Shown: piece by piece, positions 1-64,000 of the stretch
How the letters are laid out: each line of letters opens with the position of its first letter
How positions within the stretch are numbered: position 1 is the first letter of the stretch
DNA from: Ruminococcus sp.
Lineage (GTDB): Bacteria > Bacillota > Clostridia > Oscillospirales > Ruminococcaceae
Direction of reading: 5' to 3'
Length of the DNA: 64,000 nucleotides
Assembly: GCA_017622925.1 (NCBI GenBank)
Contig: JAGAQC010000007.1
Span: 35,421-99,420, forward strand
Program-made: the position numbers and the translations under genes
Notes under the pieces: generated by a model
Database searches by the model: none
The model's input: only the letters and a program-made list of their open reading frames with translations
What the model was told of the DNA's origin: nothing

Positions 1-2060
1 TCCTTGTAACCGATAGTTATACCGCTTGCAAAGTCTCGTGTCATTCCGACGAAAGCAAGGTCGTACCAGTCCTCGGTAGTACCTGTTTTGCCGACAACGG
101 TTTTGTTGTAAAGCTTAGCGGCAGTACCTGTACCGTTGTCAACAACGTTTTTGATAAGGCGGTTCATTACCCACGCAGTTTCATCGGAAACAGCCTGATG
201 AGTGTTTCTGCCGTCTACATTGTCAACAATGACCTGACCGTTGGCGTCCTCGATTTTTGAAATGATATGCGCTTCATTGTAAACGCCCTTTGCGCCGTAG
301 GGGAGATAAGCGTTTACGAGGTTTTCGAGCGTGATACCGTATGTCAGAGAGCCGATAGACAAAGGCGAATGAGCCTTGTCGCTTTCATCAAGCTTCATTC
401 CCAGATTTTCGGTACAGAACTTAAATACGGCTTCGGGCGTCAGTTCTTCGCAGAGCCGTACAGGAATCGTATTGAATGATTGTTGCAGGAAGTAGTATAT
501 TTTGTGTTCCGCACCGTCGCCCCTTACTCTTCCGTAGTTGAAAGGCCACGGATTACCGTCCTCGTCCTTTAGAGTTTCAGACGGCAAATTGCGGTATCGG
601 CTTCCCCAATGGATATGATCTGTTTCGAGAGCAAGACCGTATGTTGAGATAGGCTTAACAGTCGAGCCGATCTGTCTCGGTTCGCGTACGGCGTAGTTGG
701 TGACAAGCGAGCCTGTTTTCGGACCCCAAGTGCCGACCTGAGCCATTACAGAACCGTCATAGCGAAGCGCAATAAAGGCGATATGCGGCAGACTTTCCTC
801 GGGTGAGACAGTGCCGTCCCCGTCAAGGTCTACCCATTTTTCTACCCAGCTTTGGGGGATAATATTATTGATGTCAAGGAACTTTTCTTCAATATAGTTC
901 TGCATATCTTTGTCAACAGTTGAATATATCTTGTAGCCGCCCTTGTAAATTCGTGCAAGAGCCTCGTCGTATTCAATGTTGTAAAGCTCCTGTAAATAGC
1001 CGCATGCCTCGTAGAGCATAGCGTCAACTTCCCAAGTATAGGCTTCTTCTTCGTTTTTGAGCTTTTGCAGGTCTACCTCGGGGTGAAGCTTTTTGTATTC
1101 TTCGGAATCGGTGTAGACGAGCTTGGTATCGAGATATTCCTGATACTCGTCATAGGTGATAGCGCCGTTTTTGTACATCTGCCAGAGAACGTATTCTTTA
1201 CGTTCCTTGTTGTTCGCCTTGCCGTCAACTACCAGATTATCGTCTGCATCGTAGGTTTCGACGAAAGGACCGTAATACTGCGGACTTTTCGGGATAGCGG
1301 CAAGTACGGCAGCCTCGGGGACTGTAAGATCCTCCACGGTTTTTCCGAAATAGTCTATAGCAGCCAACTGTATTCCGTTTCTTGCGCCGCCGAAGCCGAT
1401 GTAGTTCAGGTATTCTTCAAGAATTTCGTCCTTTGAGTAGGTTTTTTCGAGCTGCATTGCGGAAAAGATCTCACGTATCTTACGCTGAGGAGTTTTCTCA
1501 TCGTCCTTTGTGATGTTCTTGATAAGCTGCTGAGTGATCGTTGAACCGCCCTGATCGGTGTCGTAGAAGTGCAGGAACATATTCAGGAAAGCGGTGAAAG
1601 TACGCTTGTAGTCAACGCCGTCGTGAACGTAAAAACGCTCGTCCTCCGTGTAAACGAAAGCGTTGCGGACATGCTGCGGTATTTTTTCAATATCGACCGG
1701 AATACGCTGAACGTCCGTTTTAAATTCCCTCAGTACAACAGGCTGAGCTTCTCCGTTTTCGTCGATCTCCGTACCGTAGAGGTAAGTATTGCTTCCCGAT
1801 TCAAGCTCGGCAAGAGTGATAGTGGAGGACTCGTCCATAAAGTCCATGACGTAGACCGTAAGAGCGGTGGCAACGATAGTACCCGTGATGATAATAATGA
1901 GGAACAGTGACAGCAGGGTCGTTGCGATACATGCAAAGAGCTTTTTCAGAACAAGCAGAAAAATATTTTTCTTTTTCTTCGGATGTTTTTTGCTCTTGTG
2001 TATGTCGTCACGGTGCGCCGGCTGCCGCAGCGTTCCTTTATCGTGATTTGATTTATCCAT
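1..2060 (-). CDS. Class A penicillin-binding protein (PBP1A-like), C-terminus beyond window
   Basis: A bifunctional peptidoglycan glycosyltransferase/transpeptidase that acts outside the membrane in wall synthesis. About 686 residues are visible from an ATG at 2060. A short Lys-rich cytoplasmic segment is followed by one membrane segment near residues 32-60. The glycosyltransferase shows EDERFYVHDGVD near residue 137, then GGSTITQQ and the EILEEYLNYIGFG motif. The transpeptidase shows the catalytic STVK near residue 464 and the KTGTT motif near residue 656, close to the edge. The ribosome site AAAGGAG lies unusually far from the ATG, with a small hairpin between (separate entry). The family is certain; the exact PBP name is not. 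Confidence 0.95.
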   Translation of the reverse strand, partial: MDKSNHDKGTLRQPAHRDDIHKSKKHPKKKKNIFLLVLKKLFACIATTLLSLFLIIIITGTIVATALTVYVMDFMDESSTITLAELESGSNTYLYGTEIDENGEAQPVVLREFKTDVQRIPVDIEKIPQHVRNAFVYTEDERFYVHDGVDYKRTFTAFLNMFLHFYDTDQGGSTITQQLIKNITKDDEKTPQRKIREIFSAMQLEKTYSKDEILEEYLNYIGFGGARNGIQLAAIDYFGKTVEDLTVPEAAVLAAIPKSPQYYGPFVETYDADDNLVVDGKANNKERKEYVLWQMYKNGAITYDEYQEYLDTKLVYTDSEEYKKLHPEVDLQKLKNEEEAYTWEVDAMLYEACGYLQELYNIEYDEALARIYKGGYKIYSTVDKDMQNYIEEKFLDINNIIPQSWVEKWVDLDGDGTVSPEESLPHIAFIALRYDGSVMAQVGTWGPKTGSLVTNYAVREPRQIGSTVKPISTYGLALETDHIHWGSRYRNLPSETLKDEDGNPWPFNYGRVRGDGAEHKIYYFLQQSFNTIPVRLCEELTPEAVFKFCTENLGMKLDESDKAHSPLSIGSLTYGITLENLVNAYLPYGAKGVYNEAHIISKIEDANGQVIVDNVDGRNTHQAVSDETAWVMNRLIKNVVDNGTGTAAKLYNKTVVGKTGTTEDWYDLAFVGMTRDFASGITIGYK

Positions 2061-2066
2061 TTTGTC

Positions 2067-2087
2067 TTTAGGCGTATTTAAACGCCT
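2067..2087 (-). promoter_or_regulatory. Hairpin between Shine-Dalgarno and start codon of the PBP gene
   Basis: On the minus strand the order is AAAGGAG, AC, a perfect hairpin with stem AGGCGT/ACGCCT and loop TTAAAT, then AAAGACAAA and ATG. The reading frame upstream holds no better start. Folding the hairpin would shorten the roughly 29-nt gap to about 11 nt, a workable spacing. The sequence is clear; any role in translation is inferred. Confidence 0.5.
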
Positions 2088-2130
2088 GTCTCCTTTCTGT
2101 TGGAATGTCGTAAACTTACACACATTATAT

Positions 2131-2285
2131 TATACCATATTAGTTTCAAAATTGCAATAGGCGCGGAAAAAAATTTGAACTTCTCAAAATTAACGAGCTT
2201 GCGAGTGGTAACGTGACACAGGGTGCAGCGTCACGCTGCTTATACCATATTAGTTTCAAAATTGCAATAGGCGCGGAAAAAAATT
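2131..2285. repeat. 45-bp exact direct repeat flanking a 65-bp segment
   Basis: Copies at 2131-2175 and 2241-2285 are identical (starting TATACCATATTAGTTTC, ending GCGCGGAAAAAAATT). The 65 bp between them contain the inverted pair CGTGAC / GTCACG. The left copy overlaps the likely -10 region of the PBP gene on the minus strand (TATAAT within GGTATAATATAATG). It could be a local duplication or the scar of a small insertion. Confidence 0.75.
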
Positions 2286-2351
2286 CACGGAAATCAATTT
2301 TTTTGAATTTGTATAATTTAGCAAAAATCGGGGAGAATATAAGTAAGAATT

Positions 2352-2529
2352 TAAGGCATCACCGCACAGAGATTGTGCGGCAGATGTGCAGTCAGATTTT
2401 TCGTCAGATTGTACAGAAATTTTGCAGGCATACTGTCGTATGTCAAGAAATTTATGTGCAAGATGACGGAAAATATGCAAGCAGATGACGTGCAAAGCCA
2501 TCAGGCGGTCTTTGTGCGGTGGTGCCTTA
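2352..2529. repeat. Palindromic hairpin element, TAAGGC-arm type (MITE-like)
   Basis: A 178-bp element whose ends are near-perfect inverted repeats: TAAGGCATCACCGCACAGA on the left and the complement of TAAGGCACCACCGCACAAA on the right. An internal hairpin CCGCAC/GTGCGG follows the left arm. The centre holds GCAGGCATACTGTCGTATGTCAAG, split here as GCAGGCATAC, TGTC, GTATGTCAAG. This is the same core seen in the elements at 5237, 13338, 28987, 43879 and 61236. The open frames through it look like chance. It ends four bases before the ribosome site of the next gene. Confidence 0.7.
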
Positions 2530-2546
2530 AGCAAAGGAGCGACGAT

Positions 2547-2885
2547 ATGATACGTTCATTGGACAAGAAAATTTATTTAACTTTAATGACCGCCATAACG
2601 GTATCGGGATTTATAGTGATATGCACTATGGGGCAGTCGTTGCACAGGCAGAGACTTGCGTCGAAAATATCGGATATTCCTGCCGAGCTGCCTGCCGTTG
2701 TGAGTACAGTACGCGAGTACAACGGGAGGATAGGCGTGTTCAAGGGAAACAGCCGTGTGCCGTACCGTGTTATCGACTACGATTTTTCGCTGCTTTCCGA
2801 TTACGATAAGGAGCAGCTCACCGAGGGCATAACCATTGAGACCGACAGCGAATTACAGCAGTTTATCGAGGATATTGCAACGTAA
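2547..2885 (+). CDS. BofC C-terminal-domain-like membrane-anchored protein
   Basis: 112 residues. The ATG at 2547 is chosen because AAAGGAG (2533-2539) precedes it by 7 nt; longer frames upstream run into the hairpin element. An N-terminal membrane segment (about 10-30, LTLMTAITVSGFIVICTMG) is followed by VREYNGRIGVF and a stretch ending in ELQQFIEDI. This matches the short domain found at the C-terminus of the sporulation protein BofC and in stand-alone clostridial proteins. BofC in Bacillus modulates forespore-to-mother-cell signalling, but a role in sporulation here is inference from the domain only. Confidence 0.7.
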   Translation: MIRSLDKKIYLTLMTAITVSGFIVICTMGQSLHRQRLASKISDIPAELPAVVSTVREYNGRIGVFKGNSRVPYRVIDYDFSLLSDYDKEQLTEGITIETDSELQQFIEDIAT

Positions 2886-2897
2886 ATAAAGCTGTAT

Positions 2898-3488
2898 TTA
2901 TCCATGTTTCACTCCGTTTTTGTGCTTTTTCTTTTTGCGTACCGAGAAACCGAAGTCGCCGAGCTTACGTCCCAGAGCGAAATATTCTCCGTGGGCATAG
3001 GCGGCAAGTCCGCATTGCTGTAAATTCAGCTTGCCCTTGCTGTCGATGTATTTTTCGTCTGCGTCAACGCCGATTATTTCGGCTAAAAACATGGTGTGGC
3101 TGCCGAGAAGTCTGCTTTCCGTCACCTTGCATTCAAGGCTTACGGGACATTCCTCGATGAGGGGAGCGGCGACCTTTACAGCAGGTACGGCGTGAAATCC
3201 GCATGCAGCGAATTTGTCAATGTCCCGTCCGCTTTTTACGCCGCAGAGATCGACTTCCCTGACCATAGACGAGGCGGTAAGATTGATGACAAATTCGCCC
3301 GATTTTTTTATAATATCGTGGGAAAACCGTTCGGGGCGGACTGAAATATAAGTCATAGGCGGTCGGGTGCAGACGATGCCTGTCCAGCCGATCGTCAGAA
3401 CGTTTGGTTTTTCTGTTGTTCCGCAGGTAACGAGGGTGGCAGGTACGGGAGCAAGAAGCGCACTGCCTTTCCAGAACTGTTTCGGCAT
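2898..3488 (-). CDS. Flavin reductase family protein (flavoredoxin-like)
   Basis: 196 residues with the FMN-binding split-barrel pattern of the flavoredoxin/flavin reductase family: PVPATLVTCG near the N-terminus, then NVLTIGWTG, RPPMTYISVRPERFSHD and GEFVINL. Such proteins bind FMN and pass electrons between NAD(P)H or other donors and soluble partners in the cytoplasm. AAAGGAGA sits 5-6 nt before the ATG on the minus strand. The C-terminus is unusually Lys-rich (RKKKKHKN). The gene converges on the BofC-like gene with a 12-bp gap. Substrate and partner cannot be read from the sequence. Confidence 0.85.
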   Translation of the reverse strand: MPKQFWKGSALLAPVPATLVTCGTTEKPNVLTIGWTGIVCTRPPMTYISVRPERFSHDIIKKSGEFVINLTASSMVREVDLCGVKSGRDIDKFAACGFHAVPAVKVAAPLIEECPVSLECKVTESRLLGSHTMFLAEIIGVDADEKYIDSKGKLNLQQCGLAAYAHGEYFALGRKLGDFGFSVRKKKKHKNGVKHG

Positions 3489-3595
3489 AAAAATTCTCCT
3501 TTTGATTGGTATTTACATTATAACACGTTCGGGAAAAAATTTCAAGCGTAATGTTTAATGAGTAAGTGTAAAGTTTAGTAGGAAAGTAAATTTTG

Positions 3596-3677
3596 TAGGG
3601 GACGGCGCCCTCGACGTCCCGTTTTCGGACTGTAAACGTAACCCCATTTCGGGCTGTCGAGGGCGCCAGCCCCTACA
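3596..3677. repeat. Small palindromic element with GTAGGGG ends (MITE-like)
   Basis: An 82-bp segment with inverted ends: TGTAGGGGACGGCGCCCTCG on the left pairs with CGAGGGCGCCAGCCCCTACA on the right. A second pair (CGTCCCG / CGGGCTG) lies inside. GC content is far above the surrounding intergenic DNA. No coding potential. Only one copy is in this window; the form resembles small dispersed palindromes of clostridial genomes. Confidence 0.6.
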
Positions 3678-3719
3678 GTTTGTTTCGGATATAAAATTTT
3701 TGTGTGCGTGATACTTATC

Positions 3720-3753
3720 TTCGACAGTTTTTTCAAATACACGATGTTATAAT
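3720..3753 (+). promoter_or_regulatory. Candidate Spo0A-box promoter of the spoIIA operon
   Basis: TTCGACA (3720-3726) is the exact reverse complement of the Spo0A box core TGTCGAA. After a 21-bp spacer comes TATAAT (3748-3753). Spo0A-activated sigma-A promoters of Bacillus spoIIG and spoIIE are known for 21-22 bp spacing. The same arrangement precedes spoIIE in this window (61202-61235). In Bacillus the spoIIA operon instead uses sigma-H; no convincing sigma-H site was seen here. Confidence 0.55.
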
Positions 3754-3835
3754 ATGGTTACTAAAGATAAAAACGCTATCGCAGCTTGAACGAGATAAAG
3801 CTGCGGACAGTGTAGACAAAAGAGGTGTAGGAGCA

Positions 3836-4141
3836 ATGAAAATCAGTATCAGATCCGAAAACGGTACGGCGATAGCAATGCTCAGCGGTGAGATAGATCA
3901 TCACACGGCAAAGTCGCTGAGGTCGGAGATAGACCGTTTTGTAATAACCATGCAGCCGGACAGGCTTGCAATGGACTTTACAGGGATAACCTTTATGGAC
4001 AGCTCGGGAATAGGACTGATAATAGGCAGGTACAAGCTTATGAAGGAGTGCGGCGGACAGCTTGAGATACGCAGTCCTCAGCCATACATACGGCGAGTTC
4101 TCAAGCTTTCCGGCATTGAGCGGATAGTAAAAATAGTGTGA
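3836..4141 (+). CDS. spoIIAA: Anti-sigma F factor antagonist SpoIIAA
   Basis: 101 residues, STAS-domain family. It binds SpoIIAB when dephosphorylated and so frees sigma-F in the forespore. The phospho-acceptor lies in MDSSGIG: Ser57 here corresponds to Ser58 of the Bacillus protein. The ATG at 3836 is preceded by GAGGTG (3822-3827); an upstream extension would lack a ribosome site. First gene of spoIIAA-spoIIAB-sigF, 9 bp ahead of spoIIAB. SpoIIE, which would dephosphorylate it, is encoded at 61429-63615. Confidence 0.95.
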   Translation: MKISIRSENGTAIAMLSGEIDHHTAKSLRSEIDRFVITMQPDRLAMDFTGITFMDSSGIGLIIGRYKLMKECGGQLEIRSPQPYIRRVLKLSGIERIVKIV

Positions 4142-4150
4142 GGTGAGACA

Positions 4151-4588
4151 ATGGAAACAGTAAACGAGATAAAAATTATTCTGCCCTCCCATTCTGTCAA
4201 CGAGGGGACGGCGAGAGCGGCGGTATCCTCCTTTGTGATACAGTCCGACCCGACAGTCGAGGAGCTTTCGGACATACGCACAGCGGTATCGGAGGCGGTA
4301 ACGAACGCCATAGTTCACGGCTACAGGGGAACTCAGGGTAAGATAGAGCTTACAATAAAGCTTCTTGCAAATCGGGAAATATACATAAAGATCAAGGACA
4401 GCGGCTGCGGCATTCCCGATGTAGAGCAGGCAATGGAGCCGCTTTTCACGACAGCTCCCGAGGAGGAACGGTCGGGACTCGGGTTTTCCGTTATGGAAAG
4501 CTTTATGGACAAGCTGACGGTGAAAAGCAGGGTCGGCAAGGGGACAACGGTAACAATGCGTAAGAGGCTCGGCGATCATGGGAACTGA
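4151..4588 (+). CDS. spoIIAB: Anti-sigma F factor SpoIIAB
   Basis: 145 residues, GHKL-type ATPase/kinase. It holds sigma-F inactive and phosphorylates SpoIIAA. The N-box lies in RTAVSEAVTNAIVHGY (about 45-60), the G1 box in IKDSGCGIPD (about 82-91), the ATP-lid/G2 region in RSGLGFSVME and the final GKGTTVTM strand near the C-terminus. Length fits the family. Its 3' end overlaps the start of sigF by 11 bp, which suggests translational coupling of the anti-sigma factor and its target. Confidence 0.96.
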   Translation: METVNEIKIILPSHSVNEGTARAAVSSFVIQSDPTVEELSDIRTAVSEAVTNAIVHGYRGTQGKIELTIKLLANREIYIKIKDSGCGIPDVEQAMEPLFTTAPEEERSGLGFSVMESFMDKLTVKSRVGKGTTVTMRKRLGDHGN

Positions 4589-5228
4589 AGTCAAGGCTGA
4601 GGAAAATTTAGGTCTTGTTCATCTTTGCGCCAACCGTTTCCGAGGACGTGGGATAGAATACGAGGACTTGTATTCGGCAGGCTGTCTGGGACTTCTGAAA
4701 GCCGTAAAAGCCTTTGATCCGAACAGGGGAGTGAAATTTTCCACATATGCCGTACCTGTTATACTGGGCGAAATAAAGCGGCTTTTTCGCGACGGCGGAA
4801 CGCTTCGGGTGAGCCGAAGTCTGAAAGAGCTTTCCATGCGGCTGCAAAAAATATGCTCGGAGTTTTTTCAGCGAGAGGGCAGAGAACCTGCGATAAGCGA
4901 GTTGTCGGAAATTTCGGGGGAATCCGAAACAGATATATCGGAAGCGTTATGCGCCGCTCAGCCGCTTTTGTCATTGACGGCTTCGGACGACAGCGAGGGA
5001 CAGCTTGACGTACCTGTGGACGCGCCCGATGAGCAGATAGTGGACTTACTTGCTTTGCGGCAGATAATGACGGCATTGCCCGAGAATGACAGAATGCTGC
5101 TTGAATTGAGATACTTCAAAAATTTAACTCAATCTAACACGGCGAAAATACTCGGCATGACGCAGGTGCAGGTATCAAGGCGAGAAAAAAAGCTCCTTGC
5201 GCAGATGCGAAAGGAGCTGCTGGAGTAA
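4578..5228 (+). CDS. sigF: RNA polymerase sporulation sigma factor SigF
   Basis: 216 residues, sigma-70 family without region 1.1. Region 2 shows YEDLYSAGCLGLLKAVKAFD and GVKFSTYAVPVILGEIKR, where the -10 element and core polymerase are bound. Region 3 follows (RVSRSLKEL) and region 4 carries the helix-turn-helix SNTAKILGMTQVQVSRREKK. It directs the first forespore-specific regulon. The position after spoIIAB identifies it as SigF rather than SigG. The ATG at 4578 overlaps spoIIAB. A hairpin element follows 8 bp after the stop. Confidence 0.95.
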   Translation: MGTEVKAEENLGLVHLCANRFRGRGIEYEDLYSAGCLGLLKAVKAFDPNRGVKFSTYAVPVILGEIKRLFRDGGTLRVSRSLKELSMRLQKICSEFFQREGREPAISELSEISGESETDISEALCAAQPLLSLTASDDSEGQLDVPVDAPDEQIVDLLALRQIMTALPENDRMLLELRYFKNLTQSNTAKILGMTQVQVSRREKKLLAQMRKELLE

Positions 5229-5236
5229 AAATAATT

Positions 5237-5397
5237 AGACCTCCTCGGGAACTGGGAAGTGCTGTATGGCGCAGGATTTTTTGTGCTGTGCAAAGTCAGG
5301 TTTCCGCAGGAATACTGTATGTATTGCAAGGAAAGCTGGCAAAGCACAGCGCAAAAAAGACAAGTCAAACAGTGCTTTTCAGTTTCCGAGGAGGTCT
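5237..5397. repeat. Palindromic hairpin element, AGACCTCCTCGG-arm variant (copy B1)
   Basis: A 161-bp element between the convergent sigF and hemW genes. The inner roughly 110 bp are almost identical to the elements at 28987 and 61236 (opposite orientation), including TTCCGCAGGAATAC, TGTAT, GTATTGCAAGG. Its outer arms are different: AGACCTCCTCGGGAACTG pairs with CAGTTTCCGAGGAGGTCT. Arms unlike those of its relatives, yet complementary to each other, are the notable feature. It may serve as a two-way transcription end. Confidence 0.75.
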
Positions 5398-5399
5398 AC

Positions 5400-6494
5400 T
5401 TAAAAAATAAGATATTCAATGACCGAATTTGACATGAGAAAGCCTTTTTCCGTCAAAGAGACTTTTTCACCGTTGTATTTAACGTACCCTGCTTGAATAA
5501 GCGGGGGAATTTTTTTTTCAATATCGCTTCTGTGAGCTTCAACGTCTTTGAGGTCAAGCCCCTCTGCAAGTCTCAGGCGGAGCATTGAGAACTCCTCGAA
5601 TCCGCAGGGGGAGCTGTCCGTAATTTCCGTCTGCTGAACAGGCGAGCCGATAAATGCCTTTATATCGGGAGCTGCGGCAAAACGCTTTCCCTTATAGCAC
5701 GAATGGGCGGACGGACCTATTCCTATATAGTCAAGGCATTTCCAGTAGCGGCAGTTATGGCGGCTCTCAAAACCGCGTTTGGAAAAATTTGATACTTCGT
5801 ACTGGAAAAAGCCTTTTTCTCGAAGTCTTTCCGTCATAGTCATGTAAAGCTCGGCGGTTTCGTCGTCGGTCGGTACGGCGTTTCGTATCTCATTGCAGTC
5901 AAAGGGCGTGCCTTTCTCGATTTTCAAGATATATGCGGAAATATGCTGTATAGGCAGCTCCGCCATTCTGTCAATGGAAAGCCTGAGTTTTTCCGCCGTC
6001 TGATTTGGCAGAGCAGTCATAAGGTCGCAGGAAATATTGCCGAACCCTGCTTTTTCCGCAGCGTAAACGGACTTCACCGCTCGTTCGGCGGTATGGGTAC
6101 GCCCAAGCAGCTTCAATTCGTCGTCGAGCATGGACTGAACGCCGATAGACAGCCTGTTTATCCCGATCTCACGGAGCTTTGCAAGCTTTTCATATGTCAG
6201 AGTATTAGGGTTGGCTTCAAGAGTTATCTCCGCATTGTCGGACAGCTCGAAGTACGTTTTTATATGTGTAATAAATTTTGAGAGCTGTTCCGCAGACAGC
6301 AGCGACGGAGTTCCGCCGCCGAAGTATACAGTGTCGAGAACTGCTGTCTTGTCGGAATAATGCTCGATATTCCGCAGAACGGCGTCGGTATAGGCGTCGG
6401 CGTTGGAGCTTGTATAGCTGACGGAATAAAAATCGCAGTAGCGGCATTTTTTTCCGCAGAACGGGACGTGGATATAAAGTCCGAGGGTATTCAT
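5400..6494 (-). CDS. hemW: Radical SAM heme chaperone HemW
   Basis: 364 residues, related to oxygen-independent coproporphyrinogen III oxidase but with the HemW layout. The radical SAM cluster motif CxxxCxxC is Cys13-Cys17-Cys20 in VPFCGKKCRYCDF. DTVYFGGGTPSLL is the Gly-rich SAM-binding segment, followed by ITLEANPNTL and RLSIGVQS. A HemW C-terminal domain follows. HemW is thought to insert heme into proteins; it is often mislabelled HemN. The start overlaps the end of the upstream zinc-ribbon gene by 4 bp. Confidence 0.9.
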   Translation of the reverse strand: MNTLGLYIHVPFCGKKCRYCDFYSVSYTSSNADAYTDAVLRNIEHYSDKTAVLDTVYFGGGTPSLLSAEQLSKFITHIKTYFELSDNAEITLEANPNTLTYEKLAKLREIGINRLSIGVQSMLDDELKLLGRTHTAERAVKSVYAAEKAGFGNISCDLMTALPNQTAEKLRLSIDRMAELPIQHISAYILKIEKGTPFDCNEIRNAVPTDDETAELYMTMTERLREKGFFQYEVSNFSKRGFESRHNCRYWKCLDYIGIGPSAHSCYKGKRFAAAPDIKAFIGSPVQQTEITDSSPCGFEEFSMLRLRLAEGLDLKDVEAHRSDIEKKIPPLIQAGYVKYNGEKVSLTEKGFLMSNSVIEYLIF

Positions 6495-6847
6495 TTTACA
6501 GCGTCGATTCGGATAGCGGGAGCAAGCTTAAAGAAAAATGCGTTTACAGCTTTGGGGATTATGAGTATCGACAGGAACAGTCCCACGCAGATAAAAACTT
6601 CGTAGTAGGCGACCCAGTCAAGGGAAGTTCCGCGCCAATCGGGAGTTTTAAGGTATACCACCACAATAAGCGCAAAAGCGATAAGGCTGTACACGGCGTT
6701 GAAGATAGTTGCGCCTTTTCCGTTGACGCACTTTCTGCCGCATTCCATGCAGACCTTGCCGGGAGAATTAAGCTGACCTGCAAAGGCTTTTTTCCAAGGG
6801 TTAAAGGTTTTTTTCCCACAGTGGGGACAGGTATAGATACTTTTCAT
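6491..6847 (-). CDS. Zinc-ribbon membrane protein of unknown function
   Basis: 118 residues. The N-terminus is a treble-clef zinc ribbon: CPHCGKKTF at about 8-16 and CMECGRKC at about 33-40, four Cys in two CxxC pairs. Two membrane segments follow, about 53-68 (SLIAFALIVVVYL) and 85-103 (VFICVGLFLSILIIP). The gene lies between a membrane protein upstream and hemW downstream on the same strand, overlapping hemW by 4 bp and touching the other gene at 6847, so the three are probably co-transcribed. I do not recognise a specific family. Confidence 0.8.
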   Translation of the reverse strand: MKSIYTCPHCGKKTFNPWKKAFAGQLNSPGKVCMECGRKCVNGKGATIFNAVYSLIAFALIVVVYLKTPDWRGTSLDWVAYYEVFICVGLFLSILIIPKAVNAFFFKLAPAIRIDAVK

Positions 6848-7260
6848 TATTCGCTCCTTTGAGGCTTTTTTTCGGTGAGCAGGGAAGCTTCCGAGATCTC
6901 AGCCGTATTTTTTAAAAACGTTGCTTTTCCGATCGTCATGCTCTTTTTCTTGCGCTTTCTTGATTTTGAAAAACCGAACAAACGGAATGAATTTAAAGTT
7001 ATAACGCCGAGGAGGAATATCCCGAGGGCGCACAGCGTCCATATAAAGTCCGCCGATCTTATCTTTGACGAAATAAACAGTACAAGCGCAGAAATTACGA
7101 TGACCCAAGTTAAAGTAATTTCACGCAGGGAAACGGTCAGGCTGCGAAGAAAATTACGCATTTTCGCAGTTTTGACGGGATTTTTTTCGCTTATCAGAGC
7201 TGTCAGGCAGAGTATGAAAAATACTGCCGCCAAGCCTGAGATAATATAGTTAAACAGCAT
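6847..7260 (-). CDS. Small membrane protein of unknown function
   Basis: 137 residues with three predicted membrane segments (about 4-24, 50-68, 72-92) and a basic C-terminal tail (KSRKRKKKS). The start is 10 bp from the stop of lepA and the end shares one base with the next gene, which places it in a lepA to hemW operon. No motif suggests an activity. Confidence 0.75.
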   Translation of the reverse strand: MLFNYIISGLAAVFFILCLTALISEKNPVKTAKMRNFLRSLTVSLREITLTWVIVISALVLFISSKIRSADFIWTLCALGIFLLGVITLNSFRLFGFSKSRKRKKKSMTIGKATFLKNTAEISEASLLTEKKPQRSE

Positions 7261-7270
7261 TGCAATTTCC

Positions 7271-9073
7271 TCACGAATCGAGTTTCAGTACGCTCATGAA
7301 AGCCTCCTGCGGTACTTCTACAGTACCGAGCTGTCTCATACGTTTTTTGCCCTCTTTCTGCTTTTCAAGGAGCTTCTTTTTACGTGTGATGTCGCCGCCG
7401 TAGCACTTCGCAAGAACGTCTTTTCTCATAGCTTTTACGGTCTCACGAGCGATTATCTTTCCTCCGATAGCCGCCTGAATGGGGACTTCAAAAAGCTGAC
7501 GGGGAATGTTTTCTTTCAGCTTTTCGGCGATTTTTCTTGCTCTGCCGTATGCCTTGTCCGCATGGATAATAAACGAAAGCGCGTCTACAATATCGCCGTT
7601 GAGGAGAATATCGAGCTTAACGAGCTTTGACGGCACATAGCCGAGCATTTCGTAATCAAAGCTTGCGTAGCCTTTTGTGCGTGATTTGAGAACGTCAAAG
7701 AAATCGTATACTATCTCGTTCAGGGGGAGTTCGTAGTGCAGCTCGACACGGGTATCGTCGAGGTACTTCATATCCTTGAAAATTCCACGCCTGTCCTGAC
7801 AAAGCTCCATGATGTTGCCGACAAATTCCGAGGGTGAGAGAATGCTTGCCTTTACCACGGGTTCTTCGGCAGTCTGAATAAGGGCAGGGTCGGGGTAGTT
7901 GGTAGGATTGTCGATATACTGCACATCGCCGTTAGTCATTGTGACCTTGTAGATAACGGAGGGAGCAGTCGTTATAAGGTCGAGGTTATACTCGCGTTCC
8001 AGACGTTCCTGTATTATCTCCATGTGGAGAAGTCCGAGGAATCCGCAGCGGAATCCGAATCCGAGAGCTATCGAAGTTTCAGGCTCAAAGGAAAGAGAAG
8101 CGTCGTTGAGCTGCAATTTTTCGAGAGCGTCACGCAGATCGCCGTACTTTGCGCCGTCCGCAGGATAAATTCCCGAGAAAACCATAGGATTTACTTTTCT
8201 GTAACCCGGAAGAGCCTCGTCACACGGAAAATCGTTGTTCGTGACCGTATCGCCCACACGGGTATCTCCGATACTCTTTATAGAAGCGGCGATATAGCCG
8301 ACCTCGCCTGCTTCGAGAGAACCGTTGTTCACGAGAGAAGAAGCGTCCATAAAGCCTGCTTCAACAACGTTGAAAACAGCTCCCGTAGCCATTAATCTGA
8401 TGTTGTCGCCGACCTTTACCCTGCCTTCCTTTATGCGGACGTAAATGATAACGCCCTTGTAGGAATCGTAGTAGCTGTCAAATATCAGGGCTTTAAGGGG
8501 CTTTTCGGGGTCGCCGTCAGGAGCCGGAACGTCCGTGACGATGCGTTCGAGGACTTCTTCTATATTAGTACCCATTTTTGCCGAAATACGGGGAGCGTCC
8601 ATTGCAGGGATACCGATAACGTTTTCGACCTCTGCACAGACGCGCTCGGGGTCTGCGGAGGGCAGGTCGATCTTGTTTACGACTGGGACGACTTCAAGGT
8701 CGTGTTCGATAGCAAGGTAGGTGTTGGCAAGGGTCTGAGCTTCAATGCCCTGCGAAGCGTCAACAACGAGAATTGCTCCCTCACAGGCGGCAAGAGAACG
8801 TGAAACTTCGTAGTTGAAGTCAACGTGTCCGGGCGTATCAATGAGATTGAAAATATAGTCCTCGCCGTTTTGCGCGGTATATTTCAGTCGGACGGCACGG
8901 GCTTTTATAGTTATTCCTCTTTCACGCTCGATGTCCATATTGTCAAGGAGCTGATCCTCCATATCCCGAACTGCGACGGTTTCGGTTTTTTCAAGAATTC
9001 GGTCGGCAAGGGTGGATTTTCCGTGATCTATATGCGCAACGATACAGAAATTTCTGATTTTATCATTAGCCAA
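7271..9073 (-). CDS. lepA: Elongation factor 4 (LepA) GTPase
   Basis: 600 residues from a TTG start at 9073. GAGGAA (9080-9085) lies 6 nt before it, and the protein then begins [19 protein letters not shown] as family members do. A longer frame from 9112 would add 13 unlikely residues. The GTPase shows AHIDHGKST (G1), DTPGHVDF (G3) and NKIDLPSA (G4), followed by EF-G-like domains and the LepA-specific C-terminus ending [18 protein letters not shown]. LepA acts on ribosomes, where it affects back-translocation or initiation. Confidence 0.96.
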
Positions 9074-9189
9074 TTTAAGTTCCTCATTTCGCAAAATTTT
9101 CTTAATTAACATTATAGCAGAAAAAATGCGATTTGTAAAGCGTAAATTTTTATTTGCGGTAGAAATCGTTGAAAAAGCTACTCGAAATA

Positions 9190-9229
9190 ATAAGGCAACA
9201 CCTCACGATCTCTGCGAAGCGTTGCCTTG
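9190..9229. terminator. Short hairpin after the dockerin gene, TAAGGC arm
   Basis: AAGGCAAC and GTTGCCTT form a stem around about 20 nt, just past the stop of the dockerin gene and upstream of lepA on the same strand. It is probably a terminator. The stem base TAAGGCA matches the arm of the element at 2352-2529, so it may be a deleted remnant of such an element. Confidence 0.5.
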
Positions 9230-9238
9230 TTAAATTAT

Positions 9239-10807
9239 TTATGTTGTGGAGAGTTCAGCATATTTCTGGAGGATAAAGGAAGCGTCCGAAGCATCAACCG
9301 CACCGTTCTCGTCCCAGTCGGCGAGATTGCTGTTCAGATACGTTTTTCCGCCTGTGGAAAGAGAGGAATATGCCTGTAATACAGAGGAAGCGTCGCTTGC
9401 GTCGATCGTTCCGTCGCAGTTTACATCGCCCTTTTCTACCTTATGCTCAAATTGACCGTCCTTGTCTATATCAATGAAAAAGTCCGTAATACCGTTTTCG
9501 TCATATTTGACCTCTGTTTTTTGCGAAGCGAAAATATTTCCCATTTCTTTTTCATTGCCAACGAAGCGAACGCCTGTTCCTCCGTCAATAAAAAAGCTGT
9601 CGTTTGCAGGTTCAAAACTGAAACCCTCTAATACCTTGCCATAAAAATCAAACGACGTGTTACTTTTTTTGTAGAAGAAACTGTCGTTGTTCTCAGCTCC
9701 GACAGGTGATACACGTTCAGGATAATAAGTGCCGATTATATGATATGCTTTACCGTCAAAAGTGAACGTACTGTTGCCTGCGCTAAGCTGTGTTTCAATA
9801 TATGTATCGTCATTTGTTATCATCGTGCAGGAACCCGAATAGCCATAGTTATCGCAGTCTATTTTAAAGCTGTCAGCTTTTATAAAAAAGTTTCCGTTAT
9901 ATGCGTTATGGCAATAGTCAAGATATTCATTTTCTCTGTTTCGTACTGTTTCAATACCGTCTTTTATTGAGGTGATCGTATAAATAGCTGATGAATTCTT
10001 TTGTGTACATCTTATATTGAACAGGGCAGAAGTGTCTCCGTTGACCATTGTATCATTGTCAAATGCGATTATATGTATATCCTCTGTAGCTGAATTCGAG
10101 TATTTCGGGATATAGTAATCGTATGTCTCAGAGTTTACATAAATACACGTATCCTCAGAAAACGCGCTTTCTCCGTTAGCCGTGTTTACGGTATCTAAAG
10201 TCAGAATACATTTATCAAACACTCTTCCGTTGAAAGTCCATGAACCGTCCGTTATGCCTATACCTGTCACATGATGTCCCGTCCCCTCAGATGGCAGATC
10301 TGATTTTAATTCAGGATCAATACCACGATATCCAATGTGAAAGTACTCATTATTTGCATATGCTTTTTCAGCCGTTGCGAGAAGCGCAGGTATCTTATCC
10401 TTTGCAGAATCGTTTTTGAATGCGTAATGGTAAATGAAATTATTTACAAGCCTTTGACTTTCGTTTCTTATTTTTTCACGTAAAGCGGCGTTGTCGGATA
10501 TATCGGACATTTTTGCAGCATCTGCCTGTAGATCGCTGATCTTCAGTTCACCATTGTGTATAAGCACATCCATTATTGTGATATAGTAGCTTTCGTCACT
10601 ATAGTTTGTTTTACCGTCAGGATCAACTGATATATCCCACATAAACGGAATATTCAGATGCTCGGTGTCAGCGCCGAGTGAGGAAGCCAACGTTGCTAAA
10701 TCCTCCGCTGCATATACTGAGGTTGAATTTACTGCTGATACAGCGGTGGAAGCGAGAGAAACTGCTGTCATCATAGCTGCTGCAAGAATTGAAACTGTCT
10801 TTTTCAT
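9239..10807 (-). CDS. Secreted dockerin-bearing protein of unknown catalytic type
   Basis: 522 residues. A signal peptide (about 1-25, ILAAAMMTAVSLASTAVSA) is followed by about 420 residues that I cannot assign: an Asp/Tyr-rich N-terminal half and a beta-rich second half. The C-terminus is a type I dockerin of two calcium-binding repeats: GDVNCDGTIDASDASSVLQ and ADWDENGAVDASDASFILQ, each with the Dx(N/D)xDGxxD-type loop. The dockerin would fix the protein to a cellulosomal scaffoldin through a cohesin. The N-terminal region is the part worth a structure-based search. Confidence 0.85.
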   Translation of the reverse strand: MKKTVSILAAAMMTAVSLASTAVSAVNSTSVYAAEDLATLASSLGADTEHLNIPFMWDISVDPDGKTNYSDESYYITIMDVLIHNGELKISDLQADAAKMSDISDNAALREKIRNESQRLVNNFIYHYAFKNDSAKDKIPALLATAEKAYANNEYFHIGYRGIDPELKSDLPSEGTGHHVTGIGITDGSWTFNGRVFDKCILTLDTVNTANGESAFSEDTCIYVNSETYDYYIPKYSNSATEDIHIIAFDNDTMVNGDTSALFNIRCTQKNSSAIYTITSIKDGIETVRNRENEYLDYCHNAYNGNFFIKADSFKIDCDNYGYSGSCTMITNDDTYIETQLSAGNSTFTFDGKAYHIIGTYYPERVSPVGAENNDSFFYKKSNTSFDFYGKVLEGFSFEPANDSFFIDGGTGVRFVGNEKEMGNIFASQKTEVKYDENGITDFFIDIDKDGQFEHKVEKGDVNCDGTIDASDASSVLQAYSSLSTGGKTYLNSNLADWDENGAVDASDASFILQKYAELSTT

Positions 10808-11001
10808 TTAAATGTCCTTTCTGTTCGGTCAGACCGATCATAAAATTTTTTCTGCACAAAGTGTGTGGAACTTGTTTGACAAACGGCACATTGTGGTTGT
10901 TTTGCATGAACAGTAAACGTTGTTTTTAAGCGATATGTACCGTTTGGAAATAATACATATAGTTTATACAGGTGTAAACTCGATATTATGTCTGCAAAAT
11001 T

Positions 11002-11030
11002 ATTATAACATATATGCTCAAAATTGTCAA
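11002..11030 (-). promoter_or_regulatory. Sigma-A promoter of the dockerin gene
   Basis: On the minus strand TTGACA (11025-11030) and TATAAT (11002-11007) are separated by 17 bp, a consensus promoter. It implies a leader of about 190 nt before the ATG at 10807. The leader contains the small palindrome GGTCTGACC near the ribosome site but no riboswitch that I recognise. The rest of 11031-11252, ahead of panB, is AT-rich, with a possible TATAAT at 11189-11194 and no good -35. Confidence 0.7.
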
Positions 11031-11252
11031 TACTAAATTGAAGGTTTTTCGTGAAAATATATTTCAAGATTTATGCTTACTAATACAGCAAATGTTGTTA
11101 TCATGTAATTTCAGCTAAAGAGAGATTCAAAAGGGCAAAGAGTTTTCATATTTTTTTGCATTTTCACATAATCATCACAATTTTGGTATATAATACAGGT
11201 GTATCTTATCCGAATCAGTCGGAAAGGTAACTAAATTTTAAGGAGTATTAAA

Positions 11253-12092
11253 ATGAAAAACACTGTAGCAACTTTGCTGAAGCAGAAGCAATCGGGCGAT
11301 AAGATCACAATGCTTACTGCTTACGATTACACGACAGCAAAGATTTTTGATGAGTGCGGAGTTAATTCCATACTCGTCGGCGACTCTCTGGGAATGGTAA
11401 TGCTCGGCTATGAAAATACGCTTGCGGTCACAATGGAGGATATGATCCACCACACAGCCGCCGTATCGAGAGGAGCGGAGAACGCTTTTGTCGTTGCGGA
11501 CATGCCGTTTATGTCGTATCAGGTAAGCGTTCGGGAGGCAGTCATCAACGCAGGAAGGCTCATTAAAGAGGGCGGAGCAACCGCTGTAAAGCTGGAGGGC
11601 GGAGCGGAGGTCTGCGAACAGATCAGGGCTATCGTAAACGCTTCTATCCCCGTTGTAGCGCATTTGGGACTTACTCCGCAGTCGGTAAACGTTTTCGGCG
11701 GATTCAAGGTTCAGGGAAAGAGCCTTGACAAGGCAAAAAAGCTCATTGACGACGCCGTTAAGATTCAGGAGGCAGGAGCTTGCGCAGTCGTTCTCGAGGG
11801 AATACCGGCAAAGCTTGCGGAGATAATCACTAAAAAGCTCGCCATTCCTACTATAGGTATCGGGGCAGGCGGCGGCTGCGACGGTCAGGTGCTTGTATAT
11901 CAAGATATGCTCGGACTTACTGTAGGTCATACGCCGAAATTTGTAAAACGCTTTGCAGAAGCAGGCGACCTTATCCGCAGCGGCGTAAGCAATTATATAA
12001 ACGAGACTAAAAACGGAACGTTCCCGTCTGAGGAGCATACGTATTCCGTTGACGAGGAAATTATAGACAAGCTTGCGGGAGAGGTCGATTGA
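11253..12092 (+). CDS. panB: 3-methyl-2-oxobutanoate hydroxymethyltransferase (PanB)
   Basis: 279 residues. It transfers a hydroxymethyl group from 5,10-methylene-THF to 2-oxoisovalerate to give ketopantoate, the first committed step to pantothenate. Family motifs: [77 protein letters not shown] and [23 protein letters not shown] precedes the ATG. It heads panBCD; its stop is 1 bp from the panC start. Confidence 0.97.
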
Positions 12093-12093
12093 T

Positions 12094-12942
12094 ATGAGAA
12101 TTGTAAAGACTATAGATGAAGTACGCAGACAGGTCAGGGAATGGAGAGCGCAGGGACTGACGGTGGGTCTTGTTCCTACAATGGGGTATCTCCACGAGGG
12201 TCATGCAAGCCTTATTGACGCTTCGCACAGAGATAACGACAGAACAGTTGTGTCCGACTTTGTGAACCCCATGCAGTTCGGTCCGTCGGAGGACCTTGAA
12301 AGCTATCCCCGTGACATCGAACATGACGCAAAGCTGGTCGAGGAACACGGCGGCGATATAATTTTCAATCCCGAGCCGAAGGAAATGTATCACGAGGGAT
12401 TTTCCTCGTTCGTTGATATGACAGTCCTTACCGAGGAGCTTTGCGGACTGAGCCGTCCCATTCATTTCAGAGGAGTTTGCACCGTTGTATCGAAGCTTTT
12501 CAATATCGTAAAGCCCGACCGCGCATATTTCGGCAAAAAGGACGCTCAGCAGCTTGCGGTCATACGTCACATGGTAAGCGATCTTGACATGGATATAGAG
12601 ATAATCGGCTGTCCCATAATCCGTGAAAAGGACGGACTTGCAAAAAGTTCACGGAACACCTACCTTAACGAAGCCGAGAGAAAGGCTGCATTAGTGCTTT
12701 CGCAGGCGGTTTTCCTCGGTATGGATATGGTAAGAAACGGCGAGAAAAACTGCGGCGTGATACTCGATGCAATGAAAGCGCATATAAACGCCGAACCTCT
12801 TGCAAAAACAGACTACGTAAAGATCGTTGACTGCGCGACAATGCAGCAGATAGAAACGCTCGACCGTCCGGCACTCTGCGCAATGGCGGTTTATATCGGA
12901 AAAACACGTCTTATAGATAACTTCTTCACGGAAGATGTATAA
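12094..12942 (+). CDS. panC: Pantothenate synthetase (PanC)
   Basis: 282 residues. It joins pantoate and beta-alanine with ATP through a pantoyl-adenylate. The ATG at 12094 gives the usual start MRIVKTIDEVR; GAGAGG lies about 9 nt upstream inside the end of panB. Motifs: GLVPTMGYLHEGHASLI (ATP-binding HxGH-type), FVNPMQFGPSEDLESYPRD, YFGKKDAQQLAVIRHMV and DGLAKSSRNTYL (KMSKS-like). Middle gene of panBCD. Confidence 0.97.
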   Translation: MRIVKTIDEVRRQVREWRAQGLTVGLVPTMGYLHEGHASLIDASHRDNDRTVVSDFVNPMQFGPSEDLESYPRDIEHDAKLVEEHGGDIIFNPEPKEMYHEGFSSFVDMTVLTEELCGLSRPIHFRGVCTVVSKLFNIVKPDRAYFGKKDAQQLAVIRHMVSDLDMDIEIIGCPIIREKDGLAKSSRNTYLNEAERKAALVLSQAVFLGMDMVRNGEKNCGVILDAMKAHINAEPLAKTDYVKIVDCATMQQIETLDRPALCAMAVYIGKTRLIDNFFTEDV

Positions 12943-12954
12943 GGGGGCGCAACA

Positions 12955-13338
12955 TTGCTTATTTCAATGCTTAAAAGTAAGATACATCGAGCTGTAATAA
13001 CTCAGGCGGAGCTTAATTATGTGGGAAGTATCACCATTGATGAAGCTCTTATGGAAGCGTCGGGGTTATACGAATACGAACGCGTTCACGTTGTAAATGT
13101 AAACAGCGGAAGCCGTATCGAAACATACGTTATTGCAGGCGAACGTGGCAGCGGCGTTATCTGTCTGAACGGAGCTGCCGCGCGTTCGGGACAAAAAGGC
13201 GATTCGGTCATTATTATGGCTTACGCTGATATGTCGCCGGAGGAAATAAAAACTCATAGCCCGAAAGTTGTATTTGTTGACGAGAAGAACGAAATAGTAA
13301 AGGTCAGCAGCTACGAAAAGCATGGGGCTTTGATATAA
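12955..13338 (+). CDS. panD: Aspartate 1-decarboxylase (PanD)
   Basis: 127 residues. It supplies beta-alanine for PanC. The proenzyme cleaves itself at Gly24-Ser25 (NYVGSITID) to make the pyruvoyl cofactor. The TTG start at 12955 is supported twice: GGGGG (12943-12947) sits 7 nt ahead, and this start puts the cleavage site at 24/25 exactly as in the E. coli enzyme; the next ATG (12967) has no suitable site. The final A of the TAA stop is the first base of the hairpin element that follows. Confidence 0.96.
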
Positions 13339-13499
13339 GAGCCTGTTTAACATCTCCTCGCACACGTCTTTTCGGCAAATTTTGCCGAATCCTGCGTCAA
13401 AAATCCTTGCCATACGACAGTATGCCTGCGAATTTTTTCCTTGACTTCGACAAAATTATGCTCGAAAATTCGCATACGCCGAGATATTAAACAGGCTCT
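13338..13499. repeat. Palindromic hairpin element, AGAGCCTGTT-arm type (copy A1)
   Basis: A 162-bp element with ends AGAGCCTGTTTAACATCTC and its approximate complement GAGATATTAAACAGGCTCT. It contains the inner palindrome TTCGGCAAATTTTGCCGAA and the shared core (read on the minus strand) GCAGGCATAC, TGTC, GTATGGCAAGG. A second copy in opposite orientation is at 43879-44041. It directly abuts the panD stop codon. Confidence 0.8.
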
Positions 13500-13531
13500 A
13501 AAATCTAAGGCACTTCCCTAATATAAGAGAT

Positions 13532-13561
13532 AAGGCACTTCCGTATCGAAGTGCCTTTTTG
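13532..13561. terminator. Bidirectional terminator between panD and the DUF2520 gene
   Basis: AAGGCACTTC and GAAGTGCCTT pair around CGTATC and are followed by a T-run. An incomplete second copy of the left arm (TAAGGCACTTCC) lies at 13505-13516. It separates two convergent genes. Confidence 0.8.
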
Positions 13562-13563
13562 TA

Positions 13564-14406
13564 TCAGAGTATGTTTTTCATTTCGGAATAATCTGTATCA
13601 GAATGCTTCTGCTGCGCAAGCTCGATCAGTTTTTTGGAGACTGCCCTGTACATTTCGGCGTCAGTTTCGCTGCTGAGACAGCCGAGGTGCTTTTGTACGG
13701 TATCGGTATCGTTTCTTTCGACAGGACCCGTAAGAGCATTTACAGCTCCGACTTCAAATATGCGTTCAATGTTGCTCATAACGAGGGGACGAACGGCTTC
13801 GGCGGCTTCGCTTTCCGAAAATCCGCATTCATTAAGCAGCGATATACTTTCATAAATAAGCGCGCAAACAAGATTGCTTGATATTGAACAAGCTGCATGA
13901 TATTTGTTTTTTATGTCAGCGGATATTATCTTCACACGATTACCTGCGCTTTCAAATGTTTTTCTCCACAAATCAATGTGCGTATTATCGCCCTCGATGC
14001 AGAAAAAAGCGTTTTTCAGTTTGTCGTATGATTCAAATTTGCTGCTGACAGGGAACAGCGGATGAATAGAGTAGCCCTCCGCATTGTATTTATCAATGTC
14101 GGGAAAGGCTTCTTTTGCAGACATTGCGCCGCTGCAATGGCAGATGAGCTTTTCGTTCAGCTCGAAAGCCGTAAGACTTCTGTAAACCTCGCAGATGCTG
14201 TTGTCGGGAACGGTAATAAATACGGCGTCGCTTTTTTGCAAAAGCGTTGACAGGTCTGAAAATACCTCAGAACCCGTAAATTCCGCCGCTTCATATGCTG
14301 ATTCGGAGCTGCGGCTGTAATACCCCGACAGAGCCGTTCCGTTGGCGGCAAGATATTTTCCGAGAGAGCAGCCGACTTTTCCTGCGCCGATAAATCCTAT
14401 TTTCAT
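13564..14406 (-). CDS. Rossmann-fold / DUF2520 dehydrogenase-like protein, candidate ketopantoate reductase
   Basis: 280 residues. The N-terminus is a dinucleotide-binding fold, MKIGFIGAGKVGCSLGKYL, with SGYYSRS after the second strand and AVFITVPDNSI. A helical 6-phosphogluconate-dehydrogenase-like C-terminal domain follows (KYHAACSISSNLVCALI). This is the DUF2520 pattern. The gene converges on panBCD, which lacks a panE. Proteins of this kind sit beside pan genes in several Firmicutes, and I recall PanG of Francisella as a ketopantoate reductase of similar type, which should be checked. GGAGAT lies 8 nt before the ATG. Confidence 0.8.
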   Translation of the reverse strand: MKIGFIGAGKVGCSLGKYLAANGTALSGYYSRSSESAYEAAEFTGSEVFSDLSTLLQKSDAVFITVPDNSICEVYRSLTAFELNEKLICHCSGAMSAKEAFPDIDKYNAEGYSIHPLFPVSSKFESYDKLKNAFFCIEGDNTHIDLWRKTFESAGNRVKIISADIKNKYHAACSISSNLVCALIYESISLLNECGFSESEAAEAVRPLVMSNIERIFEVGAVNALTGPVERNDTDTVQKHLGCLSSETDAEMYRAVSKKLIELAQQKHSDTDYSEMKNIL

Positions 14407-14437
14407 GACATTATATCTCCATTTGATTTTTGTGGAT

Positions 14438-14692
14438 TCATTGATGCTCTATTTCATCATCTTTTAATACATCAAGAATTTCATAAGGATAACTACATAA
14501 TACACTGTCTAAATATTTAATTCCATAAAAATACTTACATATTGAAGTATTTTTCACTGCACATTTGTGTTCATTAGTGTTTTCTTCTTTGTTCCAAGGA
14601 CATATTTTTTGTTCCCAACTAATATCCGATTTGTCACTTGTTAAATCAATGTCCATATTTGCGCCGCTTAATTGTTTTACTTTCGTATTCAT
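14438..14692 (-). CDS. Small cysteine-containing protein of unknown function
   Basis: 84 residues, soluble and acidic, with four Cys: CPWNKEENTNEHKCAVKNTSICKYF and a later LCSYPYEIL. The spacing could bind a metal. GGAGGAG precedes the ATG by about 11 nt. It lies 31 bp ahead of the DUF2520 gene on the same strand. Its AT-richness exceeds that of its neighbours. It has the look of a real conserved small gene, but I do not recognise the family. Confidence 0.55.
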   Translation of the reverse strand: MNTKVKQLSGANMDIDLTSDKSDISWEQKICPWNKEENTNEHKCAVKNTSICKYFYGIKYLDSVLCSYPYEILDVLKDDEIEHQ

Positions 14693-14927
14693 ATTATTAC
14701 ATACTCCTCCATAAGTTCCCGATTTACTGAGTTATTTTAAGCAGCACTTCACAAAGTACGAACAGCTCTGCACATCATCTGTCTGCGTATTTTTCGGCTG
14801 CGGTGTTGTATTTGCTCTCTTATATTAATAAGAGTATATCACAAATTCACATTTCTGTCAATTCCCCTACAAAATTCACTTGCCAACTAAAACTTTACAC
14901 ATACGAAGAAAAAAATTTTCCGAACTA

Positions 14928-14956
14928 TTGACAAACGCACATTCATGATGTATAAT
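14928..14956 (+). promoter_or_regulatory. Sigma-A promoter of metK
   Basis: TTGACA (14928-14933), 17-bp spacer, TATAAT (14951-14956): a full consensus promoter just ahead of the SAM riboswitch. The stretch 14693-14927 before it is AT-rich intergenic DNA in which I see no gene. Confidence 0.85.
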
Positions 14957-14962
14957 AGAATC

Positions 14963-15080
14963 ATACCTTATCAAGAGCGGCGGAGGAAACAGGTCCTGTG
15001 AAGCCCGGCAACCTGCCAAGCGGAAAAGCTTGCGTATCGGTGCTAAATCCTGCGGTATATACCGAAAGATGAGGATCAAT
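14963..15080 (+). promoter_or_regulatory. SAM-I (S-box) riboswitch aptamer
   Basis: The leader shows the S-box hallmarks in order: CTTATCAAGAG, GGCGGAGG, TGAAGCCCGGCAACC, CGGTGCTAAATCC and a closing GATGAG that pairs with CTTATC (P1). It binds S-adenosylmethionine. It lies between the metK promoter and an intrinsic terminator, so high SAM should stop transcription of metK. Confidence 0.97.
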
Positions 15081-15106
15081 GAGCAGTTTTCAAAACTCAG
15101 AAATCA

Positions 15107-15137
15107 CAGCGTCCTACGGTAAGGACGCTTTTTCTTT
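15107..15137 (+). terminator. Riboswitch-controlled terminator of metK leader
   Basis: AGCGTCC and GGACGCT pair around TACGGTAA and are followed by TTTTTCTTTT. This is the expression platform of the SAM riboswitch. A frame that begins at 15137 overlaps it and lacks a ribosome site, so the metK start is placed later. Confidence 0.9.
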
Positions 15138-15166
15138 TGGTAAAGAAAAAATTATGGAGGTCAAAA

Positions 15167-16354
15167 ATGAAAAAGGTATTTTTCACATCGGAATCGGTAA
15201 CGGAAGGTCATCCCGATAAAATATGCGACCAGATCTCGGACGCTATTCTGGACGCAATGCTGGAGCAGGACGAAAATTCCCGAGTTGCCTGCGAAACAGT
15301 CGTTACCACGGGCATGATAATGTGCATGGGAGAAATTTCAACAAAGGCTAAGGTAGATATTCCGAAGATCGCGCGTAAGGTAGTTGCGGACATCGGCTAC
15401 GACAGGGCAAAGTACGGCTTTGACGCTCACACCTGTTCCGTTCTGACAACTATTGACGAGCAGTCCCCCGATATTGCAATGGGCGTAAACGAAGCATACG
15501 AGTATCGTGAGGAAAACGGCGAAAGCGACGGACTTTCAAACGGCGCGGGAGATCAGGGAATCATGTTCGGCTATGCGTGTAACGAGACTCCCGAGCTTAT
15601 GCCGCTCCCCATTTCGCTTGCTCACAAGCTTGCCATGAAGCTTACGGAGGTGCGCAAGGACGGAACGCTCCGTTACCTCCGACCCGACGGCAAATCTCAG
15701 GTAACTGTTGAATATCACGACGATAAGCCCGTAAGAGTAGACGCAGTTGTTGTATCTTCTCAGCATTCGGCAGACGTTTCTCTTGAACAGCTCAGACGCG
15801 ACATAGAGGAGTACGTTATACGCGCGGTTATCCCTGCCGAGCTTTTGGACGAAAATACAAAGTTTTACATAAATCCGACGGGACGTTTCGTTGTCGGCGG
15901 ACCGCAGGGCGACAGCGGTCTTACGGGACGTAAGATAATCGTTGATACATACGGCGGATATTCACGTCACGGCGGCGGAGCGTTCAGCGGAAAAGACCCG
16001 ACTAAGGTTGACCGTTCGGCGGCATATGCGGCTCGCTATATCGCTAAAAACATCGTTGCGGCAGGACTTGCGGACAAGTGCGAGGTACAGCTTTCCTACG
16101 CTATAGGAGTTGCAAAGCCTATTTCAATACTCGTTGACACATTCGGTACGGGAAAAGCTGACGAATCGCTTATTTCCGAAGCCGTTTCCAAGCTTTTCGA
16201 CCTCAGACCGTCGGCAATTATAAAAATGCTCGACCTGAAAAAGCCGCAGTACCGCCGTCTTGCGGCATACGGACATATGGGACGTGAAGACCTCGGCACG
16301 GCATGGGAAAAAACGGATAAAGCAGAAGCTCTCAGAGCGGCTGTTATCTCATAA
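15167..16354 (+). CDS. metK: S-adenosylmethionine synthetase (MetK)
   Basis: 395 residues. It makes SAM from methionine and ATP. The ATG at 15167 follows GGAGG (15156-15160) by 6 nt and gives the family start [20 protein letters not shown]. Other signatures: [33 protein letters not shown] (phosphate loop), [19 protein letters not shown] and the C-terminal GRED. Expression is under the S-box upstream. The stop is followed within 2 bp by an about 282-bp repeat element. Confidence 0.98.
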
Positions 16355-16355
16355 T

Positions 16356-16637
16356 CACTGTTTACAACTTATGTGGGGGACGCTGGGCTAACCGCCCCGT
16401 ACCCTCTGTCACTTCGTGACATCTCCCTACACTGTAGGGAGTCACCCCACGCCCCCTGCCAAAGGGGTGACCCCTTTGGAATCTCTGCTGTCGTAAATTT
16501 TCCTGCATAAAGCTTTCCGTATACATTTGAATCCATATTTTTATAGCTTTATGCAGGAGAATTTACGATATAGGGTTCAAGAGTTTACCTTTTGGCAAAA
16601 GATACGGGAAACAATATCCACTAAGTTGTGGATAGCG
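16356..16637 (+). repeat. 282-bp multi-hairpin element (copy C1)
   Basis: One of four related elements in the window (also 33109, 35866 and a partial copy at 63660). Ends are imperfect inverted repeats: CACTGTTTACAACTTATGTGG and CCACTAAGTTGTGGATAGCG. Inside are four hairpins: GTCACTTCGTGAC; CTCCCTACACTGTAGGGAG; CCAAAGGGG/CCCCTTTGG; and a long stem with CGTAAATT, CCTGCATAAAG and their complements. No credible protein is encoded. It begins 2 bp after the metK stop. Confidence 0.85.
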
Positions 16638-16660
16638 ATTTCATAATAACAAGTTTGCTT

Positions 16661-16699
16661 AAAAAGCTCCGTTGGTTATAGTTTCAACGGAGCTTTTAA
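16661..16699. terminator. Bidirectional terminator before the two-component operon end
   Basis: AAAAGCTCCGTTG and CAACGGAGCTTTT form a stem with A/T flanks, immediately after the stop of the minus-strand gene 16701-17723. It also faces metK. Confidence 0.8.
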
Positions 16700-16700
16700 A

Positions 16701-17723
16701 TTAATTGATTATTTCCATATCCGAAGTATCATTGGAAGAAAAGTTGCCGTCATAGAAATATCCCTCGATATTATTGCTGAGAACATTGTAGATAACAGTG
16801 AAACGTTCGTCGCCGAGAGCGACAGTCTGATAGATACAACTGCCGAATGCGGTATACTCGGGAGGTTCGTGTTCGGGGCGTTCTTTGATTTTTTCAAGTA
16901 TCGGCATAACTCCGCCGATCTCTGTTTCCGTATCACCGTCAAGGATACTGATATTTGAAAGCGAAGCGGGAGCTATCATAAACGACGCAAGCTCCGAATT
17001 ATACAGTTCTTCCACAAGGTTTTTCATAGTAGTATATTTATCGAAGCATTGGTAATTAAGAGTATACGTATCATATATCGAAACGTCCTGCTGTTCTTTA
17101 AGTCCCGTAATATTTAAAGTACGGTTCGTATATTTTTCGGGAGAAGCCTCGCCGAGTATTTCTTCTTGCAGTTCAAGAGCGATACTGTCAAGAGATGTGT
17201 AGAAAAATTCCGAATCCTCGGCAAGCTGTTTCAGCCCTTGGTTTACGTCTGCGGAGGACGGCTGCTCCGAAATGCTGTCATAAAAACGTATATAGACCAC
17301 CGTAAGGCTTTCGGCGTCAATAATACAGTCAAGCAGACGGGTATTTTTTCTTTTGCTGACGTATTCCCAGCCGTTAATGAATATCCAGCCGTTTTCGCTT
17401 ATCTTCCACGAGGAGAGCAGGTCGGTATGAGTTCCCCATGATATAGCGGAAAGATCGCTGTTTTTAGCCATTGCCCTGACTATTGCCGAAGCCGCTGCGG
17501 CAGACGTTTCATCGGCGTCAGATACGCTTCCCCGTATAAGCTCCATTGGCGCGATCTGCGTATTCGTGTTTGAAAGGTACACCTGCTTTGAGACTGCTTT
17601 TTCAACAGCGATAAGCTTTTCTTCATCTTTTCCGAAGCCGAACAGCTCCGCTATATCCATTGCATAAAAGCCGAGAGCAAGTATTATCGCTGTCAGAACA
17701 GTGAAAATTATATTCTGCTTCAT
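16701..17723 (-). CDS. Membrane-anchored protein encoded with a two-component system
   Basis: 340 residues with one N-terminal membrane anchor (about 5-24, IIFTVLTAIILALGFYAMD). The rest, probably extracytoplasmic, has no motif I recognise. It includes ENGWIFINGWEYVSKRKN and VVYIRFYDS, and ends in an acidic tail. It overlaps the histidine kinase gene by 4 bp, so it is the third gene of a regulator-kinase operon. The arrangement recalls YycH/YycI beside the WalK kinase, which would make it a sensor partner, but no sequence similarity is claimed. Confidence 0.75.
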   Translation of the reverse strand: MKQNIIFTVLTAIILALGFYAMDIAELFGFGKDEEKLIAVEKAVSKQVYLSNTNTQIAPMELIRGSVSDADETSAAAASAIVRAMAKNSDLSAISWGTHTDLLSSWKISENGWIFINGWEYVSKRKNTRLLDCIIDAESLTVVYIRFYDSISEQPSSADVNQGLKQLAEDSEFFYTSLDSIALELQEEILGEASPEKYTNRTLNITGLKEQQDVSIYDTYTLNYQCFDKYTTMKNLVEELYNSELASFMIAPASLSNISILDGDTETEIGGVMPILEKIKERPEHEPPEYTAFGSCIYQTVALGDERFTVIYNVLSNNIEGYFYDGNFSSNDTSDMEIIN

Positions 17724-19159
17724 TTGCTTTTCACCTCGTGCATTTCAATATAAACAGTTGTGCCTTTTCCGAGGGAGCTGTCGATTTTCAGGACGGAATT
17801 ATGGAGCTTTGCGATCTCCGCGCAAAGGGCAAGTCCGAGACCTGCTCCGCCTGCCTTTCTGCTGCGTGATTTATCCGCCATGTAGAACGGTTCAAACACA
17901 CGCTCCGTTTCCTCCTTAGTCATTCCTATGCCGTGGTCGGCGACCGATATGACCGCTTTATCTTTGTTTCTTTTGGCTTTCAGAATAATTTCGGAGTTAT
18001 CGGGAGAAGCTTTCACGGCGTTTTCGATGATGTTGTACAGCAGGGATTTGAAAAGCTCCTCGTCCGCTTCAATAGTTATTTTTTCCGTATCCGTTATCAG
18101 GGATATGTTTCGCTTTGTGAGCAGGGGAGTGAGAGCGGTCTCGGCGTCCCCGATAAGCTTTGGGAGGTCAACGGGCTTTTTTTCTATCTCCGTTCCCCCA
18201 AGCACAACAAGTTCCATGAGCTTTTCGGAAAGCGAACGAAGCCTTTTTGTTTCTTCGACAATGACTGCCGCATACTCGATACGTTCGCTGTCCGTGACTT
18301 TTTTCTTGATACGCAGCAGATCGCCGAATCCCAGTATCGAGGTAAGGGGAGTTTTCATTTCATGGGCAAGATTGGCAATGAACGTCTGACGGGATTCCGC
18401 GATTTTTTCAAGGTGCAGGGCGTGGCTTTGAACAGCGTCCGCCATAATGTTCATGTTATCCGCAAGCTCGCAAAATTCACGGCTGCCCTTTTTCAGTATG
18501 CGGATATTGTACTGACCTCCTGCTATCGCCTTAGTATATATGTTGAGCCGATTCAATGGTTTGAGCAGAGTTATTGTTATAACAAGAAGTATAAGCGATA
18601 TAACGGCGGACGAGATAATGCTGATCTCTCTTACGAAATCCGACTGACGTTTGCGCAGATTGAAAATTTCGGTAATGTCCGTGGCAGTAACAATATAATA
18701 AAGCTCTCCGTCCAATTGCGCAGCCGAGCCTACCGTCATGAAATGCTTGTTTTCGGATTCGAGGGTGAGTATCGTATATTCGTTGCAGGACAGGTCGATA
18801 TTGTCAAGGAGTTCTTCGTGTATCTGCTTATTCAGATTATTCGGCATTTTAAGAGCCGCCGAAGCATACGTGCTGTAATATATAGCGGAATTTACGGTTC
18901 GGCTCACGCTGTTTACGGTCGATTCCGCCGCCTTGCCGATCTCAGAAACTTTCAGCGTGAGAGAGTTCTTTGCAAGCTTTTCGTATGTCACGGTGTTTAT
19001 AAAAGCCGTTGTGAAATACTCGTGTTCGTTGACTGCATGGGATTGCTCGCGCTCGATAAGCAGACGGTGGCTGTTTCCGAGGAGCATAATGGATACGATG
19101 TTCACCACCGCTATAATGAGCAGCAGCGAGCTGAGGAAAATCTTTTGCCAAAGCTTCAT
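17720..19159 (-). CDS. Sensor histidine kinase with HAMP domain
   Basis: 479 residues. Membrane segments at about 7-27 and 184-202 enclose an extracytoplasmic sensor region. A HAMP linker follows (LKPLNRLNIYTKAIAGGQYN). The phospho-acceptor is His266 in AHEMKTPLTSILGFG. The ATPase domain shows NIIENAVKAS (N-box), VADHGIGMT (G1), FEPFYMADKSRSR and GGAGLGLALCAEIAKLH (G2). It would phosphorylate the response regulator encoded just upstream (4-bp overlap). The signal is unknown. Confidence 0.95.
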   Translation of the reverse strand: MKLWQKIFLSSLLLIIAVVNIVSIMLLGNSHRLLIEREQSHAVNEHEYFTTAFINTVTYEKLAKNSLTLKVSEIGKAAESTVNSVSRTVNSAIYYSTYASAALKMPNNLNKQIHEELLDNIDLSCNEYTILTLESENKHFMTVGSAAQLDGELYYIVTATDITEIFNLRKRQSDFVREISIISSAVISLILLVITITLLKPLNRLNIYTKAIAGGQYNIRILKKGSREFCELADNMNIMADAVQSHALHLEKIAESRQTFIANLAHEMKTPLTSILGFGDLLRIKKKVTDSERIEYAAVIVEETKRLRSLSEKLMELVVLGGTEIEKKPVDLPKLIGDAETALTPLLTKRNISLITDTEKITIEADEELFKSLLYNIIENAVKASPDNSEIILKAKRNKDKAVISVADHGIGMTKEETERVFEPFYMADKSRSRKAGGAGLGLALCAEIAKLHNSVLKIDSSLGKGTTVYIEMHEVKSK

Positions 19160-19821
19160 TGAGAATCACAGCTTTCAAGACGATAGCCCAGCTTAGGAAT
19201 GGTTATAAGCTTGTCTTTCAGACCTAATTTTCTGCGGACTTGCTGAACGTGTATATCGACCGTTCGGCTTTCTCCGCCAAATTCAAATCCCCATATGTTT
19301 GAAAGCAGGCTTTCACGGGAAACGGCAATATCGAGGTGCTGAACAAAGTAAACGATAACGTCAAACTCCTTTGGCGTGAGATAAACGGGTTCGCCATGAG
19401 AAGTAATGGTGTGCTTGTCTATGTCTATCTCAATGTCGCAGTAGGAAAGCAGCGAGCTTGTTTTATGCTCACGGCGGAGAACAACGTCTATTCTTGCAAG
19501 AAGCTCCAAGGGTTCAAAGGGCTTTACGATATAATCCTCCGCGCCGAGCCGCAGTCCTTTTACTTTGTCGGCAACGTCCTGCAAGGCTGTGAGGAAGATA
19601 ACGGGTATGCCCGAATCCTTTATCTTCTCCATGACCTGCCAGCCGTCCATTTCGGGGAGCATAATGTCAAGCAGAACTATATCGTAGCCGCCTTTCAGAG
19701 CTTCGGCAGCTCCCGACCTGCCGTCATTGCAGCAAAAACTGTTATAATCGACCATTGCAAGGGCGGCTTTTATCATTTTGGCGATATTTGCATCGTCCTC
19801 AATTATTAAAATGTTTATCAT
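19156..19821 (-). CDS. OmpR/PhoB-family response regulator
   Basis: 221 residues. The receiver domain has the acidic pair Glu8-Asp9-Asp10, phospho-acceptor Asp52 (VLLDIMLPEMDG), Thr in FLTAL and Lys in YIVKPFEP. The winged-helix DNA-binding domain (about 125-221) shows LTPKEFDVIVYF and ESRTVDIHVQQVRRKLG. GGAGGAAAT precedes the ATG. It is the first gene of the operon regulator-kinase-anchored protein. Targets are not evident; autoregulation is possible. Confidence 0.96.
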   Translation of the reverse strand: MINILIIEDDANIAKMIKAALAMVDYNSFCCNDGRSGAAEALKGGYDIVLLDIMLPEMDGWQVMEKIKDSGIPVIFLTALQDVADKVKGLRLGAEDYIVKPFEPLELLARIDVVLRREHKTSSLLSYCDIEIDIDKHTITSHGEPVYLTPKEFDVIVYFVQHLDIAVSRESLLSNIWGFEFGGESRTVDIHVQQVRRKLGLKDKLITIPKLGYRLESCDSQ

Positions 19822-20121
19822 ATTTCCTCCGATTTGTACAATAAAGCCGTTAGCCGTTAGCTGTTAGCTAAGTCGGACACCATAAGCTAAGGGCTAAAGG
19901 CTCATTTATAATCTATTATTATATTATCAAATAATCACCAAAAAGTCAAAGAAAACGAAAAAATTTTGCAAAAAATTTGCAAAGTATATTGACTTTTAGG
20001 TCGTTTTCAACGATAATATAGTAGAAGGCTGTCGAAGTTCGCAGCTTCATGGGTACTTTTGTACCTTTTGTACCTTTTGTACCCGTACCCCTTGTACCAC
20101 GAGCCGTCAGCTTATAATGTG

Positions 20122-20321
20122 ATAGTAACCTCGTATTTAATTAAATTATTTGGGTACTTTTCTACCTTTTCTACCTTAAATCCATAGGTCGGGAATTTGA
20201 AAAACGGCAGCTTTCAGATAAATATATTAACCATTACTCAAAACAGCTTATAAATGAGATTGTGAAAAAAGTGAATAATCAATTTGTCACTTATGGTAAA
20301 AAGGTAAAAAGGGTAAAAAGG
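20122..20321 (+). repeat. Repeat unit 1 with GGGTACTTTTCTACC end
   Basis: About 200 bp. The core runs from GGGTACTTTTCTACCTTTTC (20152) to GGTAAAAAGGGTAAAAAGG, so its ends are inverted repeats. The middle has GGAATTTGAAAAACGGCAGC and CTTTCAGATAAATATATTAA. It is closely matched by unit 2 about 318 bp downstream in the same orientation. No transposase or open frame. Confidence 0.75.
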
Positions 20322-20438
20322 TCATAGCGGCGAGCCGCCGCAGGCATTGCCGACCGTATTCTTATGTACGGGATATGCGTCCCCGTAGCCGCAAGTCGCA
20401 GGAAACGACAAATGACAAAAATTGATAGCTGTTAGTCA

Positions 20439-20645
20439 TATAGTAATCTTGCATTTGATTAAAAGATTTGGGTACTTTTCTACCTTTTCTACCTTAAATC
20501 CATAGGTTAGGAATTTGAAAAAGCGGCAGCTTTCAGATAAATATATTAACTATCACTCAAAATAGCTTATAAAAAAGATTGTGAAAAAAGTGAATAATCA
20601 TTTTGCCTGCTTATGTAAAAAAGGGTAAAAAGGTAGAAAAGTCCC
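20439..20645 (+). repeat. Repeat unit 2 with GGGTACTTTTCTACC end
   Basis: Second copy of the unit at 20122-20321, about 207 bp and clearly homologous along its length. Its right end, GGTAGAAAAGTCCCC, is a better complement of the left end GGGTACTTTTCTACC than that of unit 1. Two direct copies of a palindrome-ended unit suggest a small non-autonomous element that duplicated locally. Confidence 0.75.
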
Positions 20646-20766
20646 CTAACCGCGTAATATAGGCAAAAAAGGTAATTGTGATAAGGGTGTGAAAAGGTGA
20701 CAAAAGTCCACAAAACAACGTAATAAGCTAACAGCTAAAGGCTAACAGTAAAAGAAAGGTTTGGAT

Positions 20767-21807
20767 ATGTTAAGACATTTAAAAACAGCGGCGGCATTTG
20801 CTGCTGCGCTTATGCTTTGTTCCTGCGGTGAAATAGTGGAGCGTGACGAGTATACGGATTTTTCGGAGACAACGGAAGCTTATGAAGAAACGTCCGTTTC
20901 CGAGACCGTGGTATTCAGCGGCGTTCCCGAACTGTCGGAGTTTGACGAAAAAAGCAAAAGCAACGTGACAGAAGTTCCCGAAAAAAGGTCGGAAGAAAAA
21001 ACAGAGGACAAGCCGCGTGAGGAAAAAAATTCCGAAATATCGGCGAAAACGTCCGCAGAAGCTATAGAAGCTCCCGAAAGCAAGTCGGAAGAAAAGACGG
21101 AGGACAAGCCGCGTAAGGAAAATATTTCCGAAACATCTGCGAAAGCTGATGAGGAAACGGCAGTCACGAACGAACTGCCGAAGCCCAATTACAAGGCGGC
21201 AGGGTGTATTGAAGTACCGTATCGTTCGCAGGACGACCTTCCGACAGGCTGCGAGCTTGTGAGTACGTCAATGCTGCTTAAATATTACGGCTTTGAAACA
21301 GAACCGCTGGAGCTTATCGACGGCGGCTACGTGCTTAACGAAAATCTTGAAAGGGACGGCGGCGTAACCTATGGCGGCGACCCGAACCGCGCTTTTATCG
21401 GCGACCCGAGGTCAAAATCGGGGTACGGCTGCTACAGCGGAGCGATATACGACGGACTTTGCCGTTTTTTGGAAAATGAGCTTTACGATGCCTATTATCT
21501 GACAGGAATGAGCCTGAATGATATTTGTCTGCAATATATTGATTTCGGCGAACCTGTGGTGATATGGGGCAGTATCGGCATGGAGCAGCTTTACTACAAC
21601 GATTCGTCCTCATGGATAGTCAGGGACACGGGCGAGGAGTTCAAATGGCTCTCAAACGAGCATTGCATGCTGCTTGTGGGATATGACGATAACTATTATT
21701 ACATACACGACCCTTTAAAAGGCGCATATACGCCCTATGAGCGTGATTTGGTCGATATGCGTTTTTCGGAAATGGGTTATCAGGCGGTAACGATACGTCC
21801 GTGGTAA
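20767..21807 (+). CDS. Lipoprotein with C39-like peptidase domain
   Basis: 346 residues. The ATG at 20767 has GAAAGG 7 nt upstream; an in-frame TTG at 20761 is too close to it. A lipoprotein signal with LCSC near residue 20 implies attachment to the outer membrane face. Residues about 30-140 form a charged Ser/Glu/Lys linker with a repeated SEEKTEDKPR unit. The C-terminal domain (about 148-345) is of the C39-like papain type: Cys162 in LPTGCELVSTSM, His299 in NEHCMLLVGYDDNYYYIHDP and Asp315. Such proteins may act on peptides or wall cross-links. Confidence 0.88.
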   Translation: MLRHLKTAAAFAAALMLCSCGEIVERDEYTDFSETTEAYEETSVSETVVFSGVPELSEFDEKSKSNVTEVPEKRSEEKTEDKPREEKNSEISAKTSAEAIEAPESKSEEKTEDKPRKENISETSAKADEETAVTNELPKPNYKAAGCIEVPYRSQDDLPTGCELVSTSMLLKYYGFETEPLELIDGGYVLNENLERDGGVTYGGDPNRAFIGDPRSKSGYGCYSGAIYDGLCRFLENELYDAYYLTGMSLNDICLQYIDFGEPVVIWGSIGMEQLYYNDSSSWIVRDTGEEFKWLSNEHCMLLVGYDDNYYYIHDPLKGAYTPYERDLVDMRFSEMGYQAVTIRPW

Positions 21808-21826
21808 TATAACTTCTCAATAATAT

Positions 21827-21878
21827 AAGCTGTGCAGGATAATCTCTTTGAAAAGGATTATTTTGCACAGCTTTTTTG
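21827..21878 (+). terminator. Terminator after the C39-like lipoprotein gene
   Basis: AAGCTGTGCA, GGATAATC and their complements form a long stem closed by GCACAGC and a TTTTTT run. Strong intrinsic terminator. Confidence 0.88.
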
Positions 21879-21932
21879 CTAATATGATAGAAAATATCAT
21901 AAATATGATACAAAAGTGCATATTGTACCCCA

Positions 21933-21961
21933 TTGACTTTGTAAATTTAGTGTGATATAAT
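21933..21961 (+). promoter_or_regulatory. Sigma-A promoter of the double CE12 gene
   Basis: TTGACT (21933-21938), 17-bp spacer, TATAAT (21956-21961), about 107 bp ahead of the ATG. The leader shows no recognised regulatory RNA. Confidence 0.75.
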
Positions 21962-22068
21962 AAAATCAGATAAAAAAATTACTTCAAAGTCTGTTAAATA
22001 TTTTTTGACCGTGCCTTAACAAGTCTGAGAAATATTGAACAGTATCTTATCAGAAGGGAATTGATGCT

Positions 22069-25000
22069 ATGAAATTTAAAAAGCTTTTAAGCGGAATTAC
22101 CTCGGTCGCCTTGTCATTGGCGGCGTTTTCAGGTATCGGCTCGGCTGCTCCCGAAAGCGGAATGTCCGCAGAGGCGGCTTCGGCAAATTGGAAATTCGAT
22201 TTCGGCGGAGCAGGCGCGGCAAGCGGATATACGGGAGTTTCCGCCGCTGACGGATATAACGCTTCAAGGGGCTACGGATTTGCTCAGACTGCCAATGTTG
22301 CCAACGTTGCCGCAGGCGGTAAGGGAGCTTACAGCGACGCCGTACAGTTCAAATCGGAGGCTGCTGCGAATACTTTTAACGTTGACCTGCCGAAAGGTCT
22401 GTACGAGGTAAAGGTCGTGACGGGAAACTGTTCGCGTACTACCATTAAAATGGAAGGCATGCTGCAAATGATAAATCTCACGGGCAATAACGCCGTTGAG
22501 ACTATACAGATACCCGTTACGGACGGTCAGTTGAATTTGCAGGCTGTCGCAGGACGTGAGAACACGCAGTTTTCCGTTTCAGCCGTCGAGATAACGCAGC
22601 TCAACACTACGGGGACAATGAAGCCGACTATATGGATATGCGGCGATTCCACAGTTGCAAGTTATTACAACGTTTCGGAGACTTCTCAGCACGGTTGGGG
22701 TCAGTTTTTGGGAGACAACATCGACCGCAGCTATTGGGAAGTCCGCAATATGGCGGCTTCGGGTCAGTATGCAAAGGGCTTTGTGGACGGCGGACAGTTC
22801 AAGCCTATTGAATACTACGGAAAATCGGGAGATGTTTACGTCATCGCCATTGGCATAAACGATACGAATTATTCCGACGCCGACGAGTATTACAACGTTG
22901 TCACAGACATGGTGAAAAAGGCTAAGGCAAAGGGAATGGAAGTAGTCCTTGTAAAGCAGCAGGGACGTAGGGGCGACCTTACTCGCAGTCCGCTTCTTGA
23001 TGGAAGATGGTTCGGCGGTCAGCTTGATAAAATAGGAAACGAGCAGAAAGTTACGGTAGTCGATCTGTTCAAGCCGTGGCAGGATTTCGGTCTTTCGGTA
23101 GGCTATGACGGAATGGCTGCATACTACGCTATACAGGCAAACGGCTCAAACGACGACCTCCACCAGAGCATGAAGGGAGCAAAAAAGCTTGCGGAGCTTA
23201 TGGCAGGACTTTACGATTTTGACGGCACTCCGTCCGAGGTTTTCGACAAAAGCGAGGTTTTCGACGAAAGCGTGATGTACTCCTTTAAAAATGTCAACAG
23301 CGGACTTTATATGGAGGTTGCCGACGCTAAAGCCGAAAGCGGCGCAAACGTGCAGCAATGGGGCAGAAATGAAGCGGCAGCTCATAACGTGTGGAAACTT
23401 AAAGCGGCTTCCGACGGCTATTATTACATTTACTCCGCGCTTTCCGACAAGCTTGTTCTCGATGTTGCGGGAAACAAGCCTACAAACGGTCAGAACGTGT
23501 CGCTTTACACGTTTAACGGCGATAATAATCAGCAGTATAAGTTTACCAAAAATGCGGACGGCTCTTACAAGATACGTACAAAGGTATCGGGAGACAGCTC
23601 GGCAGTTGAAGTTATCAACGCTTTGACAGAAGCAGGCGCGAACGTTCAGCAGTGGGAAGTAAACGGCGCAAATTGTCAGGACTGGATAATTGAAAAAACA
23701 AACCTCTCCGAATCTCCTGCGCCTACAGAACCGCCTGTTACAGCACCTCCCGTTACAGCTCCTCCTGCGACAGTTCCTGTAGCAACTCAGCCATATGTAG
23801 ATACGGGAAAAATACTTCTCGGCGACGCAAACTGCGACGGAAAGGTCACTATCGCCGATTCTACGGCTATTCTTCAGCATCTCGGCAATCAGGATAAATA
23901 CGGTCTTTCCGAGCTTGGCTGCATAAACGCCGATATTGCAGGCGGAAATGACGGAGTTACAACTCTCGACGCGCTTTTCATACAAAAGGTGGACGCAGGT
24001 CTTGAAGAGCTTCCCGTTTACGTTCCCCCTGTGCAGACCACAACAACGACCACAACAACGACAACGACTACAGTAACAGTACCCGAGACTACAACGGAAG
24101 TATCAGACCCGCACTATTACGCCGTTGACCAGACATGGACAAATGGCGCTACCGAGACCGCGAATGAAGGCTTCACAAAAGCCGAGGGTTACGTTAATCT
24201 TGATAACGAACTTGACAGCAGCATTACTTTTACAGTGAATGTTCCCGATAAGGGCAACTACATGACGCATATCCGATTTGCCAACGGTTCGGCAAACGAC
24301 CGAAAAATGAAAGTATATGTAAACGGCGATACTAAGAATTACTGGATGCAGTCGTTCACAGGAACAGGCGCATGGACGGAATGGACGGAATTCGGCATAG
24401 TTCTTCCGCTGAATGCAGGCAAGAATACGATACAGCTCGTATCCGCAACTGCTGATGGCGGTCCCAACCTCGATTATATTACACTTACTCTTACAGACGA
24501 GCCTTATGCCGAGACATACGACCCTAACAGCGATATTCCCGTAGTCAGCGATAAGCCTACTGTTTATATTGCAGGAGATTCTACGGTGCAGAGCTATAGA
24601 GCGTCCTACGCTCCGCAGCAGGGCTGGGGATATTACCTCCAAAGCTATTTCAACGATAACGTGACAGTCGCCAATCACTCGATAGCAGGACGTTCTACAA
24701 AGAAGTTCTACGACGAGGGCAGGTGGCAGACAATAGTTGACAGCCTTAAAGAGGGCGACTATGTTATGATACAATTCGCCATTAACGATTCGGGCAAGGC
24801 AAATGCCGACCGTTATGCTCCGACATGCGGTGATGTAAATAAGCCGTCAGCCGGTTCATATGAGTGGTATATGACTGAGTTTATCAAAACCGCTAAGGAA
24901 AAGGGAGCTACCCCGATACTTGTTACGACCGTTATCGGTATGAAAGCTTATTCGGGCGGAAAGTTTGTGGGCAGCTATACGAATTACTGCGACGCATGCA

Positions 25001-25233
25001 AGAAGCTTTCTGCGAAATACAGCGTTCCCTGTATCGACCTTAATACTATCATGGTGAACCATTATAACTCTGTAGGCTACAATACGGCTAAGAGCTATCA
25101 CCTTATGGGAGCTGTAGCAGGCTCTACGGACGGTACGCACTTCTGTGAAAAGGGCGCCAATATAGTAGCAGGACTTGTTGCAGGCGATATAAAGGCGCAG
25201 AAACTGCCCGGACTTGCCGAAAATCTTAAATAA
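22069..25233 (+). CDS. Cellulosomal CE12-type double esterase: SGNH-ricin-dockerin-CBM35-SGNH
   Basis: 1054 residues, secreted (signal about 1-36). Order: beta-sandwich (about 40-180); SGNH esterase 1 with GDST at 192-195 and a DDLH end; ricin-like lectin fold (CBM13 type, about 403-545, VQQWGRNE and VQQWEVNG); Pro/Thr linker; type I dockerin (about 583-650, GDANCDGKVTIADSTAIL); poly-Thr linker; CBM35-like module (about 684-826); SGNH esterase 2 with GDST near 836-839, FAINDSG and DGTHF. CE12 enzymes remove acetyl groups from rhamnogalacturonan and xylan. The dockerin targets it to a scaffoldin. Both Ser and Asp-His active-site motifs are present. Confidence 0.93.
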   Translation: MKFKKLLSGITSVALSLAAFSGIGSAAPESGMSAEAASANWKFDFGGAGAASGYTGVSAADGYNASRGYGFAQTANVANVAAGGKGAYSDAVQFKSEAAANTFNVDLPKGLYEVKVVTGNCSRTTIKMEGMLQMINLTGNNAVETIQIPVTDGQLNLQAVAGRENTQFSVSAVEITQLNTTGTMKPTIWICGDSTVASYYNVSETSQHGWGQFLGDNIDRSYWEVRNMAASGQYAKGFVDGGQFKPIEYYGKSGDVYVIAIGINDTNYSDADEYYNVVTDMVKKAKAKGMEVVLVKQQGRRGDLTRSPLLDGRWFGGQLDKIGNEQKVTVVDLFKPWQDFGLSVGYDGMAAYYAIQANGSNDDLHQSMKGAKKLAELMAGLYDFDGTPSEVFDKSEVFDESVMYSFKNVNSGLYMEVADAKAESGANVQQWGRNEAAAHNVWKLKAASDGYYYIYSALSDKLVLDVAGNKPTNGQNVSLYTFNGDNNQQYKFTKNADGSYKIRTKVSGDSSAVEVINALTEAGANVQQWEVNGANCQDWIIEKTNLSESPAPTEPPVTAPPVTAPPATVPVATQPYVDTGKILLGDANCDGKVTIADSTAILQHLGNQDKYGLSELGCINADIAGGNDGVTTLDALFIQKVDAGLEELPVYVPPVQTTTTTTTTTTTTVTVPETTTEVSDPHYYAVDQTWTNGATETANEGFTKAEGYVNLDNELDSSITFTVNVPDKGNYMTHIRFANGSANDRKMKVYVNGDTKNYWMQSFTGTGAWTEWTEFGIVLPLNAGKNTIQLVSATADGGPNLDYITLTLTDEPYAETYDPNSDIPVVSDKPTVYIAGDSTVQSYRASYAPQQGWGYYLQSYFNDNVTVANHSIAGRSTKKFYDEGRWQTIVDSLKEGDYVMIQFAINDSGKANADRYAPTCGDVNKPSAGSYEWYMTEFIKTAKEKGATPILVTTVIGMKAYSGGKFVGSYTNYCDACKKLSAKYSVPCIDLNTIMVNHYNSVGYNTAKSYHLMGAVAGSTDGTHFCEKGANIVAGLVAGDIKAQKLPGLAENLK

Positions 25234-25250
25234 TTTCATAAGAACTTATG

Positions 25251-25280
25251 CAGGGGGACGCTGTTCCCCCTGTTTATTTT
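25251..25280 (+). terminator. Terminator after the double CE12 gene
   Basis: CAGGGGGA and TCCCCCTG pair around CGCTGT and are followed by TTTATTTT. Confidence 0.85.
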
Positions 25281-25342
25281 AGGGGATATTTTTAGTTATA
25301 AAAATTTCTTAAATATTTTTTAGAATTATTTTGAAAAAAGGC

Positions 25343-25371
25343 TTGCAATTTCCAAAAGTTTATGATATAAT
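25343..25371 (+). promoter_or_regulatory. Sigma-A promoter of rpmB
   Basis: TTGCAA (25343-25348), 17 bp, TATAAT (25366-25371). The same TTGCAA-17-TATAAT form recurs before the site-2 protease (25682) and the M42 peptidase (54713). Confidence 0.8.
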
Positions 25372-25423
25372 ATTAATGTTGCTTATTTAAAAGCTATTGA
25401 TCAAGGTAAGGAGGTGCAGCCTG

Positions 25424-25609
25424 ATGGCAAAGTGCAGTATTTGCGGAAAGGGAGTAACATTCGGAATCAAGGTTTCTCACTCTCACAGACGCACAAACAG
25501 AACATGGAAGCCTAATGTAAAGCGTGTTAAGGCTATCGTCAAGGGTACTCCTTGTCATATCTACGCTTGCTCAAGATGCCTGCGTTCGGGTAAGGTTGAG
25601 AGAGCTTAA
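25424..25609 (+). CDS. rpmB: 50S ribosomal protein L28
   Basis: 61 residues, the usual length. Start MAKCSICGKGVTFGIKVSHS with AAGGAGGTG 7 nt ahead of the ATG at 25424; the longer frame upstream is not needed. It carries CSIC and the later CSRC pair, so this is the zinc-binding form of L28. It lies alone between a promoter and a terminator. Confidence 0.97.
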   Translation: MAKCSICGKGVTFGIKVSHSHRRTNRTWKPNVKRVKAIVKGTPCHIYACSRCLRSGKVERA

Positions 25610-25626
25610 TTACATTAAGAGAATTT

Positions 25627-25658
25627 AGGACAGTCTGAGGGCTGTCCTTTATTTTTTC
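25627..25658 (+). terminator. Terminator of rpmB
   Basis: AGGACAG and CTGTCCT pair around TCTGAGGG and are followed by TTATTTTTT. Confidence 0.9.
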
Positions 25659-25681
25659 TGCAATTATTTTCAACATAGGGC

Positions 25682-25710
25682 TTGCAATATTCCGAATTTT
25701 GTAGTATAAT
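25682..25710 (+). promoter_or_regulatory. Sigma-A promoter of the protease-scpAB operon
   Basis: TTGCAA (25682-25687), 17 bp, TATAAT (25705-25710), 49 bp before the ATG at 25760. Confidence 0.8.
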
Positions 25711-25759
25711 ATATATTGGTTATCTTTATATCTGAATATCTGAAAAGAAAGGAATTGTT

Positions 25760-26440
25760 ATGGATATTTACGATTTACTGCAAATTCTCGCAAGAGCTGT
25801 TACTCTGATGCTTGTTTTGCCGCTGCATGAAGCGGCTCACGCATGGGTCGCATATAAGCTCGGCGACGACACGGCTGCCCGTCAGGGTCGTCTGACGCTC
25901 AATCCCTTTGCTCATCTCGATATACTCGGTTCTATACTCATTCTTTTTACTGGCTTCGGCTGGGCTAAGCCTGTACCGATAAATCCCATAAGAATGAAAA
26001 AATACCGCGCAGGAATAGCTCTTACCGCATTGGCAGGTCCTGTGTCCAACATTGTGGCGGCTCTCGGCGCAGCATTGGTATACAGTATCTTAATGGCGAC
26101 CGAATTGGGCTACGATGCGATATATACTGCGACCATAACGCCTGTGACCTGCGTACTCGTTCTTTTGCAATACCTTGTAAGCGTAAATGTGGGTCTTGCT
26201 ATCTTCAACATGATACCCGTTCCGCCTCTTGACGGCTTCAATGTACTGCGCTACTTCACAAAGGAAAGCTTCGACCGTTGGTTCTTCGTTCATCAGCGTG
26301 AAGTGTCGATCTGCTTTCTTATCGTAATACTTCTTCTCAACAGAGTTCCTGCGCAGTTCAATCCGATGTACTATGCGAACCGCTTTGTTACGGACGGCAT
26401 CTGGAAGCTGATGTCGCTGATACCGCAATACAACGGCTGA
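25760..26440 (+). CDS. Site-2 protease family (M50) zinc metalloprotease
   Basis: 226 residues, polytopic membrane protein. The zinc-binding HExxH is His23-Glu24-x-x-His27 (LPLHEAAHAW). The second motif is NMIPVPPLDGFNVLRYF, with Asp as third ligand. GWAKPVPINP and TALAGPVSNIVAA are typical of this short group. It starts a cluster with scpA (1-bp gap), scpB, DUF2953 and ytfJ, an order common in clostridia. The substrate is unknown. Confidence 0.93.
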   Translation: MDIYDLLQILARAVTLMLVLPLHEAAHAWVAYKLGDDTAARQGRLTLNPFAHLDILGSILILFTGFGWAKPVPINPIRMKKYRAGIALTALAGPVSNIVAALGAALVYSILMATELGYDAIYTATITPVTCVLVLLQYLVSVNVGLAIFNMIPVPPLDGFNVLRYFTKESFDRWFFVHQREVSICFLIVILLLNRVPAQFNPMYYANRFVTDGIWKLMSLIPQYNG

Positions 26441-26441
26441 T

Positions 26442-27200
26442 ATGGAAAAAATAACATATAAGCTTGAAGTTTTTGAAGGTCCTCTCGATGTTCTCCTGAA
26501 CCTGATCGCAAAGCATAAGCTGAATATTTACGACATTGAAATTTCAAAGCTTTTGGAGCAGTACCTCATTTTTATAGAGGAGGCTCACATGCAGAATCTG
26601 GAGCTTGCAGGGGAATTTCTCGAAATGGCGGCAAGACTGATATACATTAAGACCGCCGCGCTCCTGCCAAAACCCGAAGAAGCGGAGCAGCTTAAAAAGG
26701 AGCTGGAGGGAGCTTTGATAGAGCTTTCTCTGTGCAAGTTAGCGGCTGAGGCTTTGGCGAAAAGGAACATAAGCAGCGACGTTTTCGTCCGCAGACCAAT
26801 GAAAATAGCGGCGGATATGACGTACACCCTCGTTCACGAGCCGCAGGTGCTTGTAACGGCATACGGCGGTATATCCGTGAAAAAGGTCAAACCCGAGAAC
26901 CGCCGCAGCAATATTGAAAGCAAGATAAATTCCGTGGTAAAGCGGAGGATAGTCCCCGTATTGACAAAGGTCGTTCACATACTTCGAGAGCTTTACTCAA
27001 CGGGTGAAGCTTCAATGGACAAGCTTTACGAGGGAGTTACCGACAGGTCGGCGAGAGTGGCAACGTTTCTTGCGGTGCTTGAGCTTACAAGGTCGGGGCG
27101 AATCACCATAAGCGAGGATAACACGCTGATATATTTTAAAGGCGAACGAAGCAGGGAGGGACGCAGACGTTGGAAATCAAAGAAAAACTCGGAGCAATAG
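26442..27200 (+). CDS. scpA: Segregation and condensation protein A (ScpA)
   Basis: 252 residues, kleisin subunit of the SMC condensin. The N-terminus YKLEVFEGPLDVLLNLI binds Smc; the winged-helix C-terminus (VATFLAVLELTRSGRITISED) bridges to the other head. The middle region is helical. Its 3' end overlaps scpB by 31 bp. The family match is unambiguous. Confidence 0.95.
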   Translation: MEKITYKLEVFEGPLDVLLNLIAKHKLNIYDIEISKLLEQYLIFIEEAHMQNLELAGEFLEMAARLIYIKTAALLPKPEEAEQLKKELEGALIELSLCKLAAEALAKRNISSDVFVRRPMKIAADMTYTLVHEPQVLVTAYGGISVKKVKPENRRSNIESKINSVVKRRIVPVLTKVVHILRELYSTGEASMDKLYEGVTDRSARVATFLAVLELTRSGRITISEDNTLIYFKGERSREGRRRWKSKKNSEQ

Positions 27201-27718
27201 AGGCTGTCCTGTTTGCAAGCGGCGAACCTATAGAGCTGTATCGGCTTTCTCAGGCGACTGCCGTGGACGCAGGTACGCTGCCCTCGATGATAAGGCTGCT
27301 TAATGAGCGATACGAGGATCACGGCAGCGGTATCACAATAAAAAAGCTTGACAGCAGCTATCAGATGTGTACCCGTGAGGAGTACGCTCCACAGATACGG
27401 GCGGCTCTTGAAACCAAAAAAAACATTCCTTTGTCCAATGCGGCTATGGAGGTTCTTACGGTAATTGCCTATAATCAGCCTGTTTCAAAGGGATTTGTTG
27501 AAAACGTCAGGGGAGTGGACAGTTCCTCCGTTGTCAACAACCTTGTGGAAAAGGGACTTATCGAGGAGGCAGGGCGGCTTGACGTTCCCGGAAAGCCTGT
27601 GGTGTACCGTACAACCTCGGTATTTCTCCGAAGCTTCGGCATGACTTCCCTTGCAGAGCTGCCGCCGCTTTCGGACTTCAAAGAAAAAGATCAGTTGGAA
27701 TTTGATTTGGAAAATTAA
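27170..27718 (+). CDS. scpB: Segregation and condensation protein B (ScpB)
   Basis: 182 residues from a TTG at 27170, with GGGAGGG 9 nt upstream inside scpA. Two winged-helix domains: KEKLGAIEAVLFASGEPIEL, LSNAAMEVLTVIAYNQPVSK and FVENVRGVDSSSVVNNLVEKGLIEEAGRLDVPGKPVVYRTT in pieces. It binds ScpA as a dimer in the SMC complex and is needed for chromosome segregation. Confidence 0.95.
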   Translation: MEIKEKLGAIEAVLFASGEPIELYRLSQATAVDAGTLPSMIRLLNERYEDHGSGITIKKLDSSYQMCTREEYAPQIRAALETKKNIPLSNAAMEVLTVIAYNQPVSKGFVENVRGVDSSSVVNNLVEKGLIEEAGRLDVPGKPVVYRTTSVFLRSFGMTSLAELPPLSDFKEKDQLEFDLEN

Positions 27719-27737
27719 TAAGAAGGGTGCGGTGAGA

Positions 27738-28562
27738 ATGATCGTACTTAAAATTTTGATGTGGATACTTCTTGCCGTTCTGGGACTTATCCTGCTTGTG
27801 CTTATCCTGCCTGTGTCGGCTAAAATAAGCTATATCGGCGGCAAGCTTAACTACAGCGTGAAGTATTCCTTTCTGCCGATGCTTGATTCGGACGGCGGAG
27901 GACTTTTAAAAAAGTTTAAGGACAGGAAAAAGAAAGCTCCCGAAGAAAAAGAAGCTCCCGATGAGGACATGGAATCGGAGGAAGAAGAAACTTCTGCAAA
28001 AAGCGAAACGCCGACCTACGAATCGGAAACTTCTGCGGAAGTTCCCGAAAAAAACGAAACGCCGACCACCGAATCGGAGGAAGTTCCCGAAAATAACGAT
28101 ACTTTTTCCGAGGAAGCAGAGGACTCCGCTCCGAAAAAATCCAAAAAGAAGCGTTCGGAGGACGAGCCTGAAGAAAAAAAGTCCAAGCTTGAATCTATCC
28201 TTGAATTATGGGAGATAGCGGACAGACCTGCGCTGAAGATATTCAAGGGAATAAAGCTGAGCGAGCTTTACATCGACATTATCGTTGCCAATGAGGACGC
28301 ATACAAGTGCGCCTTGAATTACGGCAGGGTCAGCGGAGCGATATATCAGCTTTTGGGCTGGTTAAGCGTTTTGTTCAACGTCAAGCTTAAAACGGTCGAT
28401 ATAAACCCGGGGTTCGCTTTGAGCGAAAGCCGCTGGGACGCTTCCGTTAAAATCAGCCTGAATCTTATGACTCCGGTTATTGCAGGAATATGGTTCCTGA
28501 TAATATACATTTTTAAAATATTTATTCCGTCAAAAACAAGAAAAAAATCAGAAGTGAGGTAA
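27738..28562 (+). CDS. DUF2953 domain protein
   Basis: 274 residues. The ATG at 27738 starts a membrane segment (about 2-26, KILMWILLAVLGLILLVLIL). A long Glu/Lys/Ser/Pro-rich linker with imperfect repeats (SETSAEVPEKNETPTTESEE) follows, then the DUF2953 part with NYGRVSGAIYQLLGWLSVLF and a second membrane segment near the C-terminus (IAGIWFLIIYIFKIF). In clostridia this family regularly precedes ytfJ. Function unknown; the pairing suggests the cell envelope or spore formation. Confidence 0.85.
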   Translation: MIVLKILMWILLAVLGLILLVLILPVSAKISYIGGKLNYSVKYSFLPMLDSDGGGLLKKFKDRKKKAPEEKEAPDEDMESEEEETSAKSETPTYESETSAEVPEKNETPTTESEEVPENNDTFSEEAEDSAPKKSKKKRSEDEPEEKKSKLESILELWEIADRPALKIFKGIKLSELYIDIIVANEDAYKCALNYGRVSGAIYQLLGWLSVLFNVKLKTVDINPGFALSESRWDASVKISLNLMTPVIAGIWFLIIYIFKIFIPSKTRKKSEVR

Positions 28563-28566
28563 TAAT

Positions 28567-28983
28567 ATGGCTTCGGAAAAGAGAACAATAAATGAAATGC
28601 TCGGCGTTTCGCTGGAAAAAATCAAGGAAATGGCTGACACGAGCGCAATTATCGGCGACCCCATTACTACTCCCGACGGTACTACCGTTATTCCCATTTC
28701 TAAGGTATCATACGGATTTGCATCGGGCGGTTCCGACTTGCCCTCGAAATATGATAAGGAGCTTTTCGGCGGCGGCGCAGGCGCAGGCGTAAGCATCAAG
28801 CCCGAGGGATTTCTTGTTATTTCTCCTAACGGCGACGTTAAAATGGTGACTATGGATTCCGCCAACGACCCGATCAGCTCTGCTGTAAACGCAGTTCCCG
28901 GAATTGTCGAGAAGATACAGGGCATTATTGCAAAGAAAAAAGGCGCGTCCGCATCTCAGGCTGACGTTGAAATAAGCGACTGA
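28567..28983 (+). CDS. ytfJ: GerW-family sporulation protein (YtfJ)
   Basis: 138 residues. Family features: TINEMLGVSLEKIKEMAD, VIGDP-like IIGDPITTPDGTTVIPISKVSYGF, a Gly-rich FGGGAGAGVSIKPEGFLVI and a C-terminal amphipathic helix. In Bacillus the protein (GerW) is made in the forespore and affects germination. GAGGT lies 7 nt before the ATG. A hairpin element follows the stop after 3 bp. Confidence 0.93.
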   Translation: MASEKRTINEMLGVSLEKIKEMADTSAIIGDPITTPDGTTVIPISKVSYGFASGGSDLPSKYDKELFGGGAGAGVSIKPEGFLVISPNGDVKMVTMDSANDPISSAVNAVPGIVEKIQGIIAKKKGASASQADVEISD

Positions 28984-28986
28984 CCT

Positions 28987-29147
28987 GACCTGTTCAATAA
29001 CCTTCAAAACGCAGCCTGACTTGTCTTTTTTGCGTTGTGCTTTGTCAGCTTTCCTTGCAATACATACAGTATTCCTGCGGAAACCTGACTTTGCACAGCA
29101 CAAAAAATCCTGCGTCATTCAGCATTTCTCAGGTTACTGAACAGGTC
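28987..29147. repeat. Palindromic hairpin element, GACCTGTTC-arm type (copy B2)
   Basis: About 161 bp, ends GACCTGTTCAATAACCT and AGGTTACTGAACAGGTC. It is nearly identical to B3 at 61236-61398 throughout, and to B1 at 5237 in the inner about 110 bp only. The core AATACATACAGTATT is the central hairpin. It lies between ytfJ and dac. Confidence 0.85.
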
Positions 29148-29215
29148 TATAGAATAATAAGTACAACCTCCGCATAAAATGTAGAAAAACAAAGTATATA
29201 TCGGAGGTTTGTATT

Positions 29216-30358
29216 ATGAAGAAAATTTTAGCTGCTTCTGCGGCTTTATGCTGTTTTGCATTTGTTCGTTTACCGTCTGCCAATGCGGAAGATATTGAAG
29301 TCTCCGCAAAGGCGGCGGCTGTTATTTCCGCCGATACGGGGGAGCTTGTTTACTCAAAGAACAGCGATGAAAAGCTCCCAATGGCAAGCACCACAAAGAT
29401 CATGACCGCTCTTATATGCCTTGAGAGCGGCGGTCTTTATGAGCCGTTTACGGTAGATTCCGACGCGATTCATGTTGAAGGCTCGTCTATGGGCTTGCAG
29501 GAGGGCGACACGGTAACAAAGTATGCTCTTGCCTGCGGAATGCTTCTTCCCTCGGGAAATGACGGCGCAAACGCTGCTGCTGTGGAAATAGCAGGAAGTA
29601 TTGAAGCGTTCGCCGATATTATGAACGACCGCGCCGAGGCTATGGGACTTAATAAAACCTTTTTCGTCACTCCCTCGGGACTTGAGGGCGTGGGACACGG
29701 TTCTTCCGCAAGGGATATGGCTGTTCTGGCGGCGGAGGCTCTTAAAAACGAGACTTTTCGGAAAATATGCTCCTCTGAGACTTTAAAGCTTGAATACGGA
29801 AATCCGCCTTACACACGCTGGCTCAAAAACACAAATAAGCTTTTGACCCTGTACAGCGGAACATACGGCGTTAAAACAGGTTTTACTGACGAAGCGGGAC
29901 GCTGCCTTGTGTCTGCGTGCGAGCGTGACGGCAAGCGGCTTATATGCGTGACCCTCAACGCTCCCGATGACTGGAACGACCATATGAAGCTGTATGAAAG
30001 CTGTTTCGGTAAGGTCACGACTGTTTCGCCGAATATTCCGCAGGAGATGTCGGCTGCGCTTGCAGGCTCGGACAGAGATTCGCTCAGGCTGACTGCCGGC
30101 GGCGAAGTTGAGGATATTACGGTATTGTCGGCTTCTCCCGAAAGCTTTGAGTATACTGTAGCTGCTCCGCCTTTCGTGTACGCTCCGATCAGAGAGGGCG
30201 ACGAAGCGGCTGAGCTTATAATTTCCTCCGAGGGCAGGGAACTTCGCAGGATTCCGCTGTATGCTGCGGAAAATGCGGACTATAAGTCTGCCGCGGATAA
30301 AAAAGAAAAAAATAAATTGGATAAAATTATTGCGAAAGTAAAGGATATTTTTAATTAA
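29216..30358 (+). CDS. D-alanyl-D-alanine carboxypeptidase, S11 family (DacB/DacF type)
   Basis: 380 residues with signal peptide (about 1-24). Low-molecular-weight penicillin-binding protein that trims the terminal D-Ala of peptidoglycan side chains. Catalytic motifs: Ser58-x-x-Lys61 (MASTTKIMTAL), Ser113-Gly-Asn115 (LPSGNDGANAA) and Lys220-Thr-Gly222 (GVKTGFTDEAGRC). A beta-rich C-terminal domain follows, with a basic tail that may touch the membrane. The context (ytfJ, scpAB) matches the clostridial DacF/DacB locus, so a spore-cortex role is likely but not proven. Confidence 0.93.
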   Translation: MKKILAASAALCCFAFVRLPSANAEDIEVSAKAAAVISADTGELVYSKNSDEKLPMASTTKIMTALICLESGGLYEPFTVDSDAIHVEGSSMGLQEGDTVTKYALACGMLLPSGNDGANAAAVEIAGSIEAFADIMNDRAEAMGLNKTFFVTPSGLEGVGHGSSARDMAVLAAEALKNETFRKICSSETLKLEYGNPPYTRWLKNTNKLLTLYSGTYGVKTGFTDEAGRCLVSACERDGKRLICVTLNAPDDWNDHMKLYESCFGKVTTVSPNIPQEMSAALAGSDRDSLRLTAGGEVEDITVLSASPESFEYTVAAPPFVYAPIREGDEAAELIISSEGRELRRIPLYAAENADYKSAADKKEKNKLDKIIAKVKDIFN

Positions 30359-31089
30359 TGGAAAAAATCAGGATTCAGAAAATGATAGCCGACAGCGGAT
30401 ACTGTTCAAGGAGAAAGGCTGAGGAGCTTATTTCCAAAGGCAGGGTAAAGCTGAACGGTCACCCCGTGAAATTAGGGGATAAATGCGGTTTTCGCGACCT
30501 TGTTACCATTGACGGCGAGAGGATAGCTATGCCGCGCAAAAGAAATTTTGTGTATATTATGATGAATAAGCCGAGAGGGTATGTCACTACCGTTTCAGAC
30601 GAGCTTGACCGCCGCTGCGTTATGGACCTGCTGGAGGGCGTGGAGGAGCGTGTATACCCTGTCGGACGCTTAGACAGAAATTCCGAGGGTCTGCTGCTTT
30701 TCACCAATGACGGCGAACTTGCCAACAGCATAATGCACCCGAGCCGTCATATTACCAAGACGTACCGTGTTACCGTTCGTCCCGATATAAGCGACGATCA
30801 GCTTGTGAAGCTCTCGGGAGGAGTGGAGATCGACGGCAGAATGACTATGCCTGCCAATATTGTGGTAAAGGAAAAGCAGCCCGGCAGAGTTGTGCTGCTT
30901 ATCACGATTCGGGAGGGCAGAAATCGTCAGATACGCAAAATGTGCGAAGCTGTGGGACTTGAAGTCGCAAGACTGCGCCGTATAAGTATCGGACCTATTC
31001 GTCTCGGAATGCTCAAACCCGGCACATGGCGTGAGCTGACTGCCGATGAGCTGAGAGCGTTGAGAACTGCTATCGGCAAGGAGAAATAA
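30358..31089 (+). CDS. rluB: 23S rRNA pseudouridine synthase, RluB-type
   Basis: 243 residues. An N-terminal S4 RNA-binding domain (RIQKMIADSGYCSRRKAEELI) is followed by the RsuA-family catalytic domain with the Asp in YPVGRLDRNSEGLLLFTNDG. It makes pseudouridine 2605 in 23S rRNA if it is the RluB orthologue; family membership is certain, the exact site less so. The start shares a base with the dac stop (TAATG). Confidence 0.92.
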   Translation: MEKIRIQKMIADSGYCSRRKAEELISKGRVKLNGHPVKLGDKCGFRDLVTIDGERIAMPRKRNFVYIMMNKPRGYVTTVSDELDRRCVMDLLEGVEERVYPVGRLDRNSEGLLLFTNDGELANSIMHPSRHITKTYRVTVRPDISDDQLVKLSGGVEIDGRMTMPANIVVKEKQPGRVVLLITIREGRNRQIRKMCEAVGLEVARLRRISIGPIRLGMLKPGTWRELTADELRALRTAIGKEK

Positions 31090-31095
31090 GGTAAA

Positions 31096-31479
31096 ATGCT
31101 GGAAATTCAGGAAAAATTCGATACCTCGGGCTACGAGCGTATCATCGAGGCGGCAGGAGTAAACAATGTCCATATAACCGAGGCTCTCGACTGCGGAAGG
31201 GCTGTCGGGTTTATTGCTTATGCCTATGAAGCCGAGCGGACGGTGGTTTACGGCTATGACGACGGCGGAGACCTTATGCTCTGCGACGGACTGGTGCGGT
31301 CGGTAATGTTTAAAAGCGTGCTGAAAGGCATAGAAACTATGGTTTTCGAGCTGCCCGACCAAGGCTTATACGCCGATCTTGTAAAGTTGAAATTTTTAAC
31401 TCATGGTACTAACGTCTGCGATGATCTGAACAGCTTTATGAACGGCTGCGCTTCATGCAAAAACAGAAAAGACGACTGA
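31096..31479 (+). CDS. Conserved-looking small protein of unknown function
   Basis: 127 residues, soluble. It has an alpha/beta pattern ([48 protein letters not shown]) reminiscent of the core of acetyltransferase-like folds but without a clear acetyl-CoA loop. The C-terminus ends in [12 protein letters not shown], a CxxC that could bind a metal. It is 6 bp after rluB and 16 bp before metA, all on one strand. Confidence 0.7.
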
Positions 31480-31495
31480 AAAGGAGGCGTTTGAT

Positions 31496-32443
31496 ATGCC
31501 GATCAGAATTTCATCGGAGCTTCCTGCGTTCAAGACGCTCGGGGAAGAAAATATATTCGTAATGTCAAGGGAAATGGCTGAACATCAGGACATTCGTCCG
31601 CTTAAAGTCATTATACTTAATATAATGCCGAAAAAAATCGAAACGGAATGTCAGCTTCTGAGACTTCTCAGCAATACGCCGCTTCAGGTGGACATAGAAC
31701 TGCTGCAAATGGCTTCTCACGTATCGAAACACACCTCCCGTCATCATCTTGAAAGCTTCTACAAGACCTTTGACGAGATCAAAGATCACCGTTATGACGG
31801 CATGATCGTCACGGGCGCGCCCGTTGAGCTTTTGGACTTTGAAGATGTGGACTACTGGGAGGAGATAACGCGTATTTTCGAGTGGTCAAAGACCCATGTT
31901 TTCTCTACTCTGCACATATGCTGGGCGGCGCAGGCAGGTCTTTATTATCACTTCGGAATACCCAAATATCCGTTGAAACAGAAGGTTTTCGGCATTTTTC
32001 CGCATAAGGCTGAGGTGGAGAACAGTCTGCTGCTCAGAGGATTTGACGATATTTTTTATGTTCCGCACAGCCGCAATACGGAGGTTCGCCGAGAGGATAT
32101 TGAAAAAGAGCCGCAGCTTGAAATTCTCACAAGCTCGGAGCTGTCGGGGGTTCATATTATTGCAAACAAGAACGGCAGGCAGTATTTTATTATGGGACAT
32201 TCCGAGTACGACCGTGATACTATTGGTTCGGAGTATTTCCGCGACCTCCAAAAGGGGATAGATATTCAGCTTCCGTACAACTATTTTCCGAATGACGACC
32301 CGAATAAAACGCCGTTTTTCTCATGGAGATGTACGGCTAACCTGATGTTCTCGAATTGGCTGAATTACTGTGTTTATCAGCGTACCCCCTATAATCTGGA
32401 CGAGCTGGAGATACGGAGCTGGACATGGGAAACGGATTTTTAA
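31496..32443 (+). CDS. metA: Homoserine O-acetyltransferase, MetA family
   Basis: 315 residues. It activates homoserine for methionine synthesis. The catalytic Cys142 is in [10 protein letters not shown], and the family start [11 protein letters not shown] is present. Residue 111, which sets acyl-donor choice in this family, is Glu ([10 protein letters not shown]). Glu111 enzymes use acetyl-CoA, while Gly111 enzymes such as E. coli MetA use succinyl-CoA. So it is best called an acetyltransferase, although many annotations will say succinyl. Preceded by AAGGAGG. Confidence 0.93.
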
Positions 32444-32504
32444 AATAGATCGTACAAGGGGAAGTTCCCGTTAAAGTTGTAGAAAGTGATAAAAGGTGTT
32501 GAGC

Positions 32505-33107
32505 ATGGAAGATTATAATCCCAATAATTACAGTCAGAATCAAAACGGCTTCAATAATGATCCCTATGGGCAGTTTTATAACATAAACGACGGTCAGAAG
32601 CCGATATGGGCGGCTATTGTCAGCTTTGTGGTGAGCATAGTCAATATTGTTTTCTGCTGTTGTTGTACATATTTTACTGCGCCTGTGTCGCTTGTGTTTG
32701 GAATAATTTCACTTGCGAAAAAGTGGCGAGGTACGGGGTTCGCGGTATCGGGAGTTGTTATTTCGGCTTTTACGATCGTTATTATGGCGGTTTCTCAGAT
32801 CATGTTCGGAACGATGAGCCGTGACCTGAGCAATATTATCATCAATTCCGAACAGTACGCCGAGGAGTACCGTGAAACAGGTGAAATTCCTGAGGAGTTT
32901 GAAAAGTACAACGACGAAAAATACGATGCCTACTGGAGTATACTCGGCTACGATGATTTCGAGGACTTTTTCAGCGATATGATGGAATCCGACGATACAT
33001 CGGACAGCGATGAAGATTCCATTGACGATGATGATTTCTCTAATGACGATGACTTTTATGACGGCAGAGATATTGACGATTTCGGTGAGACCCCGATTGA
33101 TCTGTAA
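32505..33107 (+). CDS. DUF4190-like membrane protein with acidic tail
   Basis: 200 residues from the ATG at 32505 (AAAAGG 8 nt before; a GTG at 32496 overlaps that site). A polar Asn/Gln-rich N-terminus is followed by two membrane segments (about 34-55 with CCCC, and 70-95) of the small DUF4190-like type. A Glu/Tyr region and a C-terminus of Asp/Ser runs complete it. Function unknown. A repeat element starts 1 bp after the stop. Confidence 0.75.
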   Translation: MEDYNPNNYSQNQNGFNNDPYGQFYNINDGQKPIWAAIVSFVVSIVNIVFCCCCTYFTAPVSLVFGIISLAKKWRGTGFAVSGVVISAFTIVIMAVSQIMFGTMSRDLSNIIINSEQYAEEYRETGEIPEEFEKYNDEKYDAYWSILGYDDFEDFFSDMMESDDTSDSDEDSIDDDDFSNDDDFYDGRDIDDFGETPIDL

Positions 33108-33108
33108 A

Positions 33109-33389
33109 CACTGTCCACAACTTAGTGGATATTTTTTCCCGTATCTTTTGCCAAAAGGTAAACTCTTGAACCCTATATCGTAAATTCTCCTGCATAAAGC
33201 TATAAAAATACGGATTCGGATTTATATAGCAGGCTTTATGCAGGATAATTTACGACAACAGAGATTCCAAAGGGGTCACCCCTTTGGCAGGGGGTGTGGG
33301 GTGACTCCCTACAGTGTAGGGAGATGTCACGAAGTGACAGAGGGTACGGGGCGGTTAGCCCAGCGTCCCCCACTTATGTTGTAACAGTG
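33109..33389 (-). repeat. 281-bp multi-hairpin element (copy C2)
   Basis: Same element as C1 and C3 but inverted: starts CACTGTCCACAACTTAGTGG, ends CCACTTATGTTGTAACAGTG, which are inverted repeats of each other. All four internal hairpins are conserved. It begins 1 bp after a stop codon and is followed by a separate terminator. Confidence 0.88.
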
Positions 33390-33397
33390 AATAAAAA

Positions 33398-33430
33398 AAC
33401 AGCGGACGACTTGTCCGCTGTTTCTTTTTT
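33398..33430. terminator. Terminator between the DUF4190-like gene and the secreted protein gene
   Basis: AACAGCGGAC and GTCCGCTGTT pair around GACTT, with a T-rich run after and an A-run before, so it can work on both strands. Confidence 0.85.
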
Positions 33431-33447
33431 ATTTAGTAAAGAAAGAA

Positions 33448-33918
33448 TCAAACTATATTTCCGTACTGGTTGCATGAGATACGTACAGGTTTAGTCATTG
33501 TATCTACTACAACGCCTAAAACTTTTTTCTTCGCTGTAGCTGTACCTGATGCCAAGTTGCCGTCCTTTGTGCATGAATGGCTTGCCATGTACCAATTGTT
33601 GTCGTAAATCGAATATGAATCTGAAACGCTTGTACATTTTGAAGTCTTACCGTCATATGTAAATGTTGCGGTTACTGTGTACGCCCATAACGCATTGTTG
33701 TTTGCATCATAAGCAGTTGCTGTTTTAGAAGCTGATTTTGAAGATCTTGTCAATCCGTCAGGTAATGTGAGGGTGGTTACTATGTAAGAACCGTCATCAA
33801 GATATTCTACAGTAGAAGTTGTTTTGTCATCGGCGGCTGATGCAGACAGAGGGATAGCAAAGCATCCGATAAGCATAACGAGTGAGACAAGCAAAGATGT
33901 AATAAGGTTCTTCTTCAT
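33448..33918 (-). CDS. Small secreted protein of unknown function
   Basis: 156 residues with a clear signal peptide (about 1-28, LLVSLVMLIGCFAIPLSASA). The mature part is Thr/Ser-rich and beta-strand-like, with three Cys (SKCTSV, HSCTKD, ISCNQY). It is the last of three minus-strand genes after a PadR regulator and a membrane protein. I do not recognise the family; a role in the same stress or surface response as the PadR pair is inferred from position only. Confidence 0.75.
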   Translation of the reverse strand: MKKNLITSLLVSLVMLIGCFAIPLSASAADDKTTSTVEYLDDGSYIVTTLTLPDGLTRSSKSASKTATAYDANNNALWAYTVTATFTYDGKTSKCTSVSDSYSIYDNNWYMASHSCTKDGNLASGTATAKKKVLGVVVDTMTKPVRISCNQYGNIV

Positions 33919-33945
33919 TATTGATTAACTCCTTTTACTATGTAA

Positions 33946-34374
33946 TTATAAATTTTCTTCGGTAGAGAGGGCGTCTGTAAGCATCTGAATGTTATCGTTT
34001 TCGTATTCTTCTTCTACTGCAAGCGTTTCGACAAAATATCCCGTGGATGAATGTGCATCAATTACAGCAGCAGTTACACCAATGCCCCACATTAAGAGAG
34101 CGCAAAGGATTCCGAACACGATCCACAATTTAAAGCCCATACGCTTCTTGACGTACTCGATCGGTACTTCTGCGGCTGCCTCTGCCGCAGCCTCCGAAGG
34201 CGAACCGAAAAACTCAACGATGTTGTCATAGGTCGCATTTGGTTTTTCTTCGAGATACTCTTCGATCTCGTTTTGGTAGGCTTTTAAAGTATCGTTTTTC
34301 TTCTTAGAGTCGCCAATAAGAAGTTTCTTTGTCTCACGCAGGTACTTTTTTTCACTTTCGTTACTGATTTTCAT
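33946..34374 (-). CDS. HAAS/DUF6120-like membrane protein partnered with PadR
   Basis: 142 residues. The cytoplasmic N-terminal helical domain (KKYLRETKKLL, YQNEIEEYLEEKP, NIVEFFGSPSEAAAEAA) has the shape of the HAAS/DUF1700-type signalling domains that accompany PadR regulators. One membrane segment follows (about 85-105, LWIVFGILCALLMWGIGVTA) and an acidic outer tail. It overlaps the padR gene by 14 bp. Likely a membrane effector or sensor controlled by PadR; the DUF assignment is from memory of the pattern. Confidence 0.7.
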   Translation of the reverse strand: MKISNESEKKYLRETKKLLIGDSKKKNDTLKAYQNEIEEYLEEKPNATYDNIVEFFGSPSEAAAEAAAEVPIEYVKKRMGFKLWIVFGILCALLMWGIGVTAAVIDAHSSTGYFVETLAVEEEYENDNIQMLTDALSTEENL

Positions 34375-34711
34375 TGTCGTTCTCCTGATAATTCATAAGG
34401 TAGTTAAAGCCTTCGGTGATGTAGTAATACTCTGATTTCAGTTCCTCATAGTATTCCTTTCCCATTTCCGTCAAATGGTAATAAACTCGGGTCCTTCTTT
34501 TGCCTACAAGTTTCTGGGTATCCGAGATTATTCCCTTGTCGATCAATCTGTAGAGAACAGGGTACAGGGAACTGTACTTCAGCACAAACTTATTTTGGCT
34601 TCTCTTTCCTATTTCTCTGAGCAGCTCATAGCCGTACATATCACGCTCGTTGAGCAAATGGAGAATGGCTATTTCTGAAACTCCTCGCTTAAAATGTTCA
34701 CGAACTTGCAC
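34361..34711 (-). CDS. PadR-family transcriptional regulator
   Basis: 116 residues with a GTG start at 34711. Winged-helix PadR core: RGVSEIAILHLLNERDMYGYELLREI, SSLYPVLYRLIDKGII and RRTRVYYHLTEMGKEYYEEL in sequence, then a short dimerisation helix. It probably represses its own operon. A 14-bp palindrome upstream is a candidate operator. Confidence 0.9.
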   Translation of the reverse strand: MQVREHFKRGVSEIAILHLLNERDMYGYELLREIGKRSQNKFVLKYSSLYPVLYRLIDKGIISDTQKLVGKRRTRVYYHLTEMGKEYYEELKSEYYYITEGFNYLMNYQENDNENQ

Positions 34712-34745
34712 AATACTAATCTCACTTTCTATAATATATTTTTTT

Positions 34746-34759
34746 ATTCTGATCAGAAT
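34746..34759. promoter_or_regulatory. Palindromic operator candidate for PadR
   Basis: ATTCTGATCAGAAT is a perfect 14-bp palindrome 35 bp upstream of the padR start, next to an AT-rich -10-like TATATTATAG on the minus strand. PadR proteins bind such inverted repeats as dimers. The link to this PadR is inferred from position. Confidence 0.5.
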
Positions 34760-34856
34760 TTTCTGTCGTTAATCGTATTATAACACATTTTTTTGGAAAT
34801 GTAAAGGGTTTTTTAAAATTTTCTTGAAAAATTTGCTGGAAATTTTTTACAAATAC

Positions 34857-34885
34857 TTGCTTTTTCAAAATGTTTGTGTTATAAT
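34857..34885 (+). promoter_or_regulatory. Sigma-A promoter of the thiamine operon
   Basis: TTGCTT (34857-34862), 17 bp, TATAAT (34880-34885), directly ahead of the TPP riboswitch. Confidence 0.75.
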
Positions 34886-34890
34886 AATAA

Positions 34891-35000
34891 GTAAACGGGG
34901 AGCTTGCATTACAGGCTGAGAGGAAGGTGTGACCTTCGACCCGTGGGCGGCATAGCCCGAACCTGATTTGGATAATGCCAACGTAGGGAACATAAAGCTT
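34891..35000 (+). promoter_or_regulatory. TPP (THI-box) riboswitch
   Basis: Conserved parts in order: CGGGGAGC, GGCTGAGAGG, the stem AAGGTGTGACCTT, CGACCC, GAACCTGATTTGGATAATGCC and AACGTAGGGAA (given in pieces). AGCTT and AAGCT close P1. It senses thiamine pyrophosphate and controls thiS through thiC downstream. Confidence 0.97.
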
Positions 35001-35008
35001 TTATGGGG

Positions 35009-35032
35009 GTCTGCGTTTGCAGGCTCTTTTTG
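35009..35032 (+). terminator. Terminator of the TPP riboswitch platform
   Basis: GTCTGC and GCAGGC pair around GTTT and are followed by TCTTTTT just before the ribosome site of thiS. This is consistent with transcription control, although the stem is short. Confidence 0.6.
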
Positions 35033-35047
35033 ATAAGGAGTGATGTT

Positions 35048-35242
35048 ATGGTAAGGATAAACGGCGAAATGAATGACGCTTCGGGAAAAAGCATTGCGCA
35101 GCTTCTTGAAGCTTTGGGGTATCCTCCGCAGAGGGTGGCTGTCGAGCTTAACATGGAAATAGTGCCGAAAGCAGAATATTCCGAAACGTTCGTAAAGGAC
35201 GGCGATTCCGTTGAGATAGTCCGCTTTGTCGGCGGAGGTTGA
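35048..35242 (+). CDS. thiS: Sulfur carrier protein ThiS
   Basis: 64 residues of ubiquitin-like fold, ending in the required C-terminal Gly-Gly (RFVGGG). ThiF adenylates this end, sulfur is loaded as a thiocarboxylate, and ThiG uses it to build the thiazole. The ATG at 35048 follows AAGGAGTG. First gene after the riboswitch. Confidence 0.93.
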   Translation: MVRINGEMNDASGKSIAQLLEALGYPPQRVAVELNMEIVPKAEYSETFVKDGDSVEIVRFVGGG

Positions 35243-35246
35243 TGCG

Positions 35247-35882
35247 ATGATCCCGACATATGAGGAGATATACGCCGCTTTGGCGGAACGTCACGGAGCT
35301 GAGCTGCAAAAGAAGCTTTCCACGGCAAGAACGGCGGTCTGCGGACTTGGCGGACTTGGGTCTAATATAGCCGTGTGCCTTGTCCGCGCAGGCGTGGGGC
35401 ATGTCAGAATAATTGATTTTGACCGTGTGGACATTTCAAATATTAATCGTCAGCAGTATTTTCTGGAACAGATAGGGCAGTACAAAACGGACGCTTTGTA
35501 TGAAATCCTGAAAAAGATCAACCCGTACTGCGAAATAGTCAGAACCAACGTGAGACTTAACGGGGAGAATATTCCCGAAATACTCGGTTCTGAGGACATA
35601 ATATGCGAAGCGTTCGACGACCCCGAAGCAAAGGCGGAGCTTGTGAACTGTGTACTTGAACGGCTGCCCGAAAAATATCTTATTGCCGCTTCGGGAATGG
35701 CAGGGCTGATTTCCGCAAACTTAATAAAAACGCGGAAAGTAGCGAAAAGATTTTACTTATCAGGGGACGGCGAAAGCGATGTTTCCGAGGGGACAGGACT
35801 TGTTTCCTCCCGTGTAATGGTATGCGCGGCTCATCAGGCTCATAAGGCAATACAAATAATTAATGCACTGTCTACAACCTAA
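35247..35882 (+). CDS. thiF: ThiS adenylyltransferase ThiF
   Basis: 211 residues, E1-like fold of the short clostridial type. The ATG at 35247 is set by GGAGG (35234-35238). ATP-binding TAVCGLGGLGSNIAVCLVRAG is followed by DFDRVDISNINRQQY with the catalytic Arg, and DIICEAFDD. It activates the C-terminus of ThiS. Its last codons and the TAA lie inside repeat element C3, which starts at 35866, so the native C-terminus may have been replaced (now ALSTT). Confidence 0.92.
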   Translation: MIPTYEEIYAALAERHGAELQKKLSTARTAVCGLGGLGSNIAVCLVRAGVGHVRIIDFDRVDISNINRQQYFLEQIGQYKTDALYEILKKINPYCEIVRTNVRLNGENIPEILGSEDIICEAFDDPEAKAELVNCVLERLPEKYLIAASGMAGLISANLIKTRKVAKRFYLSGDGESDVSEGTGLVSSRVMVCAAHQAHKAIQIINALSTT

Positions 35883-36145
35883 GTGGGGGACTCTGGCTAA
35901 CCGCCCCGTACCCTCTGTCACTTCGTGACATCTCCCTACACTGTAGGGAGTCACCCCACACCCCCTGCCAAAGGGGTGACCCCTTTGGAATCTCTGTTGT
36001 CGTAAATTTTCCTGCATAAAGCCGCCGTATACATCAGAATCCATATTTTTATGGCTTTATGCAGGGAAATTTACGATATAGGGTTCAAGAGTTTACCTTT
36101 TGGCAAAAGATACAGGAAACAATATCCACTAAGTTGTTGATAGCG
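35866..36145 (+). repeat. 280-bp multi-hairpin element (copy C3) within the thiamine operon
   Basis: Same orientation as C1. Starts CACTGTCTACAACCTAAGTGG and ends CCACTAAGTTGTTGATAGCG. All four hairpins are present (GTCACTTCGTGAC; CTCCCTACACTGTAGGGAG; CCAAAGGGG/CCCCTTTGG; CGTAAATT...AATTTACG). It lies between thiF and thiG and supplies the end of thiF. Transcripts of the operon must pass through it. Confidence 0.88.
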
Positions 36146-36177
36146 ATTATCAATGAGGAAATTCAGGAGGAACGAAA

Positions 36178-36951
36178 ATGAACGAAAATGACAAGCTCAT
36201 AATAGGCGGACATGAATTTAGTTCCCGATTTATTTTGGGTTCGGGAAAATATTCTCTGAAGCTTATAGAAGCGGCGGTGAAGTATGCTGGAGCGGAAATT
36301 ATTACTCTCGCTGTACGCCGTGCGAATACTGCGGAAAGCGAGAATATTCTCGATTATATTCCGAAAGGGGTAACGCTCCTGCCCAATACCTCGGGCGCAA
36401 GAACAGCCGATGAAGCCGTGCGTATTGCCCGTCTTGCAAGGGAACTCGGCTGCGGCGATTTCGTTAAGATAGAGATAATGCGTGACACAAAATATCTTCT
36501 TCCCGACAACGCCGAAACGGTTCGCGCAACGGAGATACTTGCCAAAGAGGGCTTTGTGGTCATGCCGTATATGTACCCCGACCTTAACACTGCTCGTGAC
36601 CTTGTGAATGCAGGAGCGGCTTCCGTAATGCCCCTTGCGTCGCCCATAGGTTCAAATAAGGGACTTGCCACAAAGGATTTCATACAGATACTCATAGACG
36701 AGATAGACCTGCCTATCATTGTTGACGCAGGTATCGGACGTCCCTCACAGGCATGCGAGGCTATGGAAATGGGCGCGGCGGCAGTCATGTCAAATACAGC
36801 ACTTGCAACGGCAGGCGATCTTCCCGTTATGGCTGAGGCTTTCCGTCAAGCTGTTGAAGCAGGCAGAAAGGCGTATTTATCGGGATTGGGACGAGTTCTT
36901 ACAAGAGGAGCTTCACCCTCCGATACGCTGACGGGATTCCTTCGTGACTGA
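36178..36951 (+). CDS. thiG: Thiazole synthase ThiG
   Basis: 257 residues, TIM-barrel. It forms the thiazole phosphate from deoxyxylulose phosphate, dehydroglycine and ThiS thiocarboxylate. Motifs: [67 protein letters not shown] and [20 protein letters not shown] lies ahead of the ATG, 32 bp past repeat C3. Confidence 0.96.
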
Positions 36952-36960
36952 GGTGTGAAT

Positions 36961-38214
36961 ATGGAAAATAATTATTTTGTGGACTCCGAAAAGCTTTCGG
37001 AGGCGGCTCTCAGACGCAAGCATGAGCTTGAAAATGATCCGTCCGCACGTACAGATCATATGCAATATATGGACGGCATGGAGCAGATCAAGTCCGATAT
37101 TTTTGAAAAAGTTATTTCAGAAATGAAAAACTACGATTATAATAAGTATACAGCTACAGACGTTCGACGTGCGCTGGTTCACGAAAGTTGTACCGTGGAG
37201 GACTTCAAGGCGTTGCTGTCTCCTGCGGCAGAGCCGTTTCTGGAGAAAATGGCGGAACGGGCAAGGCTTGAAACACAAAAGCACTTCGGCAACACCGTTT
37301 ATTTGTTTACACCGCTGTATATCGCCAATTACTGCGAAAATTACTGCGTTTACTGCGGCTTTAACTGCTACAACGACATACGCCGCATGAAGCTCACTAT
37401 GGAGCAGATAGACCACGAAATGAAAGTAATAGCGGAAAGCGGCATGGAGGAAATTCTGATACTTACGGGGGAGAGCCGTTCAAAGTCAAGCATCGAGTAC
37501 ATTGGTGAAGCGTGTAAGCTTGCAAGAAAGTATTTCCGCATGGTCGGCATTGAAATATATCCTGTAAATACCGATGAATACCGTTATCTCCACGAATGCG
37601 GAGTTGACTATGTGACGGTTTTTCAGGAGACTTACGACAGCGACCGTTACGAACAGCTTCATCTGTTGGGACACAAACGTGTGTTCCCGTACCGCTTTGA
37701 ATCTCAGGAACGCGCGTTAATGGCAGGAATGAGGGGGATAGCGTGTTCGGCTCTGCTGGGACTTTCCGATTTCCGTAAGGACGCTCTTGCAAGCGCGCTG
37801 CACGTATACTATTTGCAGAGAAAGTACCCTCATGCTGAAATTTCCTTATCTTGCCCGAGACTTCGCCCCATAATAAACAACGGCGAGATAAATCCGCTTG
37901 ACGTTCACGAAAAGCAGCTTTGCCAGATACTCTGCGCATACAGAATATTCCTGCCGTTCTGCGGAATTACCGTATCATCAAGGGAGAGCGAGAGTTTCCG
38001 CAACGGCATTGTGAAAATAGCGGCTACGAAGGTGTCCGCCGGAGTTTCAACGGGTATCGGCGACCACGAGAGCAAGTATACGGGAAAGGAGTCCGATTCG
38101 GCAGAGGGCGACGAGCAGTTTGAAATAAGCGACGGCAGAAGTCTCGGAAAAATGTACTCCGATATGTCCGACGAGGGCTTACAGCCTGTGCTGAACGATT
38201 ATCTCTATGTTTAA
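36961..38214 (+). CDS. thiH: 2-iminoacetate synthase ThiH
   Basis: 417 residues, radical SAM. It cleaves tyrosine to give dehydroglycine for ThiG, the anaerobic route (aerobes use ThiO). Cluster Cys125, Cys129, Cys132 in YCENYCVYCGF. The ATG at 36961 follows GAGGTG by 5 nt; a GTG at 36955 overlaps that site. Motifs ILILTGESRSKSS and YVTVFQETYD are typical. It overlaps the next gene by 8 bp. Confidence 0.96.
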   Translation: MENNYFVDSEKLSEAALRRKHELENDPSARTDHMQYMDGMEQIKSDIFEKVISEMKNYDYNKYTATDVRRALVHESCTVEDFKALLSPAAEPFLEKMAERARLETQKHFGNTVYLFTPLYIANYCENYCVYCGFNCYNDIRRMKLTMEQIDHEMKVIAESGMEEILILTGESRSKSSIEYIGEACKLARKYFRMVGIEIYPVNTDEYRYLHECGVDYVTVFQETYDSDRYEQLHLLGHKRVFPYRFESQERALMAGMRGIACSALLGLSDFRKDALASALHVYYLQRKYPHAEISLSCPRLRPIINNGEINPLDVHEKQLCQILCAYRIFLPFCGITVSSRESESFRNGIVKIAATKVSAGVSTGIGDHESKYTGKESDSAEGDEQFEISDGRSLGKMYSDMSDEGLQPVLNDYLYV

Positions 38215-38806
38215 GATAGTTTGCGTTACGGACAGGAAGTCCTGCAAAGAGGATCTCTTGACGCGTATTGAGAAAATTGCCGCCGCAAAACCCGACAGGA
38301 TAATGTTCCGTGACAAAGAATGCAATGATAAGGAATATGTTAAATTTGCAATGAAAGTTCTTGAAATAGGCAGTAAATACGGCGTTCCGTGCAGTATGTA
38401 CTTTCACCCCGAAATTTTCAGCGATATTCACCGGACAATGCCGATGTTACAGCATATCCCTCTCAGCGAAATGAATCGCTGCCGTTTTGTTGGTGTTTCA
38501 GTTCATTCGGTGGAAGAGGCTATAGAAGCCGAACGGCAAGGAGCTGATTATGTAACGGCAGGGCATATTTTTGAAACTTCCTGCAAACCTGATTTAGCTC
38601 CACGGGGACTTGATTTTCTGCGTAAGGTTTGCCAAAGCGTGAAAATACCCGTGTACGCTATCGGCGGAATAAATGCCGATAATATAAAAAGTATCGCCGA
38701 AGCAGGCGCAGGCGGCGCTTGCATAATGAGCGGTTTTATGACGTGCGATGATCCTGCTGAATTTATAAAAGCTTTAAGAAAAGGAGCTGAAACAAATGAA
38801 TTTTGA
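38207..38806 (+). CDS. tenI: TenI-like thiazole tautomerase (ThiE/TenI family)
   Basis: 199 residues, TIM-barrel related to thiamine phosphate synthase. It carries GHIFETSCKPDLAPRG, the His-containing loop typical of the thiazole tautomerase TenI. ThiE proper has G-V/A-FPS/TxTK there, as in the next gene, and the QLREK loop is altered here to IMFRDKE. It would aromatise the ThiG product. A second ThiE domain next door makes a ThiE role for this one unlikely. Confidence 0.85.
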   Translation: MFKIVCVTDRKSCKEDLLTRIEKIAAAKPDRIMFRDKECNDKEYVKFAMKVLEIGSKYGVPCSMYFHPEIFSDIHRTMPMLQHIPLSEMNRCRFVGVSVHSVEEAIEAERQGADYVTAGHIFETSCKPDLAPRGLDFLRKVCQSVKIPVYAIGGINADNIKSIAEAGAGGACIMSGFMTCDDPAEFIKALRKGAETNEF

Positions 38807-40223
38807 CCCTGAAATGCTCAAAGTTTACGCAATAACCGACAGGGAGTGCTTAAAAGGCAAGGACATGAAGCTGCACGTTGAACTTGCGATACAGGGCGGA
38901 GCAACTATGATACAGCTTCGGGAAAAGAACATCGGTACGGAAGAACTTGCGAAAATTGCCGCCGAACTTGTCCCGATATGCCATAAGCACGGCGTTAAGC
39001 TTATAGTTAATGACGATTGGAAAGCGGCGGTATTAAGCGGTGCGGACGGCGTACACGTCGGGCTTGAAGATGAATCTGTAGCGAAAATACGCGCCAATAC
39101 CGATACGGCTTTTATTATAGGCGCAACAGCAAAAACGGTGGAGCAGGCAAGAAAAGCCGCAAATCAGGGAGCAAGCTATATCGGCGTGGGAGCGGTTTTT
39201 CCGTCACCGACAAAGAAAAATGCTGTAAGAATTACGCCCGACGATCTGCGTGAGATATGCAGGAGCGTTAAAATCCCTGCGGTTGCCATAGGCGGTATCA
39301 CAAAAGAAAATATGTGGGAACTGCGCGGCTGCGGAAACAGAGGTATTGCAGTAGTATCGTCTGTTTTCGGTACGGATAATCCGTATACAGCCGCAAAGGA
39401 ACTTGCCGAAACATGGAAAAAGGTCTATAATACGCGAACTGCCCTTACTATAGCAGGAAGCGATTGCTCGGGCGGAGCAGGCATTCAGGCGGACATCAAG
39501 ACGATGCAGGCGCATGGAGTTTATGCCATGAGCGCGATAACCGCTTTGACTGCTCAGAATACAACGGGAGTTTCGGGAATACATGAAGTTCCTGCGGAAT
39601 TTACGGCTCAGCAGATAGATATGGTTTTCAGCGATATACGTCCCGATGCGGTGAAGATCGGCATGATCTCAAACGCTGAAACGGCTGAGGTAATTGCCGA
39701 CCGCCTTAAATACTGGAAAGCCGAAAATATAGTCGTTGACCCTGTTGCCGTTGCGACAAGCGGCTCGGATTTGAGCAGTAAATCGGCTTATGAAGCGGTA
39801 AAAAATCTGCTTTTTCCTATGGCAGCTATTGTAACGCCAAATATACCCGAAGCTGAACTTATAACGGACATAAAAATCAAAGGCTTGGCAGATATGCAGG
39901 AATCGGCGAAAATCATTGCTGAAAAGTATGGCTGTAATGTACTTTGCAAAGGCGGTCATCTTAAAGACAGCGCGGACGACCTGCTCTACAAAAAAGACGG
40001 AAAGTATTTGTGGTTGGAGAGCGGAAAAATCAACAACCCCAATACCCACGGTACAGGGTGTACGCTGTCGAGTGCGATAGCCTCGAATCTTGCAAAGGGC
40101 TGTACGCTTGAAAAGGCGGTCAAGCTTGCTAAAGGCTATATTTCAGGGGCTTTGAGCGTTTCACTTGACTTGGGCAAGGGCAGCGGACCTCTTGCGCATA
40201 ATTTTATCGAAAGGAATTTATAA
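38796..40223 (+). CDS. thiED: ThiE-ThiD fusion: thiamine phosphate synthase / HMP(-P) kinase
   Basis: 475 residues. N-terminal ThiE (about 1-208): [51 protein letters not shown] and [13 protein letters not shown]-terminal ThiD (about 212-475): [56 protein letters not shown] and [16 protein letters not shown]. It phosphorylates the pyrimidine and joins it to the thiazole. The fusion keeps both motif sets intact. The ATG overlaps the tenI end by 11 bp. Confidence 0.95.
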
Positions 40224-40224
40224 A

Positions 40225-41538
40225 ATGAGAGAATACGCAACACAAATGGAGGCGGCAAAAAAAGGGATAATTACTCCCGAAATGAAAATTGTCGCTCAGA
40301 AAGAATATATCAGCGAGCAGGAATTGTGCGGACTTGTTGCAAAGGGCGAAGTATGTATACCCTGCAACATCAACCACAAGTCGATCTCGCCCGAGGGTAT
40401 CGGCACGAGAATGCGCACAAAGATAAACGTGAATCTTGGTATCTCGGGCGACTGCAACAATTACGAAAACGAAATGAAAAAAGTGGATATGTCCATAAAA
40501 TACGGCGCAGAAGCTATTATGGACCTCAGCAACTACGGAAAGACAAACACTTTCCGCAGACAGCTTGTTGAAAAGTCCCCTGCAATGATAGGAACTGTTC
40601 CCATGTACGACGCTATCGGCTATCTTGAAAAAGATCTGCTTGAAATTACCGCTGAGGACTTTTTAAAGGTAGTCCGCGCTCACGCAGAGGAGGGCGTTGA
40701 CTTTATGACGATCCATGCAGGCATAAATCGCCGCGCCGTGGAAGCGTTTATGCGTGACAAACGCAAAATGAACATTGTTTCGCGAGGAGGTTCGCTGCTT
40801 TTTGCGTGGATGATGATGACGGGCAATGAGAATCCTTTCTACGAGCATTATGACGAGGTACTGGAAATTCTCCGTGAATACGATGTGACTATAAGTCTCG
40901 GCGACGCTCTCAGACCCGGCTGTATTGACGATTCCACCGACGCAGGACAGGTTTCGGAGCTTATCGAGCTTGGCGCACTGACGGAACGCGCATGGGCAAA
41001 GGACGTTCAGGTCATGGTGGAGGGTCCGGGACATATGGCAATGAACGAGATAGCCGCCAATATGAAGCTGCAAAAGAGAATATGTCACAATGCGCCTTTC
41101 TACGTTTTAGGACCTCTGGTGACCGATATTGCTCCCGGCTACGACCATATCACATCGGCTATAGGTGGAGCTATTGCGGCGGCAAGCGGAGCGGATTTCC
41201 TCTGCTATGTTACGCCTGCCGAGCATCTCAGACTGCCTGATGTGGACGATGTTAAGGAGGGCATAATGGCAAGCAAAATAGCGGCTCATGCGGCGGATAT
41301 TGCAAAGGGTATCCCTCATGCCACAGACGCCGATAATGCAATGGCAGAAGCGCGTCACGAAGTAGACTGGGAGAAGATGTTCTCCATAGCGATCGACCCC
41401 GATAAGGCAAGGGCATACTTTGAAAGCACTCCGCCGTCAGACAGGCACACATGCTCGATGTGCGGAAAGATGTGCGCAGTCAGAACAACCAATATGATCT
41501 TAAACGGCGAAAAAGTCGAGTTCTGTACAGAAAAATAA
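40225..41538 (+). CDS. thiC: Phosphomethylpyrimidine synthase ThiC
   Basis: 437 residues, short anaerobe-type ThiC without the N-terminal extension. It converts aminoimidazole ribotide to HMP-phosphate by radical SAM chemistry. [51 protein letters not shown] and [14 protein letters not shown] are family motifs. The C-terminal cluster motif is Cys410-x2-Cys413-x3-Cys417 (CSMCGKMC), one residue shorter than the CxxCxxxxC of E. coli ThiC. Start at 40225, 1 bp after thiED. Confidence 0.95.
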
Positions 41539-41544
41539 AAAAGT

Positions 41545-41587
41545 CCCGTCCGAATCATGTGACTTCATGAATCGGACGGGTTTTATT
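41545..41587 (+). terminator. Terminator of the thiamine operon
   Basis: CCCGTCCGAATCATG and CATGAATCGGACGGG form a long stem followed by TTTTATT. Confidence 0.92.
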
Positions 41588-42734
41588 AGCTGATGATTTG
41601 ATCGTTTAAATTAAAGTAATTATCCATTTTCCTGTAGATCGCTATATAGGCTGCGACGAACGACAGAAGTCCGAGCAGGGATATGATAAGTCCCTTATTT
41701 ATATTGGAGCTTGCCGTAATATTGTCGATGACCCTGATATAGAGCGTTGTATCTGCCTCGGGAACGTCAATGCCGTCTATTGAAAGTTTTGGAGCAGTTA
41801 TCTTAGAATCATAGTCCTCGGCGGACATGATCTTTGCGTGGAAATCAACACCCTCCTCACGGGAAACATATACGCTTTCTGTCTCGACGATCCTTTCTTT
41901 AAGTTCGTACTCCTCTGCGTATGTATTATACAGTTCCGCGAATGAGGGTTTATATCCGTCGGGAACGTCGAACAGTACCAGTTTGTTGCCGAATACGCCC
42001 CAATATCCGTCGGTGGTATTTTTTGAGGTTCCTACCACACAATTGTTATATAATTCGTGAACATTTCCGCTGATATTCATGCCGACAGCGAAGTTATCAA
42101 GCGATTCAACATTCACTGAATTATTGTATAAACTCGTCTCTCTGATACCGAAGTGCATAAAAACAAGTCCCACACATACTACAATAGCGCCGATCACCTT
42201 TACGAGCTGTATACGGACGCTGCAGCAGCTCTCTGCCACGGAGAATTTTATGATCGGGCGTGAAAGCAGTTCGTCATAGTCGGCTTTTACTGAATCTGCC
42301 ATTAATGTATCTTTGGATAATTCATTTTTCATTAACAGAAAATTGAAATTCGGGTATCCGTAAACATCTTTGAGCTTTTTGTCAACATAGCAGCTTTTTA
42401 TGCGTAGAATATGTACGATGTACGCCGCCAAACCAAGAGAAGCCAGTTCCAAGTCCAACGCCAGCGACATGATGATAAACAGCGTGTTGAGTAATATACC
42501 GATGAAATTACCTATGCTGTCACGTCTGAAAATGTGAAGAATTATTTTTGCCGCAACAACGAGCAATATCGACATTGCAAAACGTTCACGGCTTGTTGAG
42601 AGAGGGAAGATACATTCGTAGCCGATATAAATATCTGCAAAGAACTGTATGATATTAAGCGCTTTTTTTCTGTTAGTCGCTTTTCTGAATCCCATAGCTG
42701 CCGAAAAAAAGTACTCCTCTGAGTTCTTATCCAA
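41586..42734 (-). CDS. Multi-pass membrane protein of unknown function
   Basis: 382 residues from a TTG at 42734; GGAGGT (42741-42746) lies 6 nt upstream on the minus strand. About four membrane segments fall in the N-terminal half and centre (about 25-45, 50-68, 74-105, 180-200), then an extracytoplasmic region, and a last one near 345-365. The outer region contains YNNCVVGTSKNTTDGYWGVFGN. No motif gives a function. It is immediately downstream of tRNA-Arg. Confidence 0.75.
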   Translation of the reverse strand: MDKNSEEYFFSAAMGFRKATNRKKALNIIQFFADIYIGYECIFPLSTSRERFAMSILLVVAAKIILHIFRRDSIGNFIGILLNTLFIIMSLALDLELASLGLAAYIVHILRIKSCYVDKKLKDVYGYPNFNFLLMKNELSKDTLMADSVKADYDELLSRPIIKFSVAESCCSVRIQLVKVIGAIVVCVGLVFMHFGIRETSLYNNSVNVESLDNFAVGMNISGNVHELYNNCVVGTSKNTTDGYWGVFGNKLVLFDVPDGYKPSFAELYNTYAEEYELKERIVETESVYVSREEGVDFHAKIMSAEDYDSKITAPKLSIDGIDVPEADTTLYIRVIDNITASSNINKGLIISLLGLLSFVAAYIAIYRKMDNYFNLNDQIIS

Positions 42735-42767
42735 TACTTCACCTCCATAGGCAAGTATGCCTGCTGT

Positions 42768-42842
42768 TGGTACGCCTGACCGGAATCGAACCGGTGCGCA
42801 CGGCGTCGGAGGCCGCTGCTCTATCCGCTGAGCTACAGGCGC
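42768..42842 (-). tRNA. tRNA-Arg (anticodon CCG), CCA encoded
   Basis: The minus strand folds as a cloverleaf: acceptor GCGCCTG with CAGGCGT (G-U at the end pair), D-arm GCTC-AGCGGATA-GAGC, anticodon arm GCGGC-CTCCGAC-GCCGT with anticodon CCG, 4-nt variable loop, T-arm ACCGG-TTCGATT-CCGGT, discriminator A and encoded CCA. It decodes CGG. Confidence 0.96.
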
Positions 42843-42936
42843 ATATATTATACTTCCTCGGGAGACTTATTATATTGCACAAGAAAAACAATAATAATTC
42901 CGACAACATTACCATATATTATTATACCAAAAGCTA

Positions 42937-42965
42937 TTGAAATTTTCAAGTGTTTATGGTATAAT
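42937..42965 (+). promoter_or_regulatory. Sigma-A promoter of the papain-like gene
   Basis: TTGAAA (42937-42942), 17 bp, TATAAT (42960-42965). Confidence 0.65.
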
Positions 42966-43015
42966 TATTGAGGAAATAAATTGTTTTTTACATTTTGACG
43001 TATGGAGGTGAAAGT

Positions 43016-43588
43016 TTGAATTACATTTATATAATAGTTGCACAAACAGGCACGAGACCTGCTCGCTTTTTCAGATTTCTGACAAAAAAGCCGTATAATC
43101 ATGTTTCACTTTCAAGCAGCGCCGATTTGTCGGAGATGTACAGCTTTTGCAGGACATATCGTCCCTTTATTCTGCCTGCGACCTTTAACAGAGAAATAGT
43201 CGGCAAGGGTACTCTCGGGAGGTTCAGTTTTATCCCGTGCGAGATATACCGCATAAGAGTTACCTCCGAGCAGAAAGCGGAGTACAATCGGATAATCCGT
43301 CATTTTGTCAACAATCGTAAAGACTACGCATATAATTTACTTGGACTAATTTCGCTTTATCTGAATATAAGCTGGACAAGGGACAAGAAATTTGTCTGCT
43401 CGCAGTTTGCGGCATATACTCTCGAAAAGATAGGAGTTACGCTTGAAAAGCCGTTTTCACTTTATACTCCCGATGATTTCCGAAACTTCCCCGGAGCGGA
43501 CCTATACTATGCAGGGGAACTGAACTGCTTTTACGATGAAATAACCTCCCGCCCCGAGTATCTTTTTCCACGCACTTTCAGTACATAA
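43016..43588 (+). CDS. Permuted papain-like (YiiX/YaeF-type) protein
   Basis: 190 residues from a TTG at 43016, with GGAGGTG (43004-43010) 5 nt ahead. Key features in order: KKPYNHVSLSSS with a conserved-type His, a middle region with YNLLGLISLY, and KFVCSQFAAYTLEKIGV with a Cys at the start of a helix. His before Cys is the order in circularly permuted NlpC/P60 amidases. No signal peptide. Substrate unknown; a lipid or peptide amide is possible. Its 3' end overlaps a convergent gene by 87 bp. Confidence 0.7.
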   Translation: MNYIYIIVAQTGTRPARFFRFLTKKPYNHVSLSSSADLSEMYSFCRTYRPFILPATFNREIVGKGTLGRFSFIPCEIYRIRVTSEQKAEYNRIIRHFVNNRKDYAYNLLGLISLYLNISWTRDKKFVCSQFAAYTLEKIGVTLEKPFSLYTPDDFRNFPGADLYYAGELNCFYDEITSRPEYLFPRTFST

Positions 43589-43855
43589 AATACGCATTTC
43601 TTCGGGCATAAAAAGATACGCCCCGAAATACAGCTTGCTTTCGGGTTCAAAAGCTTCAAGGGAGGGCTTGAAGCTTTTCCCGATTATTTCAAGTTCTATG
43701 CCGTTCTCGTCCGTATGGAGAACGGCAGGAACTATTTTATCGTCTGTAAGCTTGTTGTAAGAGTTTGCGTAGGAAAATAAAAACATCCATATCCCGACGG
43801 TCGAAATGAGGTAGAATATTACCCATTTGACCGCCGTTTTTTTCTTTTTTCTCAT
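43502..43855 (-). CDS. Small membrane-anchored protein of unknown function
   Basis: 117 residues. A basic start (RKKKKTAVKW) is followed by one membrane segment (about 11-29, VIFYLISTVGIWMFLFSYA) and an outer domain of about 85 residues. AGGTGAC is 4 nt before the ATG. The last 29 codons overlap the 3' end of the convergent papain-like gene, so the true end, or the reality of either tail, deserves checking. It lies downstream of spoIIP with hairpin element A2 between. Confidence 0.6.
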   Translation of the reverse strand: MRKKKKTAVKWVIFYLISTVGIWMFLFSYANSYNKLTDDKIVPAVLHTDENGIELEIIGKSFKPSLEAFEPESKLYFGAYLFMPEEMRILCTESAWKKILGAGGYFIVKAVQFPCIV

Positions 43856-43878
43856 TTTGTCACCTGTTTTCAGAGTTT

Positions 43879-44041
43879 AGAGCCTGTTCATAATCTCGGC
43901 GTGTGCGGATTTTCGAGCATAATTTTGTCGAAGTCAAGGAAAAAATTCGCAGGCATACTTTGTGTATGGCAAGGATTTTTGACGCAGGATTCGGCAAAAT
44001 TTGCCGAAAAGACATGTGCGGTGAGATTATGAACAGGCTCT
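43879..44041. repeat. Palindromic hairpin element, AGAGCCTGTT-arm type (copy A2)
   Basis: 163 bp, inverted relative to A1 (13338) and closely similar along its whole length. Ends AGAGCCTGTTCATAATCTC and GAGATTATGAACAGGCTCT pair perfectly. The core reads GCAGGCATAC, TTTGT, GTATGGCAAGG. Its right arm forms the last codons and stop of spoIIP. Confidence 0.85.
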
Positions 44042-45175
44042 TAGTTCTTCGAGCAGCCTGCAAAGCGAACGTCCGATAAGCTGTCCCGAATACTGGACTT
44101 GTTCAAGCGTGTTTCCGTGAGAGCCTACCTCGATAAGCAGGCTGCCCGTAGTAAGGTCTTGATTGTAGTGGCGGTAATCGAAAAGTATCGGGCGCGTCAG
44201 TCCGGGATAGTCTCCCTCAAGCTGCTGCTGGAGACTGCTTGCAAAGTGAAAATTTTTCAGATAATTCGGCATATTTAGTGTGCCGTCATCGCAGCCGGAA
44301 ATTATCATTATTTGCGCCGCTTCTCTGCCGTCTATTTCCGTATACGGCTGAGCTGCAAAATCTTCGCCAGCGATAGCATCGCGATGAATGTCAAGAGCAA
44401 CTTTTATTTCGGGGTACTGCTCCAGAATGGGTACTATGCTTTCTCTGCTTCTGCCGTATGAACCGTTGTACGAGGGATAATCGTGGATTTCCGTTACATG
44501 TATCACGCCTATTCCTTTGGCTTCAAGTTCCGCTTGTATAGCGTTTCCGACCATTATCATGTTTTTTGTTTCGTCTGTGGTGCGGTAGTTGAATTCGGCG
44601 TCCATATTATCACGGACAAAGGGTTCAAAGCTTTCGGTCGTGTGGGTATGATAAATAAGCACCTGAGGCTCGTCTGTTTCCGAAATAGTAAAATCGGGGA
44701 GCAGTCTGCTTTCTTTAAGGAGCGTATCGTTTGAAATATCGCTTTTGTTGTTTACCTGACCGCATTTGTCAAGATCAAAATATGTCGTTCCATTGTATTC
44801 GCCATAAGTTGTCCGCACGACCTTGATGCCCTTTGACCAGTTCTCGGGATACGGCTTTTCTCCCGGGTCGTCCGATTCCATATCAAGCGGACTTTGCAGC
44901 CGCACCTCTGAACTGCTTATTTCGGCATATACGCCGTATCCGTGGGAAAGCATGGCTTCACCCGACAAAGTATCCGATCTCAGCAAATTATCCGTTTTGC
45001 TTTGTTTAGGAGCGTCTGCCGAAGTCTCTTTTACCGAGTCGGACATGCACATTTTTTCCGCAGCCGATCTCATCGTGGGGATAAGCTTAGCCGTTCCTGC
45101 CGCCGCTATCGGGAGCGTTAAAAGTACAGTCCACCTTATGATTCTCCAAGGCTTTTTTCGTTTAAACCTTATCAT
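44027..45175 (-). CDS. spoIIP: Stage II sporulation protein P (SpoIIP)
   Basis: 382 residues. An endopeptidase/amidase that works with SpoIID and SpoIIM in engulfment, membrane-anchored by one N-terminal segment (about 11-30). Family features: VLIYHTHTTESFEPF with metal-binding His, TEIHDYPSYNGSYGRSRESI, VALDIHRDAI and LLIEVGSHGNTLEQ with Glu/His. The start is placed at the ATG near 45175, preceded by AGGTG; an upstream frame reaches 45367 but overlaps the divergent gene. The last four residues (RACS) and TAA come from element A2. Confidence 0.92.
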   Translation of the reverse strand: MIRFKRKKPWRIIRWTVLLTLPIAAAGTAKLIPTMRSAAEKMCMSDSVKETSADAPKQSKTDNLLRSDTLSGEAMLSHGYGVYAEISSSEVRLQSPLDMESDDPGEKPYPENWSKGIKVVRTTYGEYNGTTYFDLDKCGQVNNKSDISNDTLLKESRLLPDFTISETDEPQVLIYHTHTTESFEPFVRDNMDAEFNYRTTDETKNMIMVGNAIQAELEAKGIGVIHVTEIHDYPSYNGSYGRSRESIVPILEQYPEIKVALDIHRDAIAGEDFAAQPYTEIDGREAAQIMIISGCDDGTLNMPNYLKNFHFASSLQQQLEGDYPGLTRPILFDYRHYNQDLTTGSLLIEVGSHGNTLEQVQYSGQLIGRSLCRLLEELRACS

Positions 45176-45306
45176 TTTTTCACCTGACCTTCTCTTATTA
45201 TACTTGCCCTTCAATAAAATTATATTCGGCGCAGTATAAAATATTCTTTCGGCAGACAGGCATTTTCCCGAAAAATGAAGAATATGCTTTGAAAGAGGTG
45301 AGGAAA

Positions 45307-46176
45307 ATGTACCGATGCTGTAATTTGAGGAATTTTCTGCGTCTGCTTGTATTAGACGCTGTAGCATTCGCTGTCGGAGGACTTCTTATAGTCTGCGGAA
45401 AGGCTTTGCTGACAAGGGCGGAAGAGCCTGTACGTCTGCCTGTGATAATGTATCACAGCATTTACACCGATACGCCGTCCGAGTATGCCGTATCTGCCGA
45501 ACAGATCGAATCAGACCTGCGCTGGCTTTCGGAAAACGGTTATACCTCGGTAACAGCGGAACAGGTCATAGACTATACAAGAAACGTCGGAGGTCTACCC
45601 GAAAAGTCGGTGATGATAACTCTCGACGACGGCTTTTATAACAATATGTCGGTTCTTCTGCCGCTTCTTGAAAAATACGATATGACTGCCCTTGTGTCGG
45701 TAGTCGGCAGCTATACCGACAATAACGCCGTGAAAGACCCTCATGAACCCCGATATTCCTATCTGACGTGGGACGATATTTGTATACTTGCGGATTCGGG
45801 ACGCATGGAGTTCGGAAATCATACCTACAATATGCACTCCCTGCACGGAGAAAGGGTCGGCTGTTCCCGAAACGAGGGGGAATCAGAGGAGACTTATCAC
45901 GACACGCTTTCGGACGATATTCAGCGGCTTCAAAGCGAATTTTTGGAAAATATCGGCTATACTCCCGTAGTGTTTGCGTATCCGTTCGGCAAGGTCAGCC
46001 GTGAAAGTTTGCCTGTTATAAGGGACAGCGGCTTTCTTATGACGCTTACCTGCCGCGAACAGCCGAATTATATTACCCGTGACCCCGAGTGCCTTTACGG
46101 TATAGGTCGCTATAACCGCAGCGGACTTTATTCTACCGAGGAATTTATGAAACTGCTTTTTGATATGGGAGATTGA
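45307..46176 (+). CDS. Polysaccharide deacetylase family protein
   Basis: 289 residues, one N-terminal membrane anchor (about 13-35). NodB-type domain: PVIMYHSI, MITLDDGFYNN (motif 1, catalytic Asp and metal Asp), FGNHTYNMHSL (motif 2, HxxxxH here H-TYNM-H), FAYPFGKVS (motif 3) and later motifs. It removes N- or O-acetyl groups from a wall polysaccharide outside the cell. The ATG at 45307 follows a GGTGAGG site. Divergent from spoIIP, 131 bp apart; a spore link is possible but not shown. Confidence 0.92.
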   Translation: MYRCCNLRNFLRLLVLDAVAFAVGGLLIVCGKALLTRAEEPVRLPVIMYHSIYTDTPSEYAVSAEQIESDLRWLSENGYTSVTAEQVIDYTRNVGGLPEKSVMITLDDGFYNNMSVLLPLLEKYDMTALVSVVGSYTDNNAVKDPHEPRYSYLTWDDICILADSGRMEFGNHTYNMHSLHGERVGCSRNEGESEETYHDTLSDDIQRLQSEFLENIGYTPVVFAYPFGKVSRESLPVIRDSGFLMTLTCREQPNYITRDPECLYGIGRYNRSGLYSTEEFMKLLFDMGD

Positions 46177-46186
46177 TATTGTACTC

Positions 46187-46217
46187 GCCCTGTGCTGTTT
46201 CGGCACGGGGCTTTTAT
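46187..46217 (+). terminator. Terminator after the deacetylase gene
   Basis: GCCCTGTGC and GCACGGGGC pair around TGTTTCG and are followed by TTTTATA. Confidence 0.85.
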
Positions 46218-46384
46218 ATATAATAATGTATATCAGACTTCCGAAGAAGTATCTACCTTTGCTGTAATAATACCAACTGTATAAAAAATATCTTAATTAA
46301 CAGAAGCGATACCGATTTAATTGTAGGAAGTTACAATAATTAGGGTTTTGTTTATGCAAATTAAATAAAATTTACTAAAACGTA

Positions 46385-46413
46385 TTGATTTTTTAGTCAG
46401 ATAATGATATAAT
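46385..46413 (+). promoter_or_regulatory. Sigma-A promoter of the giant surface protein gene
   Basis: TTGATT (46385-46390), 17 bp, TATAAT (46408-46413), about 75 bp ahead of the ATG. The rest of 46218-46384 is AT-rich with no other feature seen. Confidence 0.7.
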
Positions 46414-46487
46414 AGGAACATGGAATATTATAAATTAATCTTTACATATGTTATTTATATAGATCGGCGCAGACGGAGGAGAGAATT

Positions 46488-49400
46488 ATGAAAGATATTC
46501 GTTATGTAGTTGAAGATTATATCAAGAAGCATAAAAGCGGCAAAAGGGCATTTGCGGCTCTTGTTTCTCTGTCTATGCTCGTGTCATTTGCCGTGCCTAT
46601 GATACTTACCGAGCCTGCTGTAAGCCAGACAAAGGACTCCTTCGCTCCCGTTGGGGATTTTTTGGCTACTCCCATGGTTAATGATGCGGTGGAAAATGAA
46701 ATTCCTATGATTTCAAATATGAAAAATGCTGACGGCTACGGCGGAGACAGTCCGCAGTTTCGTTCAGAGGTTGAACTCCTTATCGGTACGGGTCGTGACT
46801 GGACTAATGGCATGACAACTTCCTCGGAGGTTATTGAAGCTGCAAGAAAAAAATATCTCCTTGGCATAGCAAGCGATTTCTGCGTATTTGTTGAAAATGA
46901 TTTTGTTGTTTCTGATTCCGATGCAGAGGGCAGAGTTGCTATAGGAGGGAATCTTGACGCTTCTGCTGTGAAATATACTGATAAGGATGGTGAACATAAA
47001 TCCAACTATCAGGTATGTGCAGGCGACTATATTTCGTCCACTTCCCTTAAGCATACGGATAATTATGAGGGCATTGATAATTTTGCACACTTGATACTCG
47101 GCGGAGAGATGATGAAACAGGTTGCGCCGTTTTCAACAACAAACAAGGGTGCAAATATATGTTCGGTTGGTGAGGAAAGATATAAGAGATTTGTTGTTTC
47201 TAATAAGTTTGATTTAAATGCAAAAAATGGTGACGGTTATATCAATGTTCACGTGGGTGATGACGGAGGCTATATAAGATATAACATAGACCATAACCAT
47301 TATGGTGACGGATCTGCTAATAACGGCGGCGGTGCTTTCAATGATGAAGAATCACAGATTTATCAGACATCTTCTGAAACTTCGCTTATAGATTTTGCGT
47401 CTGAATTCCAGTGGATCAGAGCACGTTCAGCGAAATTATCGAAAACACACGGTATACCGGGTGTTTATGATGAGTCAACGCAAACTCTTACTTTTGAGTA
47501 TCCGCAAGGACTTAATCAGAATGTTGATACTGTTTATTTTGACATTGATACATGGAATCCAAATGTAAAAAATATAAATTTTGTGGGCATTCCGTCAACT
47601 GGTAAATTTTATTCTGACGGAACACCTGAATGTGCAAATATAGTCGTAAACTGTTCTGATTCTGGAACTGTACCGCAGGAAGTTGGTATAGGTGATGCTC
47701 CAAAGGAAACCGTCAAAGCAGTATGCTTTAATGGAACTAAGAGTTCTAACGGCATTCATAATTATATTTCTACCACAATTAATGGTACAGTTATATCAAA
47801 TAACAATAATCAGAACGGCGAAGATGCAAGTAATCCTACATGGACCAATAACACCAAGGCATCTGAGAAAATTCTATATAATTTTCCGAATGCGCAAAAC
47901 ATTTTTCTGAATACAAATTTCAATGGAACTGTTCTTGCACCAAATGCTAATGTATATTCAGACGAAAAGGGTCGTGGACATCTTTCGGGCTCTCTTATTG
48001 CCAAGAGCTTCGAGGGTGGTCTTGAATTTGGTTACAGACCCTACCGCGGCGATTCCTCAATTATGCGTTTAACACCGGGATATGTCATTCCTGTTGATAA
48101 AGTATTTACCAAAGATAATCCCGCAGGCGTAACAGAAGAAGTTAAACTCGCAAACGCACATCTTAGCCTTTATGATGACGAGACAGGAGCTGTTGTTGAC
48201 GCTATAATTACTAATGGTAATACTAATTTCGTCAGCATTCCGTCGGGTATAAATAATAAAGAAGAATACGCTGAAGGGCATGTTATTGAAAAAACATATA
48301 CCCTGAAAGAGGATAAAGCCCCCGACGGATTTGAGAAAACAGATGCACAATATACTGTAACAGTTACAGAGACAATAAAGGACGTCGAGACAGATACAGG
48401 TATTCCGACAAAAATTAATACGGTTGTAAGTATTACCGGTCCGAATGATTACAGTGTAACATTAACGCTTGAAACCGAAGATGTATATTCGTATACAAAT
48501 GGCGGTGTATACGGCGTTATTGCACGTAAAATTACCTTTAACGATGGCAGTGATTACTGTATAACACTTAACGGAAACGGACAAATTATGTGCGCCGGAC
48601 CGACAGACGGTACTTTGGAGGGCGAAAATGTTGTTGCTACAAAGGTAAGTGTAGTTACTGTCCCTACTTCCGTATCGTATACGCAGACAGTTACTGTTAC
48701 TGATGAAAGCGGCAACCCGGTAACACAAACAGAAACAATTTATGAATATAATCCTGATAATCTGAATTATTTCAAGTTGGGACAAATGGCATGGAATGAA
48801 AATGGAGATTGTCCTGTTGAAATTGAATCAATGACAATATACCGTGTAGTTGATAATCAAAGGCAAGAAGATGTAAAAGAAAATATTAAGTTTACCGAAG
48901 GTGGAAATTATCGGTATCCCTATCAATTTGCTGACGGAAGTACAAACCTTGAAAACGTTTATGGTATTAAAATTACATTTGTCGGAACAAAAAAGAGCAA
49001 GTTCAAATTTCAGTACTATAATGAACAAGGCAACGGTGTAAATGTTAATGGTTTTCCCGAAGAAGTATGGATAGATATGGATACTAATGGGACTAATATC
49101 GAAAATTCTGATAAGAAGTCTTACACTTGGTACTATCCTGAGACAATTCCGGAATTAACGATAAGCTCAACAGTAACAGAGATACCTGTAACGACAGAAA
49201 CTGTCGTTTATGAGGATGCTGTAGTTTCGTCGCTTTCATTTTACACGCAGGAACACAATGTAAATGCTGTTGACCCGAATTTTTCGGACAATACGACAAC
49301 CACAGCGGTTGATATTAATTCAGACGGTACAGACGATGCTTATTTCTCTCCCGAAAACATTATGTTTATGCCGGTGCTTACTAACATACCGACTTTTGAA

Positions 49401-52400
49401 AATAAACCGAATCTTAAATTCCAAAAGATCGACAGCGACGGCAATCCCCTTAAAGGTGCGGAAATTGTACTCGAATCAGGAACTATAAATGGCGATACAG
49501 AGAATTTCAGTGCGGTTCCATTTAGTGAGGGGGTCAACGGCTTTAACTGGAATGATAAGCCGTCATCTGATACTATAGATCCGGGACAGTTGAATACGAA
49601 TACTCTTTACAGATTCCGTGAGGAGAATCCGCCCGCAAACTATGAAACGGCAAAACCGATATACTTTGTAAAAAGAACTAACAGCTACATAAGCTGGACA
49701 ACAAACGAAGAGCTTGCGAAAGGCAGCGATTATGATAGCTGGAATAAGCTTGACTTGTCGGAAAATCAAACAATTCAGATGAAAGATGTATTTATCAGCG
49801 GTGCAAAAATACAGCTTAAAAAGGTTGAGTTAGGCACAACAGCACTGCTTAAAGGCGCGTCTTTCGTGCTGAAATGCGGAGAAGATGTTGTCTATCCCGT
49901 AGGCAATACGAATGGATTTGTGGTTACGGACGGCACAATTAATCTGTATAATGAATTCTGCGATCACTCCAATGATTGCAACCCGAAGTATGTCAAGGAC
50001 GGCTATTTGCTCCCCGGAAACTATTCTCTTTTTGAAGTCAAAGCACCCGATAAGTATGACTGCCCTACAGAACCGTTCAGATTTAGGGTCGTAAAGGATA
50101 GTGCAGCAGGTGGGTATAAGGTTGAAGCTATTAATTCAGGTGACTCTTTGCCAATGGAAATACAGTGGGGTACAAACCATGTGAACAAGCATTTCTATCT
50201 GAAAATTGATGAGAATATTTATAACAATGAAGGTCTGGAATTGAAGAATGTTCAGTCAATTGAAATTGTGAGCAATCACAAAGTTGAAAATACTAAAACT
50301 TTTATTACTGATGCATATAATGGTGAAAGTATAACATACACATATGATGATTCTATAAAAGGTTGGAAATGGCATCACGATTTTAATTCTGCAAGTATAA
50401 AAGAATTTCAGTTTCAGAGTTGGAATGGAGATGATTCAAACTATTCTGATATTCGATATATTAAGCTTGTAACTGCTGATGCAACTTATGTTTATGAGGG
50501 CAATTCTGGAGGTTCTGGCGGAGAAACTGGTGACCCTGACCCTAATCCTCCCGATCAACCTGAGCCGGATAATGGAAAAACTATCAATCGGATTTATTGG
50601 AAGAGAGATTCATCTCCTGAATTTATGAAAGTTAAGTATTATCACAAGGACGGAAGCTTTACAGAAGAAGAAATCTCTCAAACCAATTGGTCTGTTGTTA
50701 ATGGTAATGAATACTATTATTCCACTAATAAAGAAAATGTTGTTGGTGTTTGCGTTGCTGTAAGGTCTAATGGATTTTGGAATTTTGAATTTCAAAATGA
50801 TGGGGAACAAGTCTTTCAAATTACTGGTGATAGTAACGGGAATAAAATATTCACATCTGGTGAATTTCCCGATAACGCAAAATATGACCAAAGTATTTTC
50901 CCGGCTAAAACGACACCAGATGTACCAACAGAAGAACCGACAGGAAAAACTATCAATCAAATTTGTTGGAATGAACATTCTGCTCCTAAGTATATGATAG
51001 TTAGATTTCTTTATAGCAATGACACAACTGAAGATAAAGTAATTACTGGTTGGTATAATGATAACCAAAATTGGTATTGCGATATTAATGAAAAAAATGT
51101 TGTTGGTGTTTGCGTTGCTGTAAGGTATAACGCTTCTCCTTGGAATTTTGATCTTAAATATGATGATGGTTCTTCTTTGAGTTTGGGTTATAGTGGAAAA
51201 TTCCAAATTGTTACTGTAAACAGCAATGGAAATATATATATAGAGAAAACTATGCCTGAAAGTGTAAGATTTGATCAAAGTATATTTGACGAATTTCCAG
51301 TTTCAACATTCTCACTCTACAATATACCAAACCTTAAAACGGCGGCATTAAAACGCAGTTCATATCCGTTGCCTATGGTATTAGAAGCTAACAGTAAAGC
51401 GGAGGGCGAACAGGTTTCAGAGCCAACAGGAACAACTGAAACTACAGAAACACCTCTTGCAATTAACGTAACATCTAATGCAGAAACAGGCTATTACGAT
51501 ATAGAAGTACCAAATAAGCCTGCCGGCGACACAATGAACGTTACAGTCAAAAAGGTATGGGACGATACGGGCTATGAGTATCTCGAACAGGACGTTCAGG
51601 TTCAGCTCATGAAGGACGGCGTAAAATATGAAGCCGAAGGAGTTGAAAATTTTGAAAATCCTGTTACGCTGACTGCTGATACTGAATGGGCGTACACATG
51701 GAATAATCTTCCTCGTGATGAAAACACAGTCTACAGCGTTGTGGAAATTGGTGTTGATAGTACTAAATACGACGTAAAGTATAGTCCGGAAGAACTTTCA
51801 GTAGGCGGCGGTATAACCATAACAAATAAGCTGAATAAGATCAACATTACAGCGGAGAAAGAGTGGACTGGATTTGATCAGGAAAATGCTAATTATATTG
51901 ATTATCCCGAAGTAACTGTTAAGGTTCAGTATAAGCAGAGTAATGAAAACGAATGGAGAGATGTTCCTAATACTTCCGCAAGGCTTACGGCTGCTGAACA
52001 CTGGACGCACGAATTCAGCGGACTTCCGGCAGGATATGAATACCAAATAGTTGAAGTTGGCGAGTATCCCGGCTGGGAAAAGCTTAATAACGGCATAGGT
52101 GCAGTTACATTAGACAGCGAAACTAATATCAGAACAGGAACTGTAATAAACACTCTTGATTCGGGTTCGCTCGTAATCAATAAAGACTGGTTGGGTGATA
52201 CCTCCGAACACGATTCAGTTAAAGTTAAGATTTACCGCGATGTTGACAGATATGCTGAAAAGTCTAATATAACAGCAGTTCCGGCTCAGAGTATATACGA
52301 GGATTATGGCAGACTTTTGCAGTACTCGCTTTTCCTGTATGATGAAAATATGTGCGGCAATGATGTAGGTGAACAATCTGCGCTCACGTGGCGTGATGAC

Positions 52401-54545
52401 TGCCATACATTCGCCGGTATGGTTCAAGGCGGATATCATGACGCCGGCGACCATGTAATGTTCGGACTTCCGCAGGGATTCACGGCTTCAACGCTTGGCT
52501 GGACATTCTATGAATACAGTGCATCTTTCAACAGTCTCGGACTTACGGATCACTATCAGGCAATTATGAAGCGTTTCTGTGATTTCTTTGTTGCGGCATC
52601 ACCAATGGAAAACGGAGAAGTTACAAGAGTTCTGTATCAGAGAGGTACAGGCGAAACAGACCATCAGCAGTGGATAACGCCGGAAAAACAGACAGATAAA
52701 AGCAAATTCGGCGATGAATACTGGGCGGACGGTACTAATGCAAAAGCAAGCGATATTGCGGCAGAATATGCGGCGGCACTTGCACTGTATGCTTTGAACT
52801 TCCCTGATGAAAACACTGATGAATATCTCAATCATGCAAAGGCACTCTATGAAGCTTCAACAAGGTGGAACGGACGTACTAACGTAGGTACGCGTGAGGG
52901 CGATAAAACAGATACAGGAAGCTTCTACTGGGTAGCTGACGGCGACGGCGGAACATATCTTGACGAGCAGTTCTGGGCGGCTGAATGGCTCTACCTTGCT
53001 ACGGGCGATGAGAAATATAAGACTGCCTGCGATGAATTGCGTAATCAGAAAATTCAACTTGAAAATAGTCATACTGGAAACGACAGTTTCAGCTATATCA
53101 ATAACCGTGGTCATTTTTGGGACGATGTAACGCTCGGCGCAGAGATCGTTTATCAGTCGCGTATCAATGAAAATGCCGACTGGAGATATGTAAACGAATT
53201 CCTCGGCGAAAACTGCAAGGATTCCTATACTTACAATGACAGTAAGTGCGATACGTCTTATCTGTATCTTGACCCTTGGGGAAATTCCCGTCACAACACG
53301 CTTACACAGCTTGCGGCGCTCACCACGTCAAAGTATACGGGTACGGATCACAGCAAGTGGGCTAAAACGCAGATGAACCATATTCTTGGTGAGAATCCTG
53401 CTAAAACTTGCTTTGTTGTAGGATTTGCAGATAATTCCGCAAAGCATCCTCAGCATAGAGCTGCGGCTTCTGCAAATGGCAACTGGGATAGAAACGATTA
53501 TGAAGATAATAGTAAATACGCTGTCGGCGCACTTGTTGCCGGTGACGGTTGGTCTGAGAGCGGATTGCAGGGTGTTGAATATGGTGCGTCACATCATAAC
53601 AATCAAAAATATATAGAATATACAGATAGTGTAAGAGATTATGTGTCAAATGAGGTTGCGCTTGACTACAACGCAGGTCTTGTAGGCGCGGCTGCTGCAC
53701 TGTTCTATAATTTCAATACCGGCGTGCCGGAAAATGACACAACAACCGGTTTAAGTTCAAAGTCGCTTTCTGATTTCAAAGTTGACAAATATCTCGCTCC
53801 AGAGAATCCCATGAGTATGCCGAACCGCCAAAATGCAAAAGAATCTGAAATGCTGCATAATACAAATGATACGCTCTATGCACCTGTTGAGATTAACACG
53901 GCTGATATTGATGAAAAATATATGGTTGTTATGAATATCGGTCAGGAATCAGAGCTTAACATAACAGGCGGCACGTTTGCCGGATTTATGGACGAAGTTT
54001 TGAAAAAAGAAGATATTGTTGAAAATGGAAAAACTCAATATGCTTCTTATAATGAAACTACTGGAAAAATCAAAGCTGATGAAAACGGTACGACAAATAT
54101 TATCCTGAAAAAACCGGATAACAGTTACGCTGTAGTTCCGCTTGTAATTCAGCTTCAGGCGGCAGTTCCGACTATACCAGAAGCGGTGCTTGTTGATGAA
54201 ATTACTCTCAGCGAGAATAACTGGACACAAACGCTTGATCTTCCTCGTTGTGATTCTATGGGCAGACCATACAGATACTATGCTGTTGAGGTAGGTGACG
54301 GAACTTCCGGAAATATAACAAACAATGGCGCGGTATATGTTCCTACTTATATCAACAACGGTATAGAACTGTCGGAAAACAGTAATTCTATTACAATATC
54401 AAACCATAAAACAACAGAAAATGCAGGTATTTCGATGCCGTCAGCAGGCGGCGGAGGTACTCGCGGTTACTATGTCATAGGCATGGTGATCACATGTGCG
54501 GCAGGTGCGTTTATGTTCCTCAGACGCAGACGAACGGCAAAATAA
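46488..54545 (+). CDS. Giant surface protein with a GH9 domain apparently nested in a split Cna-B domain
   Basis: 2685 residues, start set by GGAGGAGAG. Order: signal (about 1-47); choice-of-anchor-A adhesin region (about 115-525); SpaA/prealbumin-like domains near 530-630, 974-1095 and 1108-1210; two tandem modules of about 118 residues (1362-1605); Cna-B domains at about 1681-1780 and 1781-1888; first part of a third Cna-B (1890-1920, INKDWLGDTSEHDSVKVK); GH9 domain (about 1930-2410) with Asp1985/Asp1988 (YHDAGDH), His2320/His2323 (HPQHR) and Glu2389 (SNEVALDYNAG); BIG2-like segment; second Cna-B part (about 2566-2640); then MPSAGGGG, a membrane segment and RRRRTAK. It is presumably wall-anchored and acts on beta-glucan at the cell surface. 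Confidence 0.9.
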   Translation: MKDIRYVVEDYIKKHKSGKRAFAALVSLSMLVSFAVPMILTEPAVSQTKDSFAPVGDFLATPMVNDAVENEIPMISNMKNADGYGGDSPQFRSEVELLIGTGRDWTNGMTTSSEVIEAARKKYLLGIASDFCVFVENDFVVSDSDAEGRVAIGGNLDASAVKYTDKDGEHKSNYQVCAGDYISSTSLKHTDNYEGIDNFAHLILGGEMMKQVAPFSTTNKGANICSVGEERYKRFVVSNKFDLNAKNGDGYINVHVGDDGGYIRYNIDHNHYGDGSANNGGGAFNDEESQIYQTSSETSLIDFASEFQWIRARSAKLSKTHGIPGVYDESTQTLTFEYPQGLNQNVDTVYFDIDTWNPNVKNINFVGIPSTGKFYSDGTPECANIVVNCSDSGTVPQEVGIGDAPKETVKAVCFNGTKSSNGIHNYISTTINGTVISNNNNQNGEDASNPTWTNNTKASEKILYNFPNAQNIFLNTNFNGTVLAPNANVYSDEKGRGHLSGSLIAKSFEGGLEFGYRPYRGDSSIMRLTPGYVIPVDKVFTKDNPAGVTEEVKLANAHLSLYDDETGAVVDAIITNGNTNFVSIPSGINNKEEYAEGHVIEKTYTLKEDKAPDGFEKTDAQYTVTVTETIKDVETDTGIPTKINTVVSITGPNDYSVTLTLETEDVYSYTNGGVYGVIARKITFNDGSDYCITLNGNGQIMCAGPTDGTLEGENVVATKVSVVTVPTSVSYTQTVTVTDESGNPVTQTETIYEYNPDNLNYFKLGQMAWNENGDCPVEIESMTIYRVVDNQRQEDVKENIKFTEGGNYRYPYQFADGSTNLENVYGIKITFVGTKKSKFKFQYYNEQGNGVNVNGFPEEVWIDMDTNGTNIENSDKKSYTWYYPETIPELTISSTVTEIPVTTETVVYEDAVVSSLSFYTQEHNVNAVDPNFSDNTTTTAVDINSDGTDDAYFSPENIMFMPVLTNIPTFENKPNLKFQKIDSDGNPLKGAEIVLESGTINGDTENFSAVPFSEGVNGFNWNDKPSSDTIDPGQLNTNTLYRFREENPPANYETAKPIYFVKRTNSYISWTTNEELAKGSDYDSWNKLDLSENQTIQMKDVFISGAKIQLKKVELGTTALLKGASFVLKCGEDVVYPVGNTNGFVVTDGTINLYNEFCDHSNDCNPKYVKDGYLLPGNYSLFEVKAPDKYDCPTEPFRFRVVKDSAAGGYKVEAINSGDSLPMEIQWGTNHVNKHFYLKIDENIYNNEGLELKNVQSIEIVSNHKVENTKTFITDAYNGESITYTYDDSIKGWKWHHDFNSASIKEFQFQSWNGDDSNYSDIRYIKLVTADATYVYEGNSGGSGGETGDPDPNPPDQPEPDNGKTINRIYWKRDSSPEFMKVKYYHKDGSFTEEEISQTNWSVVNGNEYYYSTNKENVVGVCVAVRSNGFWNFEFQNDGEQVFQITGDSNGNKIFTSGEFPDNAKYDQSIFPAKTTPDVPTEEPTGKTINQICWNEHSAPKYMIVRFLYSNDTTEDKVITGWYNDNQNWYCDINEKNVVGVCVAVRYNASPWNFDLKYDDGSSLSLGYSGKFQIVTVNSNGNIYIEKTMPESVRFDQSIFDEFPVSTFSLYNIPNLKTAALKRSSYPLPMVLEANSKAEGEQVSEPTGTTETTETPLAINVTSNAETGYYDIEVPNKPAGDTMNVTVKKVWDDTGYEYLEQDVQVQLMKDGVKYEAEGVENFENPVTLTADTEWAYTWNNLPRDENTVYSVVEIGVDSTKYDVKYSPEELSVGGGITITNKLNKINITAEKEWTGFDQENANYIDYPEVTVKVQYKQSNENEWRDVPNTSARLTAAEHWTHEFSGLPAGYEYQIVEVGEYPGWEKLNNGIGAVTLDSETNIRTGTVINTLDSGSLVINKDWLGDTSEHDSVKVKIYRDVDRYAEKSNITAVPAQSIYEDYGRLLQYSLFLYDENMCGNDVGEQSALTWRDDCHTFAGMVQGGYHDAGDHVMFGLPQGFTASTLGWTFYEYSASFNSLGLTDHYQAIMKRFCDFFVAASPMENGEVTRVLYQRGTGETDHQQWITPEKQTDKSKFGDEYWADGTNAKASDIAAEYAAALALYALNFPDENTDEYLNHAKALYEASTRWNGRTNVGTREGDKTDTGSFYWVADGDGGTYLDEQFWAAEWLYLATGDEKYKTACDELRNQKIQLENSHTGNDSFSYINNRGHFWDDVTLGAEIVYQSRINENADWRYVNEFLGENCKDSYTYNDSKCDTSYLYLDPWGNSRHNTLTQLAALTTSKYTGTDHSKWAKTQMNHILGENPAKTCFVVGFADNSAKHPQHRAAASANGNWDRNDYEDNSKYAVGALVAGDGWSESGLQGVEYGASHHNNQKYIEYTDSVRDYVSNEVALDYNAGLVGAAAALFYNFNTGVPENDTTTGLSSKSLSDFKVDKYLAPENPMSMPNRQNAKESEMLHNTNDTLYAPVEINTADIDEKYMVVMNIGQESELNITGGTFAGFMDEVLKKEDIVENGKTQYASYNETTGKIKADENGTTNIILKKPDNSYAVVPLVIQLQAAVPTIPEAVLVDEITLSENNWTQTLDLPRCDSMGRPYRYYAVEVGDGTSGNITNNGAVYVPTYINNGIELSENSNSITISNHKTTENAGISMPSAGGGGTRGYYVIGMVITCAAGAFMFLRRRRTAK
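50574..51292 (+). repeat. Two tandem copies of an about 118-residue module within the surface protein
   Basis: Copy 1 starts GKTINRIYWKRDSSPEFMKV (residue about 1362), copy 2 GKTINQICWNEHSAPKYMIV (about 1484). Both share ENVVGVCVAVR and W-N-F and end (K/R)(Y/F)DQSIF. A stretch of about 29 bases around GTTGTTGGTGTTTGCGTTGC is identical in both copies. The region is more AT-rich than the flanks. The module is not recognised; the Trp/Tyr-rich beta pattern would suit glycan binding. Confidence 0.75.
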
Positions 54546-54558
54546 TTTAACATTAAAT

Positions 54559-54601
54559 GAACTGCTGTGTTCTTCACACGAAGAATGCGGCAGTTCTTTT
54601 A
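54559..54601 (+). terminator. Terminator after the giant surface protein gene
   Basis: GAACTGCTG and CGGCAGTTC pair, with an inner pair TTCTTC/GAAGAA, followed by TTTT. Confidence 0.85.
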
Positions 54602-54712
54602 TCGCAAGTTTGAATTAAATTTTATAACTTGTAGAAAGGATTTATTTACATTAACCTTTTGTTAAAATAATGACTTTTTAACCTATGTCATATCTCTGAA
54701 ATTTAAAACCAC

Positions 54713-54741
54713 TTGCAAAACACGGTGAAATATGTTATAAT
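54713..54741 (+). promoter_or_regulatory. Sigma-A promoter of the M42 peptidase operon
   Basis: TTGCAA (54713-54718), 17 bp, TATAAT (54736-54741), 29 bp before the ATG at 54771. Confidence 0.8.
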
Positions 54742-54770
54742 AACATATATTATAAATTGGGAGTGTAATT

Positions 54771-55787
54771 ATGGATCTGAAAGAAACGGTTTTTGCCCTG
54801 TCTGAGGCGAACGGAGCTTCGGGCAGCGAGACAGCGGCGGCGGAGCTTGCGCTCGGAATGCTGAGGAAGTATTGTCCCGAAGCCGAGATATGTAACGGAA
54901 ACGTTATCGGAAAATTCGGCGTACACAAGGACGGTCTGCCGAGTCTTGTTCTTGACGCGCACATAGATCAGATAGGTATGATCGTTACATACATAACAGA
55001 CGACGGCTTTATAAAAGTCGGAAATTTAGGCGGTATCGACCGTAGATTGCTGCCGGCGCAGCAGGTCGTTATCCATGGAAAACGGGATATAAGGGGCGTT
55101 ATCTGCTCAGTTCCGCCGCATCTTTCAAAGGGGGAAAGCAAAGTTCTGCCCTTTGACGATATTGCGATAGATACGGGATCAACAAAGTCCGAGGCAGAAA
55201 AGATCGTTTCCCTCGGGGACAGTGTGACCTTTGACGTGAAGTGCCGCTCGCTTATAGGAGAACGCATTACAGGCGGCGCGCTGGACGACCGCTCGGGCGT
55301 TGCCGCGATACTGTACGCTTTGGAGCTTCTTAAAAACCGTGAGACTGCATACAATGTTACTGTCGTCTTTTCAACTCAGGAGGAGCTTGGGGAACGTGGG
55401 GCAAAGCTCGGCGCATACAGTCTTGCTCCCGATATTGCAATAGCAGTTGACGTAAGCTTCGCCTACGCAGAGGGGGAGGACGAGAAGAAGTGCGGCTATC
55501 TCGGAAAAGGCGCAATGATAGGCATTTCCCCGAGTTTGTCAGGAGAAATTTCGGACGGACTTATAAATGCTGCTCGATCTGCGGGACTGCCTTATCAGCT
55601 TGAAGTTATGAACGGTTTGACTTCCACAAACGCCGACCAATACTCCGTATCACGCAGCGGAGCAAAGGCGTGTACTTTGTCTGTACCGCTGAGAAATATG
55701 CACACTCCCGTTGAGGTGATTGATCTTTCGGACGTGCGAAATACGGCGGAAATACTTGCGGAATTTATCGGGAGGAAGTCGGAATGA
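54771..55787 (+). CDS. M42 family metallopeptidase, copy 1
   Basis: 338 residues. Cytoplasmic aminopeptidase of the M42 family, which forms large tetrahedral oligomers that degrade peptides. Two-metal site ligands are visible: His in LDAHIDQIGMI, Asp in GGALDDRSG, Glu pair in STQEELGERGAKLG, Asp in IAVDVSFA and His in RNMHTPVEV. The stop overlaps copy 2 by 4 bp. Family members are sometimes mislabelled endoglucanase; no cellulase fold is present. Confidence 0.93.
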   Translation: MDLKETVFALSEANGASGSETAAAELALGMLRKYCPEAEICNGNVIGKFGVHKDGLPSLVLDAHIDQIGMIVTYITDDGFIKVGNLGGIDRRLLPAQQVVIHGKRDIRGVICSVPPHLSKGESKVLPFDDIAIDTGSTKSEAEKIVSLGDSVTFDVKCRSLIGERITGGALDDRSGVAAILYALELLKNRETAYNVTVVFSTQEELGERGAKLGAYSLAPDIAIAVDVSFAYAEGEDEKKCGYLGKGAMIGISPSLSGEISDGLINAARSAGLPYQLEVMNGLTSTNADQYSVSRSGAKACTLSVPLRNMHTPVEVIDLSDVRNTAEILAEFIGRKSE

Positions 55788-56803
55788 AGAATTTGTTAAA
55801 AGAATTGTGTCTTGTGAACGGTACTTCGGGAGATGAAGCAGCCGTCCGTGAAGCGATAACGGAAAAAATAAAAGACTACTGCGAATATAGCGTAGACGCT
55901 CTCGGAAACCTTATCTGTTTTTGCAGGGGGAAGAAGTCGTCGGGTAAAAAGGTAATGGTAGCCGCCCATATGGACGAGGTAGGCTTTATAGTGACCTATA
56001 TCCGCGACGACGGCACGCTTTGTTTCGGAGAAGTTGGCGGCGTTGACGCGTCTGTGGCGATCGGCAGACAGGTGACAGTCGGCAGAAACGGGATAAGCGG
56101 CGTTATAGGTTCAACAGCCGTTCATAATCTTTCAAAGGAGGAGCGTGAAACTCCGCCTAAGTTTGAAAGTCTGTATATCGACATCGGCGCGGCTTCAAGG
56201 GAAGAAGCCGAGCAATATGTACACCTCGGAGACTGTGTTTATTTTGATTCCGATTTTACGGAATTGGGCGGAAATTGCCTGAAAGCCAAAGCGATAGACG
56301 ACCGTGCAGGCTGTGCGGTGATGATAGAGCTTATACGTCAAGGCGTTGAATACGATACATATTTTGTGTTCAATGTACAGGAGGAAATAGGTCTGAGAGG
56401 AGCAAGAGTGTCGGCGTATTCCGTAGCTCCCGATTTTGCGGTAGTTCTTGAAGCTACAACGGCGTCTGATATTGACGGCGTAAGCGGCGCAAAAAAAGTC
56501 TGCTCTCTCGGAAGCGGACCTGTAGTCGGATTTATGGACAGAAGCACCGTTTACGATAAGGAGCTTTACCGTCTGGCGTTCGATACTGCGGCGGAACTCG
56601 GCATTCCCTGTCAGACCAAAACCATGATTGCCGGTGGAAACGACAGCGGCGTGATACATCTTAGCCGCGGCGGAGTGCGTACAATAGCCATTTCCCTACC
56701 ATGCCGATATATTCACAGTCCCTCATGCACGGCAAATTCCGCGGACTTGGAGAACATGCCCCTGCTTGCAGGCGAGCTTGTCAAAAGGGTGCATGAGCTA
56801 TGA
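55784..56803 (+). CDS. M42 family metallopeptidase, copy 2
   Basis: 339 residues, a paralogue of the preceding gene. Metal site: His in AAHMDEVGFIV, Asp in KAIDDRAGCA, Glu pair in NVQEEIGLRGARVSAYS, a divergent segment VVLEATTASDI where copy 1 has VDVSFA, and His in CRYIHSPSC. The changed fifth ligand region (Glu instead of Asp) and the sequence distance suggest different peptide specificity, or mixed complexes as known for some archaeal M42 enzymes. Confidence 0.92.
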   Translation: MKNLLKELCLVNGTSGDEAAVREAITEKIKDYCEYSVDALGNLICFCRGKKSSGKKVMVAAHMDEVGFIVTYIRDDGTLCFGEVGGVDASVAIGRQVTVGRNGISGVIGSTAVHNLSKEERETPPKFESLYIDIGAASREEAEQYVHLGDCVYFDSDFTELGGNCLKAKAIDDRAGCAVMIELIRQGVEYDTYFVFNVQEEIGLRGARVSAYSVAPDFAVVLEATTASDIDGVSGAKKVCSLGSGPVVGFMDRSTVYDKELYRLAFDTAAELGIPCQTKTMIAGGNDSGVIHLSRGGVRTIAISLPCRYIHSPSCTANSADLENMPLLAGELVKRVHEL

Positions 56804-57594
56804 TAAAAATTATCCAAAGCGAAAGCGAGCTTAACCGTGAGCTGCTGCTCAAAACCCTTTCGGGTCGGAAAATGCTTGCCTACATGAAGGCTTACGGAGC
56901 AGGCTATGATTTCTGCCGCTTTTATAAGATAACGGACGAATCGGGGGAGGGGTTCATGTTTATCATCAACTCCACCCTTATAATCTGCGGCGACGACGGT
57001 CTTGAGGTTACTGACGAACTCCGTTTTTTTATAGGTATGAATCTGCCGTTCCGCGTAGAGGGAGACAGCCGTATTTTGCGTAATATAGGGTTGGAGGAAC
57101 ATTATCAGACGCTTAACAGAACGATTTTTGAGCTTGTTCCCGATGAAAGCTGCGCAAGCTTTGTTGAGGAATATGTTGACTTTGACCCCAGTCTCCCCGA
57201 GGTGTATAAGATATTAAGCGAGGGTTTTCCGAATATTGCGGATTTTTCCCTGTGGTACACCGATACGTCCCACCGCTGCCGACACGGTATAAGCAGAGTT
57301 TTTACATATCGAGACTGTACGACGGCTTCGGTCATTTTCGATATTGACAATTCAGTCCTTATCGGTCAGGTGGCGACTAAGCTTTCATGCCGTGGGAGCG
57401 GTTATGCGCGGCAGTTCTTGAAATGGCTCGCATACTTTTTTAACAATCTCGGAAAACGGGCGTTTCTTTTGGCTCTCGATATTCGTGTGGGATTTTACCG
57501 TGAGATAGGTTTTAAGGAAATAGAAAGGGAGATAGTTCTCGAACGCAGGGACGTTGAAAAGGAAAGTTTAAGCAAGGGCAAATTGCAGAATTGA
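56800..57594 (+). CDS. GNAT-family N-acetyltransferase
   Basis: 264 residues. The N-terminal half (about 1-125) is a divergent GNAT-like lobe. The C-terminal half holds the acetyl-CoA loop in GQVATKLSCRGSGYARQFLKWL (loop CRGSGYAR) and ends VGFYREIGFKEIE. It overlaps the second M42 gene by 4 bp and precedes the PLP enzyme by 12 bp. The substrate is not evident; the operon suggests peptide or amino acid metabolism. Confidence 0.85.
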   Translation: MIKIIQSESELNRELLLKTLSGRKMLAYMKAYGAGYDFCRFYKITDESGEGFMFIINSTLIICGDDGLEVTDELRFFIGMNLPFRVEGDSRILRNIGLEEHYQTLNRTIFELVPDESCASFVEEYVDFDPSLPEVYKILSEGFPNIADFSLWYTDTSHRCRHGISRVFTYRDCTTASVIFDIDNSVLIGQVATKLSCRGSGYARQFLKWLAYFFNNLGKRAFLLALDIRVGFYREIGFKEIEREIVLERRDVEKESLSKGKLQN

Positions 57595-57606
57595 GAGGAT
57601 AGGAAT

Positions 57607-58893
57607 ATGAATATAGACGGAATTTACAATTTTGATGAAAAACTGCTGAAAATCGCTGAGCAGGCGGAAAAGGAATGCTCCTCGGCATTCGGCAGAATAG
57701 AGCGGAATGCGGAATACTGCGGAGCAAAGGTACTCAAAGCCTTTTCCGATAATCGCATAAGCGAGCCGTGTTTTTACGGTTCAACGGGTTACGGCTACGG
57801 AGATATAGGCAGAGAAGCGATAGATAAGGTTTTTGCGCAGGTTCTCGGCGCAGAGGACGCGCTTGTCCGCTTCAACTTTGTATCGGGAACTCATGCACTT
57901 TCTACGGCTCTTTTCGGCGTTCTCAGAACAGGCGACAAAATAGTTTCCATTACGGGCAAGCCTTACGATACCCTTGAAGAAGTCATCGGCATCGCAGGAG
58001 AGAAAGGAAAGGGTTCTCTTATGGATTACGGCGTTGAGTACGCTCAGGTCGATCTCTTGGCGGACGGCTCTCCCGATCTTGACTGGATAACCGAAGCTGC
58101 AAAGGGCGCAAAGGTGGCGTATATTCAGCGTTCGAGGGGGTACTCTCTTAGGCGTGCATTTACGGTCAATGACATAGAACAAATGGTCAAGGCTGTAAAA
58201 AAAGGAAATCCCGACGCGATAATTATGGTAGACAACTGTTACGGCGAATTTGTGGAATCATGTGAACCTACCGCTGTCGGAGCTGATATTATAGTCGGCT
58301 CTCTTATAAAAAATGCAGGCGGCGGAATTGCCCGTACAGGCGGATATATTGCAGGACGTGCCGACCTTGTGGAGCTTTGTTCTTATCGTCTGACATGTGT
58401 CGGAATGGGCAAGGAGGTCGGCTGTACTCTCGGCATGAACCGTGAAATGCTTCTCGGACTTTTCTTTGCGCCCGACGTTGTGGCGGCGGCTTTGAAAACA
58501 TCTGCTTTTGCAAGCGAAGTTTTCAGCCTTTTGGGATTCAGATGTTCCCCGAAAAAGGACGAACCGAGAGGGGACATAATCACCGCTATAGAGCTTGGCG
58601 ATGAAGAAAAGCTTTGCGCATTCTGCCGTGGTATACAAAAGGGCGCGCCGATAGATTCGTTTGTCGCTCCCGAGCCGTGGGATATGCCCGGCTACACAAG
58701 CAAGGTCATTATGGCGGCAGGAGCTTTCACAATGGGCGCGTCTATAGAGCTTTCCGCAGACGCTCCTATCCGTGAGCCTTATGCGGTATGGATGCAGGGG
58801 GGCATCACTTTTACAAGCGGCAAGCTCGGCGTACTGCTTGCGGCTCAGGAAATGCTTGATTCGGGAATACTAAAGTTACAAGAAAGTTGCTAA
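57607..58893 (+). CDS. Methionine gamma-lyase family / aluminium-resistance-type PLP protein
   Basis: 428 residues, PLP-dependent fold type I. Typical of this group: FYGSTGYGYGDIGREAID, RFNFVSGTHALSTALFGVL, VDNCYGEFVE and GSLIKNAGGGIARTGGYIAG, with Lys as the probable PLP lysine, and QGGITFTSGKLGVLLAAQEML at the end in pieces. Reported names include methionine gamma-lyase family protein and aluminium resistance protein. The reaction here is not proven. Last gene of the M42-GNAT operon. Confidence 0.88.
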   Translation: MNIDGIYNFDEKLLKIAEQAEKECSSAFGRIERNAEYCGAKVLKAFSDNRISEPCFYGSTGYGYGDIGREAIDKVFAQVLGAEDALVRFNFVSGTHALSTALFGVLRTGDKIVSITGKPYDTLEEVIGIAGEKGKGSLMDYGVEYAQVDLLADGSPDLDWITEAAKGAKVAYIQRSRGYSLRRAFTVNDIEQMVKAVKKGNPDAIIMVDNCYGEFVESCEPTAVGADIIVGSLIKNAGGGIARTGGYIAGRADLVELCSYRLTCVGMGKEVGCTLGMNREMLLGLFFAPDVVAAALKTSAFASEVFSLLGFRCSPKKDEPRGDIITAIELGDEEKLCAFCRGIQKGAPIDSFVAPEPWDMPGYTSKVIMAAGAFTMGASIELSADAPIREPYAVWMQGGITFTSGKLGVLLAAQEMLDSGILKLQESC

Positions 58894-58948
58894 AAGGTTA
58901 CAAAATGACTACAAATAATCCCGAATAGTATCATATTTGCTTTTTTGG

Positions 58949-58977
58949 TTGACTTTTTTGTAAATTTCTGATACAAT
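58949..58977 (+). promoter_or_regulatory. Sigma-A promoter of the pseudokinase gene
   Basis: TTGACT (58949-58954), 17 bp, TACAAT (58972-58977). The leader to 59127 contains the inverted repeats ATTACA/TGTAAT (59010-59026) and GGGTACGCGTACTC, which may fold in the RNA; no known riboswitch matches. Confidence 0.7.
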
Positions 58978-59126
58978 TAAATATGAATGCAAATCTACCC
59001 GATCTATTACAAGTCATGTAATATCTTCAGCGTGCATTTAATTATAAAGGTCAAGATGAAAAGCGACGGGTACGCGTACTCGCCCTTTGATTTGTTGACT
59101 TTAAACTTCTAAAAGGAGGAGCTGCT

Positions 59127-61127
59127 TTGGGAGAACGTAGATTCTGTTACAGATGTATGGAAAAGTACGATTCGGATCAGCATATCTGCCCTTACTGCGG
59201 ATTTGATGAGACCACTCCGCACAATGCGAATTATATCACTCCCGGAACCGTGCTTCGGGACAGATACCTCGTTGGCGTACTTCTTGAATACAACGGAGAG
59301 GGAGCTGCCTATATAGGTCACGATCTTTCGACAGACTGCAAGGTCATGCTCAGAGAGTATATGCCTGTAAATTTCTGCACCCGTGTGAAAAATAAGGCGA
59401 CTATCAGCGTAAATTACAACAATCTTGCCAAGTATAAGGCGTTTATGGCGGAATATACCGAGCTTAACAAATCCCTTGCAAGACTCAGGAACAATTCCAA
59501 TATCGAGCAGGTGCTTGATATGTTTGCGGATAATAACACTACTTATACGGTTTTTGAATATATCGAGGGACAGAAAATGCTCGATTACCTCAAAGACAAT
59601 GCAGGCGAACTGAGCTGGGAGCAGGTTTCGAGACTGTTTCCGCCGTTGTTTACGACTATCGGTATACTCCACAATACAGGAATTATCCATCGTGCGATAA
59701 GTCCCGAGACTATTTTTATCAACAGCAGGGGAGAGCTTAAACTTTCGGGATTCTGCGTGTCTGCCGCAAGAACTGTGGGCGCAGGACTTGAACACGAGCT
59801 TTTCAAGGGTTATGCTGCTCCCGAGCAATATTCCGCAAGCAGCAGCAGCCGTCAGGGAACGTGGACCGATGTTTACGGAGTCTGCGCTGTGCTATACCGT
59901 GCGCTTACAGGCTGTATGCCCGTGGATTCTCTGAGCCGTCTTAAACATGACGACCTTTGCGAGCCTGCAATGCTGAATCCTTCCATTCCGCACCATGTCT
60001 CAAAGGCTATTATCGAGGGTATGGAGCTTTCAGGCAGCGACCGTATACAGACTATCACGGAGCTTGTCACACGGCTTTTTGAACAGCCTGCCGCTCCGCT
60101 TAAACCTGTTGCCGACCCTGTTCCGATACCGCAGCAGGTAAAGCATTCCGAGCCTGCCGCAGAACCCGATATGTATGAAGCTCCGTATGAGCCTCAGCAG
60201 GGTTATTATGATGACAGGGCAAACTACCCTCCGCCTGTGAACGAGCGTTATTACCGTGACCCCGACGATGACGACGAGTACAGAGTTGAAAAGGTCAATA
60301 TGGTGGACAGACTGAAAGTCCCTGTTATTATAGGTATACTTCTTTTGGCGATATTGCTTATTATAGTGGTATTTCTTATGCCTGTTTTCATGCCGTCCGA
60401 GCCGGGCGAGGAATCGTCTGTGTCAAGACGTAGTTCGTCTTCGGAGGAGGTCACGGAAGCTTCCGAGGATTCCGACGAGCCGAAGCCCGATACCGAAATG
60501 CCCGAGCTGGTAGGAAAGTTCTTTAGTCTTTCAGAGGAAAAATACAAAGATTATTTCCGATTTGAAGCGGAATATGTGTACGACAACGAGCATGAAGCGG
60601 ACATGATACTTGAACAGGACATTGAAGCGGGTACTCTTGTACCGCAGGGCAAGCTTGTCAAGCTGAAAGTCAGCAAGGGCAAGGAGGGCGCGAATATACC
60701 TCAATTCAGCGGACTTACCGTTTCGCAGTATGAGAATGCGCTCAGAGAAGCCGGAATTTCCAATTACTCGCTGATCGAATCTGCAAACACATACGGAACT
60801 CCCGACAGCGTTACGCAGCTTCAGGTTGACGGAAAACAGGTCAATCCGGGAGAATATTTCAGCAATAAGGAAGGCAAGAAGCTTATAATTTATTATCTGC
60901 CCAAGGATGCCGAAGTTTCTCAGCAGCCTACTCAGGCAGCCACTTCTGCTCCGACAGCCGCTCCTGCTACGGAAGCGCCGACAGCCGCTCCGAAGCCTAC
61001 CGATCCGCCTGTTATCGCCACAGAACCACCACCGCCGCCGGCGACAGATCCTCCTCCTGTTGAAGAGCCTCCGATAGACCCGAATCAGGGCGAATACGGC
61101 CACGAGGGCGAGATAGGCGTATGGTAA
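59127..61127 (+). CDS. Membrane pseudokinase with zinc ribbon and two PASTA domains
   Basis: 666 residues from a TTG at 59127; AGGAGG (59114-59119) lies 7 nt before it. Order: zinc ribbon CYRCMEKYDSDQHICPYCGF; protein-kinase fold (about 33-300) with altered catalytic motifs; acidic linker; membrane segment (about 397-420); PASTA 1 (about 455-518) and PASTA 2 (about 520-590); Pro/Thr-rich tail. HRD is HRA (188-190), DFG is SGF (207-209), the Lys of VAIK appears as Arg (VMLREYMP), and the Gly loop is degenerate. So it is probably a non-catalytic muropeptide-sensing scaffold. Bacillus has the kinase gene yabT near spoIIE. Confidence 0.88.
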   Translation: MGERRFCYRCMEKYDSDQHICPYCGFDETTPHNANYITPGTVLRDRYLVGVLLEYNGEGAAYIGHDLSTDCKVMLREYMPVNFCTRVKNKATISVNYNNLAKYKAFMAEYTELNKSLARLRNNSNIEQVLDMFADNNTTYTVFEYIEGQKMLDYLKDNAGELSWEQVSRLFPPLFTTIGILHNTGIIHRAISPETIFINSRGELKLSGFCVSAARTVGAGLEHELFKGYAAPEQYSASSSSRQGTWTDVYGVCAVLYRALTGCMPVDSLSRLKHDDLCEPAMLNPSIPHHVSKAIIEGMELSGSDRIQTITELVTRLFEQPAAPLKPVADPVPIPQQVKHSEPAAEPDMYEAPYEPQQGYYDDRANYPPPVNERYYRDPDDDDEYRVEKVNMVDRLKVPVIIGILLLAILLIIVVFLMPVFMPSEPGEESSVSRRSSSSEEVTEASEDSDEPKPDTEMPELVGKFFSLSEEKYKDYFRFEAEYVYDNEHEADMILEQDIEAGTLVPQGKLVKLKVSKGKEGANIPQFSGLTVSQYENALREAGISNYSLIESANTYGTPDSVTQLQVDGKQVNPGEYFSNKEGKKLIIYYLPKDAEVSQQPTQAATSAPTAAPATEAPTAAPKPTDPPVIATEPPPPPATDPPPVEEPPIDPNQGEYGHEGEIGVW

Positions 61128-61150
61128 AATAATATAATCTTATAATTATA

Positions 61151-61188
61151 ACTGCTGCACAGTACAAACGGTGCGGCAGTTTTTTTTA
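61151..61188 (+). terminator. Terminator after the pseudokinase gene
   Basis: ACTGCTGCAC and GTGCGGCAGT pair around AGTACAAACG and are followed by TTTTTTT. Confidence 0.92.
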
Positions 61189-61201
61189 AACGATTTGTTA
61201 A

Positions 61202-61235
61202 AACGACAAAATACGCCTGTAAATTGTGGTATAAT
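61202..61235 (+). promoter_or_regulatory. Candidate Spo0A-box promoter of spoIIE
   Basis: AACGACA (61202-61208; AACGACAAA in full, against the reversed 0A box TTCGACAAA), a 21-bp spacer, then TATAAT (61230-61235). Spacing and order equal those before spoIIAA (3720-3753). The hairpin element B3 starts one base after the -10 box, so the transcript would begin inside it. Confidence 0.5.
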
Positions 61236-61398
61236 AGACCTGTTCAATAACCTTCAAAACGCTGCCTGACTTGTCTTTTTTGCGCTGTGCTTTGCCGGCT
61301 TTCCTTGAAATACATACAGTATTCCTGCGGAAACCCGACTTTGCACAGCACAAAAAATTCTGCGTCATTCAGCATTTTTCAGGTTACTGAACAGGTCT
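61236..61398. repeat. Palindromic hairpin element, AGACCTGTTC-arm type (copy B3)
   Basis: 163 bp, nearly identical to B2 (28987). Ends AGACCTGTTCAATAACC and GGTTACTGAACAGGTCT. It lies between the -10 box and the start codon of spoIIE and so would form most of the mRNA leader, as one long hairpin. Confidence 0.85.
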
Positions 61399-61428
61399 AA
61401 TATACTATCAATTGGACGGGTGATATAA

Positions 61429-63615
61429 ATGATAAAGAAAACTTTAGGCGGCAAAGCGTTTACTGCTGCGGCAGGACTTCTTTTTTCTTTCGGAGGAGGG
61501 TTTGCCTTTTCGGGAACGACCATTGCGGGAGTTGCCTCGTTCGCTGACATTTCACTTGCAGGAGCATTGAGTCTGCCTTTTTCAATAGCCGTTTTCATGG
61601 GAGCAATAATACGCTGCATTCTAACCGATTCCGTGGGGAAATGTATCGTAAAATTGGGAGCGATGTCCGTTATAGTTATCGGAAAAATGTTTTCCAAAAA
61701 GCTTAGTCTGCCGATCGGGTGCGGCATTATTACGGCTGTGTCCGTAGCGCTTTCGGGTGCGGCGGTGTCGGGACTTATCGGAGAGTTCCCCGAAAAACTG
61801 CTTTTTTACGGTCTTTACGGCATAATATCGGGCTTTACATCGTTTTCGGCGGCTGAGCTGTTTGACGGATTTTCTAAAAAAAGGGTCATTGACATAAGCG
61901 GTTCGGGGGGCTGCCTGTGGGGTGTAGTCTATATCGTTTTTTCGGCGTCGCTGTGCGCTATCGACACTCCTGCGGTCGATGTAGGACTTGTTATTATTTC
62001 GGCTGTAACTGCTTTGGCGGCGTACTTTTACCGCAGCTTGGGCGGCGTGGTCTGCGGAGCTTTGGGGGCAAGCGGAGCGTTTCTCGCTTCGGCGCATATT
62101 GGAACGGCTGCCGCTGTTCTGCCTGTTGCAGGACTTCTCACAGGCTTTATCGGAAGGGGCAGGATATTTCTTTCCGCCGTATTTTTTGCCCTTTCCTGCT
62201 TTATGTTCAGCGTTCTTATCGGGGAATCCGCATCTCCCGAGCTTACTCTGAGCATCGTCTGCGGAGGTGCGCTGTTTGTCATAGCAGCTCCCCATTATTC
62301 GGAAAAATGGCTCGCTGTTTCGGGTGAAGCTCCTAAAAATTCAATTGACGTAAACGCTGTAAGACAAAATTTTCTTTCTGACGCTATCGAGGCTGTCCGC
62401 CGTGATTCGGGACGTATATCCGAAGCTTTGGCAGCGTCCGCAGATGAAAAGAACAGAGAAGCTATCCAAAAGAACAAGGTGTGCGGTACGTGTTACCGAC
62501 GAAGCATATGTCGGGGGGAGCTGTCGGAAACGGCAGATGAGGTTATCCCGATACTCCCCGAGGACTGCATACGCAAAAAGGAAGCGGCTGACGAGCTTGA
62601 AAGGGAGCTGAGACTGCGCACGGCAAGACGTCTTATGGACTTGCGGTATTCTGATGAAAGACGGCTGCTCACCGAGCAGCTTAAAATAACCGCCGAGCTT
62701 GTCCGAAGTTCGGGAGAACAGGGGAAAGTCCGCCATTCGCCGTCTATTTCGTCACGCATTGAGGAAACTCTCAGAAATCACGGTATAAAGCCGCTCAGGA
62801 CGACTGCCGGTTACACTGAATCGAATCGGCTGACGGCGGAGATATTTTTTGAGACCGGAGAAATACCCGAATCGTCCGAAAGAATATGCGGACTTCTGTC
62901 CGATACCCTCGGGACAAGGCTTGCGTCCGCAGCGTCTGTAAGTTCCGCCAAAGAATTGAAAATGGGATTGTATGAACCTCCAACCTTTGACCTTGAAGTG
63001 TATTCGGCGGCTGTATGCGCGGCAGGCTCGCAGTTGAGCGGCGACAGTTCGTCTGCATTTTCAGATAGTCTCGGCGTTCGGTATATCGTGCTTTCGGACG
63101 GCATGGGCAGCGGAAAATCTGCGGCAGTGGATTCTCACATGGTAATAGGCTTGTTCAGGAGACTTGTTTGCAGCGGAATGAAGCCCGAATCGGCGGTCAG
63201 AATGGTCAATTCGGTCATGGTGACGAAGTCTCGTGAGGAATCCTTTGCAACCCTTGACGCCGTAATGATAGATTTGGACAAATGCGTTATGACTTCGGTA
63301 AAATCGGGAGCTGCGCCAACCATAATCCGCAAAGGGGACGACGTTGTAAAGCTGTCATCGCCTGTTTTTCCGATAGGAATTGTGGAGGAAGCGGAGCTTT
63401 GCGTGTCCGAGCAGAATTTGTCCGAGGGGGACATTATTATTATGTTTTCGGACGGCATAACAGAAAACGCTTACCTTTACATAAAGGAGCTTCTTCTGCG
63501 CGGCGGCAGCGTTCAGGATATTGTCCGCGAGATAACCGTTAAGGCTGATGTGTTCAATCCTAATCCTCGTTCTGACGATGTTACGGTGATCGGTGTAAAA
63601 ATTATAAAAAAATAA
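61429..63615 (+). CDS. spoIIE: Stage II sporulation protein E (SpoIIE) phosphatase
   Basis: 728 residues. An N-terminal membrane region of about ten segments (about 12-295) localises it to the division septum. A central regulatory part follows with a Cys cluster (KVCGTCYRRSICRG). The PP2C-type phosphatase domain (about 520-728) has IVLSDGMGSGKSAA, FATLDAVMIDL, VKSGAAP, IIIMFSDGITENA and RSDDVTVIGV. It dephosphorylates SpoIIAA, releasing sigma-F in the forespore. The substrate operon is at 3836-5228. Confidence 0.95.
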   Translation: MIKKTLGGKAFTAAAGLLFSFGGGFAFSGTTIAGVASFADISLAGALSLPFSIAVFMGAIIRCILTDSVGKCIVKLGAMSVIVIGKMFSKKLSLPIGCGIITAVSVALSGAAVSGLIGEFPEKLLFYGLYGIISGFTSFSAAELFDGFSKKRVIDISGSGGCLWGVVYIVFSASLCAIDTPAVDVGLVIISAVTALAAYFYRSLGGVVCGALGASGAFLASAHIGTAAAVLPVAGLLTGFIGRGRIFLSAVFFALSCFMFSVLIGESASPELTLSIVCGGALFVIAAPHYSEKWLAVSGEAPKNSIDVNAVRQNFLSDAIEAVRRDSGRISEALAASADEKNREAIQKNKVCGTCYRRSICRGELSETADEVIPILPEDCIRKKEAADELERELRLRTARRLMDLRYSDERRLLTEQLKITAELVRSSGEQGKVRHSPSISSRIEETLRNHGIKPLRTTAGYTESNRLTAEIFFETGEIPESSERICGLLSDTLGTRLASAASVSSAKELKMGLYEPPTFDLEVYSAAVCAAGSQLSGDSSSAFSDSLGVRYIVLSDGMGSGKSAAVDSHMVIGLFRRLVCSGMKPESAVRMVNSVMVTKSREESFATLDAVMIDLDKCVMTSVKSGAAPTIIRKGDDVVKLSSPVFPIGIVEEAELCVSEQNLSEGDIIIMFSDGITENAYLYIKELLLRGGSVQDIVREITVKADVFNPNPRSDDVTVIGVKIIKK

Positions 63616-63622
63616 ATTATTT

Positions 63623-63649
63623 CTCCCCGGGAGTGCGCTTTTCGGGGAG
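63623..63649 (+). terminator. Hairpin after spoIIE
   Basis: CTCCCCG and CGGGGAG pair around GGAGTGCGCTTTT. No long T-run follows, so it is a weak or processed terminator. Confidence 0.55.
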
Positions 63650-63659
63650 CATGCTTAAT

Positions 63660-63855
63660 CACTATCCATAACTTAGTTGGATATTGTTTCCTGTATCTTT
63701 TGTCAAAAGGTTATTTCTTGAACCCTATATCGTAAATTCTCCTGCATAAAGCCATAAAAATATTGATTTGGATTTATATGGCAGGCTTTATGCAGGAGAA
63801 TTTACGACAACAGAGATTCCAAAGGGGTCACCCCTTTGGCAGGGGGTGTGGGGGA
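63660..63855 (-). repeat. Truncated multi-hairpin element (copy C4)
   Basis: Same orientation as C2; begins CACTATCCATAACTTAGTTGG. It keeps the long AAATTTACG-type stem and the CCAAAGGGG/CCCCTTTGG hairpin, then departs from the family after CAGGGGGTGTGGGG, before the CTCCCTAC and GTCACTTC hairpins. About 85 bp of the element are missing. Confidence 0.8.
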
Positions 63856-63871
63856 CAGAGTCCCATATGCA

Positions 63872-64000
63872 CTAACCTAACATAAAAGCAGACATTTGCA
63901 TTCTAATGCCATCTGAACGTTTTTCAACACAACAATTAGCGGAAATACGAGAAAAATCTCGTTTAAAATCAAACGCCTGAAGGTTCAAAAAGCAAGCCGA
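63872..64000 (-). CDS. Possible 3' end of a gene that continues beyond the window
   Basis: An open minus-strand frame runs from the edge to a TAG at 63872, about 42 codons (containing FDFKRDFSRISANC and IRMQMSAFMLG). Too short to identify, and it may be chance. It lies directly next to the broken end of repeat C4. The rest of this edge shows no other signal. Confidence 0.25.
   Translation of the reverse strand, partial: SACFLNLQAFDFKRDFSRISANCCVEKRSDGIRMQMSAFMLG

Follow-up and report, generated by a model that had tools for sequence, protein, structure and literature searches.

A GH9 cellulase predicted to sit inside a split Cna-B domain of a tip-pilin-like surface protein from Ruminococcus

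The giant surface protein encoded in the window, the 64,000-nucleotide stretch of Ruminococcus sp. DNA analyzed here, raises the question of how a cellulase is held when strands resembling a Cna-B domain lie on both sides of it. A preliminary description had proposed that a single Cna-B domain is split around the GH9 enzyme. Below, we ask how such a protein would be displayed, whether its enzyme is intact, and whether the two flanks belong to one domain. Our overall reading, which we consider probable, is that it is a sortase-anchored, tip-pilin-like protein whose last Cna-B domain holds the GH9 domain and a spacer in the loop after its second strand, is clamped by an isopeptide bond, and is carried on a pilus in those relatives that have the operon.

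Layout of the giant protein and its gene neighborhood

The protein is the product of one open reading frame (Table 1), in which Pfam reports pAdhesive_15, SpaA in three stretches, Cna_B in two stretches, and one GH9 domain. The residue numbers of the preliminary description proved exact (Lys1899, Asp1985/Asp1988, HPQHR at 2320, Glu2389, Glu2601, Asn2639), and the two intact Cna-B domains that it placed before the split one are both recognized by our family model. The N-terminal half of the split domain reads SLVINKDW...VKVKIYRD and the C-terminal half reads ITLSENNW...YRYYAVEV...ITISN. Between these half-domains (1918 to 2567) lies an insert of 648 residues, consisting of GH9 and the spacer, and the span from lysine to asparagine is 740 residues. 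The segment after the enzyme had been called BIG2-like, a label that stands only in part: Pfam gives no match in the spacer (2402-2566) of the window protein, and it finds Big_2 after GH9 in three relatives (L045, L046, L052). In the alignment, which is loose there, the spacer occupies the position of the Big_2-containing stretches of relatives. The sorting signal was read by eye, and the profile scans returned no anchor match to it in the window protein; its MPSAGG aligns with MPSTGG, LPSTGG, LPEAGG, and MPSAGG at the C-termini of relatives.

Table 1. Features of the giant surface protein, with positions numbered along the window.
Feature	Residues	Positions	Strand	Basis
Open reading frame, giant surface protein (2685 aa)		46488..54545	+	ORF list
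pAdhesive_15 / choice-of-anchor-A domain	125-515	46860..48032	+	Pfam 4.6e-25; TIGR04215 5.7e-23
SpaA (prealbumin-like), best of three stretches	1107-1206	49806..50105	+	Pfam
Intact Cna-B domain 1 (best Pfam Cna_B stretch)	1685-1781	51540..51830	+	Pfam Cna_B; family model 64.2 bits
Intact Cna-B domain 2	1785-1889	51840..52154	+	Family model 44.6 bits; AlphaFold strands
N-half of split Cna-B domain 3 (two strands; contains Lys1899 and Trp1901)	1891-1918	52158..52241	+	Alignment, models
GH9 catalytic domain, with Asp1985, Asp1988, and Glu2389	1940-2401	52305..53690	+	Pfam 1.7e-78
Spacer closing the insert	2402-2566	53691..54185	+	Alignment
C-half of split Cna-B domain 3 (other strands; contains Glu2601 and Asn2639)	2567-2646	54186..54425	+	Alignment, joined-half tests
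Putative sorting signal: MPSAGG, hydrophobic segment, RRRRTAK		54435..54542	+	Sequence reading

The pilus context of this protein type was overlooked in the preliminary description: most judgeable relatives head a pilus operon. Neighborhoods were fetched for 22 GH9 proteins (the window protein, L040-L053, and L104-L110), five of which (L041, L044, L049, L050, L108) could not be judged because their contigs end. Among the remaining 17, which include the window protein, 14 have a major-pilin-type gene, or its start, directly downstream (L040, L045-L048, L051-L053, L104-L107, L109, L110), corresponding to 14 of 16 relatives. Ten of these 14 also have a sortase, an LPQTGxLWWPV protein, and a second sortase, and L052, L105, and L106 have a sortase. 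Sortases were recognized by motif, with profiles run on two operons: that downstream of L051 (L084) and one in the window's own genome (L090). In these, the class C sortase model NF033745 scored 266.5 and 268.9 bits, respectively (cut-off 160), the pilin model TIGR04226 passed its threshold both times, and the scores of 91.1 and 32.4 bits for the SpaH/EbpB major pilin model fell short of the cut-off of 95. The LPQTGxLWWPVP protein and a second, divergent sortase close many pilus operons (for example, L084:3268-4964). This protein has no NCBIfam match in L084 and a weak EF0750-type match in L090; it is possibly a basal pilin, and the second sortase possibly the wall-anchoring one. In relatives encoded in such an operon, its class C sortase would link the giant protein to the major pilin through the sorting motif. 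The cellulase would thereby lie at the far end of the pilus and could reach and nick plant cellulose with the cell still tethered.

The neighborhood that we looked for in a tip pilin was not found at the window locus itself, where none of the ten flanking ORFs scanned is a pilus gene; the neighbors are a polysaccharide deacetylase, two M42 peptidases, a weak GNAT match, a methionine gamma-lyase-like gene, and a kinase. This finding fits a rival account to which we give somewhat less than an even chance, namely that the window protein is an ordinary wall-anchored enzyme, attached by the housekeeping sortase and not a pilus subunit, with a split Cna-B domain that only stiffens the base of the enzyme. 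Two members of the window protein's group in the GH9 tree, L042 and L043, point the same way, as no pilus operon was seen beside either of them (2.3 kb separate L043 from its contig end). Against this account, 14 of the 16 judgeable relatives directly precede a major-pilin-type gene, including L040 of the window's own tree group, and the window's genome has a pilus operon on another contig (C71; L090) with a major pilin, a class C sortase, an LPQTG protein, and a second sortase. Contig C71 ends just upstream of the pilin, and thus the operon's own first gene is not visible. Given that no operon stands beside the window copy, a tip-pilin-like protein made from it would either be added to pili produced by the C71 operon or be anchored directly to the wall.

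The GH9 domain and its relatives

The enzyme had been described as intact, with its Asp pair, HPQHR, and Glu in place, and this description is borne out. The domain is assigned to GH9 by profile (Table 1) and by its (alpha/alpha)6 fold, and it retains Asp1985, Asp1988, and Glu2389, which we take to be the catalytic residues. A phmmer search with the domain retrieved CelT (2yik, 7.3e-62) and Cel9M (1ia6, 3.9e-51). No dockerin was detected by Pfam in the 2685 residues of the window protein (E<=0.1), and we rejected a cellulosomal enzyme because none was found. The proposal that the protein is a surface cellulase of domain-in-domain design, and not a cellulosomal one, holds at the level of sequence, given the architecture in relatives, the Cna-B score, the conserved triad, and the lack of a Pfam dockerin match.

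A second rival account, which we consider unlikely, is that the GH9 domain serves mainly as a tip adhesin that grips cellulose, its hydrolysis weak or lost, comparable to the adhesion domains of RrgA and Spy0125. The position of the gene as first in the operon would suit an adhesin, as would the occurrence of CBM4_9 or CBM77 in the same region of other such proteins and the loss of the conserved Glu in one relative. This relative, the tip-type protein L110 (G087:C103), has NGIGTDYN in place of NEVALDYN, and its GH9 domain may thus bind rather than cut. In opposition to a mainly adhesive role, both Asp residues are kept in all 18 aligned proteins (the window protein and 17 relatives) and the Glu in 17 of 18.

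In a midpoint-rooted GH9 tree, 19 tip-type domains group into a single clade with a support of 0.922, separate from 30 other GH9 domains of the genus, which were picked by similarity to the window and seven of which come from the window's own genome. A length filter dropped the tip proteins L048, L104, and L105, two other complete GH9s (L020, L022), and 15 partial ones. Six other GH9 proteins were scanned, five of them on the sister side (L006, L016, L026, L030, L031). All five are GH9-DUF5620 enzymes, the nearest GH9 relatives of the tip clade in this sample; Pfam found Cna_B in none of the five and a dockerin in three, two of these just under the cut-off. The simplest reading of these sequences would be one transfer of a cellulosomal-type GH9 into a tip protein.

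The GH9 domain of L052 (G002:C29, protein residues about 1440-1930) looks circularly permuted. GGYHDAGDH directly follows the Cna-B half, and the segment normally found at the N-terminus (NYAKLLQYSLYFYDANMCG...TWRKDCH) is placed behind the C-terminal end of the barrel, all in one open frame. This order could reflect either a natural permutation or misassembly.

A probable single Cna-B domain from two halves

Pfam Cna_B reports nine of ten joined domains, the window's being the one that is unreported at E<=1, and in the four reported cases whose halves were also scored apart the joined domain outscored either half. Because Pfam misses the window's joined halves, we built a family model from 217 Cna-B domains of 61 related giant proteins, with the window excluded. 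On this model the window's halves scored 59.2 bits when joined, compared with 17.0 for the N-half and 43.1 for the C-half alone. None of 2000 controls, comprising 500 each of the N-half with random partners, the N-half with shuffled partners, the C-half with random partners, and the C-half with shuffled partners, reached the joined score (top control 50.3). Twelve of the training domains are C-terminal last domains that could carry split C-halves, some possibly bridged by HMMER, and the test was therefore repeated without them. With the resulting 205-domain model (60 proteins) the joined halves scored 55.6 bits, the N-half 16.2, and the C-half 39.5, with the protein's own intact Cna-B domains at 64.2 and 44.6; again none of the 2000 controls reached the joined score (top control 47.9). 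In nine relatives scored on the 205-domain model, the joined score (33.4 to 68.3) likewise exceeded both halves. An earlier model from seven contiguous domains was weak: the joined halves scored 30.3 bits on it, and two of the four control sets each contained 1 control in 300 that reached this score.

Searching 177,635 PDB sequences with a profile of the ten joined domains returned the B region of the S. aureus collagen adhesin first (1d2p, E=4.6e-27), with an alignment that crosses the join. The C-half profile alone matched 1d2p at 1.9e-7 only. This best structural match consists of contiguous repeats with no cargo in the aligned sequence. The second match was the pilus protein SpaC (6m48, about 0.0015), and those below it were weak and mostly unrelated.

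The expected isopeptide triad of Lys1899, Glu2601, and Asn2639 is invariant in all 18 aligned proteins, as is Trp1901 of the N-half. The lysine lies on the first strand, the asparagine on the last, and the glutamate between them, the arrangement looked for in a Cna-B domain. Inserts in ten measured proteins range from 575 to 1318 residues. The 18-row alignment omits L041, L044, and L049, which have the N-half and GH9 but are truncated by, or close to, the end of a contig. It also omits L052, in which GH9 is rearranged; for L183 (G499) and L184 (G041), the reading covered the surroundings of the junction.

Structure models are of moderate confidence. AlphaFold gave a pLDDT of 67.3 and a pTM of 0.60 for the window fragment, with two strands in the N-half and six elements in the C-half, one of three residues; for L040 the values were 74.1 and 0.62, with two strands in the N-half and five in the C-half. 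For reference, intact Cna-B domain 2 has seven strand elements in the window model, one of only three residues. A Foldseek search with the window model matched Cel9M (TM 0.84 by target length), confirming the GH9 fold only, and the 50 matches listed for this model included no Cna-B.

According to a third rival account, the flanks are degenerate remnants, or two unrelated sets of strands in a linear chain, and no domain forms across the insert. The missing Pfam report for the window's joined halves is compatible with this, and Cna-B-type proteins contain many similar strands, so that partial matches are common. Automatic sorting into contiguous and split domains was noisy for the same class of protein: applied to 60 proteins with a C-terminal Cna-B match it was unreliable, as HMMER bridged the last domain with strands of a neighboring repeat and five GH9 members were wrongly called contiguous (the cases quoted here were read by eye). 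Against unrelated flanks stand the 2000 controls, none of which matched the joined score; the Lys, Glu, and Asn residues, invariant in 18 of 18 proteins despite inserts of such different lengths; and the two AlphaFold models, both of which divide the strands as two in the N-half and the remainder in the C-half. We regard this account as very improbable. On our family models and in the PDB profile search, though not on Pfam Cna_B, the window's two half-domains match one Cna-B, as had been proposed, and we consider the split-domain architecture of the window protein confirmed as far as sequence can establish it.

If so, the halves would fold together around the base of the insert, and Glu2601 would promote a bond between Lys1899 on the first strand and Asn2639 on the last. 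Such a cross-link would close the cellulase into a covalent ring. A pulling force applied at the end with the sorting motif would then be expected to pass along the last strand, across the cross-link, and along the first strand to the preceding Cna-B domains, bypassing the enzyme.

The same arrangement, which the preliminary description had suggested looking for, was found elsewhere in Ruminococcus. Counting only matches to an N-half/GH9 junction model that start at position 3 or earlier of its 112 positions, we found the junction at at least 22 loci in at least 21 of 125 genus genomes, the window included, and none of the 22 has a stop inside. A search of the family (396 genomes, eight of them in the genus, with at most 11 candidates scored per genome) added one locus (G499) among about 388 genomes outside the genus. 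Two early-starting matches were left uncounted, in G037 (position 8, one stop inside, 637-aa frame) and G367 (position 5, 852-aa frame); the other matches listed start at position 14 or later, which fits a GH9 domain without a Cna-B half. Fifteen relatives aligned over the junction share just 45-54% identity with the window. When named genomes were scanned with the C-half, the 20 records obtained were without exception metagenome bins; 12 are titled Ruminococcus (one R. flavefaciens), and several come from deer, goat, and sheep guts. The window genome is in 76 contigs and 87.77% complete and its titled relatives are MAGs, yet an assembly or binning artefact that fused two genes has a negligible chance of being correct and was rejected because the junction recurs across genomes, uninterrupted by stops and at this level of divergence.

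Two side observations concern individual genomes. G122 gave 16 C-half matches (contigs C8, C17, C44, C48, C55, C56, C66), and as several of the frames measure 2600-3700 aa, its complement of giant surface proteins is unusually large. In L043 (G123:C12, 8815-10494, minus strand), the N-terminal part and hydrophobic start lie in a separate, overlapping ORF just upstream of the giant one, which suggests a frameshift.

Other cargo, known systems, and implications

GH9 is not the only enzyme found inside these domains. A motif search of 79 long ORFs located SGNH hydrolases inside Cna-B domains of seven giant proteins, with Pfam confirming each SGNH. Five occupy the loop that follows strand two of an internal Cna-B (L098, L116, L121, L146, L149); L112 has its SGNH in the last Cna-B, together with another segment, and L144 after the first strand. 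SGNH/GDSL insertions thus use two different Cna-B loops. With boundaries set by eye, each of the seven SGNH-split domains scored higher on the 217-domain model with its halves joined than any of 400 shuffles did, by a narrow margin in L116, L144, and L149. A pilin gene adjoins six of the seven proteins, and none was seen for L098.

In other proteins CBM4_9, CBM77, and Big_2 are located in the region before the last C-half. CBM77 modules occupy this place in the tip-type proteins L142 and L143, from other genera of the family. Reading by eye, we also found in other genera a contiguous last Cna-B with a long loop at the same insertion point (L157, L158, L160) and small inserts in the last Cna-B (L148, L153, L154, L156). 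It is an evenly balanced proposition that fiber-degrading Ruminococcus and some related genera use Cna-B domains of giant tip pilins as interchangeable, covalently closed sockets for plant-cell-wall enzymes, with GH9 in the last domain, SGNH in internal or last ones, and perhaps CBM4_9 or CBM77. Enzyme-tipped pili would then work alongside the cellulosome, and the isopeptide bond would divert force away from the enzyme.

The inserted domain of the pneumococcal tip pilin RrgA is of the vWFA type and is not an enzyme, and the inserted part of Spy0125/Cpa is a thioester adhesion domain. RrgA, the tip pilin of S. pneumoniae pilus-1, resembles the window protein in having a domain inserted in an isopeptide domain whose halves are locked across about 500 residues; in the cited account, D3 is inserted in D2, and the bond joins Lys191 to Asn695 with Asp600 as the acid (PMC5333627). 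Its frame is described as CnaA-like (PMC12617251) and uses Asp, whereas the window protein has a Cna-B frame with Glu and a GH9 cargo. In Spy0125 (K297-D595), a CnaB-like domain has a large insertion between the bond-forming residues (PMC12617251); Cpa sits at the tip of the S. pyogenes pilus (PMC7900414). Spy0125/Cpa differs from the window protein in that its bond is to Asp rather than Asn, and in being a pathogen's adhesin rather than the enzyme of a fiber degrader.

In the man-made SpyRing constructs, an enzyme lies between two partners that become locked together when an isopeptide bond forms spontaneously (PMC4748275); this is the same topology that we infer for the split Cna-B and GH9. 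Sortase anchoring is shared by ScaE of cellulosomes (PMC2930009) and proteins of the window type, and sortase-anchored carbohydrases are reported elsewhere (PMC3617157). A 2025 survey, in the parts that bear on this point, describes the cargo inserted in isopeptide domains as usually isopeptide or adhesion domains (PMC12617251). Among the open-licence PMC papers listed, judged by their titles and opening abstract lines, we found none that reports an enzyme inserted in a Cna-B domain or a tip pilin carrying a cellulase. Isopeptide domains with insertions are already known from RrgA and Spy0125; what is new, as far as we found, is the enzyme cargo.

With relatives that have this design in the first gene of a pilus operon, it may be that certain rumen-type bacteria present their plant-degrading enzymes on hair-like pili. 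If this is true, the split Cna-B domain would be a natural counterpart of SpyRing-type cyclization, present with two enzyme families, and would supply insertion sites that protein engineers could use directly to make enzymes more robust. Some gut fiber degraders would then display cellulases at covalent pilus ends in addition to cellulosomes, and their attachment to fiber would be directly testable.
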